A stretch of 32,820 nucleotides of DNA. It comes from Candidatus Saccharimonadota bacterium. GTDB lineage: Bacteria; Patescibacteriota; Saccharimonadia; Saccharimonadales; JAICHO01. The stretch is from NCBI GenBank assembly GCA_025924835.1, contig JAICHO010000008.1, forward strand, positions 1 through 32,820. Direction: 5' to 3'. The notes beneath the pieces are model-generated. The model had not been told where the DNA came from. It did not search any database and worked only from the letters and a program-made list of their open reading frames with translations. Below, in pieces: positions 1-32,820 of the stretch; position 1 is the first letter of the stretch, and every line of letters begins with the position of its first letter. The translations under genes and the position numbers were made by a program.

Positions 1-378
1 ATAAATCATTTTGAACATCAGGCTAAACAATGTGACGCTTTGTTTATCTACGGCGGGGATGATGATCTGCTGATAGCAGCCGCCAGGCAAACGACCGGTT
101 TTATAAAGTCGCTCAAAACGCTTAAGGTAGTTGCCGGCTCTTCCGCTGGCGCAATGCTTTTGGCCAGCCAATCATGGGGTTGCGACAAGAGAGCCGTGCG
201 GCAGGGGCTTGGCATAGTACCGCTGTATATTATGGTTCACTACGGCAGTTCGTATGGTGCCACTGATCCGCTAGGCCCAATTGATTGGGAAAAAGCCGAA
301 CAGGAATTACGCCATGCTATTGGTCCAGGGAAACATATTATCCACCTGCCTGAAGGACGATTTACGGTTGTTTCATGA
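1..378 (+). CDS. Peptidase S51-like protein, 5' end cut off by the window
   Basis: The frame is open from base 1, so this is the C-terminal part (about 125 codons) of a longer gene. It carries a G-x-S-A-G-A nucleophile elbow (Ser codon at 142-144) and an upstream YGGDDD turn. Both fit the S51 family of serine peptidases (dipeptidase E, cyanophycinase). These families cleave Asp-containing dipeptides or cyanophycin, but the substrate here cannot be told. The C-terminal part has the HLPEG stretch expected after the nucleophile domain. Its stop codon overlaps the recX start in an ATGA arrangement (375-378), so the two are probably translationally coupled. TTG at 40 is not a credible start because the homology continues upstream of it. 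Confidence 0.75.
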   Translation: MNHFEHQAKQCDALFIYGGDDDLLIAAARQTTGFIKSLKTLKVVAGSSAGAMLLASQSWGCDKRAVRQGLGIVPLYIMVHYGSSYGATDPLGPIDWEKAEQELRHAIGPGKHIIHLPEGRFTVVS

Positions 379-977
379 AGATTACCACCATCAAACAGCA
401 GGTTAAGCGAGCGGATCGGTACAGTGTGTATATTGATGATAAGTTTAGTTTTGCCTTGTCAGAAACCGAGCTTTTAAAGCAAGGTTTGTATAATGGACAG
501 GACTTAACAGCCGAGGAACTGGCGTCCGTTAAGGAAGACAGCGTCCGCGATAAGGCCCGTTACCAGGCGCTTGGGCAACTTTCACGGCGGATGCGCAGCG
601 AATGGGAGCTGCGGGATTATTTAAAACGTAAAGACTACGCATCTGAAGTAATTGATCAGACCATAGAATGGTTAGCGGAATATGGTTACTGTGATGATAA
701 AAAGTTCGCTAATAGCTGGGTAGCCAATCGACGTTTGCTTAAAGCTACGAGTAGCCGCCGACTGCGTCAGGAACTCCGCCAAAAGCGGGTAAAGGACGAA
801 GTTATAGACGAGGTCTTATCAGAAGATGCAACCGATGAGCGCCAAGTTCTGCGTGACCTGATTGAGCGCAAGCAAAAGCAGACCAGATATCAGGACCACA
901 CTAAGTTGATGCAATATTTGTCTCGCCAGGGGTTTAATTATGATGACATCAAATCCGTGCTTGATGAGTTAAGCTAG
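375..977 (+). CDS. recX: Regulatory protein RecX
   Basis: A 200-aa protein with the three-helix repeat pattern of RecX, which binds RecA filaments and modulates recombination. The central segment (about residues 55-120) has the family signature: a short YQALGQLSRR helix, a WELRDYLKRKDY unit and a WLAEYGYCDDKKFA unit. A basic RQELRQKRV motif follows. The N-terminal 45 residues resemble the small beta-type domain often found before RecX repeats. Length is in the usual range. It starts inside the stop codon of the preceding peptidase gene (ATGA), and its TAG overlaps by four bases the stop of the convergent PRC-barrel gene. No recA is seen in the window. Confidence 0.9.
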   Translation: MKITTIKQQVKRADRYSVYIDDKFSFALSETELLKQGLYNGQDLTAEELASVKEDSVRDKARYQALGQLSRRMRSEWELRDYLKRKDYASEVIDQTIEWLAEYGYCDDKKFANSWVANRRLLKATSSRRLRQELRQKRVKDEVIDEVLSEDATDERQVLRDLIERKQKQTRYQDHTKLMQYLSRQGFNYDDIKSVLDELS

Positions 978-1495
978 GCGATAGCAGTGACTGGAACGGC
1001 ATCTTTAACGCCTTTTAGAGGCTCAAGGACCACTATTTTGCGGTTAGTTATTTCAACGATTTGGCTGCGATCAATGCTTAAATTTCCACCGGTAATGCTC
1101 TTTATAAGACCCTGGCTGACATATAGTTTCTGGACATATAACGTGGCGTCGTCGACTGCATAGTCACTGACCTTGCCTAACCGCTGTTTGTTAACTGTCA
1201 CCACAGGCTTGCCAATCAGCTCAAAGTTAAGTTTTAAAATAGATTGCAACCGCACTAACTCCTCTGGTTTGCCTAACACTTCGTGGTCGTTTATCACAAA
1301 ACCCTTATCAATATGCTCACGGATATCCTGGGTGAGGAGTATCAGCTGTATGGATTCGAACCGATCATCACAATAAAAGCCCTCAATCTTGAGATTCTTG
1401 GGGTTAATAATTGGCATTGTGGCCGTAGCTACCTGACCACCGGTACGCAATGACATGACCGCCTGATTCATAAGTCTGCTGCTGAGTTGTAACAT
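974..1495 (-). CDS. PRC-barrel domain protein
   Basis: A 173-aa protein that looks like two consecutive PRC-barrel folds: residues about 7-80 and about 92-157. The second has the typical G-K-V-x-D-x-x-V-D pattern (LGKVSDYAVDD) and ends with a strand rich in Ile and Val. PRC barrels occur in photosynthetic reaction centre H subunits, RimM and many uncharacterised bacterial proteins, where they bind proteins or RNA. The specific role is unknown. No membrane segment or signal peptide is evident, so it is probably cytosolic. A -10-like TATACT (1506-1511, minus strand) lies 10 nt before the ATG, giving a leader of only a few bases. It faces the LTD gene across a 167-bp divergent region. Confidence 0.7.
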   Translation of the reverse strand: MLQLSSRLMNQAVMSLRTGGQVATATMPIINPKNLKIEGFYCDDRFESIQLILLTQDIREHIDKGFVINDHEVLGKPEELVRLQSILKLNFELIGKPVVTVNKQRLGKVSDYAVDDATLYVQKLYVSQGLIKSITGGNLSIDRSQIVEITNRKIVVLEPLKGVKDAVPVTAIA

Positions 1496-1627
1496 TCTGA
1501 ATATTAGTATAGCCTAAGCCCTTCCTGTGACTAAGAAGCGAGCCGGAAATAGATGTGAGCTGTTGTTTTATTTGCAGAATTTACTCCTTTAAATTGGTGT
1601 TTTAATAATAAGTTAAGAAAATGTATA

Positions 1628-1655
1628 TTGTCGCTGAGTGATAACTGAGTAAAAT
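1628..1655 (+). promoter_or_regulatory. Promoter of the lamin-tail gene, apparently leaderless
   Basis: TTGTCG (1628-1633), a 16-nt spacer and TAAAAT (1650-1655). Only seven bases separate the -10 box from the ATG at 1663, so transcription should begin at or within a base of the start codon. No Shine-Dalgarno sequence is present. Confidence 0.55.
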
Positions 1656-1662
1656 CTGAGCT

Positions 1663-3903
1663 ATGAAATTGATTAAGCTTATAAGTGTCTTCCTATTCCT
1701 ATTGTTACCACTACAAGTTATGGTTTTAGCCTATGCTGAAATGGCCTTATGCCAACTTTGTATATCCGAAGTTCAAACACAAGGCTTAGGTGGTGCCACC
1801 GAAGAGTATATTGTGCTTACTAACAGTACTGCTAATGACTATGACATGAGTGGGCACACAGTGCGTTATATAACAGCCGGTGGTACACCAAACACTAAAA
1901 CTATTACGTTAATGGGTACAATACCACCATATGCCAGCACGGCCTTTGTATCAGAAAGCCTCAAGACCGCAAATCCTAATTTAGGACAACTTCCGGCAGG
2001 TTTGGCTTTGGCTGATAGTGGCGGTAGTCTGCAGCTTCTTAAAAATGGCCAACCTATTGATCAAGTTGGTTGGGGAACGGCCTCTGCTTCATTCCGTGAA
2101 GGCACGGCCGCGCCGACGCACGAACGAGGTTGGTCGCTGGTTAGAAAACAAAATGTTGATGGAATTTTTCAAGATACCGGTGACAATAGCAATGATTTTG
2201 AGCCGGTTGCCCACGCCTGCGGGGGTGTTAGTCTGAATGAAATTCAACCACTGCTCATTGATCCCGACGGTCAGGATCTTACCCAGTCTGTGGAGCTACT
2301 TAAAACAAGCGAAGCTGCAGGCGAGCAAGATTGCCCCCTTGTCATTAATAATATTCCCGTGAAAATTGCCGCCGGCGATATAGGTTTTGACGCGGGTCTT
2401 GCGGTTATTGACACCGTTATTGACGACTCCAGCCTAGTTATTCCGCTGACGCTGCATAGTGATGCGACCAATAGCTTGCAGTTTATGCCCCGGAATGCGC
2501 TTGGCGGCGTTATACTCCCTGGTGCTGTATTTACCCAGCCAGTGCTTGTGAGTGGTCAAACATACGCTAAATTTTCCACTGGGTTTAAGGCTACCTACCA
2601 GCCTACGATCGGGTCGGCTAATCAACTTCGGACTACACCGCTGGTACTCGCAGATACAGCCTCAACAGAGGCTGCGGAGTGTAGCGAAGACATTGTTTTA
2701 AACGAACTACTGCCCAACCCCATAGGCGAAGATAGTAGTCAGGAATGGGTAGAATTTGCCAATATGACCGATCAGCCGGTACTGCTAACAGGCTGTGTAT
2801 TACAGATTGGTGGTAGCCAGTACATGCTCGGTCCGGATCAGTTCATTAACTCTAACCAGTTTCTGGTGCTGGGCAGTTTTAGTGATGGTGTTTCTGTGCG
2901 TACCCTGTCATTAAAAAATAGTGGCGTAAACACCGCGAGTTTGGGGCATGTAAATAACAACGGCAGTTTTGAACCGCTGCAGACTGTCCAATATTCAGAT
3001 GCTCCTGAGGGACAGGCCTGGGCGCGTTTTGAAGATGGTTGGCGCTGGATAGTGCCCACGCCCAGTGTTGAGAATACAGTAACAGCACAAAGTACAGATA
3101 CGGATTTGCCGCCCACGGAATTCCCGGCACCTGCAGCACCCGACGCGTCGCCGTCTGGCGACACTACAATCCCGGCGGTTGTAACCGACCCGGTAATTAG
3201 TATTACTGAGCTGTTACCGAACCCGGCAGCGCCCGGTACGGATGATGCCGATGAGTTTGTGGAGTTGTATAACTCCACTGATCAACCAATTAATCTAACG
3301 AACTATAAGCTGCAAAGCGGCAACAATTATACGTACAGTTACACCATAAACGCAATTACGCTTCTAGGGCATCAGTACACTACCTTTTATTCCCGCGATA
3401 GCGGGCTTGTACTGGCCAACAGTAGTGGACGTGTTAGTTTGTCCGATCCAGCGGGCAACGTCGTGGCAGAAACGGAACAGTACGACACGGCTGCAGAAGG
3501 ACAAGCGTGGGCGCTTATTTCGGGAGTATGGCAATGGACTGTTACGCCTACTCCTGGTGCCGAAAACATTGCCAGCATTCCCTTGCTGGCGGCCTCCACC
3601 AAGAGTAAAACGGCAAAGACCACCACTAAGGCTGCGGCTAAACCCAAAACGGCGACTACGGCTGCTACTAAGACCACCGCTGTTAAGTCAGTCAAAACTG
3701 CTGCGTCCGCTGACCGTCAGGTTTATGAAGATCCTGCCGCTACTCCTGCCGCTATTCATACCAGTATACTTGCTGCCATAGGTGTAGCCACGCTACTATA
3801 TGCAGGTTATGAGTACCGTTATGACGCAGTCAATACGATCCGCCGGTTCCGCCGATACCGAGAGCTTCGGCGAGCGGCTCGGCCGCAATCTTCAGGGCGG
3901 TGA
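1663..3903 (+). CDS. Secreted, membrane-anchored lamin-tail-domain protein
   Basis: A 746-aa protein with an N-terminal signal peptide (KLIKLISVFLFLLLPLQ...). It has three lamin-tail (LTD) Ig-like domains starting near residues 31, 343 and 510. The last two begin with the typical x-I-x-E-L-L-P-N-P motif followed by E-[WF]-V-E-[FL]-x-N. A Lys/Thr/Ala-rich low-complexity linker (about 647-685) and one hydrophobic segment (about 700-718) follow. The protein ends with an Arg-rich tail. The predicted topology is a surface protein held by a C-terminal anchor. There is no LPXTG-like motif, so the nearby sortase-like protein is not obviously its anchoring enzyme. The 3' end overlaps tsaE by 83 bases, so the anchor and tail are encoded in a region read in two frames. 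LTDs may bind protein, DNA or glycan; the ligand is unknown. Confidence 0.8.
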   Translation: MKLIKLISVFLFLLLPLQVMVLAYAEMALCQLCISEVQTQGLGGATEEYIVLTNSTANDYDMSGHTVRYITAGGTPNTKTITLMGTIPPYASTAFVSESLKTANPNLGQLPAGLALADSGGSLQLLKNGQPIDQVGWGTASASFREGTAAPTHERGWSLVRKQNVDGIFQDTGDNSNDFEPVAHACGGVSLNEIQPLLIDPDGQDLTQSVELLKTSEAAGEQDCPLVINNIPVKIAAGDIGFDAGLAVIDTVIDDSSLVIPLTLHSDATNSLQFMPRNALGGVILPGAVFTQPVLVSGQTYAKFSTGFKATYQPTIGSANQLRTTPLVLADTASTEAAECSEDIVLNELLPNPIGEDSSQEWVEFANMTDQPVLLTGCVLQIGGSQYMLGPDQFINSNQFLVLGSFSDGVSVRTLSLKNSGVNTASLGHVNNNGSFEPLQTVQYSDAPEGQAWARFEDGWRWIVPTPSVENTVTAQSTDTDLPPTEFPAPAAPDASPSGDTTIPAVVTDPVISITELLPNPAAPGTDDADEFVELYNSTDQPINLTNYKLQSGNNYTYSYTINAITLLGHQYTTFYSRDSGLVLANSSGRVSLSDPAGNVVAETEQYDTAAEGQAWALISGVWQWTVTPTPGAENIASIPLLAASTKSKTAKTTTKAAAKPKTATTAATKTTAVKSVKTAASADRQVYEDPAATPAAIHTSILAAIGVATLLYAGYEYRYDAVNTIRRFRRYRELRRAARPQSSGR

Positions 3904-4270
3904 AATCATTGAACTAGTGAGTGATTTGGGCGGCGGTAAAACCACTATGGCGCGCGGTATTGCCCGTGGCGCCGGCAGTAGTGACGTAGTCGCTAGCCCA
4001 ACTTTCACGCTAAGTAAGGTTTACACTACGCCCGCGTTCAGTATCTATCACTACGACTTTTATCGTCTGCAAGAGGCTGGGCTTATAGAGTATGAATTAA
4101 ACGATATCAGCGGTGACCCTAAAGCGGTGTTAGTTATTGAATGGGGGGAAGTGGTACAGCACGTATTGCCACTTAGGCGCCTGACTATCACTATTCGTAC
4201 GATGGCCGATGGTGTCCGCATGCTGGACTGTAGTTACCCAGAAGATCTGTCATACTTGTTAGCGTTATGA
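3821..4270 (+). CDS. tsaE: tRNA threonylcarbamoyladenosine biosynthesis ATPase TsaE
   Basis: TsaE is the ATPase that works with TsaB and TsaD to make t6A37 on ANN-decoding tRNAs in the cytosol. The Walker A loop is visible as SDLGGGKTT (the family norm is GDLGAGKTT). SPTFTLSKVY, HYDFYRL and VLVIEWGE follow, all in family order. ATG codons exist at 3800, 3809 and 3821. The last gives an N-terminus of normal length (about 149 aa) before the TESFGERLG helix, so I prefer it. None has a clear ribosome-binding site. The gene overlaps the 3' end of the lamin-tail gene by 83 nt and overlaps tsaB by four bases (ATGA), so all three are probably co-transcribed. Confidence 0.9.
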   Translation: MTQSIRSAGSADTESFGERLGRNLQGGEIIELVSDLGGGKTTMARGIARGAGSSDVVASPTFTLSKVYTTPAFSIYHYDFYRLQEAGLIEYELNDISGDPKAVLVIEWGEVVQHVLPLRRLTITIRTMADGVRMLDCSYPEDLSYLLAL

Positions 4271-4665
4271 TTATTCTGACTATCCGTACCGATCAACCAA
4301 ATGCTGAATTGGGCCTATATAATAACGATGCAAAGCTGATTGACGTTGAGTGGACGGCCCATAGGCAACTGGCAGAAACTCTGCATCAGCAGATAACCCA
4401 TCTCTTATCTCGTGAAGATATGAGAGTTCAAGACATTGAGGGCATTATTGTTTTTGCCGGTCCGGGATCCTTTACTGGCTTGAGGATAGGCATTAGCGTA
4501 GCCAACGCGCTTGCCTATGCCCTGAATGTTCCCATAGCATGTGGAATGGGTAAGGATTGGGTAAAAGAGGCACGAGACCAATTAAACCAGCCGAATCGTC
4601 CGGATAGCAAGTATGTAATCCCGGTTTATGGAGCTCCAGTTCATCTGACCCTGCCGCGCAAGTAA
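4267..4665 (+). CDS. tsaB: Short TsaB-like protein (t6A biosynthesis)
   Basis: A 132-aa protein matching the N-terminal lobe of TsaB, the scaffold partner of TsaD and TsaE. The hallmark GPGSFTGLRIGISVANALAYALNVP stretch is in two pieces: the GPGSFTGLRIG turn (about residues 63-73) and the following helix. Normal TsaB is around 210-230 aa, so the C-terminal lobe is missing. The reading frame closes with a clean TAA and no sign of a frameshifted continuation, so this looks like a natural short form. The ATGA overlap with tsaE supports functional coupling. The tail after residue 95 is not recognisable. Confidence 0.85.
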   Translation: MIILTIRTDQPNAELGLYNNDAKLIDVEWTAHRQLAETLHQQITHLLSREDMRVQDIEGIIVFAGPGSFTGLRIGISVANALAYALNVPIACGMGKDWVKEARDQLNQPNRPDSKYVIPVYGAPVHLTLPRK

Positions 4666-4693
4666 TCAATACAACATTCAAAGCATAAAGAGC

Positions 4694-4727
4694 TTGACAA
4701 ATTAACGGATAACGTTACAGTTAATTT
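4694..4727 (+). promoter_or_regulatory. Promoter and inverted-repeat operator candidate before the sortase-like gene
   Basis: A consensus TTGACA lies at 4694-4699. A weak -10 (TACAGT, 4716-4721) follows after 16 nt. The region contains an inverted repeat AAATTAAC (4699-4706) / GTTAATTT (4720-4727) with a 13-nt spacer. Its arms touch the -35 and the -10, the layout of a repressor operator. Transcription would start around 4728, leaving a leader of about 50 nt. Confidence 0.4.
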
Positions 4728-4780
4728 TGTAGTATTTTTTAAACCAAAAATAGGAAAAGAGAACGAATAGGCCAACAAAA

Positions 4781-5713
4781 ATGGACGAACGGCCAAAACT
4801 GGGCTTAGAGAATCCGACGCACCGTGCACGATTGCGAGGCAGGGGGCTTACTAATACGCATACCTTATCATCGCCCCATCATGCACAGAACCTCATTAGC
4901 GATGTGCGTATTCATTCCCGGTCCATTAACAAGCATGCGTCAGATATTAAAGCTGTAGCTCAACCGGTTACTTCGCGTCACTTACCAAAACAGGCAAAGT
5001 CACGTGTCTTGAAACGACAAGTGACTCGGCCTATATACGCACCCTACCCTAAACACCGCCGTCCCGTACGTGCCATTGTTTGGGCTGTTGTGGTGATCTT
5101 GTTAGCCGCCGGGGGAACCATAACGGTGTTCACCGTTATGCGTAGGGGTAGTGAGGCAAAAGCACAAGCTAAACAGCTGTCTTCACAAATAATTACGGAT
5201 GCCACCAGCCAAGTGCCTATCTCTGAAGCTGAACCCCCAAAAGACATCACGACTTACCAAGTTGCGGCTGATTTGCCGCGATTTTTGTCAATTGAAAAAA
5301 TAGATGTACATGCCCGGATCCGTCAAGTAAGCGAAGAATCTAAAAACGTACCGACGGCTCCGGCGAGCATATTTGACGTTGGTTGGTACAATGGCAGTCC
5401 AAAACCAGGTGAACCTGGAACCATTGTGTTGGACGGACACGTCTCCGGCCCAACCAAGCGGGGCGTATTCTATAATATTGGGAATATGCAGATTGGCGAT
5501 AAGATTACTCTGGAACGCGGAGACGGTAAAGTTTTTAGCTACACGGTTTCGGGTAAGGAACTGTATGACAATGGACAGGTTGACACGGATAAATTAGTCA
5601 AAAGTTCAGTGCCGGGCAAACCTGGCTTGAATCTTATCACATCCTCGGGGCGATTCAATGTCCGCGACAATCAGTTTGAGCAGCGTATGGTAATATTTGC
5701 CGTCCAAGATTAG
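4781..5713 (+). CDS. Class E/F sortase-fold protein with Ser in place of the catalytic Cys
   Basis: A 310-aa protein with a long basic N-terminal cytoplasmic region (about 95 residues), one membrane segment (about 98-120), a spacer and a C-terminal sortase domain (about 165-308). The catalytic His is present in L-D-G-H-V (His220) and the Arg in QRMVIFA (Arg302). Where sortases have T-L-x-T-C, this protein reads N-L-I-T-S: codon 288 is TCC (5642-5644), Ser instead of Cys. By family knowledge that should abolish or strongly reduce transpeptidation. It may be a binding or structural paralogue, or use an unusual Ser nucleophile. It is a single gene, with no LPXTG substrate seen nearby. Confidence 0.75.
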   Translation: MDERPKLGLENPTHRARLRGRGLTNTHTLSSPHHAQNLISDVRIHSRSINKHASDIKAVAQPVTSRHLPKQAKSRVLKRQVTRPIYAPYPKHRRPVRAIVWAVVVILLAAGGTITVFTVMRRGSEAKAQAKQLSSQIITDATSQVPISEAEPPKDITTYQVAADLPRFLSIEKIDVHARIRQVSEESKNVPTAPASIFDVGWYNGSPKPGEPGTIVLDGHVSGPTKRGVFYNIGNMQIGDKITLERGDGKVFSYTVSGKELYDNGQVDTDKLVKSSVPGKPGLNLITSSGRFNVRDNQFEQRMVIFAVQD

Positions 5714-5896
5714 CATATTGTCAGCCTGAGCCGGGAAGCGTATAGTTTTGCGTAGGATTACCGCCATTTTGGGAGCAAATCCGCCCTTAACGTTAAATTT
5801 TAATACTGTTTCGTTTTCAGATTACACGCAAATTCGGCTAATGAAGTGATAGTGATGCCAGGCTGCGGGTGATTTGCAGCATAGGAAGGAATAGAT

Positions 5897-7411
5897 ATGG
5901 GTCCACTTACTATTGTGCTGGCGCTTGCTGGCATTGGTGTTGGCTTTGGTGCTAACACCGTTATATCAAAAAAGAAATTGGGCAGTGCAGAGGAACAAGC
6001 CCAAAAAGACTTGGCCAAAGCCAAAAAAGAAGCTAATAAACTGATTGAAGAAGCGCGCGAAGAAGCGTTACGTGCCGCCGAAGAATCTAAAAAAGAGGAT
6101 CAGCAGCGACGCAAGGAAATTAAAGACATCGAACAACGTCTTTTGACGCGTGAGGAAGCTTTGGACAGAAAACTGGATGATCTGGACAAACGCAGCGAGA
6201 ATCTGCGTAAAGGTGAGGATGAGGTAGAAGCGCTCAAGAATGAAATCCGTGACATCCGCAGCCGGCAGCAAGAAAAGCTGGAAAAAATAGCCAAGCTTAG
6301 TAAAACTGATGCCGCCGATAAATTAATGCAAATGACCGAGCGTGATATTCGCAATGATCTGTTGGGCCTCGTATCCAAGCTGCAAAATGAAGCCAAAGAC
6401 CTAGCAGAGGAAAAAGCCGGGGCGATTATTGTCGGGGCGATGGAACGTATGGCCAGCGAGGTCACGGCAGAACGCACGGTAACTGCCGTCAAGCTAGAAG
6501 ACGAAGAAATGAAAGGCCGTATTATAGGCAAAGAAGGCCGTAATATTCAAGCCCTGCAACGAGCTACCGGTGTTGATATTATGGTTGACGATACGCCAGG
6601 TTACGTCGTCCTTAGCAGTTTTGACCCGATTCGTCGTGAAGTTGCACGCCAAGCGTTGGAACTATTGCTCAAGGATGGACGTGTTCATCCCGGACGCATT
6701 GAAGAAGTGGTAGAAAAGGCACAAAAAAATGTCCAAAAAGAGGTAATGCGCGCCGGCGAAGATGCGGCGCGTGAAGTTGGCATAATCGGTATACCGCGTG
6801 AAGTTCTGGAACTACTCGGCGAGCTGAAGTTTAGGACCAGTTATGGGCAAAATGTCCTGAAACACAGTACGGAAATGGCTCATATTGCCGGGATTATTGC
6901 CGAAGAAGTTGGAGCCAATGTCAAAATTGCCAAGTACGCTGCACTAGTCCACGATCTGGGCAAAGCCCTAACACATAAAATGGAGGGCAAGCATCACCAC
7001 ATAAGTGGCGAAATGCTGCGTAAATACGGTGCTCCTGAAGAAGTAGCAGTAGCAGCCGAGCAGCATCATGACGACGTAGAAGCTACCACTACCGAAGCTC
7101 TCATAGTGCGCGTGGTGGATGCTATCAGCGCCTCCCGTCCCGGTGCCCGCAATATCAGCGCCGAAAACTTCGCTGAGCGTATGAAAGATCTGGAAAACGT
7201 AGCCAACGGCTTTGAAGGCATAGAGAAATCCTATGCCATTAGTGCTGGCCGCGAAGTGCGGGTATTTGTGCGCCCCGGCCAAATTGATGATCTAAGTGCC
7301 ATCAAACTTGCCCGTGATATCGCCAACAAAATAGAGAGTACCATGCAATATCCCGGTACCATAAAGGTAAATGTCATCCGCGAAACCCGCGCCATAGAAT
7401 TTGCCAAATAG
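5897..7411 (+). CDS. rny: Ribonuclease Y
   Basis: RNase Y is a membrane-tethered endoribonuclease that starts mRNA decay. All family parts are present over 504 aa. An N-terminal membrane helix (about 3-20) is followed by a long Lys/Glu-rich coiled coil (about 28-185). A KH domain contains GRIIGKEGRNI (about 200-265). An HD domain has the catalytic His-Asp in V-H-D-L-G-K (His352, Asp353), plus LKHSTEMA and EQHHDD. A strong Shine-Dalgarno AGGAAGGA (5883-5890) sits six bases before the ATG, unlike the many leaderless starts in this window. It stands alone, with a 183-bp region upstream in which I find no convincing promoter. Confidence 0.96.
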   Translation: MGPLTIVLALAGIGVGFGANTVISKKKLGSAEEQAQKDLAKAKKEANKLIEEAREEALRAAEESKKEDQQRRKEIKDIEQRLLTREEALDRKLDDLDKRSENLRKGEDEVEALKNEIRDIRSRQQEKLEKIAKLSKTDAADKLMQMTERDIRNDLLGLVSKLQNEAKDLAEEKAGAIIVGAMERMASEVTAERTVTAVKLEDEEMKGRIIGKEGRNIQALQRATGVDIMVDDTPGYVVLSSFDPIRREVARQALELLLKDGRVHPGRIEEVVEKAQKNVQKEVMRAGEDAAREVGIIGIPREVLELLGELKFRTSYGQNVLKHSTEMAHIAGIIAEEVGANVKIAKYAALVHDLGKALTHKMEGKHHHISGEMLRKYGAPEEVAVAAEQHHDDVEATTTEALIVRVVDAISASRPGARNISAENFAERMKDLENVANGFEGIEKSYAISAGREVRVFVRPGQIDDLSAIKLARDIANKIESTMQYPGTIKVNVIRETRAIEFAK

Positions 7412-7432
7412 CCCACACAATAAAAGCTCACA

Positions 7433-7461
7433 TTGACAATTATTTCTATTCTGTTTACGCT
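7433..7461 (+). promoter_or_regulatory. Promoter of the CBM/transglycosylase gene
   Basis: Consensus TTGACA at 7433-7438, 17-nt spacer, weak -10 TACGCT at 7456-7461. The expected start near 7468 would leave a leader of about 65 nt before the ATG at 7534. Confidence 0.45.
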
Positions 7462-7533
7462 TAAGCTAACGGATACGAAATAATTACATATAAGTCTATT
7501 ATGCCAAAAGCCAAACTAAAAAAGGGGAAAACC

Positions 7534-9180
7534 ATGCCAAAGGCAAGCAGGCCTTCAAGCGAAAAACCCACGATTAAAAAGCAGATGAGTAAATATAATC
7601 GCTTCACGCCGGCATCTAGGCAAACTAATAAAGTGCTCGTTGCAATATTTGTGGCCTTATTTGCAGGTGTCGGCTGGTACCTGTTATTTGTGAGCCATGC
7701 GGCTACAATGGCAATAGCTTCAATTGAAGCGGAGACCATGATACTGCCCACAGGTGCCAGCACGGTAACTGACACAACTGCCAGTAACTCTAGCGCTATC
7801 AAACTTAACGCTAATGGTACGGCAAGTGGTTCTATAAATCTTCCGTCGGCTGGTAACAGCTTGGCCATTAGTGCTAAAGGTACCCAATGTAAAGGGGCGC
7901 CCACTATGACCTTGACTGTCGATAACGTCAGTGTTGGTTCCGCAGTCAGCGTGACGGCTACCAGTTGGACTGCCTACAATTTCACTAAGAGTTTAGCGGC
8001 CGGCCCACACACCATTGCGGTTAGCTTTACCAATTACTCAACCTGGAAAAATTGTGCCAAAGCCTTATTTATAGACAAAGTGACATTTATGGCGGACATA
8101 ACGCCAGCTCCTGCGATAACCCTTGGTGCGTCACCAACGGCCGTAGCTTCTGGAACCAGCTCGACGCTCACCTGGAGTACGACGAATGCTAACTCCTGTA
8201 CGGCCAGCGGAGCCTGGAGCGGCAGCCAGCCAGTTTCCGGTACACATTCTACGGGTGTACTCAGTACCCCCTCAACGTATACCTTAAGCTGTACCGGATC
8301 GGGCGGAACAACCAATAGTAGTGTCACGGTTACGGTTACGAGCAGTACCCCTTCGCCGCAAATCAGCTGGACGACATGCGGTAATGGCACCCTCATTGTC
8401 CCTATGAGCAGTAGTGCGGCCGCGACTTTAGTAACGCACCAACCCGAAACACGGCCCTACAATGCCCGGAACTACACCATTGGCGGCATAGCTCACATAG
8501 CCGCTAACAATTACGTACCGACCGACGCGGAAATCTCTAACTTCCGTACCGGTCAGAAGGATAGCTCCGGACGAACAAACCTCCAGACCAACCCTTACAG
8601 CGCCTATGTTGATGGCCGGCCTGGCCTCAGTAACCCGTCGACGGACGATCTTATCCAATGGGCGGCCCATAAATGGGGCATTCCTGAGGATTGGCTACGC
8701 GCCCAGTACGTCAATGAATCATACTGGAGCCAGTATGGGTTAGGCGACCGCGTGACCGAGAACGCCACCGACTATCCTCTGTTCCCCGTACAGTCCCGTG
8801 TCCCCAATACAAACTCTGATGTCTATGAGTCAATGGGTATTACCCAAGTCAAATGGCGTCCAAACGGTTCAGCCAGCCTTGGGACTGAACCCGTGCGTTG
8901 GGAGTCCACCGCCTTTAATATTGACTACCAAGCATCGGCTATACGGTTCTATTACGACAACCCTAATAATGTTCGTTCGGCCTGGGGCGATACAACCTAC
9001 AAGGCTTGTGACCAATGGAACAGTATCGGCGGCTGGTTCCAGCCATATCCGTGGGGCAATAGTGGCCAACAAACCTATGTCGCTAACGTCCAGAACCACC
9101 TCAGCCAACGCACCTGGACTACTTCTAGTTTCTTGAACTGGACACCTTCTAACCTGCCAACATCAATAACATTCCAGTAA
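7534..9180 (+). CDS. Exported carbohydrate-binding, lytic-transglycosylase-like protein
   Basis: A probable cell-wall hydrolase. After about 40 basic residues comes a membrane/signal segment (VLVAIFVALFAGVGWYLLF). A beta-rich module resembling CBM60/CBM35-type carbohydrate binding follows (SIEAE... to ALFIDKVTF). Next is an Ig/PKD-like module (ITLGASPTAVASG...). The C-terminal domain resembles SLT/lysozyme: WGIPEDWLRAQYVNES with the likely catalytic Glu (codon 8716-8718), then ESMGITQVKW, matching the family G-[IL]-x-Q motif. I choose ATG 7534 over 7501 because AAGGGG (7522-7527) is well placed before it and nothing precedes 7501; the longer form would have 559 aa. The likely substrate is peptidoglycan, its own or a host bacterium's; this is inference. 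Confidence 0.7.
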   Translation: MPKASRPSSEKPTIKKQMSKYNRFTPASRQTNKVLVAIFVALFAGVGWYLLFVSHAATMAIASIEAETMILPTGASTVTDTTASNSSAIKLNANGTASGSINLPSAGNSLAISAKGTQCKGAPTMTLTVDNVSVGSAVSVTATSWTAYNFTKSLAAGPHTIAVSFTNYSTWKNCAKALFIDKVTFMADITPAPAITLGASPTAVASGTSSTLTWSTTNANSCTASGAWSGSQPVSGTHSTGVLSTPSTYTLSCTGSGGTTNSSVTVTVTSSTPSPQISWTTCGNGTLIVPMSSSAAATLVTHQPETRPYNARNYTIGGIAHIAANNYVPTDAEISNFRTGQKDSSGRTNLQTNPYSAYVDGRPGLSNPSTDDLIQWAAHKWGIPEDWLRAQYVNESYWSQYGLGDRVTENATDYPLFPVQSRVPNTNSDVYESMGITQVKWRPNGSASLGTEPVRWESTAFNIDYQASAIRFYYDNPNNVRSAWGDTTYKACDQWNSIGGWFQPYPWGNSGQQTYVANVQNHLSQRTWTTSSFLNWTPSNLPTSITFQ

Positions 9181-9267
9181 GCTTAGCCACTAACAAGAAT
9201 TTAAACTACTTCTATGCCTAAGAGCCGTCCTAAATAACGGATTTGCACCAGCTACCTTTAAATACGT

Positions 9268-9273
9268 TACAAT
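9268..9273 (+). promoter_or_regulatory. -10 box before the eight-codon leader ORF
   Basis: TACAAT ends seven bases before the ATG at 9281, predicting a transcript that begins at that ATG. A weak -35 (TTGCAC, 9243-9248) lies 19 nt upstream. Confidence 0.4.
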
Positions 9274-9280
9274 AAGAACC

Positions 9281-9307
9281 ATGTCAAACTTGAGTGATAA
9301 ACCATGA
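9281..9307 (+). CDS. Putative eight-codon leader peptide coupled to the next gene
   Basis: ATG at 9281 opens a frame encoding MSNLSDKP. Its TGA overlaps the ATG of the following membrane protein (ATGA, 9304-9307). The ATG sits at the predicted transcription start, and the downstream gene has no ribosome-binding site. A simple reading is that ribosomes load on the leaderless AUG and reinitiate at 9304. No homology can be claimed for so short a peptide; it could be incidental. Confidence 0.35.
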   Translation: MSNLSDKP

Positions 9308-10029
9308 GACACTTCCTGCTTTTAAGGGTCCGCCTCAGCTATTATTTTCTATTCTTCTTGGTTGTTTTTACAGCTCTGTCATACTTTGTGCCAGGCCAAA
9401 AATTTGATAGCAGTGCCTTAACACTATTTTCAGTAAATTCCTTTTTGTACGGTTTTTATATTGCGCCAATTTTAGGAGCTCAAAAGGGACGCATAGAAGA
9501 GATGCATCGACTTATTAGAGCAGAGGCCAATGCGTTATTTAGCCTAGTGCTCCATTTGAAGCACTTGCCAGCTCATCTCCGAAATGACCTGCAAAATATG
9601 GTTTCAGACTACATTCGGTCTGAGCTTCATGATATGAAGCCAGCCGGAGGCGAGGCAAAATATGAAGCCCTTATTTCTTTTTGTCTGGAATATAAGGGTG
9701 AGCACCAAGAGCAGATTGATAAGACATTAGATGCATTGATTGCCAACCAGCAAAACAGAACCAATCTGAGTATGCAGCTATCTAATCGGGTCTATAGCAA
9801 TGAGTGGATGGTTATGAGCGTGTTATTCTCGATAACCCTTGGTTTTATATTGCTGATTAATATAGACAACACGCCGCTTCTCCATGTAGTCCGGGCGCTA
9901 TTATGCACAGGTCTAACCATGCTCATTATTATTTTGCTCAAACTCAGTACATTGACACATAAAAAAGCCCGCCAAATGTGGGGACCGCTTAGAAAGCTAA
10001 CCGATACGCATTTTTATCGTTTTGATTAA
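9304..10029 (+). CDS. Four-helix membrane protein, possibly DUF4239/bestrophin-like
   Basis: A 241-aa protein with two membrane helices at the N-terminus (about 10-30 and 40-58). A soluble, largely helical middle of about 105 residues follows, then two C-terminal membrane helices (about 167-187 and 190-212). This 2 + soluble + 2 layout recalls DUF4239 (bestrophin-like) proteins, but no diagnostic motif is certain. It heads a probable operon with the 63-aa membrane protein (9 bp apart) and the YmdB-like gene. Start: ATG 9304 is the first possible start, since an in-frame stop precedes it at 9298. Confidence 0.6.
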   Translation: MRHFLLLRVRLSYYFLFFLVVFTALSYFVPGQKFDSSALTLFSVNSFLYGFYIAPILGAQKGRIEEMHRLIRAEANALFSLVLHLKHLPAHLRNDLQNMVSDYIRSELHDMKPAGGEAKYEALISFCLEYKGEHQEQIDKTLDALIANQQNRTNLSMQLSNRVYSNEWMVMSVLFSITLGFILLINIDNTPLLHVVRALLCTGLTMLIIILLKLSTLTHKKARQMWGPLRKLTDTHFYRFD

Positions 10030-10038
10030 GGAGCTGCT

Positions 10039-10230
10039 ATGCCTACTAAATTGGAAGACCCGAGCCCATCAAAATTTCGCCGCCAAGCACTATTGGTAGC
10101 ACTGGTATTAATCGCTTTGGGTATCCTGGTTTTCTTTATCGCAAGCGCCGTAGCCGGTGGCGTTATTGCTCTGCTTGGTGCTGTATTTGGAGTAGGCAGC
10201 CAAGTGTATAGAGATCTACCGAAGGAATAG
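10039..10230 (+). CDS. Small hydrophobic membrane protein
   Basis: A 63-aa protein of unknown function with a charged N-terminus (about 20 residues) and one long or two short hydrophobic helices (about 20-55) rich in Gly, Ala and Val. It has a good Shine-Dalgarno AAGGAG (10028-10033) five bases before the ATG. It lies 9 bp after the four-helix membrane protein and 1 bp before the YmdB-like gene, so it belongs to that operon. Confidence 0.65.
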   Translation: MPTKLEDPSPSKFRRQALLVALVLIALGILVFFIASAVAGGVIALLGAVFGVGSQVYRDLPKE

Positions 10231-10231
10231 C

Positions 10232-11032
10232 GTGAATATCCTTTACATTGGCGACATAATGGGTGAACCTGGCATCAGTGTGGTAGGCCGGATTTTGCCG
10301 CAACTTAAAAAGGATCGGCGCATTGATGTGGTTATTGCTCAGTCAGAAAACGTTACTAATGGCAAAGGTATATCAAAAGCAGACTTTCTACGCTTACGGA
10401 ATATGGGGATTGATTTTTGTACGGGCGGGAACTGGTCATTGCACGATCCAGATATACACGACTACTTAGCTGACCCTCAGCAACCCATAATTCGCCCCGC
10501 CAATTATCCTGAAGAAACCCCTGGACGTGGCTGGAAATACATAACGACTACAAATGGACCCGTGCTGGCTATCAGCCTACTCGGTCAGATCGTGGGTAAA
10601 GACGCCAACAAGCCCATGGAAAACCCTTTAAAAGTGGTAGATGATATCTTAACCCAAAATGCTGGTGTGGATCGAGTGGCTACAATCGTGAATTTCCACG
10701 GGGACTTCAGTAGCGAAAAGCGGGTTATTGGGTATTATCTAGACGGGCAGGTCACTGCTGTTATAGGAGATCATTGGCATGTTCCGACTGCCGATGCCAG
10801 TATTTTACCAAGCAAAACGGCGCATATTACAGACGTTGGCATGTGTGGCAGTCTTCATTCATCGTTAGGTGTGAAAACGGATGTTATCATCAGCCGCTGG
10901 CGGAATGGTCAAGTCAGCCGTAATGAGCTTGAAACTGAAGGACCACTGCAGTTTAATGCTGTGCTTATAGGCTCCGATCCCGAATCTCATCTGGCTACTA
11001 CCATAGAACAGATCCAAAAGATTGTTAACTAG
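10232..11032 (+). CDS. YmdB/TIGR00282-family metallophosphoesterase, variant active site
   Basis: A 266-aa protein of the YmdB family. Characterised members are di-metal phosphodiesterases with cyclic-nucleotide activity. Family landmarks: IGDIMGEPG (metal Asp8), QSENVTNGKGI (Glu, Asn), VNFHGDFSSEK, LDGQVTAVIGDHWHVPTAD and ITDVGMCG. Metal-binding Asp, Glu, Asn and His residues appear retained. The usual G-N-H-T-W-D reads G-N-W-S-L-H, so the His acting as proton donor is Trp here. G-T-H-T-H is G-D-H-W-H. Start is GTG with GAAGGA just upstream, directly after the 63-aa gene. Many bacteria encode rny and ymdB side by side; here they are about 2.8 kb apart. Confidence 0.85.
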   Translation: MNILYIGDIMGEPGISVVGRILPQLKKDRRIDVVIAQSENVTNGKGISKADFLRLRNMGIDFCTGGNWSLHDPDIHDYLADPQQPIIRPANYPEETPGRGWKYITTTNGPVLAISLLGQIVGKDANKPMENPLKVVDDILTQNAGVDRVATIVNFHGDFSSEKRVIGYYLDGQVTAVIGDHWHVPTADASILPSKTAHITDVGMCGSLHSSLGVKTDVIISRWRNGQVSRNELETEGPLQFNAVLIGSDPESHLATTIEQIQKIVN

Positions 11033-11056
11033 CTAGTATTCTTGCTGACATTGCCG

Positions 11057-11062
11057 TATAAT
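11057..11062 (+). promoter_or_regulatory. -10 box of tRNA-Pro(UGG) with C-rich discriminator
   Basis: Perfect TATAAT followed by CACCCCTGTT. The block GTATAATCACCCCTGTT is identical to that of the tRNA-His promoter on the other strand. Start near 11069, about 10 nt before the mature tRNA. No clear -35. Confidence 0.6.
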
Positions 11063-11078
11063 CACCCCTGTTATCTAC

Positions 11079-11155
11079 CGGGGATTGGCGCAGTTGGCTA
11101 GCGCGCGCGGTTTGGGACCGCGAGGTCGGAGGTTCGAGTCCTCTATCCCCGACCA
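11079..11155 (+). tRNA. tRNA-Pro(UGG)
   Basis: Full cloverleaf: acceptor CGGGGAT/ATCCCCG, anticodon loop TTTGGGA with TGG at 34-36, T loop TTCGAGT, discriminator A and encoded CCA. It reads Pro CCA-type codons. A 15-bp terminator hairpin begins at its last base. Confidence 0.95.
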
Positions 11156-11192
11156 ATGAAAAATGCTTGATTTGTGCCAAGCATTTTTCATT
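11155..11192 (+). terminator. Perfect 15-bp hairpin terminator after tRNA-Pro(UGG)
   Basis: AATGAAAAATGCTTG (11155-11169), an 8-nt loop and its exact reverse complement (11178-11192). The T-run lies inside the 3' arm. The stem starts on the final A of the tRNA CCA. Confidence 0.75.
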
Positions 11193-11294
11193 GAGTCACT
11201 TGCCACTTATGTAGTCTATTTTAGGCGCAATTTAAGGACACGCCAATAAAGTGGAGTCAGCTCTAACCCCATTACAAAACCTATGTACATCAGA

Positions 11295-11405
11295 CTATTT
11301 GCCTTTGTAGATCTTTTTTCTTAGTTCATGCCAGTCATTACGGAAGTCGGTCGGCATTGTTTGAAACTGATCACGAGCAATTTTATCCCACTTGCGCTCT
11401 CTCAT
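11295..11405 (-). CDS. Small basic 36-aa protein (hypothetical)
   Basis: ATG at 11405 (minus strand) opens a 36-codon frame, MRERKWDKIARDQFQTMPTD... ending in KKIYKGK. It is highly charged and helical-looking, with no cysteines and no membrane segment. A near-consensus Shine-Dalgarno (GAGGAG, 11412-11417) is six bases upstream, one of the best in the window, which argues the ORF is real. It lies alone between two convergent tRNA-Pro genes. No family is recognised. The rest of the 11193-11500 gap shows nothing else I can support. Confidence 0.5.
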   Translation of the reverse strand: MRERKWDKIARDQFQTMPTDFRNDWHELRKKIYKGK

Positions 11406-11500
11406 AAGACACTCCTCATATAACAAGTACCTCTAATCCTAGTCTTGTATCAAAGTCAGCGCAGTTAAAAATCATACTCATGTTAAGCAGCGCAGACATG

Positions 11501-11577
11501 TGGTCGGGGATGCGGGATTTGAACCCACGACCTCCGCGTCCCGAACGCGGCGCGCTACCAAGCTGCGCTAATCCCCG
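11501..11577 (-). tRNA. tRNA-Pro(CGG)
   Basis: On the minus strand: acceptor CGGGGAT/ATCCCCG, anticodon stem CCGCG/CGCGG, loop TTCGGGA with CGG at 34-36, T loop TTCAAAT, discriminator A and encoded CCA. It converges on the Pro(UGG) gene. A TAAAAT-like box at 11582-11587 is very close to the 5' end. The structured element at 11600-11678 lies about 23 nt upstream. Confidence 0.95.
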
Positions 11578-11599
11578 ACAAATTTTAATGTGCTGGCTA

Positions 11600-11678
11600 G
11601 GGAAAAGAGCAGCCCGCCAAAATGTATTCCATTTTGTCGGCGCGATGAGAAAAACCGTAGGTTTGTCTCATGTTTCTC
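11600..11678. ncRNA. Two-hairpin repeated element, copy A
   Basis: Starts GGGAAAAGAGCAGCC. Hairpin 1: CCG-C-CAAAATG, loop TATTC, CATTTTG-T-CGG (11614-11640). A two-base spacer and CGATGAGAAAA follow. Hairpin 2: ATGAGA-A-AAACC, loop GTA, GGTTT-G-TCTCAT (11645-11671). It shares order, spacing and conserved single strands with copy B at 18374-18443, with compensatory pair changes. It sits between tRNA-Pro(CGG) and the lipid-kinase promoter. Orientation and function are unknown. Confidence 0.5.
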
Positions 11679-11685
11679 TAAGCGG

Positions 11686-11715
11686 ATGACATTGTAGCAG
11701 AAAATCAGATACAAT
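11686..11715 (+). promoter_or_regulatory. Promoter of the lipid-kinase gene, leaderless
   Basis: ATGACA (11686-11691), 18-nt spacer, TACAAT (11710-11715). The ATG at 11722 begins six bases later, at the expected +1, and no ribosome-binding site is present. Confidence 0.6.
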
Positions 11716-11721
11716 ACTCGC

Positions 11722-12360
11722 ATGGTCAACGGCTTGCTCATGAGTAGTAGTATTGGGGGTTTATTGGTTATAGTGGCCGAAGCGCTACGTATTAAAAAGG
11801 TATTAAGGAATGAGACGTCCCGTAAGCTAATACATATAGCCCACGGCTTAGTTGTTGCCAGCTGGCCCTTTTTTACAAATTATTCATTTATCATTACGGC
11901 TGAGATACTGTTTTTTGTTGTAGTATTGCTTGCGCGTACGTTTAGAATAATGCAGCCGCTCAGATCAGTTAACAGGCGTTCCTGGGGTGAGCTTTTCTTC
12001 CCGCTGGGCGTCATTGCCTTGGCTTTGCAGCGTCCGTCGCCCGGGATATTTTTAGTTGCGATGCTGCATTTGGCACTAGCTGACGCAGTAGCTACATTGG
12101 TAGGGCAACGGGCTCAAAAAGGCAGGTATTATATACTTGGCTACCAAAAGTCCATAGCGGGGAGCGTGGCATTCTATGTGGCGTCGTTAGGGATCATGAT
12201 CGGAGCAATAACACATCTCGCGGTCTATCCTACGCGCAGCATGCTCTTTGCCGTGGCCGTTATACCCCTCGCCGCTATGCTGACAGAGAACTTTTCGCCG
12301 TATGGCAGTGATAATTTCAGCGTGCCGTTAGTGGTGATCTGGCTGTTGCAATTAGTATAA
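11722..12360 (+). CDS. Dolichol/diacylglycerol-kinase-like membrane protein
   Basis: A 212-aa polytopic protein of the SEC59/VTE5-type CTP-dependent lipid kinase and phosphatidate cytidylyltransferase-like group. Motifs in order: SRKLIHIAHG near residue 37, ADAVATLVGQRAQKG (about 115-130), GYQKSIAGS (about 138-146) and TENFSPYGSDNFSVPL near the C-terminus. The last corresponds to the conserved E...DN..VP signature. It probably phosphorylates a polyprenol or another lipid alcohol in the membrane. The PAP2 phosphatase encoded 2 kb away could do the reverse step. It converges on the P-type ATPase gene with five bases between stops. Confidence 0.75.
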   Translation: MVNGLLMSSSIGGLLVIVAEALRIKKVLRNETSRKLIHIAHGLVVASWPFFTNYSFIITAEILFFVVVLLARTFRIMQPLRSVNRRSWGELFFPLGVIALALQRPSPGIFLVAMLHLALADAVATLVGQRAQKGRYYILGYQKSIAGSVAFYVASLGIMIGAITHLAVYPTRSMLFAVAVIPLAAMLTENFSPYGSDNFSVPLVVIWLLQLV

Positions 12361-12365
12361 GACAC

Positions 12366-14207
12366 TTATGGTATTTTGAAGCTGCCATGAGCTCTGAGCG
12401 CATTAAAAATAACCGTAACGTCCACCAGTTCTTGGATAGCCGCACCGTAGATTGGTTTAAAGCGGCCGGTAGCAAATATACCCATCAGCCCGATGCTGAT
12501 GAAGATTCCAATTAAGATACTCTGCTTACCAATATAAAATGTCCGTTTAGCAATAGAAACTGCCTGCGCGACTTTACCAATATCGTCCAGGAGTATAACA
12601 ACGTCAGCCGATTCGCTGGCAGCCGTAGAGCCACGGGCACCCAATGCAATGCCGACGTCAGCGGCCGTCAATACGGGGGCGTCATTAACGCCGTCACCGA
12701 CAAATGCCACCGGCTTATGCCCGACGTTTTCAATAGCCTGAATTTTGTCCCCGGGCAGGCAATCCGCAACTACCGTTTCAATACCTACCTGTTTGGCGAT
12801 AGCTTGGGCGGTAGACTTATTATCTCCCGTAACCATTAAGGTGTGTTTTATGCCTAATTGCTTCAATTGGGCCAGCATTGGCTTAGTTTCGTCTCGTAGT
12901 TCGTCTTTAAAGCTGATTGTACCGGCTAAAACACCATCAACCGCGACGTATGTAATTGTTTGCTGGAGTGCTTTGCTGGTAAGTGCTTTGGGTATACTAA
13001 CTGATTCGTCTGTCAAAAAAGCTAACCGACCTACCATAATTGTTTTACCATGGATTCGGCCGGTTAGACCACGGCCAGCAGTTTCTTTGACCTGTTTGAC
13101 TTGCCCAACCTTTAAATTATCCGCAATGGCGGTGTCAATGATGGTCTGAGCTAAAACGTGGCCGGAACTCTGTTCAAGTGCCGCAGCCAACCCTAGAACC
13201 TCCTGCCTGCTGAATTTGTTATAAGTCGTGATTTTGTCTACTACCGGCAAGCCGCGCGTTAGGGTGCCGGTTTTATCAAAGGCCATAGTTTGTATTTCGG
13301 CTAAGCGTTCCAGCGCCGAGCCGGTTTTAACTATTATTCCGTGCTTTGCCGATCGGCTCATTCCGCTGATTAGAGCAATTGGGGCGGCTAAAAGCAGCGG
13401 ACAGGGTGTGGCCACGATAATTACTTCCAGAAATCGTAGAGCGTGCCCGGTAACAATCCAAACAGAACCGGCAATGATAAACGCCGTAATAGTAAAGGGA
13501 ATACTATAGCGGTCTGCCAGGCGCACAAAGGGTGAATGACTTGCGGCTGCAGAGCGCACCAGCTTAATTATTTGTTCATATTGGCTGTCCTGGGCAGTAT
13601 GAGTGGCTTTAATTGTAACCGCTCCTTCAGTATTGACCGCTCCGCTTAGTATCTGATCGCCAACACGTTTATCGACTGGCAGGCTTTCGCCCGTTAGACC
13701 CGATTCGTCAAAGGCCGATGTGCCTTCAATAATTTCGCCATCAACCGGTACGACTTCACCAGGCCAAATAACTACTTTGTCTCCTACCGTAATATCGTGC
13801 ACTTTGACATCAATAGTCTTACCTTTACGCAGGATATGGGCTCTTTTGGGTTTGCGCTCTAGTAAGCTACTTAGCTCCTTTTTAGCCCGTTTTTCGGCAT
13901 AGTCTTCTAGGGCCTTGCCACCAGTTAGCATGAGCACCACGACCATAGCCGCCCAGTATTCATGCAGCAGAACTGAAGCGATGATAGCTGTAGCTGCGAG
14001 GACGTCTATCCCATAACTGCCGCTGCGGACATCGTCGTACATTTCCCATATCAATGGGATTACATTAATGAGGGCACTCACACCTAATACCCAGTGTGCG
14101 GCGGTGGAGTACTTTGCGCCGTATAAGATAAGTCCAGTTATAAATGTTAAGATAACAAATCCCAGTTGTTTGTACTCGCTTAAGAAACGCCTAATACTGC
14201 TTACCAT
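12366..14207 (-). CDS. Heavy-metal P1B-type ATPase
   Basis: A metal-pumping P-type ATPase. Visible motifs: TGES actuator loop (LTGESLPVDK), membrane motif TPCPLLLAAPIA, phosphorylation site DKTGTLT (Asp311 counted from ATG 14207), MVTGDN and VGDGVNDAPVL hinge. Instead of CPC/CPH the transport helix has C-P-L, and the usual SEHPLA is SGHVLA, both traits of a distinct subgroup. Metal specificity is therefore uncertain (Zn, Cd, Co or Cu). There is no N-terminal HMA domain. Start 14207 is chosen over 14228 because AAGGAG (14213-14218) precedes it by five bases, and the predicted transcription start near 14225 excludes the upstream ATG. The protein is about 613 aa. Confidence 0.92.
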   Translation of the reverse strand: MVSSIRRFLSEYKQLGFVILTFITGLILYGAKYSTAAHWVLGVSALINVIPLIWEMYDDVRSGSYGIDVLAATAIIASVLLHEYWAAMVVVLMLTGGKALEDYAEKRAKKELSSLLERKPKRAHILRKGKTIDVKVHDITVGDKVVIWPGEVVPVDGEIIEGTSAFDESGLTGESLPVDKRVGDQILSGAVNTEGAVTIKATHTAQDSQYEQIIKLVRSAAASHSPFVRLADRYSIPFTITAFIIAGSVWIVTGHALRFLEVIIVATPCPLLLAAPIALISGMSRSAKHGIIVKTGSALERLAEIQTMAFDKTGTLTRGLPVVDKITTYNKFSRQEVLGLAAALEQSSGHVLAQTIIDTAIADNLKVGQVKQVKETAGRGLTGRIHGKTIMVGRLAFLTDESVSIPKALTSKALQQTITYVAVDGVLAGTISFKDELRDETKPMLAQLKQLGIKHTLMVTGDNKSTAQAIAKQVGIETVVADCLPGDKIQAIENVGHKPVAFVGDGVNDAPVLTAADVGIALGARGSTAASESADVVILLDDIGKVAQAVSIAKRTFYIGKQSILIGIFISIGLMGIFATGRFKPIYGAAIQELVDVTVIFNALRAHGSFKIP

Positions 14208-14231
14208 AAAATCTCCTTGTTCTTGCATGCT

Positions 14232-14240
14232 AGTATAGCA
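14232..14240 (-). promoter_or_regulatory. Extended -10 promoter of the P-type ATPase
   Basis: TGC-TATACT on the minus strand (14240 down to 14232). The expected start near 14225 lies inside the longer ORF, supporting the ATG at 14207 with its Shine-Dalgarno. Confidence 0.5.
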
Positions 14241-14321
14241 ATAAAGCCTGATGGCTAATAGATGGTGCGTACACCTATCACAGTACCGCCTAATACTGAT
14301 ACCAAACCGCTAACGATTGTG

Positions 14322-14330
14322 TGAGATAAT
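14322..14330 (+). promoter_or_regulatory. Extended -10 promoter of the PAP2 gene, leaderless
   Basis: TGA-GATAAT (14322-14330), with six bases between the -10 and the ATG at 14337. No Shine-Dalgarno is present. Confidence 0.5.
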
Positions 14331-14336
14331 TCCGAT

Positions 14337-14870
14337 ATGGGTTATATTGGCCAATTTGACCAAGTCATATTACACGCGGTAAACAAGCTACCCTCCAGCC
14401 TGCATTTTTTTATGCTTTTTATTACTACTATCGGTTCGCCATTGCCATGCGTAATTATACTGCTCATAGCCATCTGGCTCGCATTTAGATCTAAAAATAA
14501 ACAAGCATTAGCTGCTGAAATCGTGCTCTTGCTTGCCATGCCTCTTGCTAGCATCGTTAAGGATATAACTAAAAGAGTTCGGCCCGATACTCCATACGTG
14601 CAAAGCATGCTGATTAAAAGCTACAGTTTCCCAAGCGGTCATGCCTACGCGTCGCTGATTGTATTCGGTCTCTTGGCATATTCGGCCTGGTTTACTATGA
14701 AATCCAACTGGAAATGGCCGCTAATTGTGTGCTTACTGCTACTGATAATTTTGGTCGGGCTATCACGTGTTTATTTGGGTGCACACTTCCCAAGCGACGT
14801 CTTGGGCGGCTGGCTTCTGGGCGGCATGGTTTTGTTTTTAACTAGTAAGTTTATCACTACCAATAAGTAA
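14337..14870 (+). CDS. PAP2-family lipid phosphatase
   Basis: A 177-aa polytopic membrane phosphatase. The three PAP2 motifs are complete: KRVRPD (about 79-84), SFPSGHA with the catalytic His (about 97-103), and SRVYLGAHFPSDVLGG (about 142-157). Such proteins dephosphorylate undecaprenyl diphosphate, phosphatidic acid or phosphatidylglycerophosphate at the outer face of the membrane. A role in recycling the wall lipid carrier is plausible given murA and murB nearby, but the substrate cannot be told from sequence. It is divergent from the ATPase gene and convergent with the MFS gene. Confidence 0.92.
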   Translation: MGYIGQFDQVILHAVNKLPSSLHFFMLFITTIGSPLPCVIILLIAIWLAFRSKNKQALAAEIVLLLAMPLASIVKDITKRVRPDTPYVQSMLIKSYSFPSGHAYASLIVFGLLAYSAWFTMKSNWKWPLIVCLLLLIILVGLSRVYLGAHFPSDVLGGWLLGGMVLFLTSKFITTNK

Positions 14871-14887
14871 TTAGCTTAAGACAAAAC

Positions 14888-16552
14888 TTAATGCGCTACG
14901 CTGGTTTTGACGGCCAATGACTCTTCTTTTTCCAGCTTGTGCAGATCAACATTTGGCAGCTGTGCGGCTAACAGAAACGCCAAAGCCGTAAAGCTCGCAG
15001 TAAATAACAGGGACTCCTTATTTGCCTTTACCGTACTGGCGTCCGATATTCTTTTAAGTTCTTTGGTTTCATTCGCCGTGAGTTCTTCTCCCTGCACCGG
15101 GATGCCAAATTCAATATTGGATGCCTGGCTTTTGGCGGCCATGGTCAAGGCCGGGCGATGTTCGTCGGAAATTGCTTTGCTCTTTTGGACGCCACCTACC
15201 AGGCCACTGCCTATTGAAGCGATGAGAATTGACCCGATTATCGCGGTGCCAAATGATGAACCTATCTGCCGCAAGGTGTTATTAACGCCAGACGCTTCGC
15301 CGGATTCGTTAACCGAAACGGCTGACAAAGTTATATTGCTGAGTTGTGAAAAACTCAGTCCGACGCCCATCCCATATACCAGAAGTGGCAGTATAAGCTG
15401 TGCCGGACCAGCTGTGACGCTAAACGCCTGCCGCAATATCAGCAGCGCGAATACGTTTATAAATAACCCTACCTGCACAATATGCTTGGGCCTGAAATGT
15501 TTGGCAAAGTAACCACCAGTGGGCGCCATTATAAACAAGCCGATTGACATAGGCAGTAAGGCATAGCCGGTATGCAATGCGTCTAACCCTCGTACGCCTT
15601 GCAAAAAGATAGGGAGACCAAAAATGATTCCCACTTGGCCGGTAGACATAATTGCTGTCAGCAGCGCGCCGCTGGTAAATTGTTTGTTGGCAAAAATCTT
15701 CATGGATACCAGTGGTGTCTTGCGCTTGGCGACCATACGCTGCTCCCACAAGAAGAATCCAAAAAGCAGCAATATACCTGCCACTATCGCAAACGGCACT
15801 ATAGAAATACTGCCAAGTTTTATGCTATGGCCCGCAAACGAGAATACGCCCTTAGCTTGCCACCACCCATATGCGGCACTTTCAATCAGCCCAAAAACGA
15901 TACCCACCAAACCACTTGCGGATAGCAATACACCCAGCCAGTCGATGGTTGGTTTTTCTTCTTTATCGTGTGATTCCTTAATCAGTATAGAACCTAATAA
16001 GAGCAGGGCAGCTACAAAAACATTTATTCTAAAGCCCCAGCGCCAGCTGTAATGGCTGGTTAAATAACCACCGACCACCGGCCCGATGGCGGAACCTGCT
16101 GCTGCCATGCCCCCCCACACCCCGAGCGCCAGCGCCCGATCTCGTCCTCGATAGTTCGTTACGAGTAATGAGGCGGTCGCCGGCATCATAAGTGCCGCAC
16201 CGACTCCTTCAATTATCGATTCCCCAATTATCAACATCCCGACACCGTGGCTAACAGACGCGATAAACGAACCAGTTGCAAAAATAACAGCCCCGACCAT
16301 AAACATCCGTTTACGACCAAATAAATCGCCGAAGCGGCCGCCGGTAATTGTTAAGGCGGCCAACGTGAGCGCATAAGCTGTTATGACCCATTGCAAGCTT
16401 TGAATATTGGTATGTAGGTCACGTACTATAGTACCCAATGAGACATTCAGAAGTGTGGTGTCTAACACGATAATAATAACGGCCAAACCCATAACTACTA
16501 ATGGTGCCCACTTTTTTAGACCAGAATCTGATTTTTCTGTTATCTTAGACAT
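14888..16552 (-). CDS. MFS drug efflux transporter, DHA2 (EmrB/QacA-like) family
   Basis: A 554-aa transporter with about 14 membrane helices, the DHA2 family arrangement. Motif D1-like LDTTLLNVSLGTIVRDL is in helix 1. QWVITAYALTLAAL and motif A, GGRFGDLFGRKRMF, follow. Helix 5 carries the antiporter motif GGMAAAGSAIGPVVGG. It probably exports cationic or hydrophobic toxic compounds using the proton gradient. AGGAG is found about nine bases before the start. Its first bases overlap the end of the MarR gene by eight nt, so the two form an operon and the MarR protein most likely controls it. Confidence 0.92.
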   Translation of the reverse strand: MSKITEKSDSGLKKWAPLVVMGLAVIIIVLDTTLLNVSLGTIVRDLHTNIQSLQWVITAYALTLAALTITGGRFGDLFGRKRMFMVGAVIFATGSFIASVSHGVGMLIIGESIIEGVGAALMMPATASLLVTNYRGRDRALALGVWGGMAAAGSAIGPVVGGYLTSHYSWRWGFRINVFVAALLLLGSILIKESHDKEEKPTIDWLGVLLSASGLVGIVFGLIESAAYGWWQAKGVFSFAGHSIKLGSISIVPFAIVAGILLLFGFFLWEQRMVAKRKTPLVSMKIFANKQFTSGALLTAIMSTGQVGIIFGLPIFLQGVRGLDALHTGYALLPMSIGLFIMAPTGGYFAKHFRPKHIVQVGLFINVFALLILRQAFSVTAGPAQLILPLLVYGMGVGLSFSQLSNITLSAVSVNESGEASGVNNTLRQIGSSFGTAIIGSILIASIGSGLVGGVQKSKAISDEHRPALTMAAKSQASNIEFGIPVQGEELTANETKELKRISDASTVKANKESLLFTASFTALAFLLAAQLPNVDLHKLEKEESLAVKTSVAH

Positions 16553-16994
16553 GTTTCTTTTCTCCTATTTTTGTGAGTTTGTCGTTAATTTTTCCCGCTG
16601 TACGGACAAAAATTTCTAATTCTTCATCGCTGATGTCGCTACTTATGGTCTCCATGAGTGTCAACCTTTCGCGCTCAAGTTTCTTAATAAGTTCCATACC
16701 TTTACCAGATAGTTTTATCCTAACGGTTCGCCGGTCATTGGGGTCAGGGTTCCTTATTACCAGTCCGGCTTGTACTAATGCCTCAATATGCTGCGTCGCA
16801 GCACCCGAAGTTACATGCAACGCAGCCGCTAGTTGTTTAACGCTAATTGTTTTGTGAATAGCAACACTAATTAAAGCGGCTTTTTGTCCGAAGGGGATAG
16901 TGCTTATAGCGCTAGGCGGCCGTTGCAGCATGACTTTATATATACCCTGGAAGCTCTCAAGCAATTTACGAGATAAGTCTTTGCGATTCGTCAT
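16545..16994 (-). CDS. MarR-family transcriptional regulator
   Basis: A 149-aa winged-helix repressor. The recognition region reads TISVKQLAAALHVTSGAATQHIEALVQAGLVIRNPDPNDRRTVRIKLS in overlapping short motifs: the AAALHVTSGAATQHIEAL helix-turn-helix, then the DPNDRRTVRI wing with its conserved D-x-R-R. Helices at both ends would form the dimer interface. It is first in an operon with the MFS exporter. A 19-bp palindrome sits on its own promoter, which indicates autorepression relieved by a ligand that the pump exports. No convincing Shine-Dalgarno is seen; the leader is about 10 nt. Confidence 0.93.
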   Translation of the reverse strand: MTNRKDLSRKLLESFQGIYKVMLQRPPSAISTIPFGQKAALISVAIHKTISVKQLAAALHVTSGAATQHIEALVQAGLVIRNPDPNDRRTVRIKLSGKGMELIKKLERERLTLMETISSDISDEELEIFVRTAGKINDKLTKIGEKKHV

Positions 16995-17009
16995 AGGTTA
17001 GGTACTTAA

Positions 17010-17039
17010 TATATTAGTTACTAATATAATTATTGTCAA
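17010..17039 (-). promoter_or_regulatory. marR-MFS promoter with overlapping MarR operator
   Basis: Minus strand: TTGACA (17039-17034), 17-nt spacer, TAATAT (17016-17011), close to consensus. The perfect palindrome TATATTAGTTACTAATATA (17010-17028) covers the -10 box and half the spacer, the classic position for a MarR dimer that blocks RNA polymerase. Confidence 0.8.
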
Positions 17040-17070
17040 CCTAGACTATAATGTAAACTAAATCCAGCGT

Positions 17071-17096
17071 AATAAAAAAGACTCCCGTGGGGAGTC
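17071..17096 (-). terminator. Intrinsic terminator of tRNA-His
   Basis: Minus strand stem GACTCCC / GGGAGTC (17096-17090 with 17086-17080), a 3-nt loop and then TTTTTTATT. A textbook hairpin plus U-tract, placed 17 nt after the tRNA. Confidence 0.9.
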
Positions 17097-17112
17097 CGGC
17101 TTATAAATTTCT

Positions 17113-17189
17113 TGGGGCGAACGATGGGGCTCGAACCCACGACATCCAGGACCACAACCTAGCGCTCTACCAACTGAGCTACGTCCGCC
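17113..17189 (-). tRNA. tRNA-His(GUG)
   Basis: Minus strand. Anticodon loop TTGTGGT has GTG at 34-36. The 5' end carries an extra G that pairs with C73, the G-1:C73 identity element of tRNA-His, followed by acceptor GCGGACG/CGTTCGC and T8-A9. CCA is encoded. The family and the -1 residue agree. Confidence 0.95.
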
Positions 17190-17211
17190 ACGAACTTTAA
17201 GAACAGGGGTG

Positions 17212-17217
17212 ATTATA
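17212..17217 (-). promoter_or_regulatory. -10 box of tRNA-His
   Basis: TATAAT on the minus strand followed by CACCCCTGTT, the same 17-base block as at tRNA-Pro(UGG). Start near 17205, leader about 16 nt. Confidence 0.6.
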
Positions 17218-17260
17218 CGTTTTAATCTTAAAAATATCAAACCCGTCTTTTTGATGTGCC

Positions 17261-17470
17261 CTAAAGGCTCTTTGTTTTTTTTGGACCCGGTTTAGAAAAA
17301 TAGAACAGATACGTCAGCTCCAAGATGCCGAAGGTATTTAATATCAGCAGAGCAATATACCAACCCTTTTGTTCGGCCTTGGCCGCGCGCCATAACGCCC
17401 AGCCTTTAAGTGGAGTGATAACTATAGCCATAATTACGGCCAGACGGATTAAGCGCGGATCGGCATACAT
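17261..17470 (-). CDS. DUF5652-like small membrane protein
   Basis: A 69-aa protein with two membrane helices (about 9-25 and 38-58) and a Lys-rich C-terminal tail. The segments GWALWRAAK and LNTFGILELTYLFYFSK match the DUF5652 pattern common in CPR bacteria. The domain resembles the phospholipase D N-terminal membrane segment; function unknown. TACAAT (17477-17482, minus strand) lies six bases before the ATG, so the mRNA is probably leaderless. Confidence 0.65.
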   Translation of the reverse strand: MYADPRLIRLAVIMAIVITPLKGWALWRAAKAEQKGWYIALLILNTFGILELTYLFYFSKPGPKKTKSL

Positions 17471-17476
17471 GGTTTT

Positions 17477-17482
17477 ATTGTA
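17477..17482 (-). promoter_or_regulatory. -10 box of the DUF5652 gene, leaderless
   Basis: TACAAT on the minus strand ends six bases before the ATG at 17470. No clear -35 and no Shine-Dalgarno. Confidence 0.45.
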
Positions 17483-17520
17483 GCTTAGTTTAAGATAATC
17501 AAAATAATTTGTGCTCCTGC

Positions 17521-18066
17521 TCAGGTTTTCTGACGCCGTAGTTTGTCGGCCAGGAGCTGAAGCGCCAGATAGCGGTGGCTTAGTTGGTTTTTTTCTTTTG
17601 TTGGCATCTCCGCCATAGTACGCGTATGGCCATCTGGCACGATAACCTTATCAAACCCCCAGCCAATTTTGCCACGTGGTGCTACTACCGTTCCATGCAG
17701 CACGCCCTTGACGATCTCTTGTTTTCCTCCGTCATAGTATCCCATGCAACAGATGATAGTGGCCCGATCGCCTGCTGATTTTGATAATTTAAACAGCGCG
17801 TCTTCACCTAATTTTTGTTCAAAGAATTTTATGAACGGGCCGGGCAAGCCATTGAGTGACTCCAGCTCGGCGGAAACATCATCTACCAGTACGGGACCGC
17901 CAACTCGCGCATAAGCCTCCTGCAACTTATGAGCAACTATTTCTCCTATGTCTAAGGTTTGAATTTCCGCAATATCCAATGCGAGATTCTTAATAGGGAA
18001 GGGCAAGATAGCTTGTGCTTCAGCCAGCTTGTGGGGATTAGCGGTTACAAACGTGATAGCGGTCAT
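17521..18066 (-). CDS. rdgB: RdgB/HAM1-family non-canonical purine NTP pyrophosphatase
   Basis: A house-cleaning enzyme that hydrolyses ITP, XTP and their deoxy forms to monophosphates, keeping them out of DNA and RNA. Family motifs in the 181 aa: FVTANPHKLAEAQ at the N-terminus (phosphate-binding T-x-N-x-x-K), LVDDVSAELESLNGLPGPFIKFF, GWGFDKVIVPDG, RTMAEM, and KNQLSHRYLAL with the SHR base-recognition motif. The usual E-D-[ST]-G is V-D-D-V-S, closer to archaeal and eukaryotic versions. It lies 39 bp downstream of the tRNA-Arg(UCU) gene on the same strand and may be read from the tRNA promoter. Confidence 0.88.
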   Translation of the reverse strand: MTAITFVTANPHKLAEAQAILPFPIKNLALDIAEIQTLDIGEIVAHKLQEAYARVGGPVLVDDVSAELESLNGLPGPFIKFFEQKLGEDALFKLSKSAGDRATIICCMGYYDGGKQEIVKGVLHGTVVAPRGKIGWGFDKVIVPDGHTRTMAEMPTKEKNQLSHRYLALQLLADKLRRQKT

Positions 18067-18104
18067 TAATTAAGATACCCTCTGATAGTACTAGTATAAG
18101 TTTG

Positions 18105-18181
18105 TGGTGCGCCTGGTAGGATTCGAACCTACGGCCTTAGGCTTAGAAGTCCTCTGCTCTATCCAGCTGAGCTACAGGCGC
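18105..18181 (-). tRNA. tRNA-Arg(UCU) with mismatched anticodon stem
   Basis: Minus strand: acceptor GCGCCTG/CAGGCGC, D stem GCTC/GAGC, loop CTTCTAA with TCT at 34-36, T arm GTAGG-TTCGAAT-CCTAC, discriminator A and encoded CCA. The anticodon stem reads GAGGA against GCCTA: the outer pair (27-43, G with A) and inner pair (31-39, A with G) do not match, leaving three canonical pairs. It lies 15 nt after tRNA-Gly and is co-transcribed with it. Confidence 0.85.
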
Positions 18182-18196
18182 ACATACACGTACACG

Positions 18197-18271
18197 TGGT
18201 GCGGGATGGGGTAGTCGAAACCCCATCTGAAGTTTGGAAAACTTCCATATTAACCGTTATACGAATCCCGC
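18197..18271 (-). tRNA. tRNA-Gly(UCC)
   Basis: Minus strand: acceptor GCGGGAT/ATCCCGC, anticodon stem GAAGT/ACTTC, loop TTTCCAA with TCC at 34-36, T arm GGGGT-TTCGACT-ACCCC, discriminator A and encoded CCA. First gene of a tRNA-Gly/tRNA-Arg(UCU) pair. Confidence 0.95.
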
Positions 18272-18286
18272 AGAATAACAGAGGCC

Positions 18287-18295
18287 ATTATAGCA
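18287..18295 (-). promoter_or_regulatory. Extended -10 promoter of the tRNA-Gly/tRNA-Arg pair
   Basis: TGC-TATAAT on the minus strand (18295 down to 18287), followed by GGCCTCTGTT. Start near 18280, about 8 nt before tRNA-Gly. Confidence 0.65.
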
Positions 18296-18331
18296 TTCTT
18301 TAGTGTTCTTGCAGCTTAGACACTAGTAACT

Positions 18332-18364
18332 ACAAAAATACCAGATTTAATTCGGCATTTTTGT
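18332..18364 (-). terminator. Hairpin between murA and the tRNA-Gly promoter
   Basis: ACAAAAATACC (18332-18342) pairs with GGCATTTTTGT (18354-18364) apart from one mismatch, with an 11-nt loop. Read on the minus strand it lies after murA and the structured element and before the tRNA promoter, so it is a likely terminator. It could also act on the other strand. Confidence 0.5.
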
Positions 18365-18373
18365 TTCCGTTTT

Positions 18374-18443
18374 GGGATAAGAGCAGCCAGAGAAAATGTT
18401 CCATTTTCCCTGAACGATGAGAAAAGCAGTCGTCTTTTCTCGT
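18374..18443. ncRNA. Two-hairpin repeated element, copy B
   Basis: Starts GGGATAAGAGCAGCC. Hairpin 1: CAG-A-GAAAATG, loop TTC, CATTTTC-C-CTG (18388-18412). A two-base spacer and CGATGAGAAAA follow. Hairpin 2: ATGAGAAAAG, a 7-nt loop, CTTTTCTCGT (18417-18443). The element touches the murA stop codon. Compared with copy A, pairs in hairpin 1 change on both sides, which preserves the fold. Orientation and function are unknown. Confidence 0.5.
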
Positions 18444-19963
18444 TATAGTTCATGCATAATAGTGATATGGGCGCCCAAACTATTAAGGCGCTCGGCTAGA
18501 TCCTCATAACCGCGGTTTATAGAATAGACATTTCTAAGGATGGATAACCCCGGCGCTGCCAGCATACCAATCAGCAGCAGCACGGCAGGTCTAAGAGCTG
18601 GCGGGCAAACAATATCCGCGGCGCTAAATTTGGTAGGGCCATCAATGTAAGCCCGGTGCGGATCTGCCAAAGTAACATTGGCATTTAGTTTGCGCAATTC
18701 TGTATAATACAGCGCCCGCTCTTCATATACCCAGTCATGGATAAGGGTACGTCCCTTGGCCACGGCAGCGATTGGAACAAAGTAAGGCAGGTTATCTATA
18801 TTTAGGCCGGGATAAGGTCGGGCATATATTTTTTCTTCTAATGCCACCAGGGTGCCATTATGTTTATAGATAGTTATATCCGCCAGATTTGTATAACCGT
18901 TTTCGGCTTTATAGTAAGGCGTTACGCTAAAGTTTAGCCGCATTTTCTTAAGCTTTAGCAGTTCAAGTTCCAAAAACTCAATTGGCGCTCGCTGTACGGT
19001 AATTTCCGAATTTGTAGTGACAGCAGCAGCGATAAAGGTCATGGCTTCAATCGGGTCTTCGCTGGGATAATACGTAACGTTTTTCTTGATGTCTTTTACG
19101 CCCTTGATTTTCAAAGTACTGGTGCCGATACCCTCCACCCGCACGCCCAGCTTTTTCAAAAAATAGCATAGGTCCTGAACCATGTAATTCGCACTGGCCA
19201 TTTTGATAACAATTTCTTCTTCAAACTTAGCGGCAGCCATCAGAACATTTTCCGTAGTAGTATCGCCGGATTCATACAATACGATTTGTGGCACGGAGTG
19301 TTTTTTGACGCTGACATGATAGTGCCCGCTTTTGGCTACAATATTGACGCCAAGCTCTTCCAGCGCAAAAAGGTGCGGCTGAACCGTGCGGTTGCCCAGC
19401 TTACAGCCTCCGGCGTATGGGATACGGAATTCATTGAACAGGTGCATGAGCGGGCCAAGCAACATCAAGACGCTGCGTGTTTTACGCGCCGCGCCGCTAT
19501 CCATGCTATCCATTTTTAGAACTGCTGGCGGCTTGATTTCCAGATCATTACCAGGCAGCCATTTAACCTGTACGCCAATACTGGTTAACACTTCAATCAG
19601 GCGGTTAACTTCCTCTATGCGGGGCATGCGCTTTAATTTGGTGGTGCCTTTATTGAGCAAGGAGGCCATCAATAAACATACGGCTGCGTTCTTAGACGTT
19701 TTAGTAGCCACGCTTCCGTGGAGTTCGTAACCGCCCTCTACCCGCAGATTAACGGCGCCACCACTAATACTGATAAGCGGTTTGTTAAGCACGTCACTAA
19801 TCCGTCCCAAAGTTTCCAGGCTTAGGTTTTGTTTGCCATGTTCAATTCTGTTTACGGCGCTTTGGCTGGTGCCTAGTTTACGGGCAAAAGAGGCTTGTGT
19901 AAGATTTCTCTCTTGTCGTATCTGGTAAATTAATTGTCCAATTTTCTCATTTGTTGTCTGCAT
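18443..19963 (-). CDS. murA: MurA (UDP-GlcNAc enolpyruvyl transferase) fused to an XRE-type HTH
   Basis: MurA catalyses the first committed step of peptidoglycan synthesis, moving enolpyruvate from PEP to UDP-GlcNAc. The 506-aa protein is longer than the usual ~420 because residues about 7-65 form an XRE/Cro helix-turn-helix (LTQASFARKLGTSQSAVNRIEHG). The MurA part starts near residue 70. It keeps SKNAA (substrate Lys/Asn), the catalytic Cys in AGGCKLGNR (Cys187, equivalent to Cys115 in E. coli) and a C-terminal NINRGYEDL-like motif (SINRGYEDLAERL). Both halves are in one uninterrupted frame. The HTH could make this a DNA-binding enzyme or sensor, or be a relic. It is transcribed divergently from glyA. 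Confidence 0.9.
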   Translation of the reverse strand: MQTTNEKIGQLIYQIRQERNLTQASFARKLGTSQSAVNRIEHGKQNLSLETLGRISDVLNKPLISISGGAVNLRVEGGYELHGSVATKTSKNAAVCLLMASLLNKGTTKLKRMPRIEEVNRLIEVLTSIGVQVKWLPGNDLEIKPPAVLKMDSMDSGAARKTRSVLMLLGPLMHLFNEFRIPYAGGCKLGNRTVQPHLFALEELGVNIVAKSGHYHVSVKKHSVPQIVLYESGDTTTENVLMAAAKFEEEIVIKMASANYMVQDLCYFLKKLGVRVEGIGTSTLKIKGVKDIKKNVTYYPSEDPIEAMTFIAAAVTTNSEITVQRAPIEFLELELLKLKKMRLNFSVTPYYKAENGYTNLADITIYKHNGTLVALEEKIYARPYPGLNIDNLPYFVPIAAVAKGRTLIHDWVYEERALYYTELRKLNANVTLADPHRAYIDGPTKFSAADIVCPPALRPAVLLLIGMLAAPGLSILRNVYSINRGYEDLAERLNSLGAHITIMHEL

Positions 19964-19972
19964 TGCCCGATT

Positions 19973-20000
19973 ATTATACCCCCCACGATATAAGTTTCAA
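19973..20000 (-). promoter_or_regulatory. murA promoter
   Basis: Minus strand TTGAAA (20000-19995), 16-nt spacer, perfect TATAAT (19978-19973). The ATG is nine bases after the -10, so the leader is two or three nt at most. Confidence 0.65.
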
Positions 20001-20028
20001 TACTTTTTTATCAAAACCAGAAACTTGG

Positions 20029-20034
20029 TAGAAT
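20029..20034 (+). promoter_or_regulatory. Probable -10 box of glyA
   Basis: TAGAAT ends six bases before 20041, where the transcript would begin with AUG-AUU-UAA, a two-codon ORF. No convincing -35. Confidence 0.35.
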
Positions 20035-20049
20035 AAAGGCATGATTTAA

Positions 20050-20094
20050 CTAAAAATACGCCCCCTTAACCGCCGCATAAAGTATTTTTAGGAG
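20050..20094 (+). promoter_or_regulatory. glyA leader hairpin reaching into the Shine-Dalgarno
   Basis: CTAAAAATAC (20050-20059) and its exact reverse complement GTATTTTTAG (20082-20091) enclose a 22-nt C-rich loop. The 3' arm takes in the first bases of the AGGAG ribosome-binding site (20090-20094), eight nt before the ATG. Folding could limit glyA translation. Confidence 0.5.
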
Positions 20095-20102
20095 TTGGAA
20101 TT

Positions 20103-21362
20103 ATGAAGGATAAAAAGATAGAAGAACTGATAGCTGCCGAAGTTAGACGGCAAAGTGACGGCCTGGAAATGATTCCCAGCGAAAACCACACCTCAGGTGA
20201 TGTGCTCCAGGCGCTTGGCTCACGGCTCACGGATAAGTATTCAGAGGGCTACCCCGGCATGCGTTATTACGGGGGTTGTGAGGTTGTGGATAAGGTGGAA
20301 AATCTAGCCCGAGAACGGGCTAAAACGCTTTTTGGGGTGACTCATGCCAATGTTCAAGGCTATTCTGGATCGCCAGCCAATCAGGCGATTTATTTTGCGT
20401 TGGTTAACCCAGGAGATACGGTTATGGGCTTGCACCTGTATTACGGCGGCCATATGACACATGGTTTAAAGGTTAACTTTTCTGGCGTTATGTATAACTC
20501 GGTGCAATACCATACAGGCAAGGACGGCTACCTTGACTATGAGGAAATGGCTGCCATGGCTCAAAAGGAGAAACCCAAGTTGCTCATGGTGGGCGCGACA
20601 GCTTACCCGCGCATTTTTGATTGGAAAAAATTGCGTGAAATCGCTGATATATGTGGCGCTTGGCTTGTCGCTGACATTTCACATATCGCCGGTTTGGTAG
20701 TGGCGGGTGCCCATCCCAGCCCAGTGGGCATCGCCGATGTCATTATGACCACCACACATAAAACCTTGCGTGGCCCGCGCGGTGCCCTGATTCTTTGTAA
20801 TGGCAACCCCTCAAATCCACTTAAAAAAGCAGAACGAACACCAGAAAACTTACCAACACTCATTGACCGGGCCATTATCCCGGGTTTGCAGGGCGGTCCG
20901 CACAACCATCAAACCGCTGCCATTGCAGTGGCCCTGCGCGAGGCGGCGACGCCGCAGTTTAAAGACTATGGCCAACAAATTGTCAAAAATGCCAAAACCC
21001 TGGCCGCGGGGCTTTCTGCCAAGGGCTATGATTTAGTAACCGGTGGCACTGACAATCACCTTTTGCTTATTGATTTAACCAATAAGCAAATCAGCGGCAA
21101 GGAAGCCGAAAAAGCACTGGGAAAAGCCGGAATTACGGTTAATAAGAACACAGTGCCATTTGACCCGAGGTCACCATTTGATCCTTCCGGTATCCGTTTG
21201 GGCACGCCGGCCCTGACTACTCGCGGCATGAAAGAAGATCAAATGCAGCAAATTGCTGGCTGGATTGACCAGGCAATTACTCATTATACGGACGAAAAGC
21301 TTTTGGGAAACTTGCGTGCGGAAATCAAAGAATTAGCAGCCTTGTTCCCATTACCGGCATAA
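20103..21362 (+). CDS. glyA: Serine hydroxymethyltransferase
   Basis: A PLP enzyme converting serine and tetrahydrofolate to glycine and 5,10-methylene-THF, the main one-carbon donor. The 419 aa are the normal length. Seen: MIPSENHTS, the KYSEGYPGMRYYGG loop, GYSGSPANQAIYFAL, ADISHIAGLVVAG, the Schiff-base lysine in TTTHKTLRGPRG (Lys220), and IRLGTPALTTRG. Some near-invariant spots are altered (SENF to SENH, MDLAHGGHLTHG to LHLYYGGHMTHG), probably a lineage trait. It has a ribosome-binding site AGGAG eight bases upstream and a structured leader. With folC and folA about 9 kb away it indicates an active folate cycle. It is convergent with murB, with five bases between stops. Confidence 0.97.
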   Translation: MKDKKIEELIAAEVRRQSDGLEMIPSENHTSGDVLQALGSRLTDKYSEGYPGMRYYGGCEVVDKVENLARERAKTLFGVTHANVQGYSGSPANQAIYFALVNPGDTVMGLHLYYGGHMTHGLKVNFSGVMYNSVQYHTGKDGYLDYEEMAAMAQKEKPKLLMVGATAYPRIFDWKKLREIADICGAWLVADISHIAGLVVAGAHPSPVGIADVIMTTTHKTLRGPRGALILCNGNPSNPLKKAERTPENLPTLIDRAIIPGLQGGPHNHQTAAIAVALREAATPQFKDYGQQIVKNAKTLAAGLSAKGYDLVTGGTDNHLLLIDLTNKQISGKEAEKALGKAGITVNKNTVPFDPRSPFDPSGIRLGTPALTTRGMKEDQMQQIAGWIDQAITHYTDEKLLGNLRAEIKELAALFPLPA

Positions 21363-21367
21363 AGTTG

Positions 21368-22414
21368 TTAGGGCAATAGCTCCGGTTCTTGTTCCAGCAC
21401 GATGTTAAACTTTGCGGCTATGGCATCGGTTATTTTTTGCTTAAACTTTAAAAGATCAGCCGTGCTTTTCGCGTGTTCGTTAACTAGCACCAAGGCCTGG
21501 TTGTCCCAGGTCGCCATACCGGTTTCCGGATCGTGAAAACCCTTAAAGCCTTCATGTTCCAGCAATGCGCCGGCCGCTATTTTGACACGGCCGTCATCTA
21601 AGTCCCACATAAATTTAGAGGGCCAACTCGCCAGCCGAGGGTAGGCCTCCAAAAGCTGCACCGAATAATCCTTGTCAATAATCGGGTTGGCAAAAAACGA
21701 TCCGCAGTTGGCGACATATGCCGGATCAGGTAATTTTTGGCTACGAATCGTCATAACTGCCTCGCGGATGTTGCCGGGCGTGCGCTCGGTTATGTTATTA
21801 GCTTGCAGATATGTGTCCAGGCTATGGTATGTGTCGTTATTGGCTGGCTTTTTACCCAGTTGGAGCGTAATTTTGCTAATTAAAAAACGATTCCGGTCAC
21901 TGGTTTTAAATCTGCTGGTGCGGTAGCCGAACTCGCACTCCGATGCCCGCAGCGTTACAAACTGGCGCACGCTTAAATCATATGCCTCTATTGTTGCCAG
22001 GATATCGGATAGCTGGCAGCCGTATGCCCCGATGTTTTGAACTGGCGCACCGCCGGCTGTACCGGGTATCAGGGATAATAACTCCAGGCCGCTTAGTCCC
22101 ATAGAGACTGTCTGGGCAACTAGTTTGTCCCAGTTTTCACCACCGCTTGCGGTCACGAAGGTTGTTTGATCATCCAGCTCATAACTTTCAACCCCCGTTA
22201 GCTTATTGACTAAAATCAGCCCGTTAAAACCTTCATCTCGCCAGACAATATTACTGCCGCCGCCAATCATAATTATCGGTAGCTGTCGCTCCGAAGCCCA
22301 GGCTACTAGTTCAGGTATCTCCTGACGGTCGTTAACTTCACTTAAGTAAGCCGCTTGCCCTCCAAGCTTCATGGTAGAGTAGGCCTGCAAGGGTACCTTG
22401 TCCTGTATAAACAT
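21368..22414 (-). CDS. murB: UDP-N-acetylenolpyruvoylglucosamine reductase (MurB)
   Basis: MurB reduces the MurA product to UDP-MurNAc using NADPH and FAD. The 348-aa protein has the FAD-binding half with IGGGSNIVW, GLSGLELLSLIPGTAGGAPVQNIGAYG (IPGTxGGAPxQNIGAYG) and CEFGYRTSRFK. The substrate domain has NCGSFFANPII, whose Ser is the proton donor. The Tyr-loop insert places it with type I (E. coli-like) MurB. TATAAT (22424-22429, minus strand) is nine bases before the ATG, so the leader is almost absent. With murA 1.4 kb away the window holds both steps from UDP-GlcNAc to UDP-MurNAc. Confidence 0.95.
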   Translation of the reverse strand: MFIQDKVPLQAYSTMKLGGQAAYLSEVNDRQEIPELVAWASERQLPIIMIGGGSNIVWRDEGFNGLILVNKLTGVESYELDDQTTFVTASGGENWDKLVAQTVSMGLSGLELLSLIPGTAGGAPVQNIGAYGCQLSDILATIEAYDLSVRQFVTLRASECEFGYRTSRFKTSDRNRFLISKITLQLGKKPANNDTYHSLDTYLQANNITERTPGNIREAVMTIRSQKLPDPAYVANCGSFFANPIIDKDYSVQLLEAYPRLASWPSKFMWDLDDGRVKIAAGALLEHEGFKGFHDPETGMATWDNQALVLVNEHAKSTADLLKFKQKITDAIAAKFNIVLEQEPELLP

Positions 22415-22423
22415 ATATGACCT

Positions 22424-22429
22424 ATTATA
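22424..22429 (-). promoter_or_regulatory. -10 box of murB
   Basis: TATAAT on the minus strand, nine bases from the ATG at 22414. No clear -35 and no Shine-Dalgarno. Confidence 0.5.
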
Positions 22430-22562
22430 CTTGCTTCTGCTTGCACGGTAGTAGACTTTTGCTAAAACACATATATGCTTAAGCGTTTAAGAAGTAAAGC
22501 TGACACAAAAGCTCACTACCGGGCTTGCATGTCACGTACCTTCAGGCGTACCATTAATGGGT

Positions 22563-23120
22563 ATGAACACACCTAAAAACCACCATCCATTTGAACCCCT
22601 GGGGACGCAGCTTAAACGACTGCGGGAAAAACATCAGCAGAGCCTGGCTGAGGTATCTGGTGCCGTAGAAATAGACCCTGAAACCCTAAACGCCATAGAG
22701 GAAGGGATTGAACGGCCCGGCGAGGACATACTGCTATTGCTTATCAGCCATTTTGCTACCAAAGAAGACGTAGCCACAAAGCTATGGGAATTGGCGGGTT
22801 ACAGCCATGAGGAACTACCGGTCCAAAACGTGGTAAATGATGTTCACGGCAAAGCTCAAAACGGCGTGGTTGTTTTGCCAGCCGATGCTCGGATCGTATA
22901 CACCGATATGGTACATGTTATGGTTAACAACTACGGCGTCGTTATGAATTTTATGCAGACTGGCGGGCCTAGCAGCCAGCCACTAGCCGTGGCACGAGTT
23001 GGTATGAGCCGCGAACACGCCAAAAGCGTCCTGGAAGTACTGCAGAAGACCCTAAATCTCCATGACCCCAAAAGTTTGCGTCCGGAATCCAATCCTAAAC
23101 AAGAAAAAAACGAGCAATAG
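22563..23120 (+). CDS. XRE-type HTH protein with a DUF3467-like domain
   Basis: About 185 aa. An N-terminal helix-turn-helix (about 12-65, LGTQLKRLREKHQQSLAEVSGAVEI) is followed by a C-terminal domain (about 100-168). In it, DARIVYTDMVHVMVNNYGVVMNFMQ and VARVGMSREHAKSVLEVLQKTL fit the DUF3467 pattern. The tail is Lys/Glu-rich. It is probably a DNA-binding regulator; the effector is unknown. ATGs occur at 22557 and 22563. A TTGCAT/TACCAT promoter (22525-22530, 22549-22554) would start transcription near 22562, favouring the second ATG as a leaderless start. It is divergent from murB. Confidence 0.7.
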   Translation: MNTPKNHHPFEPLGTQLKRLREKHQQSLAEVSGAVEIDPETLNAIEEGIERPGEDILLLLISHFATKEDVATKLWELAGYSHEELPVQNVVNDVHGKAQNGVVVLPADARIVYTDMVHVMVNNYGVVMNFMQTGGPSSQPLAVARVGMSREHAKSVLEVLQKTLNLHDPKSLRPESNPKQEKNEQ

Positions 23121-23126
23121 TCTAAT

Positions 23127-23360
23127 TTAATCCACCAAATGGAGTGGAACGGGCTCATTAATAGGTGGACGTTCTATTGCGGAAGTGTCTACATTACAGT
23201 ATCTTAGCCAATCGTTTACGCCAATTATGTTTTCTAAACATTCTCTGTGCCTTGCCGCTATATCGGCGCCTTGCCTTGCTAATTCGCCTAACTCTATTCG
23301 TAGATCTTCTCGCCGTTGAAGATAAAATTCAACCTCGTTTGGAGCTTCTTGCGCTGACAT
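23127..23360 (-). CDS. Small coiled-coil-like protein (hypothetical)
   Basis: A 77-aa acidic protein. Residues about 8-48 have heptad-like spacing of Leu/Ile with many Arg/Glu (VEFYLQRREDLRIELGEL...), suggesting a helical hairpin or coiled coil. A Pro-rich tail (ERPPINEPVP) follows. No family is recognised. I prefer it over the overlapping plus-strand frame (23165-23407), whose composition is low-complexity Leu/Arg. A 16-bp palindrome lies 25 nt upstream and may be part of its control region. No good ribosome-binding site is seen. Confidence 0.5.
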   Translation of the reverse strand: MSAQEAPNEVEFYLQRREDLRIELGELARQGADIAARHRECLENIIGVNDWLRYCNVDTSAIERPPINEPVPLHLVD

Positions 23361-23384
23361 TGTTTGTTGCCCAACCTTATTATT

Positions 23385-23400
23385 TTATGATATATCATAA
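23385..23400. promoter_or_regulatory. 16-bp perfect palindrome
   Basis: TTATGATATATCATAA, 25 bp upstream of the 77-aa minus-strand gene. It is A/T-rich, so chance is possible, but size and position suit an operator. Confidence 0.3.
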
Positions 23401-23483
23401 TTTATAAACCTGTTTTAATAAAAAAGCTAGTGTTTTCTTGTGTAAACCAAGGGCTGTTATCTTTAGCCGGAACGGGGGTGAGC

Positions 23484-23492
23484 TGTTACAAT
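23484..23492 (+). promoter_or_regulatory. Extended -10 promoter of tRNA-Arg(UCG)
   Basis: TGT-TACAAT. The mature tRNA starts nine bases after the -10 box, so the 5' leader would be only one or two nt. Confidence 0.55.
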
Positions 23493-23500
23493 AGCCTAGC

Positions 23501-23577
23501 GCGCCCGTAGCTCAGCGGATTAGAGTACTTGGCTTCGAACCAAGGGGTCGTAGGTTCAAATCCTGCCGGGCGCACCA
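23501..23577 (+). tRNA. tRNA-Arg(UCG)
   Basis: Acceptor GCGCCCG/CGGGCGC, anticodon stem CTTGG/CCAAG, loop CTTCGAA with TCG at 34-36, T arm GTAGG-TTCAAAT-CCTGC, discriminator A and encoded CCA. Confidence 0.95.
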
Positions 23578-23588
23578 CACTATCATTT

Positions 23589-24089
23589 CTAATGATGTAC
23601 ATAAGTAAGCGCTGACCGTGCAACCGCTTCTGCCAGGCCGAGATTCGCTATCATTTGCGAAGAAGACCCCAGCCGGCTTTGCCGGTCAACTACATACTCA
23701 ATTCCTAAAGTGGCCATGAAGGCTCGCTTTGCCCTACTAGAAGCATGCTCTTGGTCCTCAACATACATATCTGGCCTCAGCCTAAGAAAAACCCCTGCTA
23801 GCGCAAGTGTGCTTGATTGAACTAGTACGCTGAAGTCTACGCCTGGTGCTTGATCTATGGCTTCAATGCGCGCCTCTGCAGGGTTTATTGGTCGGTCTGG
23901 ACCCTTTACCCTTTTAACGTAAGCATCTGGTAAGACGCCTAGGACAACGATGTCTGCATGGGAAGCCGTATAATCTATTCCTGTTTGATGGCCTGCATGG
24001 AGTAGGTCATAACACCCAAACCTTAAGGCAATATTTTCGCTCTGGAAAGCGGCTCGTACATCTTGTAGCTCAGCGGTTTTAATTATCAT
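23589..24089 (-). CDS. Cytidylyltransferase-like nucleotidyltransferase
   Basis: A 166-aa protein of the HIGH-type nucleotidylyltransferase superfamily, which includes RfaE2/HldE, TagD and FAD synthase. It has the N-terminal FGCYDLLHAGHQ (HxGH motif, His-Ala-Gly-His), a VVLGVLPDAYVKRVKGPDRPI strand-loop, and RLGSSSQMI near the end in place of the common [IV]-S-[ST]-T-x-[IL]. The PDRPINPAEARIEAI segment is like that of HldE and glycerol-phosphate cytidylyltransferases. It would join a nucleotide to a sugar-phosphate or alcohol-phosphate; the substrate is not predictable. A TATACT box lies about 19 bp upstream. It converges on tRNA-Arg(UCG). Confidence 0.8.
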   Translation of the reverse strand: MIIKTAELQDVRAAFQSENIALRFGCYDLLHAGHQTGIDYTASHADIVVLGVLPDAYVKRVKGPDRPINPAEARIEAIDQAPGVDFSVLVQSSTLALAGVFLRLRPDMYVEDQEHASSRAKRAFMATLGIEYVVDRQSRLGSSSQMIANLGLAEAVARSALTYVHH

Positions 24090-24198
24090 GCTAATGGCTT
24101 TTGCTCTCAGTATACACCTGCACTTTGATTAATTGCACACCATGAATAACCCAGTTCTTAACACGTGGCACTTATACATACGGCAGTTTTTCTTCATG

Positions 24199-24204
24199 TA
24201 TAAT
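24199..24204 (+). promoter_or_regulatory. -10 box of tRNA-Arg(CCG)
   Basis: TATAAT followed by AACCCCATT, resembling the Pro and His tRNA promoters. Start near 24211, leader about nine nt. Confidence 0.55.
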
Positions 24205-24219
24205 AACCCCATTCTTTGT

Positions 24220-24296
24220 GCACCCGTAGCTCAGCTGGATAGAGCGTTGGTTTCCGGTACCAAAGGTCGTAGGTTCGAATCCTATCGGGTGTACCA
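24220..24296 (+). tRNA. tRNA-Arg(CCG)
   Basis: Acceptor GCACCCG/CGGGTGT with a G1-U72 wobble, anticodon stem TTGGT/ACCAA, loop TTCCGGT with CCG at 34-36, T arm GTAGG-TTCGAAT-CCTAT, discriminator A and encoded CCA. A long terminator hairpin begins at its discriminator base. Confidence 0.95.
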
Positions 24297-24336
24297 TTTC
24301 AAGATCCCTAACCTAAGCTAGGGTTTTTGAAATGGT
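24293..24336 (+). terminator. Long terminator hairpin after tRNA-Arg(CCG)
   Basis: ACCATTTCAA (24293-24302) pairs exactly with TTGAAATGGT (24327-24336). Inside, CCCTA (24306-24310) pairs with TAGGG (24319-24323) around an 8-nt loop. A weak 3-base internal segment joins the two helices. The T-run is in the 3' arm, and the stem uses the tRNA's own A-CCA. Confidence 0.75.
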
Positions 24337-24389
24337 ATAGTGGTGCAGCGACTTGAAGCTCCGAAACAGGTCGGTGGCTTTATTGCAAC

Positions 24390-24596
24390 TTAGGATATCT
24401 TTTCAAAAACTAGCGTAGCTTGTATTCGGTCCCCACCCATTAAGCCTTTACTGCCACTACTTGCGGTTGTAATAGTGTGTAATCTGTATCCTTTTGAAGC
24501 TTGTTGATTGACAACCTTTTCCAGCTCACCTAAATTTCCTGAGCCAGTACCCATAAACTTCTCTTTTAATACGACCTGTAAAATAACGTACTGCAT
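24390..24596 (-). CDS. DUF4177 domain protein
   Basis: A 68-aa protein of beta-alpha-beta type. It starts MQYVILQVVL, has a helix ELEKVVNQQASKGYRLHTI (the family signature is L-N-x-x-x-x-x-G-W-x-L) and ends with ATLVFEK. This matches DUF4177, short cytosolic proteins without assigned function. AGGGGG lies five bases before the ATG, a good ribosome-binding site. No operon partner. Confidence 0.75.
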   Translation of the reverse strand: MQYVILQVVLKEKFMGTGSGNLGELEKVVNQQASKGYRLHTITTASSGSKGLMGGDRIQATLVFEKIS

Positions 24597-24699
24597 GTAG
24601 CCCCCTAATTATGGAGGCAGTTTATCACAGCCTTGTGAGGTCACCGGAACTAGCATCCTGGTTCTATTTCGTTAATAGTGCTATACCATATTATAGCTA

Positions 24700-24708
24700 T
24701 GCTATCCT
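24700..24708 (+). promoter_or_regulatory. Extended -10 promoter of the 100-aa membrane protein
   Basis: TGC-TATCCT, with eight bases between the -10 and the ATG at 24717. Leader two nt or less. Confidence 0.4.
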
Positions 24709-24716
24709 ATGGATAG

Positions 24717-25019
24717 ATGAATACACAAAATCAAAAAATTATAATTTATGCCGAGATACTCACTGTACTTTTCTTGATTATCCGTGCTGTTACATGGCTT
24801 ATTAACCATGAAGTAAGTCATCATCTTTTGGATAACCTTTCTGAAGTGGCTGTGTTTATCTTGTTAATCTTATTTGTTATGGCAAGACCTGCCAGTAAAG
24901 AAGATTTTATATTGCAGAAGGGGGTAGCGACATTCTTGGTGGGCTTTGGTATCGTCAGCTTAGCATTCTCAGTTATTGGAATTCTTGTCATCCTGCTTTA
25001 CTTGACGGGAACTATATAG
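24717..25019 (+). CDS. Small three-helix membrane protein (hypothetical)
   Basis: A 100-aa protein with three hydrophobic helices (about 8-28, 42-57 and 70-97) and short charged loops (ARPASKED between the second and third). No family is recognised. It has no ribosome-binding site, and the start is set by a near-leaderless promoter. It precedes the NmrA-like gene by 43 bp, but that gene has its own promoter. Confidence 0.55.
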   Translation: MNTQNQKIIIYAEILTVLFLIIRAVTWLINHEVSHHLLDNLSEVAVFILLILFVMARPASKEDFILQKGVATFLVGFGIVSLAFSVIGILVILLYLTGTI

Positions 25020-25046
25020 ACGGTGCCAACGACACTAAGCTAGCTC

Positions 25047-25055
25047 TGTTATTAT
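25047..25055 (+). promoter_or_regulatory. Extended -10 promoter of the NAD(P)-binding gene, leaderless
   Basis: TGT-TATTAT, with seven bases between the -10 and the ATG at 25063, so +1 falls at the start codon. Confidence 0.55.
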
Positions 25056-25062
25056 AGACATC

Positions 25063-25761
25063 ATGAATATCTTGGTGATAGGCGGCAGTAGGGGGATTGG
25101 GCTTCAGACTGTCAAAGCGGGTCTGGAACAGGGCCATAGCGTTACTGCGTTTGCCCGAAACACGGCAGTTATAAACATCAAGCATCCTAAATTGCGGTTA
25201 CAGCAGGGAGATGTACTGGATGCATCATCAGTAGAACAGGCTTTGAAGGGGCAGGATGCAGTAGTTTGCGCACTAGGATTACCTACGCTTAAGGCAATTG
25301 GGCCACCGCTAGCAAAACGTAGCTATGTGCTGTCAAAGGGGACCGAAAATATCTTAAAAACAATGACGCTGGGCCCCGGCAAACGTTTTATATGCGTCAC
25401 GGCAATAGGAACCGGTGACAGCGCCGAACAATGCACGCTTTTTGCGCGCTTAGTTCTAAGAACCGGCCTGAGATGGTTGTTTAAGGAAAAAGACCATCAA
25501 GAACAACTTATCAAAAAGAGTAATCTAGATTGGACCATAATTCGGCCTACCGCCCTAACCAATGGGAGAAAAAAGGACGCCGTTACGACCGAGAGCCTAC
25601 ACGCTGGCATTTTAACGCAAGTATCACGCGTCGATGTAGCGGCCGCCATACTGAACATTATCCCGCAAGCAGCAACCTATAAAAGAGCTTTAATTATCTC
25701 GTGCCCACCGCGATTTGGTGATAGTGCCAGGTGGATAGCCGGTTATTTTGGTCTCGGATAG
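25063..25761 (+). CDS. NAD(P)-binding atypical SDR / NmrA-like protein
   Basis: A 232-aa Rossmann protein. The N-terminus ILVIGGSRGIGLQTV holds the G-x-x-G-x-x-G dinucleotide loop. LQQGDVLDASSVEQAL and VVCALG follow as in atypical SDRs (NmrA, flavin reductase BlvRB type). LDWTIIRPTAL is the typical W-T-[IV]-[IV]-R-P motif. These proteins are NAD(P)H-dependent reductases or redox sensors; the substrate is unknown. Leaderless start (see promoter). Confidence 0.85.
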   Translation: MNILVIGGSRGIGLQTVKAGLEQGHSVTAFARNTAVINIKHPKLRLQQGDVLDASSVEQALKGQDAVVCALGLPTLKAIGPPLAKRSYVLSKGTENILKTMTLGPGKRFICVTAIGTGDSAEQCTLFARLVLRTGLRWLFKEKDHQEQLIKKSNLDWTIIRPTALTNGRKKDAVTTESLHAGILTQVSRVDVAAAILNIIPQAATYKRALIISCPPRFGDSARWIAGYFGLG

Positions 25762-25825
25762 GCTGGCCCGTTCTCAGCTTTAGCTAATTAGAGTACTATA
25801 AATTTAGCAAAAGAGGGCCGCAGAG

Positions 25826-26227
25826 ATGGATGCTAAGCATAATAAGAGTATGAAATTAAAAATAGTCTTTTTTGTCGTAGCAGTAATTCTGCTTGTAATT
25901 GGTTTTGTCGTTTTAAAACCAAAACAAGCACCAAAAAACGCAAGCCAGAGTGCCCCGGCAACCAAAACGTTTAATTTGGTTATCAAAAATCATAAAGTAA
26001 CTTCCGGGCCCACGGTGCTTATGGTCAATCAAGGAGATGACGTCGTGATTAACATAACCAATGACGAAGATGAAGAGCTCCATTTGCATGGTTATGATAA
26101 GGCCACCGAATTGCAAAAAGATAAACCAGCCGCACTGCGCTTTACCGCTAATCTTACCGGTAATTTCCCCTACGAACTAGAGCACTCTGGGACCGAGCTG
26201 GGCTCCTTGCAAGTGTTGCCAAAATAA
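25826..26227 (+). CDS. Membrane-anchored cupredoxin-like protein
   Basis: A 133-aa protein with an N-terminal anchor helix (about 11-30), a Pro/Ala/Gln linker and a cupredoxin fold (about 48-133). The segment HLHGYDK and the end NFPYELEHSGTELGSLQVLP resemble EfeO/cupredoxin_1 proteins. Possible copper ligands are His in HLHGYD and His in the ELEHSG loop, but a Cys ligand is missing. Blue-copper electron transfer is therefore uncertain. The stop overlaps the start of the next membrane gene (TAATG, 26225-26229), so the pair is translationally coupled. Confidence 0.75.
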   Translation: MDAKHNKSMKLKIVFFVVAVILLVIGFVVLKPKQAPKNASQSAPATKTFNLVIKNHKVTSGPTVLMVNQGDDVVINITNDEDEELHLHGYDKATELQKDKPAALRFTANLTGNFPYELEHSGTELGSLQVLPK

Positions 26228-27555
26228 TGCTGACATTTTTAAGCCCCATATTTGCCCATGCTTTTGGTCAGACATACACTTTGCCTGTACCGCTTTGGCT
26301 GTTTCTTTACGGTGGAGCCGCTGTAGTTATTTTGTCATTTGTCGTAGTTGTTTTCTTTGTTGGCTCAAAGCAAGCGAATTCTCAGTACCCCGAGCGCCTC
26401 GTAGGTACACTATTGCCACTGTTAATTCGCATTATCGCCTGGCTGAGTGTACTAATGTATGTGCTGACAATTCTGGCAGGAATTATGGGGACGCAGAGTT
26501 TCACCGACAACATAAGTCCTACGATTTTCTGGGTATATTTTTTGATCGCGTTTGCTTATCTAACAATTTTGATAGGCAACATCTGGCTGCTCATTAATCC
26601 GTTAAAGGTACTGTTTGAACAGCTGGAGTCTTGGATGGGGAAAAAATTTCAGCCGCGGTTTCATTACCCTGAGCGATTAGGGTATTTTCCGGCTCTTGCT
26701 TTTTACTTTGGGTTTGTCTGGCTAGAATTATTGTCCCAAGGATGGAGTATTGTACCGTCTAATCTTTCACTCATTCTGATTGGTTACGGCCTGCTCACTA
26801 TATGTGGGACATTGGCGTATGGTAAGGAAGTTTGGTTTCGTTATGGCGATTTTTTCAGTGTTTTCTTTGGGTTATTTGGCCGCATATCACCAGTGAAATA
26901 TGTGGATCGCAAGATGTATCTCCGTCCACCTTTTGTAGGACTGCTTGATGAAGACTCACACGATATTAGTGTACTGCTATTCGTGTTATTTATTCTGTCT
27001 ACCACTTCGTTTGATGGTTTGCGGGAAACAAGTGTTTATAACAAGGTCTTTAATCTTGTGGGTAACGAAACGGTGATACTGTTCGTTTCGCCACTAATTT
27101 TTTTGGCTATATATTTTCTGTTTATGTACATTATCAAACGCATGGTTAAAACGGAGTACTCAATTACGGGCCTGGCACTTAGATTTAGTCTGACGCTGGT
27201 ACCGATAGCGATTGCCTATCACATTGCCCACTATTTCACGATGTTATTAATTCAGGGGCAGACAATAATAAAACTAATATCTGATCCTCTCGGCATGGGG
27301 TGGAATCTATTTCACAGCGTTAATTATACGGTCAACCCGGGGGTGATCAATGCTGCAACGGTCTGGTACGTAGAGGTTACGCTCATTATTATCGGGCATA
27401 TAGCAGCGGTTTACCTGGCCCATCTTGTGGCGTTAAAATCATTCCCGTCGGCCAAGAAGGCTCTGCTTAGTCAATACCCCATACTGGCCCTGATGGTTGT
27501 CTATACCATGGTAAGTCTATGGATTATTGCGCAACCAATTATAGTCAGGGGCTAA
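26227..27555 (+). CDS. Multi-pass membrane protein, FedB-like
   Basis: A 442-aa protein with about ten or more membrane helices. The N-terminus FAHAFGQTYTLPVPLWLFLYG and the conserved His-rich helix AYHIAHYFTMLLIQGQ, followed by SDPLGMGWNLF, match from memory a family mostly seen in Actinobacteria. That family is annotated after the fenitrothion hydrolase FedB. Whether it is a hydrolase here is doubtful; conserved membrane His residues hint at metal or heme. It is coupled to the cupredoxin (TAATG overlap), so a shared metal-related role is likely. Confidence 0.6.
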   Translation: MLTFLSPIFAHAFGQTYTLPVPLWLFLYGGAAVVILSFVVVVFFVGSKQANSQYPERLVGTLLPLLIRIIAWLSVLMYVLTILAGIMGTQSFTDNISPTIFWVYFLIAFAYLTILIGNIWLLINPLKVLFEQLESWMGKKFQPRFHYPERLGYFPALAFYFGFVWLELLSQGWSIVPSNLSLILIGYGLLTICGTLAYGKEVWFRYGDFFSVFFGLFGRISPVKYVDRKMYLRPPFVGLLDEDSHDISVLLFVLFILSTTSFDGLRETSVYNKVFNLVGNETVILFVSPLIFLAIYFLFMYIIKRMVKTEYSITGLALRFSLTLVPIAIAYHIAHYFTMLLIQGQTIIKLISDPLGMGWNLFHSVNYTVNPGVINAATVWYVEVTLIIIGHIAAVYLAHLVALKSFPSAKKALLSQYPILALMVVYTMVSLWIIAQPIIVRG

Positions 27556-27614
27556 ATGATCGGATTGTGTGTTAATGGCTTGTTTTATCGTCTCTGATCG
27601 TAAAAAATAGGTCC

Positions 27615-29153
27615 GTGCGCCTTACACTGAACCAAATTATTGATAATGTACCGCCTGCACGCAAAGCGCTGGCGGTGCCAGCTTTGGCCTTAAAGACAGT
27701 TACGTCCAGAGGCGGCAAAAGTGTCTATGCCAGCTCGGATACTTTGTTTAGGGGGGCAGTATTTGGTCGCGACTCGCTGGAAGTGGCCGAAGATTTAATG
27801 AAACTAAAGTCTAAACTGGTACGAAACATCTTGATACGGTTGGCAGAATTACAGGGCGTGAATAATAAGGCCAAAAACGAGGAAGAGATTGGCAAAATTA
27901 TTCATGAATACCGGACCATTACCATTGATGGCAGACTGATTGATAAAACCTCTCAGCGCATTTTTTATGAGCTGGCCGAGAAGTGGGGCGGCAATAAACA
28001 AGAATTGGCTTACTACGGATCAGTTGATGCCACACCGCATTTTTTGCGGACCTTGGACGTGTATTGTTCCACGTATGGTAATGAAATTCTAGATCATGAA
28101 ATAACAAAACGGAACGGCCAAAAGACCACCATGCGTCAAACTGCCCATGCCGCAATAACATGGCTGACCGCCAAACTCGGCTCATCGGCATCAGGTCTGA
28201 TTGAGTATAAGAGGTTAAATCCGCGCGGTATTCCGAATCAAGTCTGGAAAGATTCGGAGGAATTTTACGTACACCTAAATAAGCAACGGGCAAACCACAA
28301 CGGCCCGATAGCTTCTATAGAAGTTCAAGCTTTGGGGTACGATGCCTTAATGGCCGCTGGTCGGTTTTTCCCTGATGATGCCGCAAGATATCGTGAGCTA
28401 GCGAGCCAGCTGCGCGATAAAACCATAAAGCTTTTATGGCAAGATGATCAGCACTATTTTGCACTTGGCACCGATTACGATGCTACCGATGAACTAAGAA
28501 TTATCAGTACAGAAACTGCTAATCCTGCCGCGTTGTTGGACAGCGCATTTTTTGATGACTTACCACAAAAAGACCGTCAAAAATACGTAACGGCTATTGC
28601 CAACAAAATTATGAGCAAAGATTTCTTGACGGCAGCAGGGGTGCGAAGCCGTTCACTAGCTGCGGCTCAGCTTATAAATTTTTGGGATTACCACGGCTCC
28701 TATGTTAGCTGGCCCAAAGAAACCTATGATATTGCCAAGGGATTGCGACGCCAGGGCCTACCTAAATTGGCTGACCAATTGGAAAACAGGCTACTTAATA
28801 TAGTACTTAAAACCCATGAATATCCTGAATTTGTATATGTTGACGAATGGGGGCGGGTACTAACTGCACGGCCAGCACGGCGTATGCACGGCCAGCTCAT
28901 AGTGGCACATGGAACTAATACGCCCGAGCGCCTGCAGGCCTGGACGGTTTCCGCGGTTATGGCTATTATAGCGATACGCCTTAATAAAAAACTGTTGGAA
29001 TCCACCAAGACAAATCAAAAGCCCTGGCAGAAAGCTCTGGAAGAAACCATTATGGCCAGGATCCCGCATATGGACCGGTATATTAACCCCTTTAAACTTT
29101 TTATTCGTTACCCAACCCATAGGTACAAATTAAGCACGGACAAAAAGGGCTGA
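27615..29153 (+). CDS. Amylo-alpha-1,6-glucosidase (debranching)-like glycosidase
   Basis: A 512-aa alpha/alpha-barrel (six-hairpin) glycosidase. Landmarks: RGAVFGRDSLEVAEDL near residue 45, SVDATPHFLRTL (about 138-149), GIPNQVWKDSEEF (typical N-Q-x-W-K-D-S of debranching enzymes), PIASIEVQALGYDAL, and GQLIVAHGTNTPERLQAW near the C-terminus. It lacks a signal peptide, so it would act inside the cell on a glucan or an alpha-glucoside. Start is GTG 27615; a good ribosome-binding site is absent. It is 59 bp after the FedB-like gene, with no clear functional link. Confidence 0.75.
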   Translation: MRLTLNQIIDNVPPARKALAVPALALKTVTSRGGKSVYASSDTLFRGAVFGRDSLEVAEDLMKLKSKLVRNILIRLAELQGVNNKAKNEEEIGKIIHEYRTITIDGRLIDKTSQRIFYELAEKWGGNKQELAYYGSVDATPHFLRTLDVYCSTYGNEILDHEITKRNGQKTTMRQTAHAAITWLTAKLGSSASGLIEYKRLNPRGIPNQVWKDSEEFYVHLNKQRANHNGPIASIEVQALGYDALMAAGRFFPDDAARYRELASQLRDKTIKLLWQDDQHYFALGTDYDATDELRIISTETANPAALLDSAFFDDLPQKDRQKYVTAIANKIMSKDFLTAAGVRSRSLAAAQLINFWDYHGSYVSWPKETYDIAKGLRRQGLPKLADQLENRLLNIVLKTHEYPEFVYVDEWGRVLTARPARRMHGQLIVAHGTNTPERLQAWTVSAVMAIIAIRLNKKLLESTKTNQKPWQKALEETIMARIPHMDRYINPFKLFIRYPTHRYKLSTDKKG

Positions 29154-29211
29154 GCTCATACTAATCCCAATATGCAAAGCTTTTGAGCAGTCTATTTGCT
29201 AAGCTGTATAC

Positions 29212-29676
29212 ATGTCGGCATTCGCTTTAGATAATCTCGTAGAAACCTGGCAAGATTACGTGAAGACTATGGACTGGTCCAAAGAAATCCAAAAGGTTGC
29301 TGGCAAGCAGTCGGGTTGTGGCGTTATATATGAGTTTGCTAATCCGCTCAACAGGCCAGATGAAGATTTTTCTATTGCCGATATGCGCGAGCTGACTTTT
29401 ACGGAACCGCATTATCATCCCGCTCCTGACATAGAGATTTATTTTGTTCTGCAAGGCACAGGGCTCATTGTTGTAGGCACCCAGGAGCGGCACATTGCTA
29501 CTGGCGACGTGGTGGTGATTCCCCCCGATAACGCGCACTACACAATCCCCATAAATATGGTAGTAGCAGTGGTGAATACACCGCCATTTAAGCCGGAAAA
29601 GTACATCCCCCTTACCAAGCCCAACCTATTAGTGGGCTTTGACCTTGAGCGTTTTAAAAGACTCAGCCAGGCGTAA
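29212..29676 (+). CDS. Cupin-domain protein
   Basis: A 154-aa single-domain cupin. The first motif is HYHPAPDIEIYFVLQGTG (about 64-81), with H-x-H and Glu as likely metal ligands. The second is HIATGDVVVIPPDNAHYTI (about 94-112), with the third His. Such proteins are often isomerases, oxygenases or sensors; the sequence gives no specificity. A weak -10-like TAAGCT with TGC in front lies six bases before the ATG, suggesting another leaderless start. Confidence 0.85.
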   Translation: MSAFALDNLVETWQDYVKTMDWSKEIQKVAGKQSGCGVIYEFANPLNRPDEDFSIADMRELTFTEPHYHPAPDIEIYFVLQGTGLIVVGTQERHIATGDVVVIPPDNAHYTIPINMVVAVVNTPPFKPEKYIPLTKPNLLVGFDLERFKRLSQA

Positions 29677-29682
29677 AACGAA

Positions 29683-29710
29683 TTGTCATATCTGTAGATA
29701 GTGTTATATT
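29683..29710 (+). promoter_or_regulatory. folC-folA promoter
   Basis: TTGTCA (29683-29688), 16-nt spacer, TATATT (29705-29710) with an extended TGT in front. Start near 29717, giving a leader of about 36 nt before ATG 29753. Confidence 0.6.
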
Positions 29711-29752
29711 AAGCATTCAAGAGCCCAAAAGTGGTTGGAGCCTCTCATACAT

Positions 29753-31024
29753 ATGAAAATATATAACTTGCAACAAGCCAATGATATTTTAAGCGGCTAC
29801 ATCCCGGCGGTGCGGGAAATGACGGGTAAAGACATCACGCTTAAGCGCATGGAACCGCTTATGAAAATGCTAGGAAATCCCGAGGCCAAGCTAAAGATCA
29901 TTCATATTGCCGGAACGTCGGGCAAAACTTCTACGGCATACTATATGGCAGCAATGCTACAGGCAACAGGCAAAAAAGTTGGCTTGACGGTATCACCGCA
30001 CGTCACAAGTGTCACCGAACGCGTACAGATCAATCTGCAGCCCTTAAGCGAATCGGAATTTTGCGCTAGGTTAGGTGAATTTTTAGAACTGATCAAGGAT
30101 ACTGAGCCGCAACCCACTTATTTTGAGTTACTGGTCGCATTTGCTTATTGGTATTTTGCCACCAAAGAAGTAGATTACGCCGTCATAGAAACGGGTTTGG
30201 GCGGACTCCATGATGCTACTAACATAGCCGGTCAACCGGACAAGGTGTGTATTATTACGGATATCGGGTATGACCATACCAAAGTGCTTGGCAATACTCT
30301 GACCAAAATAGCCACCCAAAAAGGTGGTATTATTCACGCTCATAACGACGTATTTTGTTATACGCAGTCCGCACCCGTTATGAAGGTTCTGCGAAAAATA
30401 TGCGATCAGCGTCAAGCCAAGCTTCATGAAATAGTACCGCTAAGCAATGGGGGACCGTCAAGCGAGTTGCCGTTATTTCAACGCCGTAATTGGTGTGCCG
30501 CGCTAACTGCTTATGAGTTCATTGCTAAACGCGATAGCTTACCGGTACTTAGTAAGCTGCAACTGGGGGTATCCGTAACAACAAAGATACCGGCCCGTAT
30601 GGAAACGATTGCGTACGGTGGAAAAACGATTATCTTAGACGGCGCGCACAATCCCCAAAAGCTTCAGGCTTTGGCCTCAGCTGTCCGTGATAAGTATCCA
30701 GGTGTACCAATAGGGGTTATGGCCGGGTTTGTGCGAAACAACAGACCGCGTATAGTCGGAAATCTGCGCCAATTGGTGCCCATTGTCAATCGCCTTGTAA
30801 TTACCAGTTTTGTCCCGAACCAAGAAATGCATACCGCCTCTGAAGATCCTCAGCAAATCGCTACTTTCTGTGAAAAGATCGGTTTTCATGCCTGGGAAAT
30901 AGCGGACAAGCCCGAAACCGCTTTCCGTCGATTGCTGTCACGGCCAGAGCCAGTATTGCTCGTCACCGGATCTTTTTATTTGATGCATTACGTCAGGCCG
31001 CTCATAATGGACGGACATGATTAG
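29753..31024 (+). CDS. folC: Folylpolyglutamate / dihydrofolate synthase
   Basis: A Mur-ligase-fold enzyme that adds glutamate to folates using ATP. Seen: IHIAGTSGKTSTAYYMAAML P-loop, SPHVTSVTERVQIN, YFELLVAFAYWYF, VIETGLGGLHDATNI, ITDIGYDH (general base and Mg ligands) and ILDGAHNPQKL in the C-terminal domain. About 423 aa, normal length. ATG 29753 is preferred to TTG 29735; GGAG (29737-29740) lies a little far upstream. The last eight bases overlap folA, so the two are co-translated. The substrate class (dihydropteroate, folate or both) is not decidable, but no folP is seen here. Confidence 0.94.
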   Translation: MKIYNLQQANDILSGYIPAVREMTGKDITLKRMEPLMKMLGNPEAKLKIIHIAGTSGKTSTAYYMAAMLQATGKKVGLTVSPHVTSVTERVQINLQPLSESEFCARLGEFLELIKDTEPQPTYFELLVAFAYWYFATKEVDYAVIETGLGGLHDATNIAGQPDKVCIITDIGYDHTKVLGNTLTKIATQKGGIIHAHNDVFCYTQSAPVMKVLRKICDQRQAKLHEIVPLSNGGPSSELPLFQRRNWCAALTAYEFIAKRDSLPVLSKLQLGVSVTTKIPARMETIAYGGKTIILDGAHNPQKLQALASAVRDKYPGVPIGVMAGFVRNNRPRIVGNLRQLVPIVNRLVITSFVPNQEMHTASEDPQQIATFCEKIGFHAWEIADKPETAFRRLLSRPEPVLLVTGSFYLMHYVRPLIMDGHD

Positions 31025-31502
31025 ATTTATAGCGGCCATAGACAGCAAACGGGGTATAGCTGATGAGCACGGTATTCCATGGCACGGCAAAATACCAACC
31101 GACGTGCGGTATTATCACCAAAAAATTAAGGGCTTCACGACCATAATGGGTTACGGTATGTATACCGAACTCAGCAAACCGTTAGTTAATCCTACTAACT
31201 ACGTTGCTAGTCAACGGGGCACCACATTGCGCGACGGTTTTATCTTGGTTGAAGACGCCGTAACATTTTTACGCAACGCCACAGCGGATGTGTGGGTACT
31301 GGGCGGGGCGGTCTTATTTGCGAGCACATTCGACTTAGCAGATGAGCTATACATAACACAGTTAACAGCCAACTTTAATTGCACTAAATTTTTTCCATCG
31401 TTTGAGTCTGACTTTACCCTAATTAGACGAGGTGAAGATTTATCTGAAAACGGTGTAACCTTTCGTTTTGAAGTGTGGAAACGGAAGGTGCCCAGGAATT
31501 AG
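31017..31502 (+). CDS. folA: Dihydrofolate reductase
   Basis: DHFR reduces dihydrofolate to tetrahydrofolate with NADPH. The 161-aa protein is typical: IAAIDSKRGIADEHGIPWHGKIPTDVRYY (substrate-binding segment with Asp in place of the catalytic Glu/Asp after W-x-x-x-x-P), TTIMGYGMYTEL, and VWVLGGAVLFAS (the G-G loop for NADPH). It overlaps folC by eight bases. With GlyA in the same window this completes the serine/THF/methylene-THF part of the folate cycle. No thyA or thyX is seen. Confidence 0.93.
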   Translation: MIRFIAAIDSKRGIADEHGIPWHGKIPTDVRYYHQKIKGFTTIMGYGMYTELSKPLVNPTNYVASQRGTTLRDGFILVEDAVTFLRNATADVWVLGGAVLFASTFDLADELYITQLTANFNCTKFFPSFESDFTLIRRGEDLSENGVTFRFEVWKRKVPRN

Positions 31503-31623
31503 ATTTATTGTAACCGCAAGTCCAGATCGGCAATTGTCTATGCCCTGCCCTATAATCACGACCCGAGTTTCTGTATAATTTATAGCGCCATAAGCAGTAG
31601 AAGGGAGGACTTCAGATAATATT

Positions 31624-32820
31624 ATGCCAAATAAGTCTCCCGTAAAGTCCGTGCGTACGTATAAACGCAACCTAAAAAATCGCTTGCATGCAGGAAAAGT
31701 TATTAGTGAACCTCTTTTTTCTACAAGCGAGCGATTTTATGAGCAAGTTTTAGAAAACATGAAAGAAGGTGTGAGCCTGTCGGATGAAGAGGGGTTTATC
31801 ATCTATACCAACCAGGCAGAAGACGAAATGTTTGGCTATGCGCGTGGGGAGCTCATTGGTCAACACGTGACTATTCAAAATACCTATAGCCCTGCAGAAA
31901 ATAAAAAAATAGTTGATGAAATCATACGGCAGTTGAGGCAAAAAGGTGTATGGCAAGGAGAGTTCAGTAACCGCAAGAAAGATGGCACGTCCTTTATTAC
32001 TTCGGCTAAAATTAGTGCGCTTGCACTAAACAACAAAAACTATTGGATGTGTGTTCAGGACGATATCACTGACAAAAAGGCTGCTGCTGACAGCTTGCGT
32101 CAGCGCGAGGAACGATTTAGGGCATTAATTGAACATAGCGCGGATGCGATAGCTTTGACAGACGCAACTGGCACCATTACCTATGCAAGTGCTAGCGTCA
32201 AGAAACTTCTGGGTTATACGGCTAAGCAAATGGAAGGCAAACCAGGCTCTATGTTTGTACACCCCGATGATCTGAAGATGGCTCAAGCCAAACTGGGAGG
32301 AATCCTGGAGCGTCCGGGTAAAGCACTGACGATTGAACATCGGGGTATCCATAAAAACGGTTCGATTAAGTGGCTTGAAACAACCGCGACGAACCTTTTT
32401 GATGAACCCGGTATTGGTGCTGTGGTTACCAACTTTAGAGATATAACGGAGCGTAAACTAGCAGAGGAGCGTCTAGATGAAAGCGAAGAGCGTGCAGTGG
32501 CAGTATTTGACAATGCCGCGGTCGCTATGTCCGTTACAACCTTGGACGGCAAATGGATAAACTTTAATCGTCCATATCCAAAGATGTTTGGTTACAGTAA
32601 GGCGGAGCTTATGAAATTAAGCTTCGCAGAGATAACTCATCCGAATGATAGGGCTGCCGATAAAATTAACATAGCCCGACTTTTAAGTGGCGAAATCAAG
32701 GAGTATACGCGCGAAAAGCGCTATTTGCATAAAAATGGTTCTATAGTACACGCCATCATTAACGTAACGGCTGTCCGTGACAATAAGGGCCAGCCACAAT
32801 ACATCATTGCTGTGCTTCAG
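31624..32820 (+). CDS. Multi-PAS sensor protein, 3' end outside the window
   Basis: An open frame from ATG 31624 runs to the last base (399 codons). It has at least three PAS/PAC units: about residues 37-150 (ends DDITDKKAAADSL), about 160-275 (ends FRDITERKLAEERL) and from about 288, still open at the edge. Each PAC ends in the F-x-D-I-T-[ED]-[RK]-K motif. There is no signal peptide or membrane segment so far. The output domain (histidine kinase, GGDEF or other) lies beyond the window. GGGAGG (31603-31608) lies about 15 bases upstream, further than usual. TATAAT boxes occur at 31551-31556 and 31574-31579. Confidence 0.85.
   Translation, partial: MPNKSPVKSVRTYKRNLKNRLHAGKVISEPLFSTSERFYEQVLENMKEGVSLSDEEGFIIYTNQAEDEMFGYARGELIGQHVTIQNTYSPAENKKIVDEIIRQLRQKGVWQGEFSNRKKDGTSFITSAKISALALNNKNYWMCVQDDITDKKAAADSLRQREERFRALIEHSADAIALTDATGTITYASASVKKLLGYTAKQMEGKPGSMFVHPDDLKMAQAKLGGILERPGKALTIEHRGIHKNGSIKWLETTATNLFDEPGIGAVVTNFRDITERKLAEERLDESEERAVAVFDNAAVAMSVTTLDGKWINFNRPYPKMFGYSKAELMKLSFAEITHPNDRAADKINIARLLSGEIKEYTREKRYLHKNGSIVHAIINVTAVRDNKGQPQYIIAVLQ

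Follow-up and report, generated by a model that had tools for sequence, protein, structure and literature searches.

Background

Sortases are enzymes that anchor surface proteins, and they are usually treated as all-or-nothing enzymes. With class F sortases (NF033748; PF04203) the protein described here shares the predicted eight-stranded fold, a single N-terminal membrane helix and the catalytic His and Arg. It was found in a 32,820-nt stretch of DNA from a Candidatus Saccharimonadota bacterium (the window, i.e. the whole stretch that was analysed). Unlike class F sortases, the window protein scores below the curated value of the class F model, its catalytic Cys is replaced, and it has neither a substrate gene at its locus nor a match to the dedicated substrate profile anywhere in its genome. 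Intact orthologues lying in the same position, between tsaB and rny (e.g. in genomes G260, G140 and G082), have the same membrane topology as the window protein, but differ in keeping the Cys and in being mostly preceded by a substrate gene of the PDTG type.

Degenerate enzymes of surface-protein processing have been described in other bacteria. SipA of Streptococcus pyogenes is reported to be a signal-peptidase-like protein without the catalytic Ser/Lys and to be essential for pilus assembly (PMC4049620). It resembles the window protein in having the fold of a surface protein-processing enzyme minus the catalytic residues, and is an example of a protein of this kind being essential, but it belongs to another fold and family and is kept beside pilin genes, whereas the window protein is without its substrate. 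The second sortase of Clostridium difficile 630, also a sortase gene unable to act, breaks off at a stop codon ahead of the Cys, and the other four lineages lack it (PMC4155245). It is an ordinary pseudogene, whereas the frame in the window is open and the pattern is recurrent. A sortase family has been reported from over half of the CPR genomes (PMC6744442), and no comment on missing nucleophiles in CPR sortases was found in the accessible portion of that paper. Among the open-licence literature, as far as its accessible text goes, no paper was found on pseudosortases; nor did the papers listed on inactive or degenerate sortases, or on sortases of Saccharibacteria/Patescibacteria, deal with such a loss.

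A sortase fold without the nucleophile

As shown in Table 1, the window ORF lies between tsaB and rny. Its product matched PF04203 (Pfam Sortase) over residues 169–308 (9.5e-18; 64.6 bits, the cut-off being 26.6), and the class F model NF033748 was the best of six NCBIfam sortase models listed (2.7e-28), although its score of 98.5 bits was below the curated 166, so that the class F cut-off was not reached. A basic cytosolic N-terminus of ~98 residues is followed by a single membrane helix and then by the sortase domain. An AlphaFold2 model of residues 94–310 had a mean pLDDT of 90.4 and superposed on solved sortases with Z 13.8–15.9 among the 50 matches listed, which include SrtC1 (3re9; Z 15.9, rmsd 2.1 over 127 residues) and SrtE (9j0t; Z 15.2). 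By a profile score over the cut-off and a predicted beta-barrel, the protein belongs to the sortase fold family.

Table 1. Positions of the features of the tsaB–rny locus in the window.
Feature	Position	Strand	Evidence or remark
tsaB, upstream boundary of the conserved locus	4267..4665	+	TIGR03725 1.7e-22; synteny
tsaB–sortase gap	4666..4780	+	Holds a PDTG-type substrate gene in most intact loci; just promoter and leader in the window
Sigma-70-like promoter (TTGACA, 16 nt, TACAGT), directly after tsaB	4694..4721	+	10/12 matches
Putative pseudosortase gene	4781..5713	+	310 aa; class-F-like sortase fold without Cys
Cytosolic motif SRVLKR, residues 74–79	5000..5017	+	Recurs as S-x-V-[LI]-x-R
Single transmembrane helix, ~residues 99–117	5075..5131	+	Hydropathy; helix 2–41 in the fragment model starting at residue 94
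Sortase domain, residues 169–308	5285..5704	+	PF04203; AlphaFold2 model of 94–310
Codon of His220, catalytic His, kept	5438..5440	+	Alignments
Codon of Ser288 (TCC), at the catalytic Cys position	5642..5644	+	Sequence read; alignments
Codon of Arg302, catalytic Arg, kept	5684..5686	+	Alignments
rny, downstream boundary of the conserved locus, which we take to be the gene of RNase Y	5897..7411	+	Synteny

Residues 287–289 read T-S-S, and the TLxTC motif of sortases reads LIT-Ser288-SG. The nucleophile Cys of an active sortase is thus absent, and His and Arg are present. A first-pass annotation made from the sequence alone had reported this Ser, the retained His220 and Arg302 and a sortase fold lacking the catalytic Cys without decay of the frame; reading of the sequence, the Pfam match, the predicted fold and the open frame (4781–5713) bore out all of these, and frame decay was ruled out. 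As modelled, the protein resembles a pseudoenzyme in being an intact protein with the fold of an enzyme minus a catalytic residue. A nearby alternative Cys could not serve as nucleophile, as none of the 310 residues is a cysteine. Of the 14 Cys-less sortases found upstream of rny (see below), 13 likewise had no displaced cysteine within their C-terminal 175 aa; in the remaining one, G066, a Cys precedes the nucleophile position by six residues, but the His is replaced by Gln and the nucleophile position itself is Val.

The same annotation had advised looking for a second, intact sortase and for LPXTG-like substrates, and both were found: two further sortases of the window genome have the Cys, and two LPNTG tail-anchored proteins are encoded (30 of 39 PDTG/PNTG pattern hits were read; a control pattern gave 35 hits), while the PDTG-type profile described below gave no match. 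These LPNTG proteins are presumably served by the other sortases, though their presence is a point against the explanation preferred below. Since two Cys-containing sortases and two LPNTG proteins are present, sortase chemistry as such is probably not gone from the cell. At least two PF04203 matches were detected in each of 34 genomes checked (34/34).

The locus between tsaB and rny

The conserved gene order was recX – LTD protein – tsaE – tsaB – [substrate] – sortase – rny – ymdB. Loci were surveyed both from sortase matches and from rny, which was matched in 111 of 118 genomes, and 60 rny-defined regions were taken. A script classified 47 of them; among the other 13 there was one sortase (G066, Cys-less, no substrate) and in 12 none. 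In 42 classified loci tsaB and rny had no sortase between them.

The TsaB of the window has 132 aa and covers residues 1–97 of the 212-position TsaB model. Because tsaB open frames in related loci span 130–217 aa and are mostly shorter than 160, such a length appears to be usual in the order. The 746-aa LTD protein encoded at 1663–3903 carries lamin-tail domains and ends in a helix followed by a basic tail. In many related loci the gene before tsaE encodes a relative with a comparable YEYR tail. The LTD protein was considered as a sortase substrate and rejected, for it has no PxTG motif and occurs also in sortase-free loci.

Loss of the cysteine in related genomes

In an order-level sample of 102 sortase ORFs (including one fragment and one gene piece counted twice), the aligned nucleophile column was Cys in 89 and not in 13, so that absence of the Cys is more than chance. 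The Cys-less sortases clustered at one site, between tsaB and rny. Upstream of rny, 43 sortases were found in 41 loci, 29 with and 14 without the Cys. The fourteen Cys-less sortases span eleven families and still have a membrane anchor, and their open frames measure 284–408 aa from stop to stop. At the Cys position they have S, E, T, R, L, I, F (three) or V (four), or the motif is deleted (G038); His is missing in 10 and Arg in 2.

It had been proposed from the retained residues that the window protein might use a Ser-based chemistry. In such a scheme Ser288 would act with His220 and Arg302 as the nucleophile of a transpeptidase or hydrolase. His220 and Arg302 are indeed kept and the fold is predicted to be intact, but Ser occurs at this position in the window protein alone among the 14, and a search of the window genome for the dedicated substrate family was negative. 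Because the Cys position takes eight residue types plus a deletion, a serine nucleophile is unlikely; with the residue unconserved, we rejected this chemistry and regard it as hardly credible. The other suggestion made from the same residues, selection for binding, fits the Arg better (kept in 12/14) than the His (kept in 4/14).

Several further loci were observed. In G013 (L062, 767–2673) an intact and a Cys-less sortase lie in tandem before rny, the triad of the latter being Tyr, Phe and Arg. The sortase before rny in G310 (L127, 3081–3845) retains the Cys and the Arg, with Ala replacing the His, and its genome has no substrate-profile match; with the Cys kept and the His lost, it represents another path to the same end state. 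Two Cys-less sortases lie away from rny (L123 of G096 with Phe and L133 of G361 with Asn), with no PxTG-type substrate within 3.5 kb.

No other genome of the window's family (f1) was present among the 60 and 118 nearest relatives, and family-level searches (families of 11, 6 and 6 genomes) yielded no genome beyond those sampled. In a class-wide search two genomes of other orders, G396 and G413, were examined, and both had the Cys. A sortase match was found in at least 219 genomes; since those examined are just a part, mostly best matches, more Cys-less copies may exist. Of 80 loci from named relatives 77 had the Cys, the three others being contigs of G003, G006 and G041; these loci overlap with the sampled genomes and so are no independent evidence.

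Absence of the substrate gene

The gene preceding intact sortases usually encodes a protein of ~380–610 aa ending in a sorting signal, mostly [A/T/Q/S/V]P[D/N]TG, then a membrane helix and a basic tail. Among 32 complete tsaB–rny intervals with a sortase (nine loci at contig ends were excluded), this substrate gene was present in 15/20 with the Cys and 0/12 without it (Fisher 2.9e-5, kinship ignored). The five Cys-containing intervals lacking it were those of G009, G052, G168, G058 and G079; in G079 a substrate gene lies just upstream, past a second sortase and tsaB. For 84 sortases at any site in loci L055–L134, a PxTG/PxSG tail protein was encoded within 3.5 kb of 41/72 with the Cys vs 1/12 without it, the sole Cys-less case being the G013 tandem.

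A sorting-signal profile (alignment A1) was searched genome-wide in 45 genomes. Matches at 1.3e-7 or better were obtained in 25 of 26 genomes with a Cys-containing sortase (G013, with its intact sortase and its Cys-less copy by rny, being counted here), one of these (G009) being a stub; 17 of the 26 had been picked because a substrate gene lay in or beside the locus. The nine others gave seven strong matches, the G009 stub without the motif, and none in G310. A long substrate candidate was located elsewhere in the genome in G052, G168, G058 and G017 (motif read in three), and in G083, G175 and G069, where the locus is cut by the contig end, a substrate C-terminus stands at the contig start right before the sortase. 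The 13 Cys-less genomes, the window genome included, gave no substrate-profile match below 0.008. In G003 the profile picked out, at 0.0085, a protein of another type (LPNTG) encoded beside another sortase which has the Cys, and the scores in G006 and G038 were 0.165 and 0.64. Where the locus had no sortase (six genomes), the best match was 0.009.

These data bear on the possibility of a sequencing or assembly error, by which TGC in a normal sortase would have been read as TCC. The window genome is a draft of 51 contigs with 5% missing, the ORF was seen in single copy, and its Ser codon is one base from a Cys codon. But the substrate gene is absent too, as in 12/12 Cys-less intervals vs 5/20 with the Cys, and there is no substrate match genome-wide. 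Because relatives show the same kind of loss and the substrate gene is missing, a base error is unlikely, and we give it a very small chance. Orthologues with the Cys had been named beforehand as a sign of such an error; they do exist (29/43), yet do not point to one, as the loss recurs alongside substrate absence.

In the tsaB–sortase gap of G009 (L056) there is a 71-aa stub with a signal peptide and a membrane anchor but no PDTG, and the sortase has the Cys. The stub seems to be a shrunken substrate whose sortase still has its nucleophile. This suggests that G009 is an intermediate in a course by which the substrate is lost before the Cys. Within one genus, G082 has the Cys and two substrate genes and G038 has neither (fork support 100/98). 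In three loci of genus g24 (L071, L093 and L105) the gap contains, by eye, a ribosome-binding site and an ATG that opens a very short frame; this may be the start codon left over from a lost substrate gene.

A promoter-like box in front of the sortase

Around positions 4694–4721, 4 promoter-like sites were counted vs 2.2 expected. Within the 170 nt that follow tsaB, TTGACA accompanied by a -10-like box was present in 8/11 Cys-less loci, in 12/20 loci with the Cys, i.e. intact orthologues sharing this feature with the window, and in 1/42 sortase-free loci (Fisher for 8/11 vs 1/42, 1.6e-6). With the looser TTGACN the counts were 8/11, 14/20 and 9/42, respectively. Three of the 11 Cys-less loci had no TTGACA box, which counts against the explanation preferred below. 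The string TGTAGTA, common to the window and the G009 stub locus, occurred in four Cys-less, three Cys-containing and no sortase-free loci.

We read the box, from its sequence and placement, as a putative former promoter of the substrate operon which would now stand before the pseudosortase. Because the promoter-like box of the operon is usually kept, a deletion in place, behind the promoter, is the probable fate of the substrate gene.

Recurrence, rates and the cytosolic tail

On a 54-row rny tree the Cys-less label changed 10 times, at least 5 of the changes being forced by supported branches, and 6 times with Cys-containing and Cys-less rows alone. A sortase-domain tree gave 8 changes (2 forced) and a 31-row rny tree 4 (1 forced). 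Four loci with short rny pieces were excluded from the 31-row tree, and the rny of three was added for the 54-row tree; G013, G066 and G310 were in neither rny tree, and L061, L079, L082 and L166 were outside the 31-row tree, their substrate states being unused in the 54-row analysis. A single Cys-less clade was rejected; the trees disagree on the number of losses. Repeated loss of the Cys is likely, the number of losses varying by tree. All four supported independent pairs on the 54-row tree linked Cys loss with substrate absence (4/4; p 0.125, four pairs being unable to reach 0.05).

The ratio of terminal branches, sortase over rny, had a median of 5.0 in Cys-less rows (11) and of 3.1 in rows with the Cys (26; p 0.0055), G038 being excluded because its motif is deleted. 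The three g24 sortases all have Val at the nucleophile position; in the closest pair, over the last 170 residues, 0.185 of nonsynonymous vs 0.80 of synonymous sites differed, the synonymous sites being saturated. These comparisons point to relaxed but, where testable, purifying selection on the Cys-less sortases, the window's own family being one genome.

S-x-V-[LI]-x-R lies 25–43 aa before the membrane helix in 12/29 sortases with the Cys, a further trait that the window protein has in common with intact orthologues, and in 7/14 without it (upstream of rny). It was expected in 0.8% of shuffled N-termini, the motif having been chosen after viewing the alignment. Its absence from the other 7/14 Cys-less proteins counts against the preferred explanation.

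The faster evolution of Cys-less domains (5.0 vs 3.1) would also be expected of a relic in slow decay, in which the substrate is gone, the sortase is idle and the frame is merely not yet lost. Loss of His in 10/14 and deletion of the motif in G038 agree with such a relic, as do the 42 related loci with tsaB and rny but no sortase, by which the gene is dispensable. Yet fourteen Cys-less copies from eleven families have long open frames, the g24 trio shares one residue at the nucleophile position with pN far below pS, the promoter-like box is kept and the tail motif is kept in half of the copies. We consider slow decay rather unlikely, though a rival to be taken seriously.

The leader of rny

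A pattern, [AG]AAGTGA[ATC]AG[CT]GA, was observed upstream of rny in 67/83 rny loci (e.g. L140, L180 and L115). In the window the rny leader (5806–5896) is predicted to form a hairpin with an 18-nt apical loop, UAAUGAAGUGAUAGUGAU. The loop is nearly constant across the order, and the adjoining stem changes in compensating fashion. In a 34-row alignment 16 columns were invariant; the loop accounts for 14 of these, partly owing to the choice of rows. All four leaders folded singly (4/4) gave the hairpin with its 18-nt loop; one of the four clearly beat its shuffles (z -2.7), and the window leader had z -0.6. The stem by the loop had a mean of 4.3 pairs vs 2.4 with shuffled partners (highest of 300 shuffles, 2.9). 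RNAalifold returned no pairs on the unanchored leader alignment, and an Rfam scan of window positions 4600–6000 gave one unrelated match (E 0.58), far below the gathering score. The leader is a candidate cis-regulatory RNA of RNase Y, as judged from sequence.

Discussion

At the window locus the catalytic Cys and the substrate gene are absent, the promoter-like box, open frame, predicted fold and membrane anchor are kept, and the pattern repeats in relatives. The explanation that we prefer, with a probability of about 0.6, is that the gene encodes a pseudosortase left behind by the loss of its substrate and retained for a non-enzymatic role at the membrane.

The ancestor would have been a dedicated, membrane-anchored, class-F-like sortase, forming with its substrate a two-gene unit between tsaB and rny. 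In the window lineage, and apparently several times elsewhere, the substrate gene would have been lost and the promoter kept. With no client to anchor, the nucleophile would no longer be selected and could drift to Ser, Val, Phe, Glu, Thr, Arg, Leu or Ile or be deleted, mostly together with the His. We infer that loss of the substrate preceded that of the Cys, and that the protein continues to be produced and retained for its non-enzymatic role. In that role the sortase groove might hold a peptide or a partner (Arg is kept in 12/14); alternatively, the protein may act through its cytosolic tail, S-x-V-L-x-R being kept in 7/14 of the Cys-less proteins. A broader proposal, that dedicated sortases were repeatedly converted after substrate deletion into non-enzymatic binding or scaffold proteins of the membrane, many acting via the S-x-V-L-x-R tail and expressed from an inherited promoter beside RNase Y, is offered tentatively, and we think it possible rather than probable.

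One locus thus occurs in three states: sortase-free, with a substrate and an intact sortase, and with a sortase body lacking substrate or nucleophile. With an intermediate and apparently several transitions at the same place, the fate of an enzyme after the loss of its client becomes testable by comparison. The locus is also a warning that, in a group of small-genome bacteria, annotation of sortases overcounts the active enzymes. It provides a candidate for a non-enzymatic use of the sortase fold and, if the preferred explanation is true, these proteins would be the first conserved, recurrent group of pseudosortases.

Follow-up and report, generated by a model that had tools for sequence, protein, structure and literature searches.

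The DNA analyzed here, a stretch of 32,820 nucleotides from contig JAICHO010000008.1 of a Candidatus Saccharimonadota bacterium (assembly GCA_025924835.1; hereafter the window), contains two look-alike segments, each consisting of a shared head, a first hairpin, a short linker and a second hairpin (Table 1). It thereby raises the question of what kind of entity these segments are. The initial annotation favored an RNA structure over a DNA repeat on the basis of base changes on both sides of pairs. Both segments are indeed present, and the differences noted between their first hairpins hold (outer helix CCG/CGG versus CAG/CTG, a 1x1 mismatch in both, and C-G versus G-C as first pair of the 7-bp helix). 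Our analysis nevertheless does not support the preference for RNA: the two segments quite probably belong to a family of mobile, non-autonomous DNA elements whose copies measure ~72-78 bp (insertions total about 90-110 bp) and are built from a linear purine head and two hairpins, similar to REP or double-hairpin elements.

Table 1. Parts and neighbors of the two copies in the window.
Feature	Position	Strand	Remarks
Copy 1, covariance-model match	11600..11672		
tRNA-Pro(CGG)	11501..11577	-	22 nt from copy 1 head; minority orientation of the family
Copy 1 linear head GGGAAAAGAG	11600..11609	+	First 7 positions are the mirror image of the hairpin 2 5' arm
Copy 1 hairpin 1	11612..11643	+	Closing GC/GC pair, CCG/CGG helix, 1x1 C.T mismatch, 7-bp CAAAATG/CATTTTG helix; read as 11614..11640 in the comparison with copy 2
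Copy 1 hairpin 2 ATGAGAAAAACC-GTA-GGTTTGTCTCAT	11645..11671	+	A.G mismatch, i.e., the common mismatch type
A/T-rich inverted repeat ACAAAAATACC...GGCATTTTTGT	18332..18364	.	Between copy 2 and tRNA-Gly
Copy 2, covariance-model match	18374..18444		
Copy 2 linear head GGGATAAGAG	18374..18383	+	
Copy 2 hairpin 1	18388..18412	+	CAG/CTG helix, A.C mismatch, GAAAATG/CATTTTC helix
Copy 2 hairpin 2	18417..18443	+	Fully paired type; final base is the final base of the murA stop codon
murA-like gene	18443..19963	-	N-terminal Cro/C1-type HTH domain; 3' end carries copy 2

The compensatory base changes on which the RNA reading was founded are genuine. They occur in independent genomes, and when 88 distinct copies, most of them belonging to other species, are aligned, they lie far above the values of shuffled controls: paired cells reach 94.3% (79.0% in shuffles), 17 of the 24 pairs have changed on both sides (8.9 in shuffles), and double-change cells number 283 (72 in shuffles). 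The covariation signal was lost when partner columns were slid by one to three positions. Hairpin 1 keeps its pairing only: its sequence is free, two-sided changes affect four of the five outer pairs and every one of the seven inner pairs, and some copies carry an entirely different stretch in its place. In hairpin 2 the foot ATGAGA/TCTCAT is retained, and copies fall into two types according to whether the fifth position counted from GAG holds an A.G mismatch or the helix is fully paired; conserved as well are the unpaired motifs GAGCAGC and GATGAGA. Such covariation does not by itself say RNA, and is no proof of RNA function, because either strand of a palindrome can fold and both strands of the element can form both hairpins. 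An asymmetry in wobble pairs (78 G.T versus 38 A.C) favors folding of the plus strand of the window, a figure biased by the fact that the search model allows G-U.

Further copies were found in this genome and in its relatives. A covariance model built from seven copies of the own genome, the two in the window and five sister copies, detected 24 copies at E<1e-6, plus two with weaker scores, in this 1.0-Mb genome, while the head pattern, allowing for at most two mismatches, gave 18 matches genome-wide and none in the reversed control. Matches at E<1e-5 occur in 28 genomes other than the own one, out of 60 from the same order, with up to 24 per genome at a looser E-value, and at the level of the class, copies passing strict filters are present in 69 of 295 genomes, patchily so inside genera. 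At least 116 stretches, the complete chromosome CP025011 among them, were recovered from GTDB genomes by a pattern scan; of those listed, nearly all carry Saccharibacteria or Saccharimonadia in their titles. Outside Saccharibacteria, single pattern matches were found in one Holophagae and one Nomurabacteria bin, which may represent misbinned contigs. Hence, the repeat is almost confined to Saccharibacteria. It matches no RNA family of Rfam, and the initial annotation had recognized none: comparison with Rfam at gathering and relaxed thresholds produced no family, the best E-value being 3.9. A phage or plasmid vehicle was also considered and rejected, given that IMG/VR yielded two pattern matches, one without a match to the model and one with a weak match.

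That copies insert and thereby duplicate 12-61 bp of their target is evident from their flanks. Direct repeats above the 99th percentile of mismatched flanks border 42 of the 206 copies, about two being expected, although at least four of the 42 are artefacts from look-alike neighboring tRNA genes and are not to be counted. These repeats are 12-61 bp long (median 33), and the freshest are 97-100% identical over 36-60 bp. Most of them stop 1-12 bp before hairpin 2 and begin 0-33 bp past the head; the ends of the copies are not sharp and vary by 0-12 nt on one side and by 0-33 nt on the other. Empty sites are found in related genomes. At locus L118 a 54-bp stretch occurs twice with 99 bp between, and genome G043 of the same genus has it once; at the start of typA the figures are 47 bp and 108 bp, the 47 bp standing twice in L095 and singly in G011. 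One genome carries five intergenic copies within its ribosomal-protein operon, and at two of these five sites sister genomes have single 18-bp and 12-19-bp repeats. Both genes survive such an insertion because the stop codon, the ribosome-binding site and the start codon all lie within the duplicated stretch. Most differences between the duplicated gene starts at lepA and typA are synonymous, and they include switches between codons two changes apart. Neutral decay of the dead copy of a target duplication should not produce this pattern, which counts against the insertion reading; one copy might here have been replaced by recombination with foreign DNA. About 80% of the copies lack a duplication, so many of these are old or of other origin.

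Most insertions are found at the edges of genes, toward which the hairpin 2 end points. In 42 copies (~20% of the 206) 2-13 nt lie between this end and the 5' terminus of a tRNA gene, with many kinds of tRNA being involved. Within 30 nt of tRNA 5' ends, one arrangement accounts for 43 copies and the other three for a combined 12; of the control intergenic positions, only 0.36% are so near to a tRNA 5' end. In many other copies, a start codon follows the hairpin 2 end at about 15-26 nt. The connection to tRNA genes that had been drawn from the position of the two window copies is consequently strong for the family as a whole, but the tRNA neighbors of these two copies represent an atypical arrangement. 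Copy 1 is of the mobile type with its head, in the rarer arrangement, toward tRNA-Pro. Copy 2 is separated by 102 nt from tRNA-Gly and is of the 3'-end type; it touches the stop codon of the murA-like gene, as had been noted, and belongs to the 3' end of this gene rather than to tRNA-Gly. The A/T-rich inverted repeat between copy 2 and tRNA-Gly looks, judged by its letters, like a terminator, possibly a bidirectional one; a simple terminator scan does not list it, its loop being larger than the limit of the scan.

Copies at the 3' ends of genes bring into focus the alternative that the family is a functional cis-acting RNA, part of tRNA 5' leaders, operon spacers or mRNA 3' ends, which serves processing, stability or translation termination and is mainly inherited by vertical descent. 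The strict spacing to tRNA 5' ends speaks for it, and so does the enrichment of the fully paired type at -2 to 10 nt past sense stop codons (14 of 43 copies; mismatch type, 11 of 148; P=9e-5). Terminators are present within 90 nt in 10 of 26 copies, as against 19 of the 180 others. In seven genomes from several families, the element lies 3-5 nt past the groEL stop codon (one of these is a remnant), and a terminator follows in most of them. The copies at the 3' ends of groEL and murA look conserved in place rather than mobile, and some gene 3'-end copies are probably retained as mRNA 3'-end structures. As an account of the whole family, we nevertheless regard a cis-acting RNA as rather unlikely: the element occurs in both orientations, with empty sites and target duplications, it is absent from about three-quarters of the class genomes sampled and from most groEL loci, and it has no conserved partner gene.

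Of the remaining explanations, that of a reverse-transcribed, SINE-like element moved by target-primed reverse transcription would fit both the folded conserved RNA and the 12-61 bp duplications, as this process typically leaves target duplications that are long and variable in length. The eukaryotic retrotransposons Ty and TRE insert upstream of tRNA genes, and non-LTR kinds among such elements do so with variable duplications. The Saccharibacteria repeat likewise targets the 5' side of tRNA genes; unlike Ty and TRE, it is bacterial, only ~75 bp long, placed at a distance of 2-13 nt and without a link to a reverse transcriptase. Reverse-transcriptase domains were detected in 10 of 61 genomes, with none in the own genome or in five copy-rich genomes (G000, G005, G009, G032, and G037), and the copies show neither an A-tail nor a pattern of 5' truncation. 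We therefore consider reverse transcription distinctly improbable.

Mobilization as a REP-like repeat through a REP-associated tyrosine (Y1/HUH) transposase, or RAYT, is suggested by palindromic, extragenic and adjoining hairpins like those of REPs, and by RAYT-sized Y1 genes being present in 12 of 22 copy-bearing genomes checked versus 2-3 of 14 copy-free ones. A Y1 transposase is, on the other hand, absent from the own genome and from the other ten of the 22, and no RAYT was found in five genomes with fresh insertions (G015, G028, G030, G043, and G293); several genomes with fresh insertions lack RAYT and reverse transcriptase alike. Unrelated palindromes of their own flank the RAYT genes that we examined, and the regions searched around these genes contain no element except for one, about 4 kb off. 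Movement of IS200/IS605 and REP elements is not known to leave a target duplication, which is at odds with the duplications described above. Neither a GTAG nor a CGTC tag stands at the hairpin foot in the copies listed, and mobilization by a RAYT is consequently very doubtful. Across the distributions of Y1/RAYT and reverse-transcriptase genes, no mobilizing gene was found; an inverted repeat of the two ends of the element was not detected beyond a resemblance in purine tracts, and the ends vary. That the copies are ordinary intrinsic terminators or attenuators that happen to resemble one another, as hairpins at gene ends and a U-rich stretch after hairpin 1 on the opposite strand might suggest, can hardly be entertained in view of scans that found no terminator-like site at the elements, the conserved unpaired GAGCAGC and GATGAGA, the sites before tRNAs and within operons, and the mobility of the family.

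Returning to the mobile DNA element, its head and its second hairpin are coupled. The head variants GGGAGGAGAG, GGGGAGAG and GGAAGGAG are partnered by GAGAGGAGG, GAGAGGGG and GAGGGAACC, respectively, in hairpin 2, and a run of n adenines in the head corresponds to n+1 adenines in hairpin 2 (n = 2 to 5). When heads were shuffled among copies of one and the same genome, neither the match of the A-runs (z 8.3) nor the mirror match (z 7.1 in register, 7.8 when shifted by one) was ever reached. A simple direct repeat in place of the mirror gave a weaker coupling (z at most 5.7). Above a purine-only hairpin 2, G in the head mostly stands over G:C, and A:T is mostly covered by A or T, as the rule for purine-motif triple helices has it; common classes break this rule at the stem top, the commonest ending in GGG over C:G pairs. 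These patterns are suggestive, and do not prove, that on the plus strand of the window the linear head (GGGAWAAGAG) may form a third strand on hairpin 2 in a purine-motif triple helix. Subfamilies inherit head and hairpin 2 together, and part of the coupling could thus be explained by co-descent.

These observations lend themselves to a model for the movement of the element. A single strand, more likely the one that reads GGGAWAAGAG..., would fold into the two hairpins, and its head would lie on hairpin 2 as a reverse-Hoogsteen third strand. A nuclease, a transposase or a repair pathway supplied in trans would then recognize the folded strand, which would be joined at staggered nicks 12-60 nt apart; fill-in of these nicks would leave the target duplications. 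We put forward only tentatively that this constitutes a new way of moving, in which a folded strand with two hairpins and a Hoogsteen third strand enters the DNA next to tRNA 5' ends and gene edges, through nicks that are widely staggered, across a lineage with very small genomes.

Palindromes of the REP/BIME kind and their RAYT-mobilized relatives, including the GTAG and CGTC families (PMC3733652), share with the Saccharibacteria repeat the short extragenic hairpins, the tens of copies, the location at gene 3' ends and in operons, and the non-autonomous character. Unlike them, the Saccharibacteria repeat lacks the GTAG/CGTC tag, has two different hairpins with the head coupled to hairpin 2, generates 12-61 bp target duplications and prefers tRNA 5' ends, and no RAYT is present in the own genome or beside the copies. 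The double-hairpin elements of Allomyces and the repetitive hairpin-forming elements of sponge mitochondria are likewise mobile, intergenic, composed of two adjoining hairpins and without an assigned mobilizer; those of Allomyces are reported to lack flanking duplications (PMC2800124). Presence/absence polymorphism between related genomes, by which DHE/RHE are recognized, was found for the Saccharibacteria repeat as well, yet this repeat resides in bacterial chromosomes and has long duplications, conserved unpaired motifs and a coupled head. Bacterial MITEs (PMC10969869) are similarly small, non-autonomous, intergenic and flanked by target duplications; the repeat differs from them in having no clear terminal inverted repeats and a duplication length that is not constant (12-61 bp). 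The closest kinds are REP and the mitochondrial double-hairpin elements, which the repeat resembles as a small palindromic mobile repeat while departing from them in what defines them, namely the tag, the required transposase and the freedom from duplications.

The duplication signature is shown by none of the bacterial element families with which we compared the repeat, and the repeat would provide a lead toward a recombination enzyme not yet described. The coupling of head and hairpin 2 is a possible case of a triplex-like fold that is maintained by selection. For the Saccharibacteria themselves, the repeat has reached up to 24 copies per genome despite the very small size of their genomes, and has entered even ribosomal-protein operons and tRNA leaders; its recent-insertion sites are specific and testable, and the repeat would provide markers of recent genome change in these bacteria.

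In four genomes, some copies of the element carry a further hairpin module of the form CCTTACCCC..(arm)..GGGGACCCC, inserted either within hairpin 2 or adjoining it; the module has the look of another small repeat family, distinct from the element. Ahead of hairpin 2, in the sense-left flank, 30 of the 206 element copies, drawn from several genomes, possess a mini-hairpin (e.g., GGCGGCTTCGCC) that may be part of a longer form of the element.

One copy in the genome of the window (L037, C37:1377) is located within a stretch whose sequence resembles a cobalamin riboswitch. At three other copies, a truncated second copy of a gene start lies upstream of the element, and nearly all differences between these duplicates and the real gene starts are synonymous.

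Features of the window and of element copies (L-numbers)
Feature	Location	Strand	Detail
MurA-like protein gene	window 18443-19963	-	helix-turn-helix domain of the Cro/C1 type at the N-terminus (Pfam HTH_3, E 1.7e-16)
Hairpin module	L039 (own genome C7:7733)
Hairpin module	L083
Hairpin module	L144
Hairpin module	next to L085
Truncated gene-start duplicate	L087		lepA start
Truncated gene-start duplicate	L095		typA start
Truncated gene-start duplicate	L120		truB start

Among the Saccharibacterial RAYT-like genes L406-L425 (about 205-250 aa), most have their own short palindrome at their borders, e.g., CAAGGTCTGACCTTG or GTGAAAGGATAAACCTTTCAC, and this palindrome varies between genes.

Two pattern hits fall into bins named outside Saccharibacteria: one (L208, Holophagae) without a match to the covariance model, the other (L245, Nomurabacteria) with a strong one. 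They represent either misbinned contigs or a transfer beyond Saccharibacteria.
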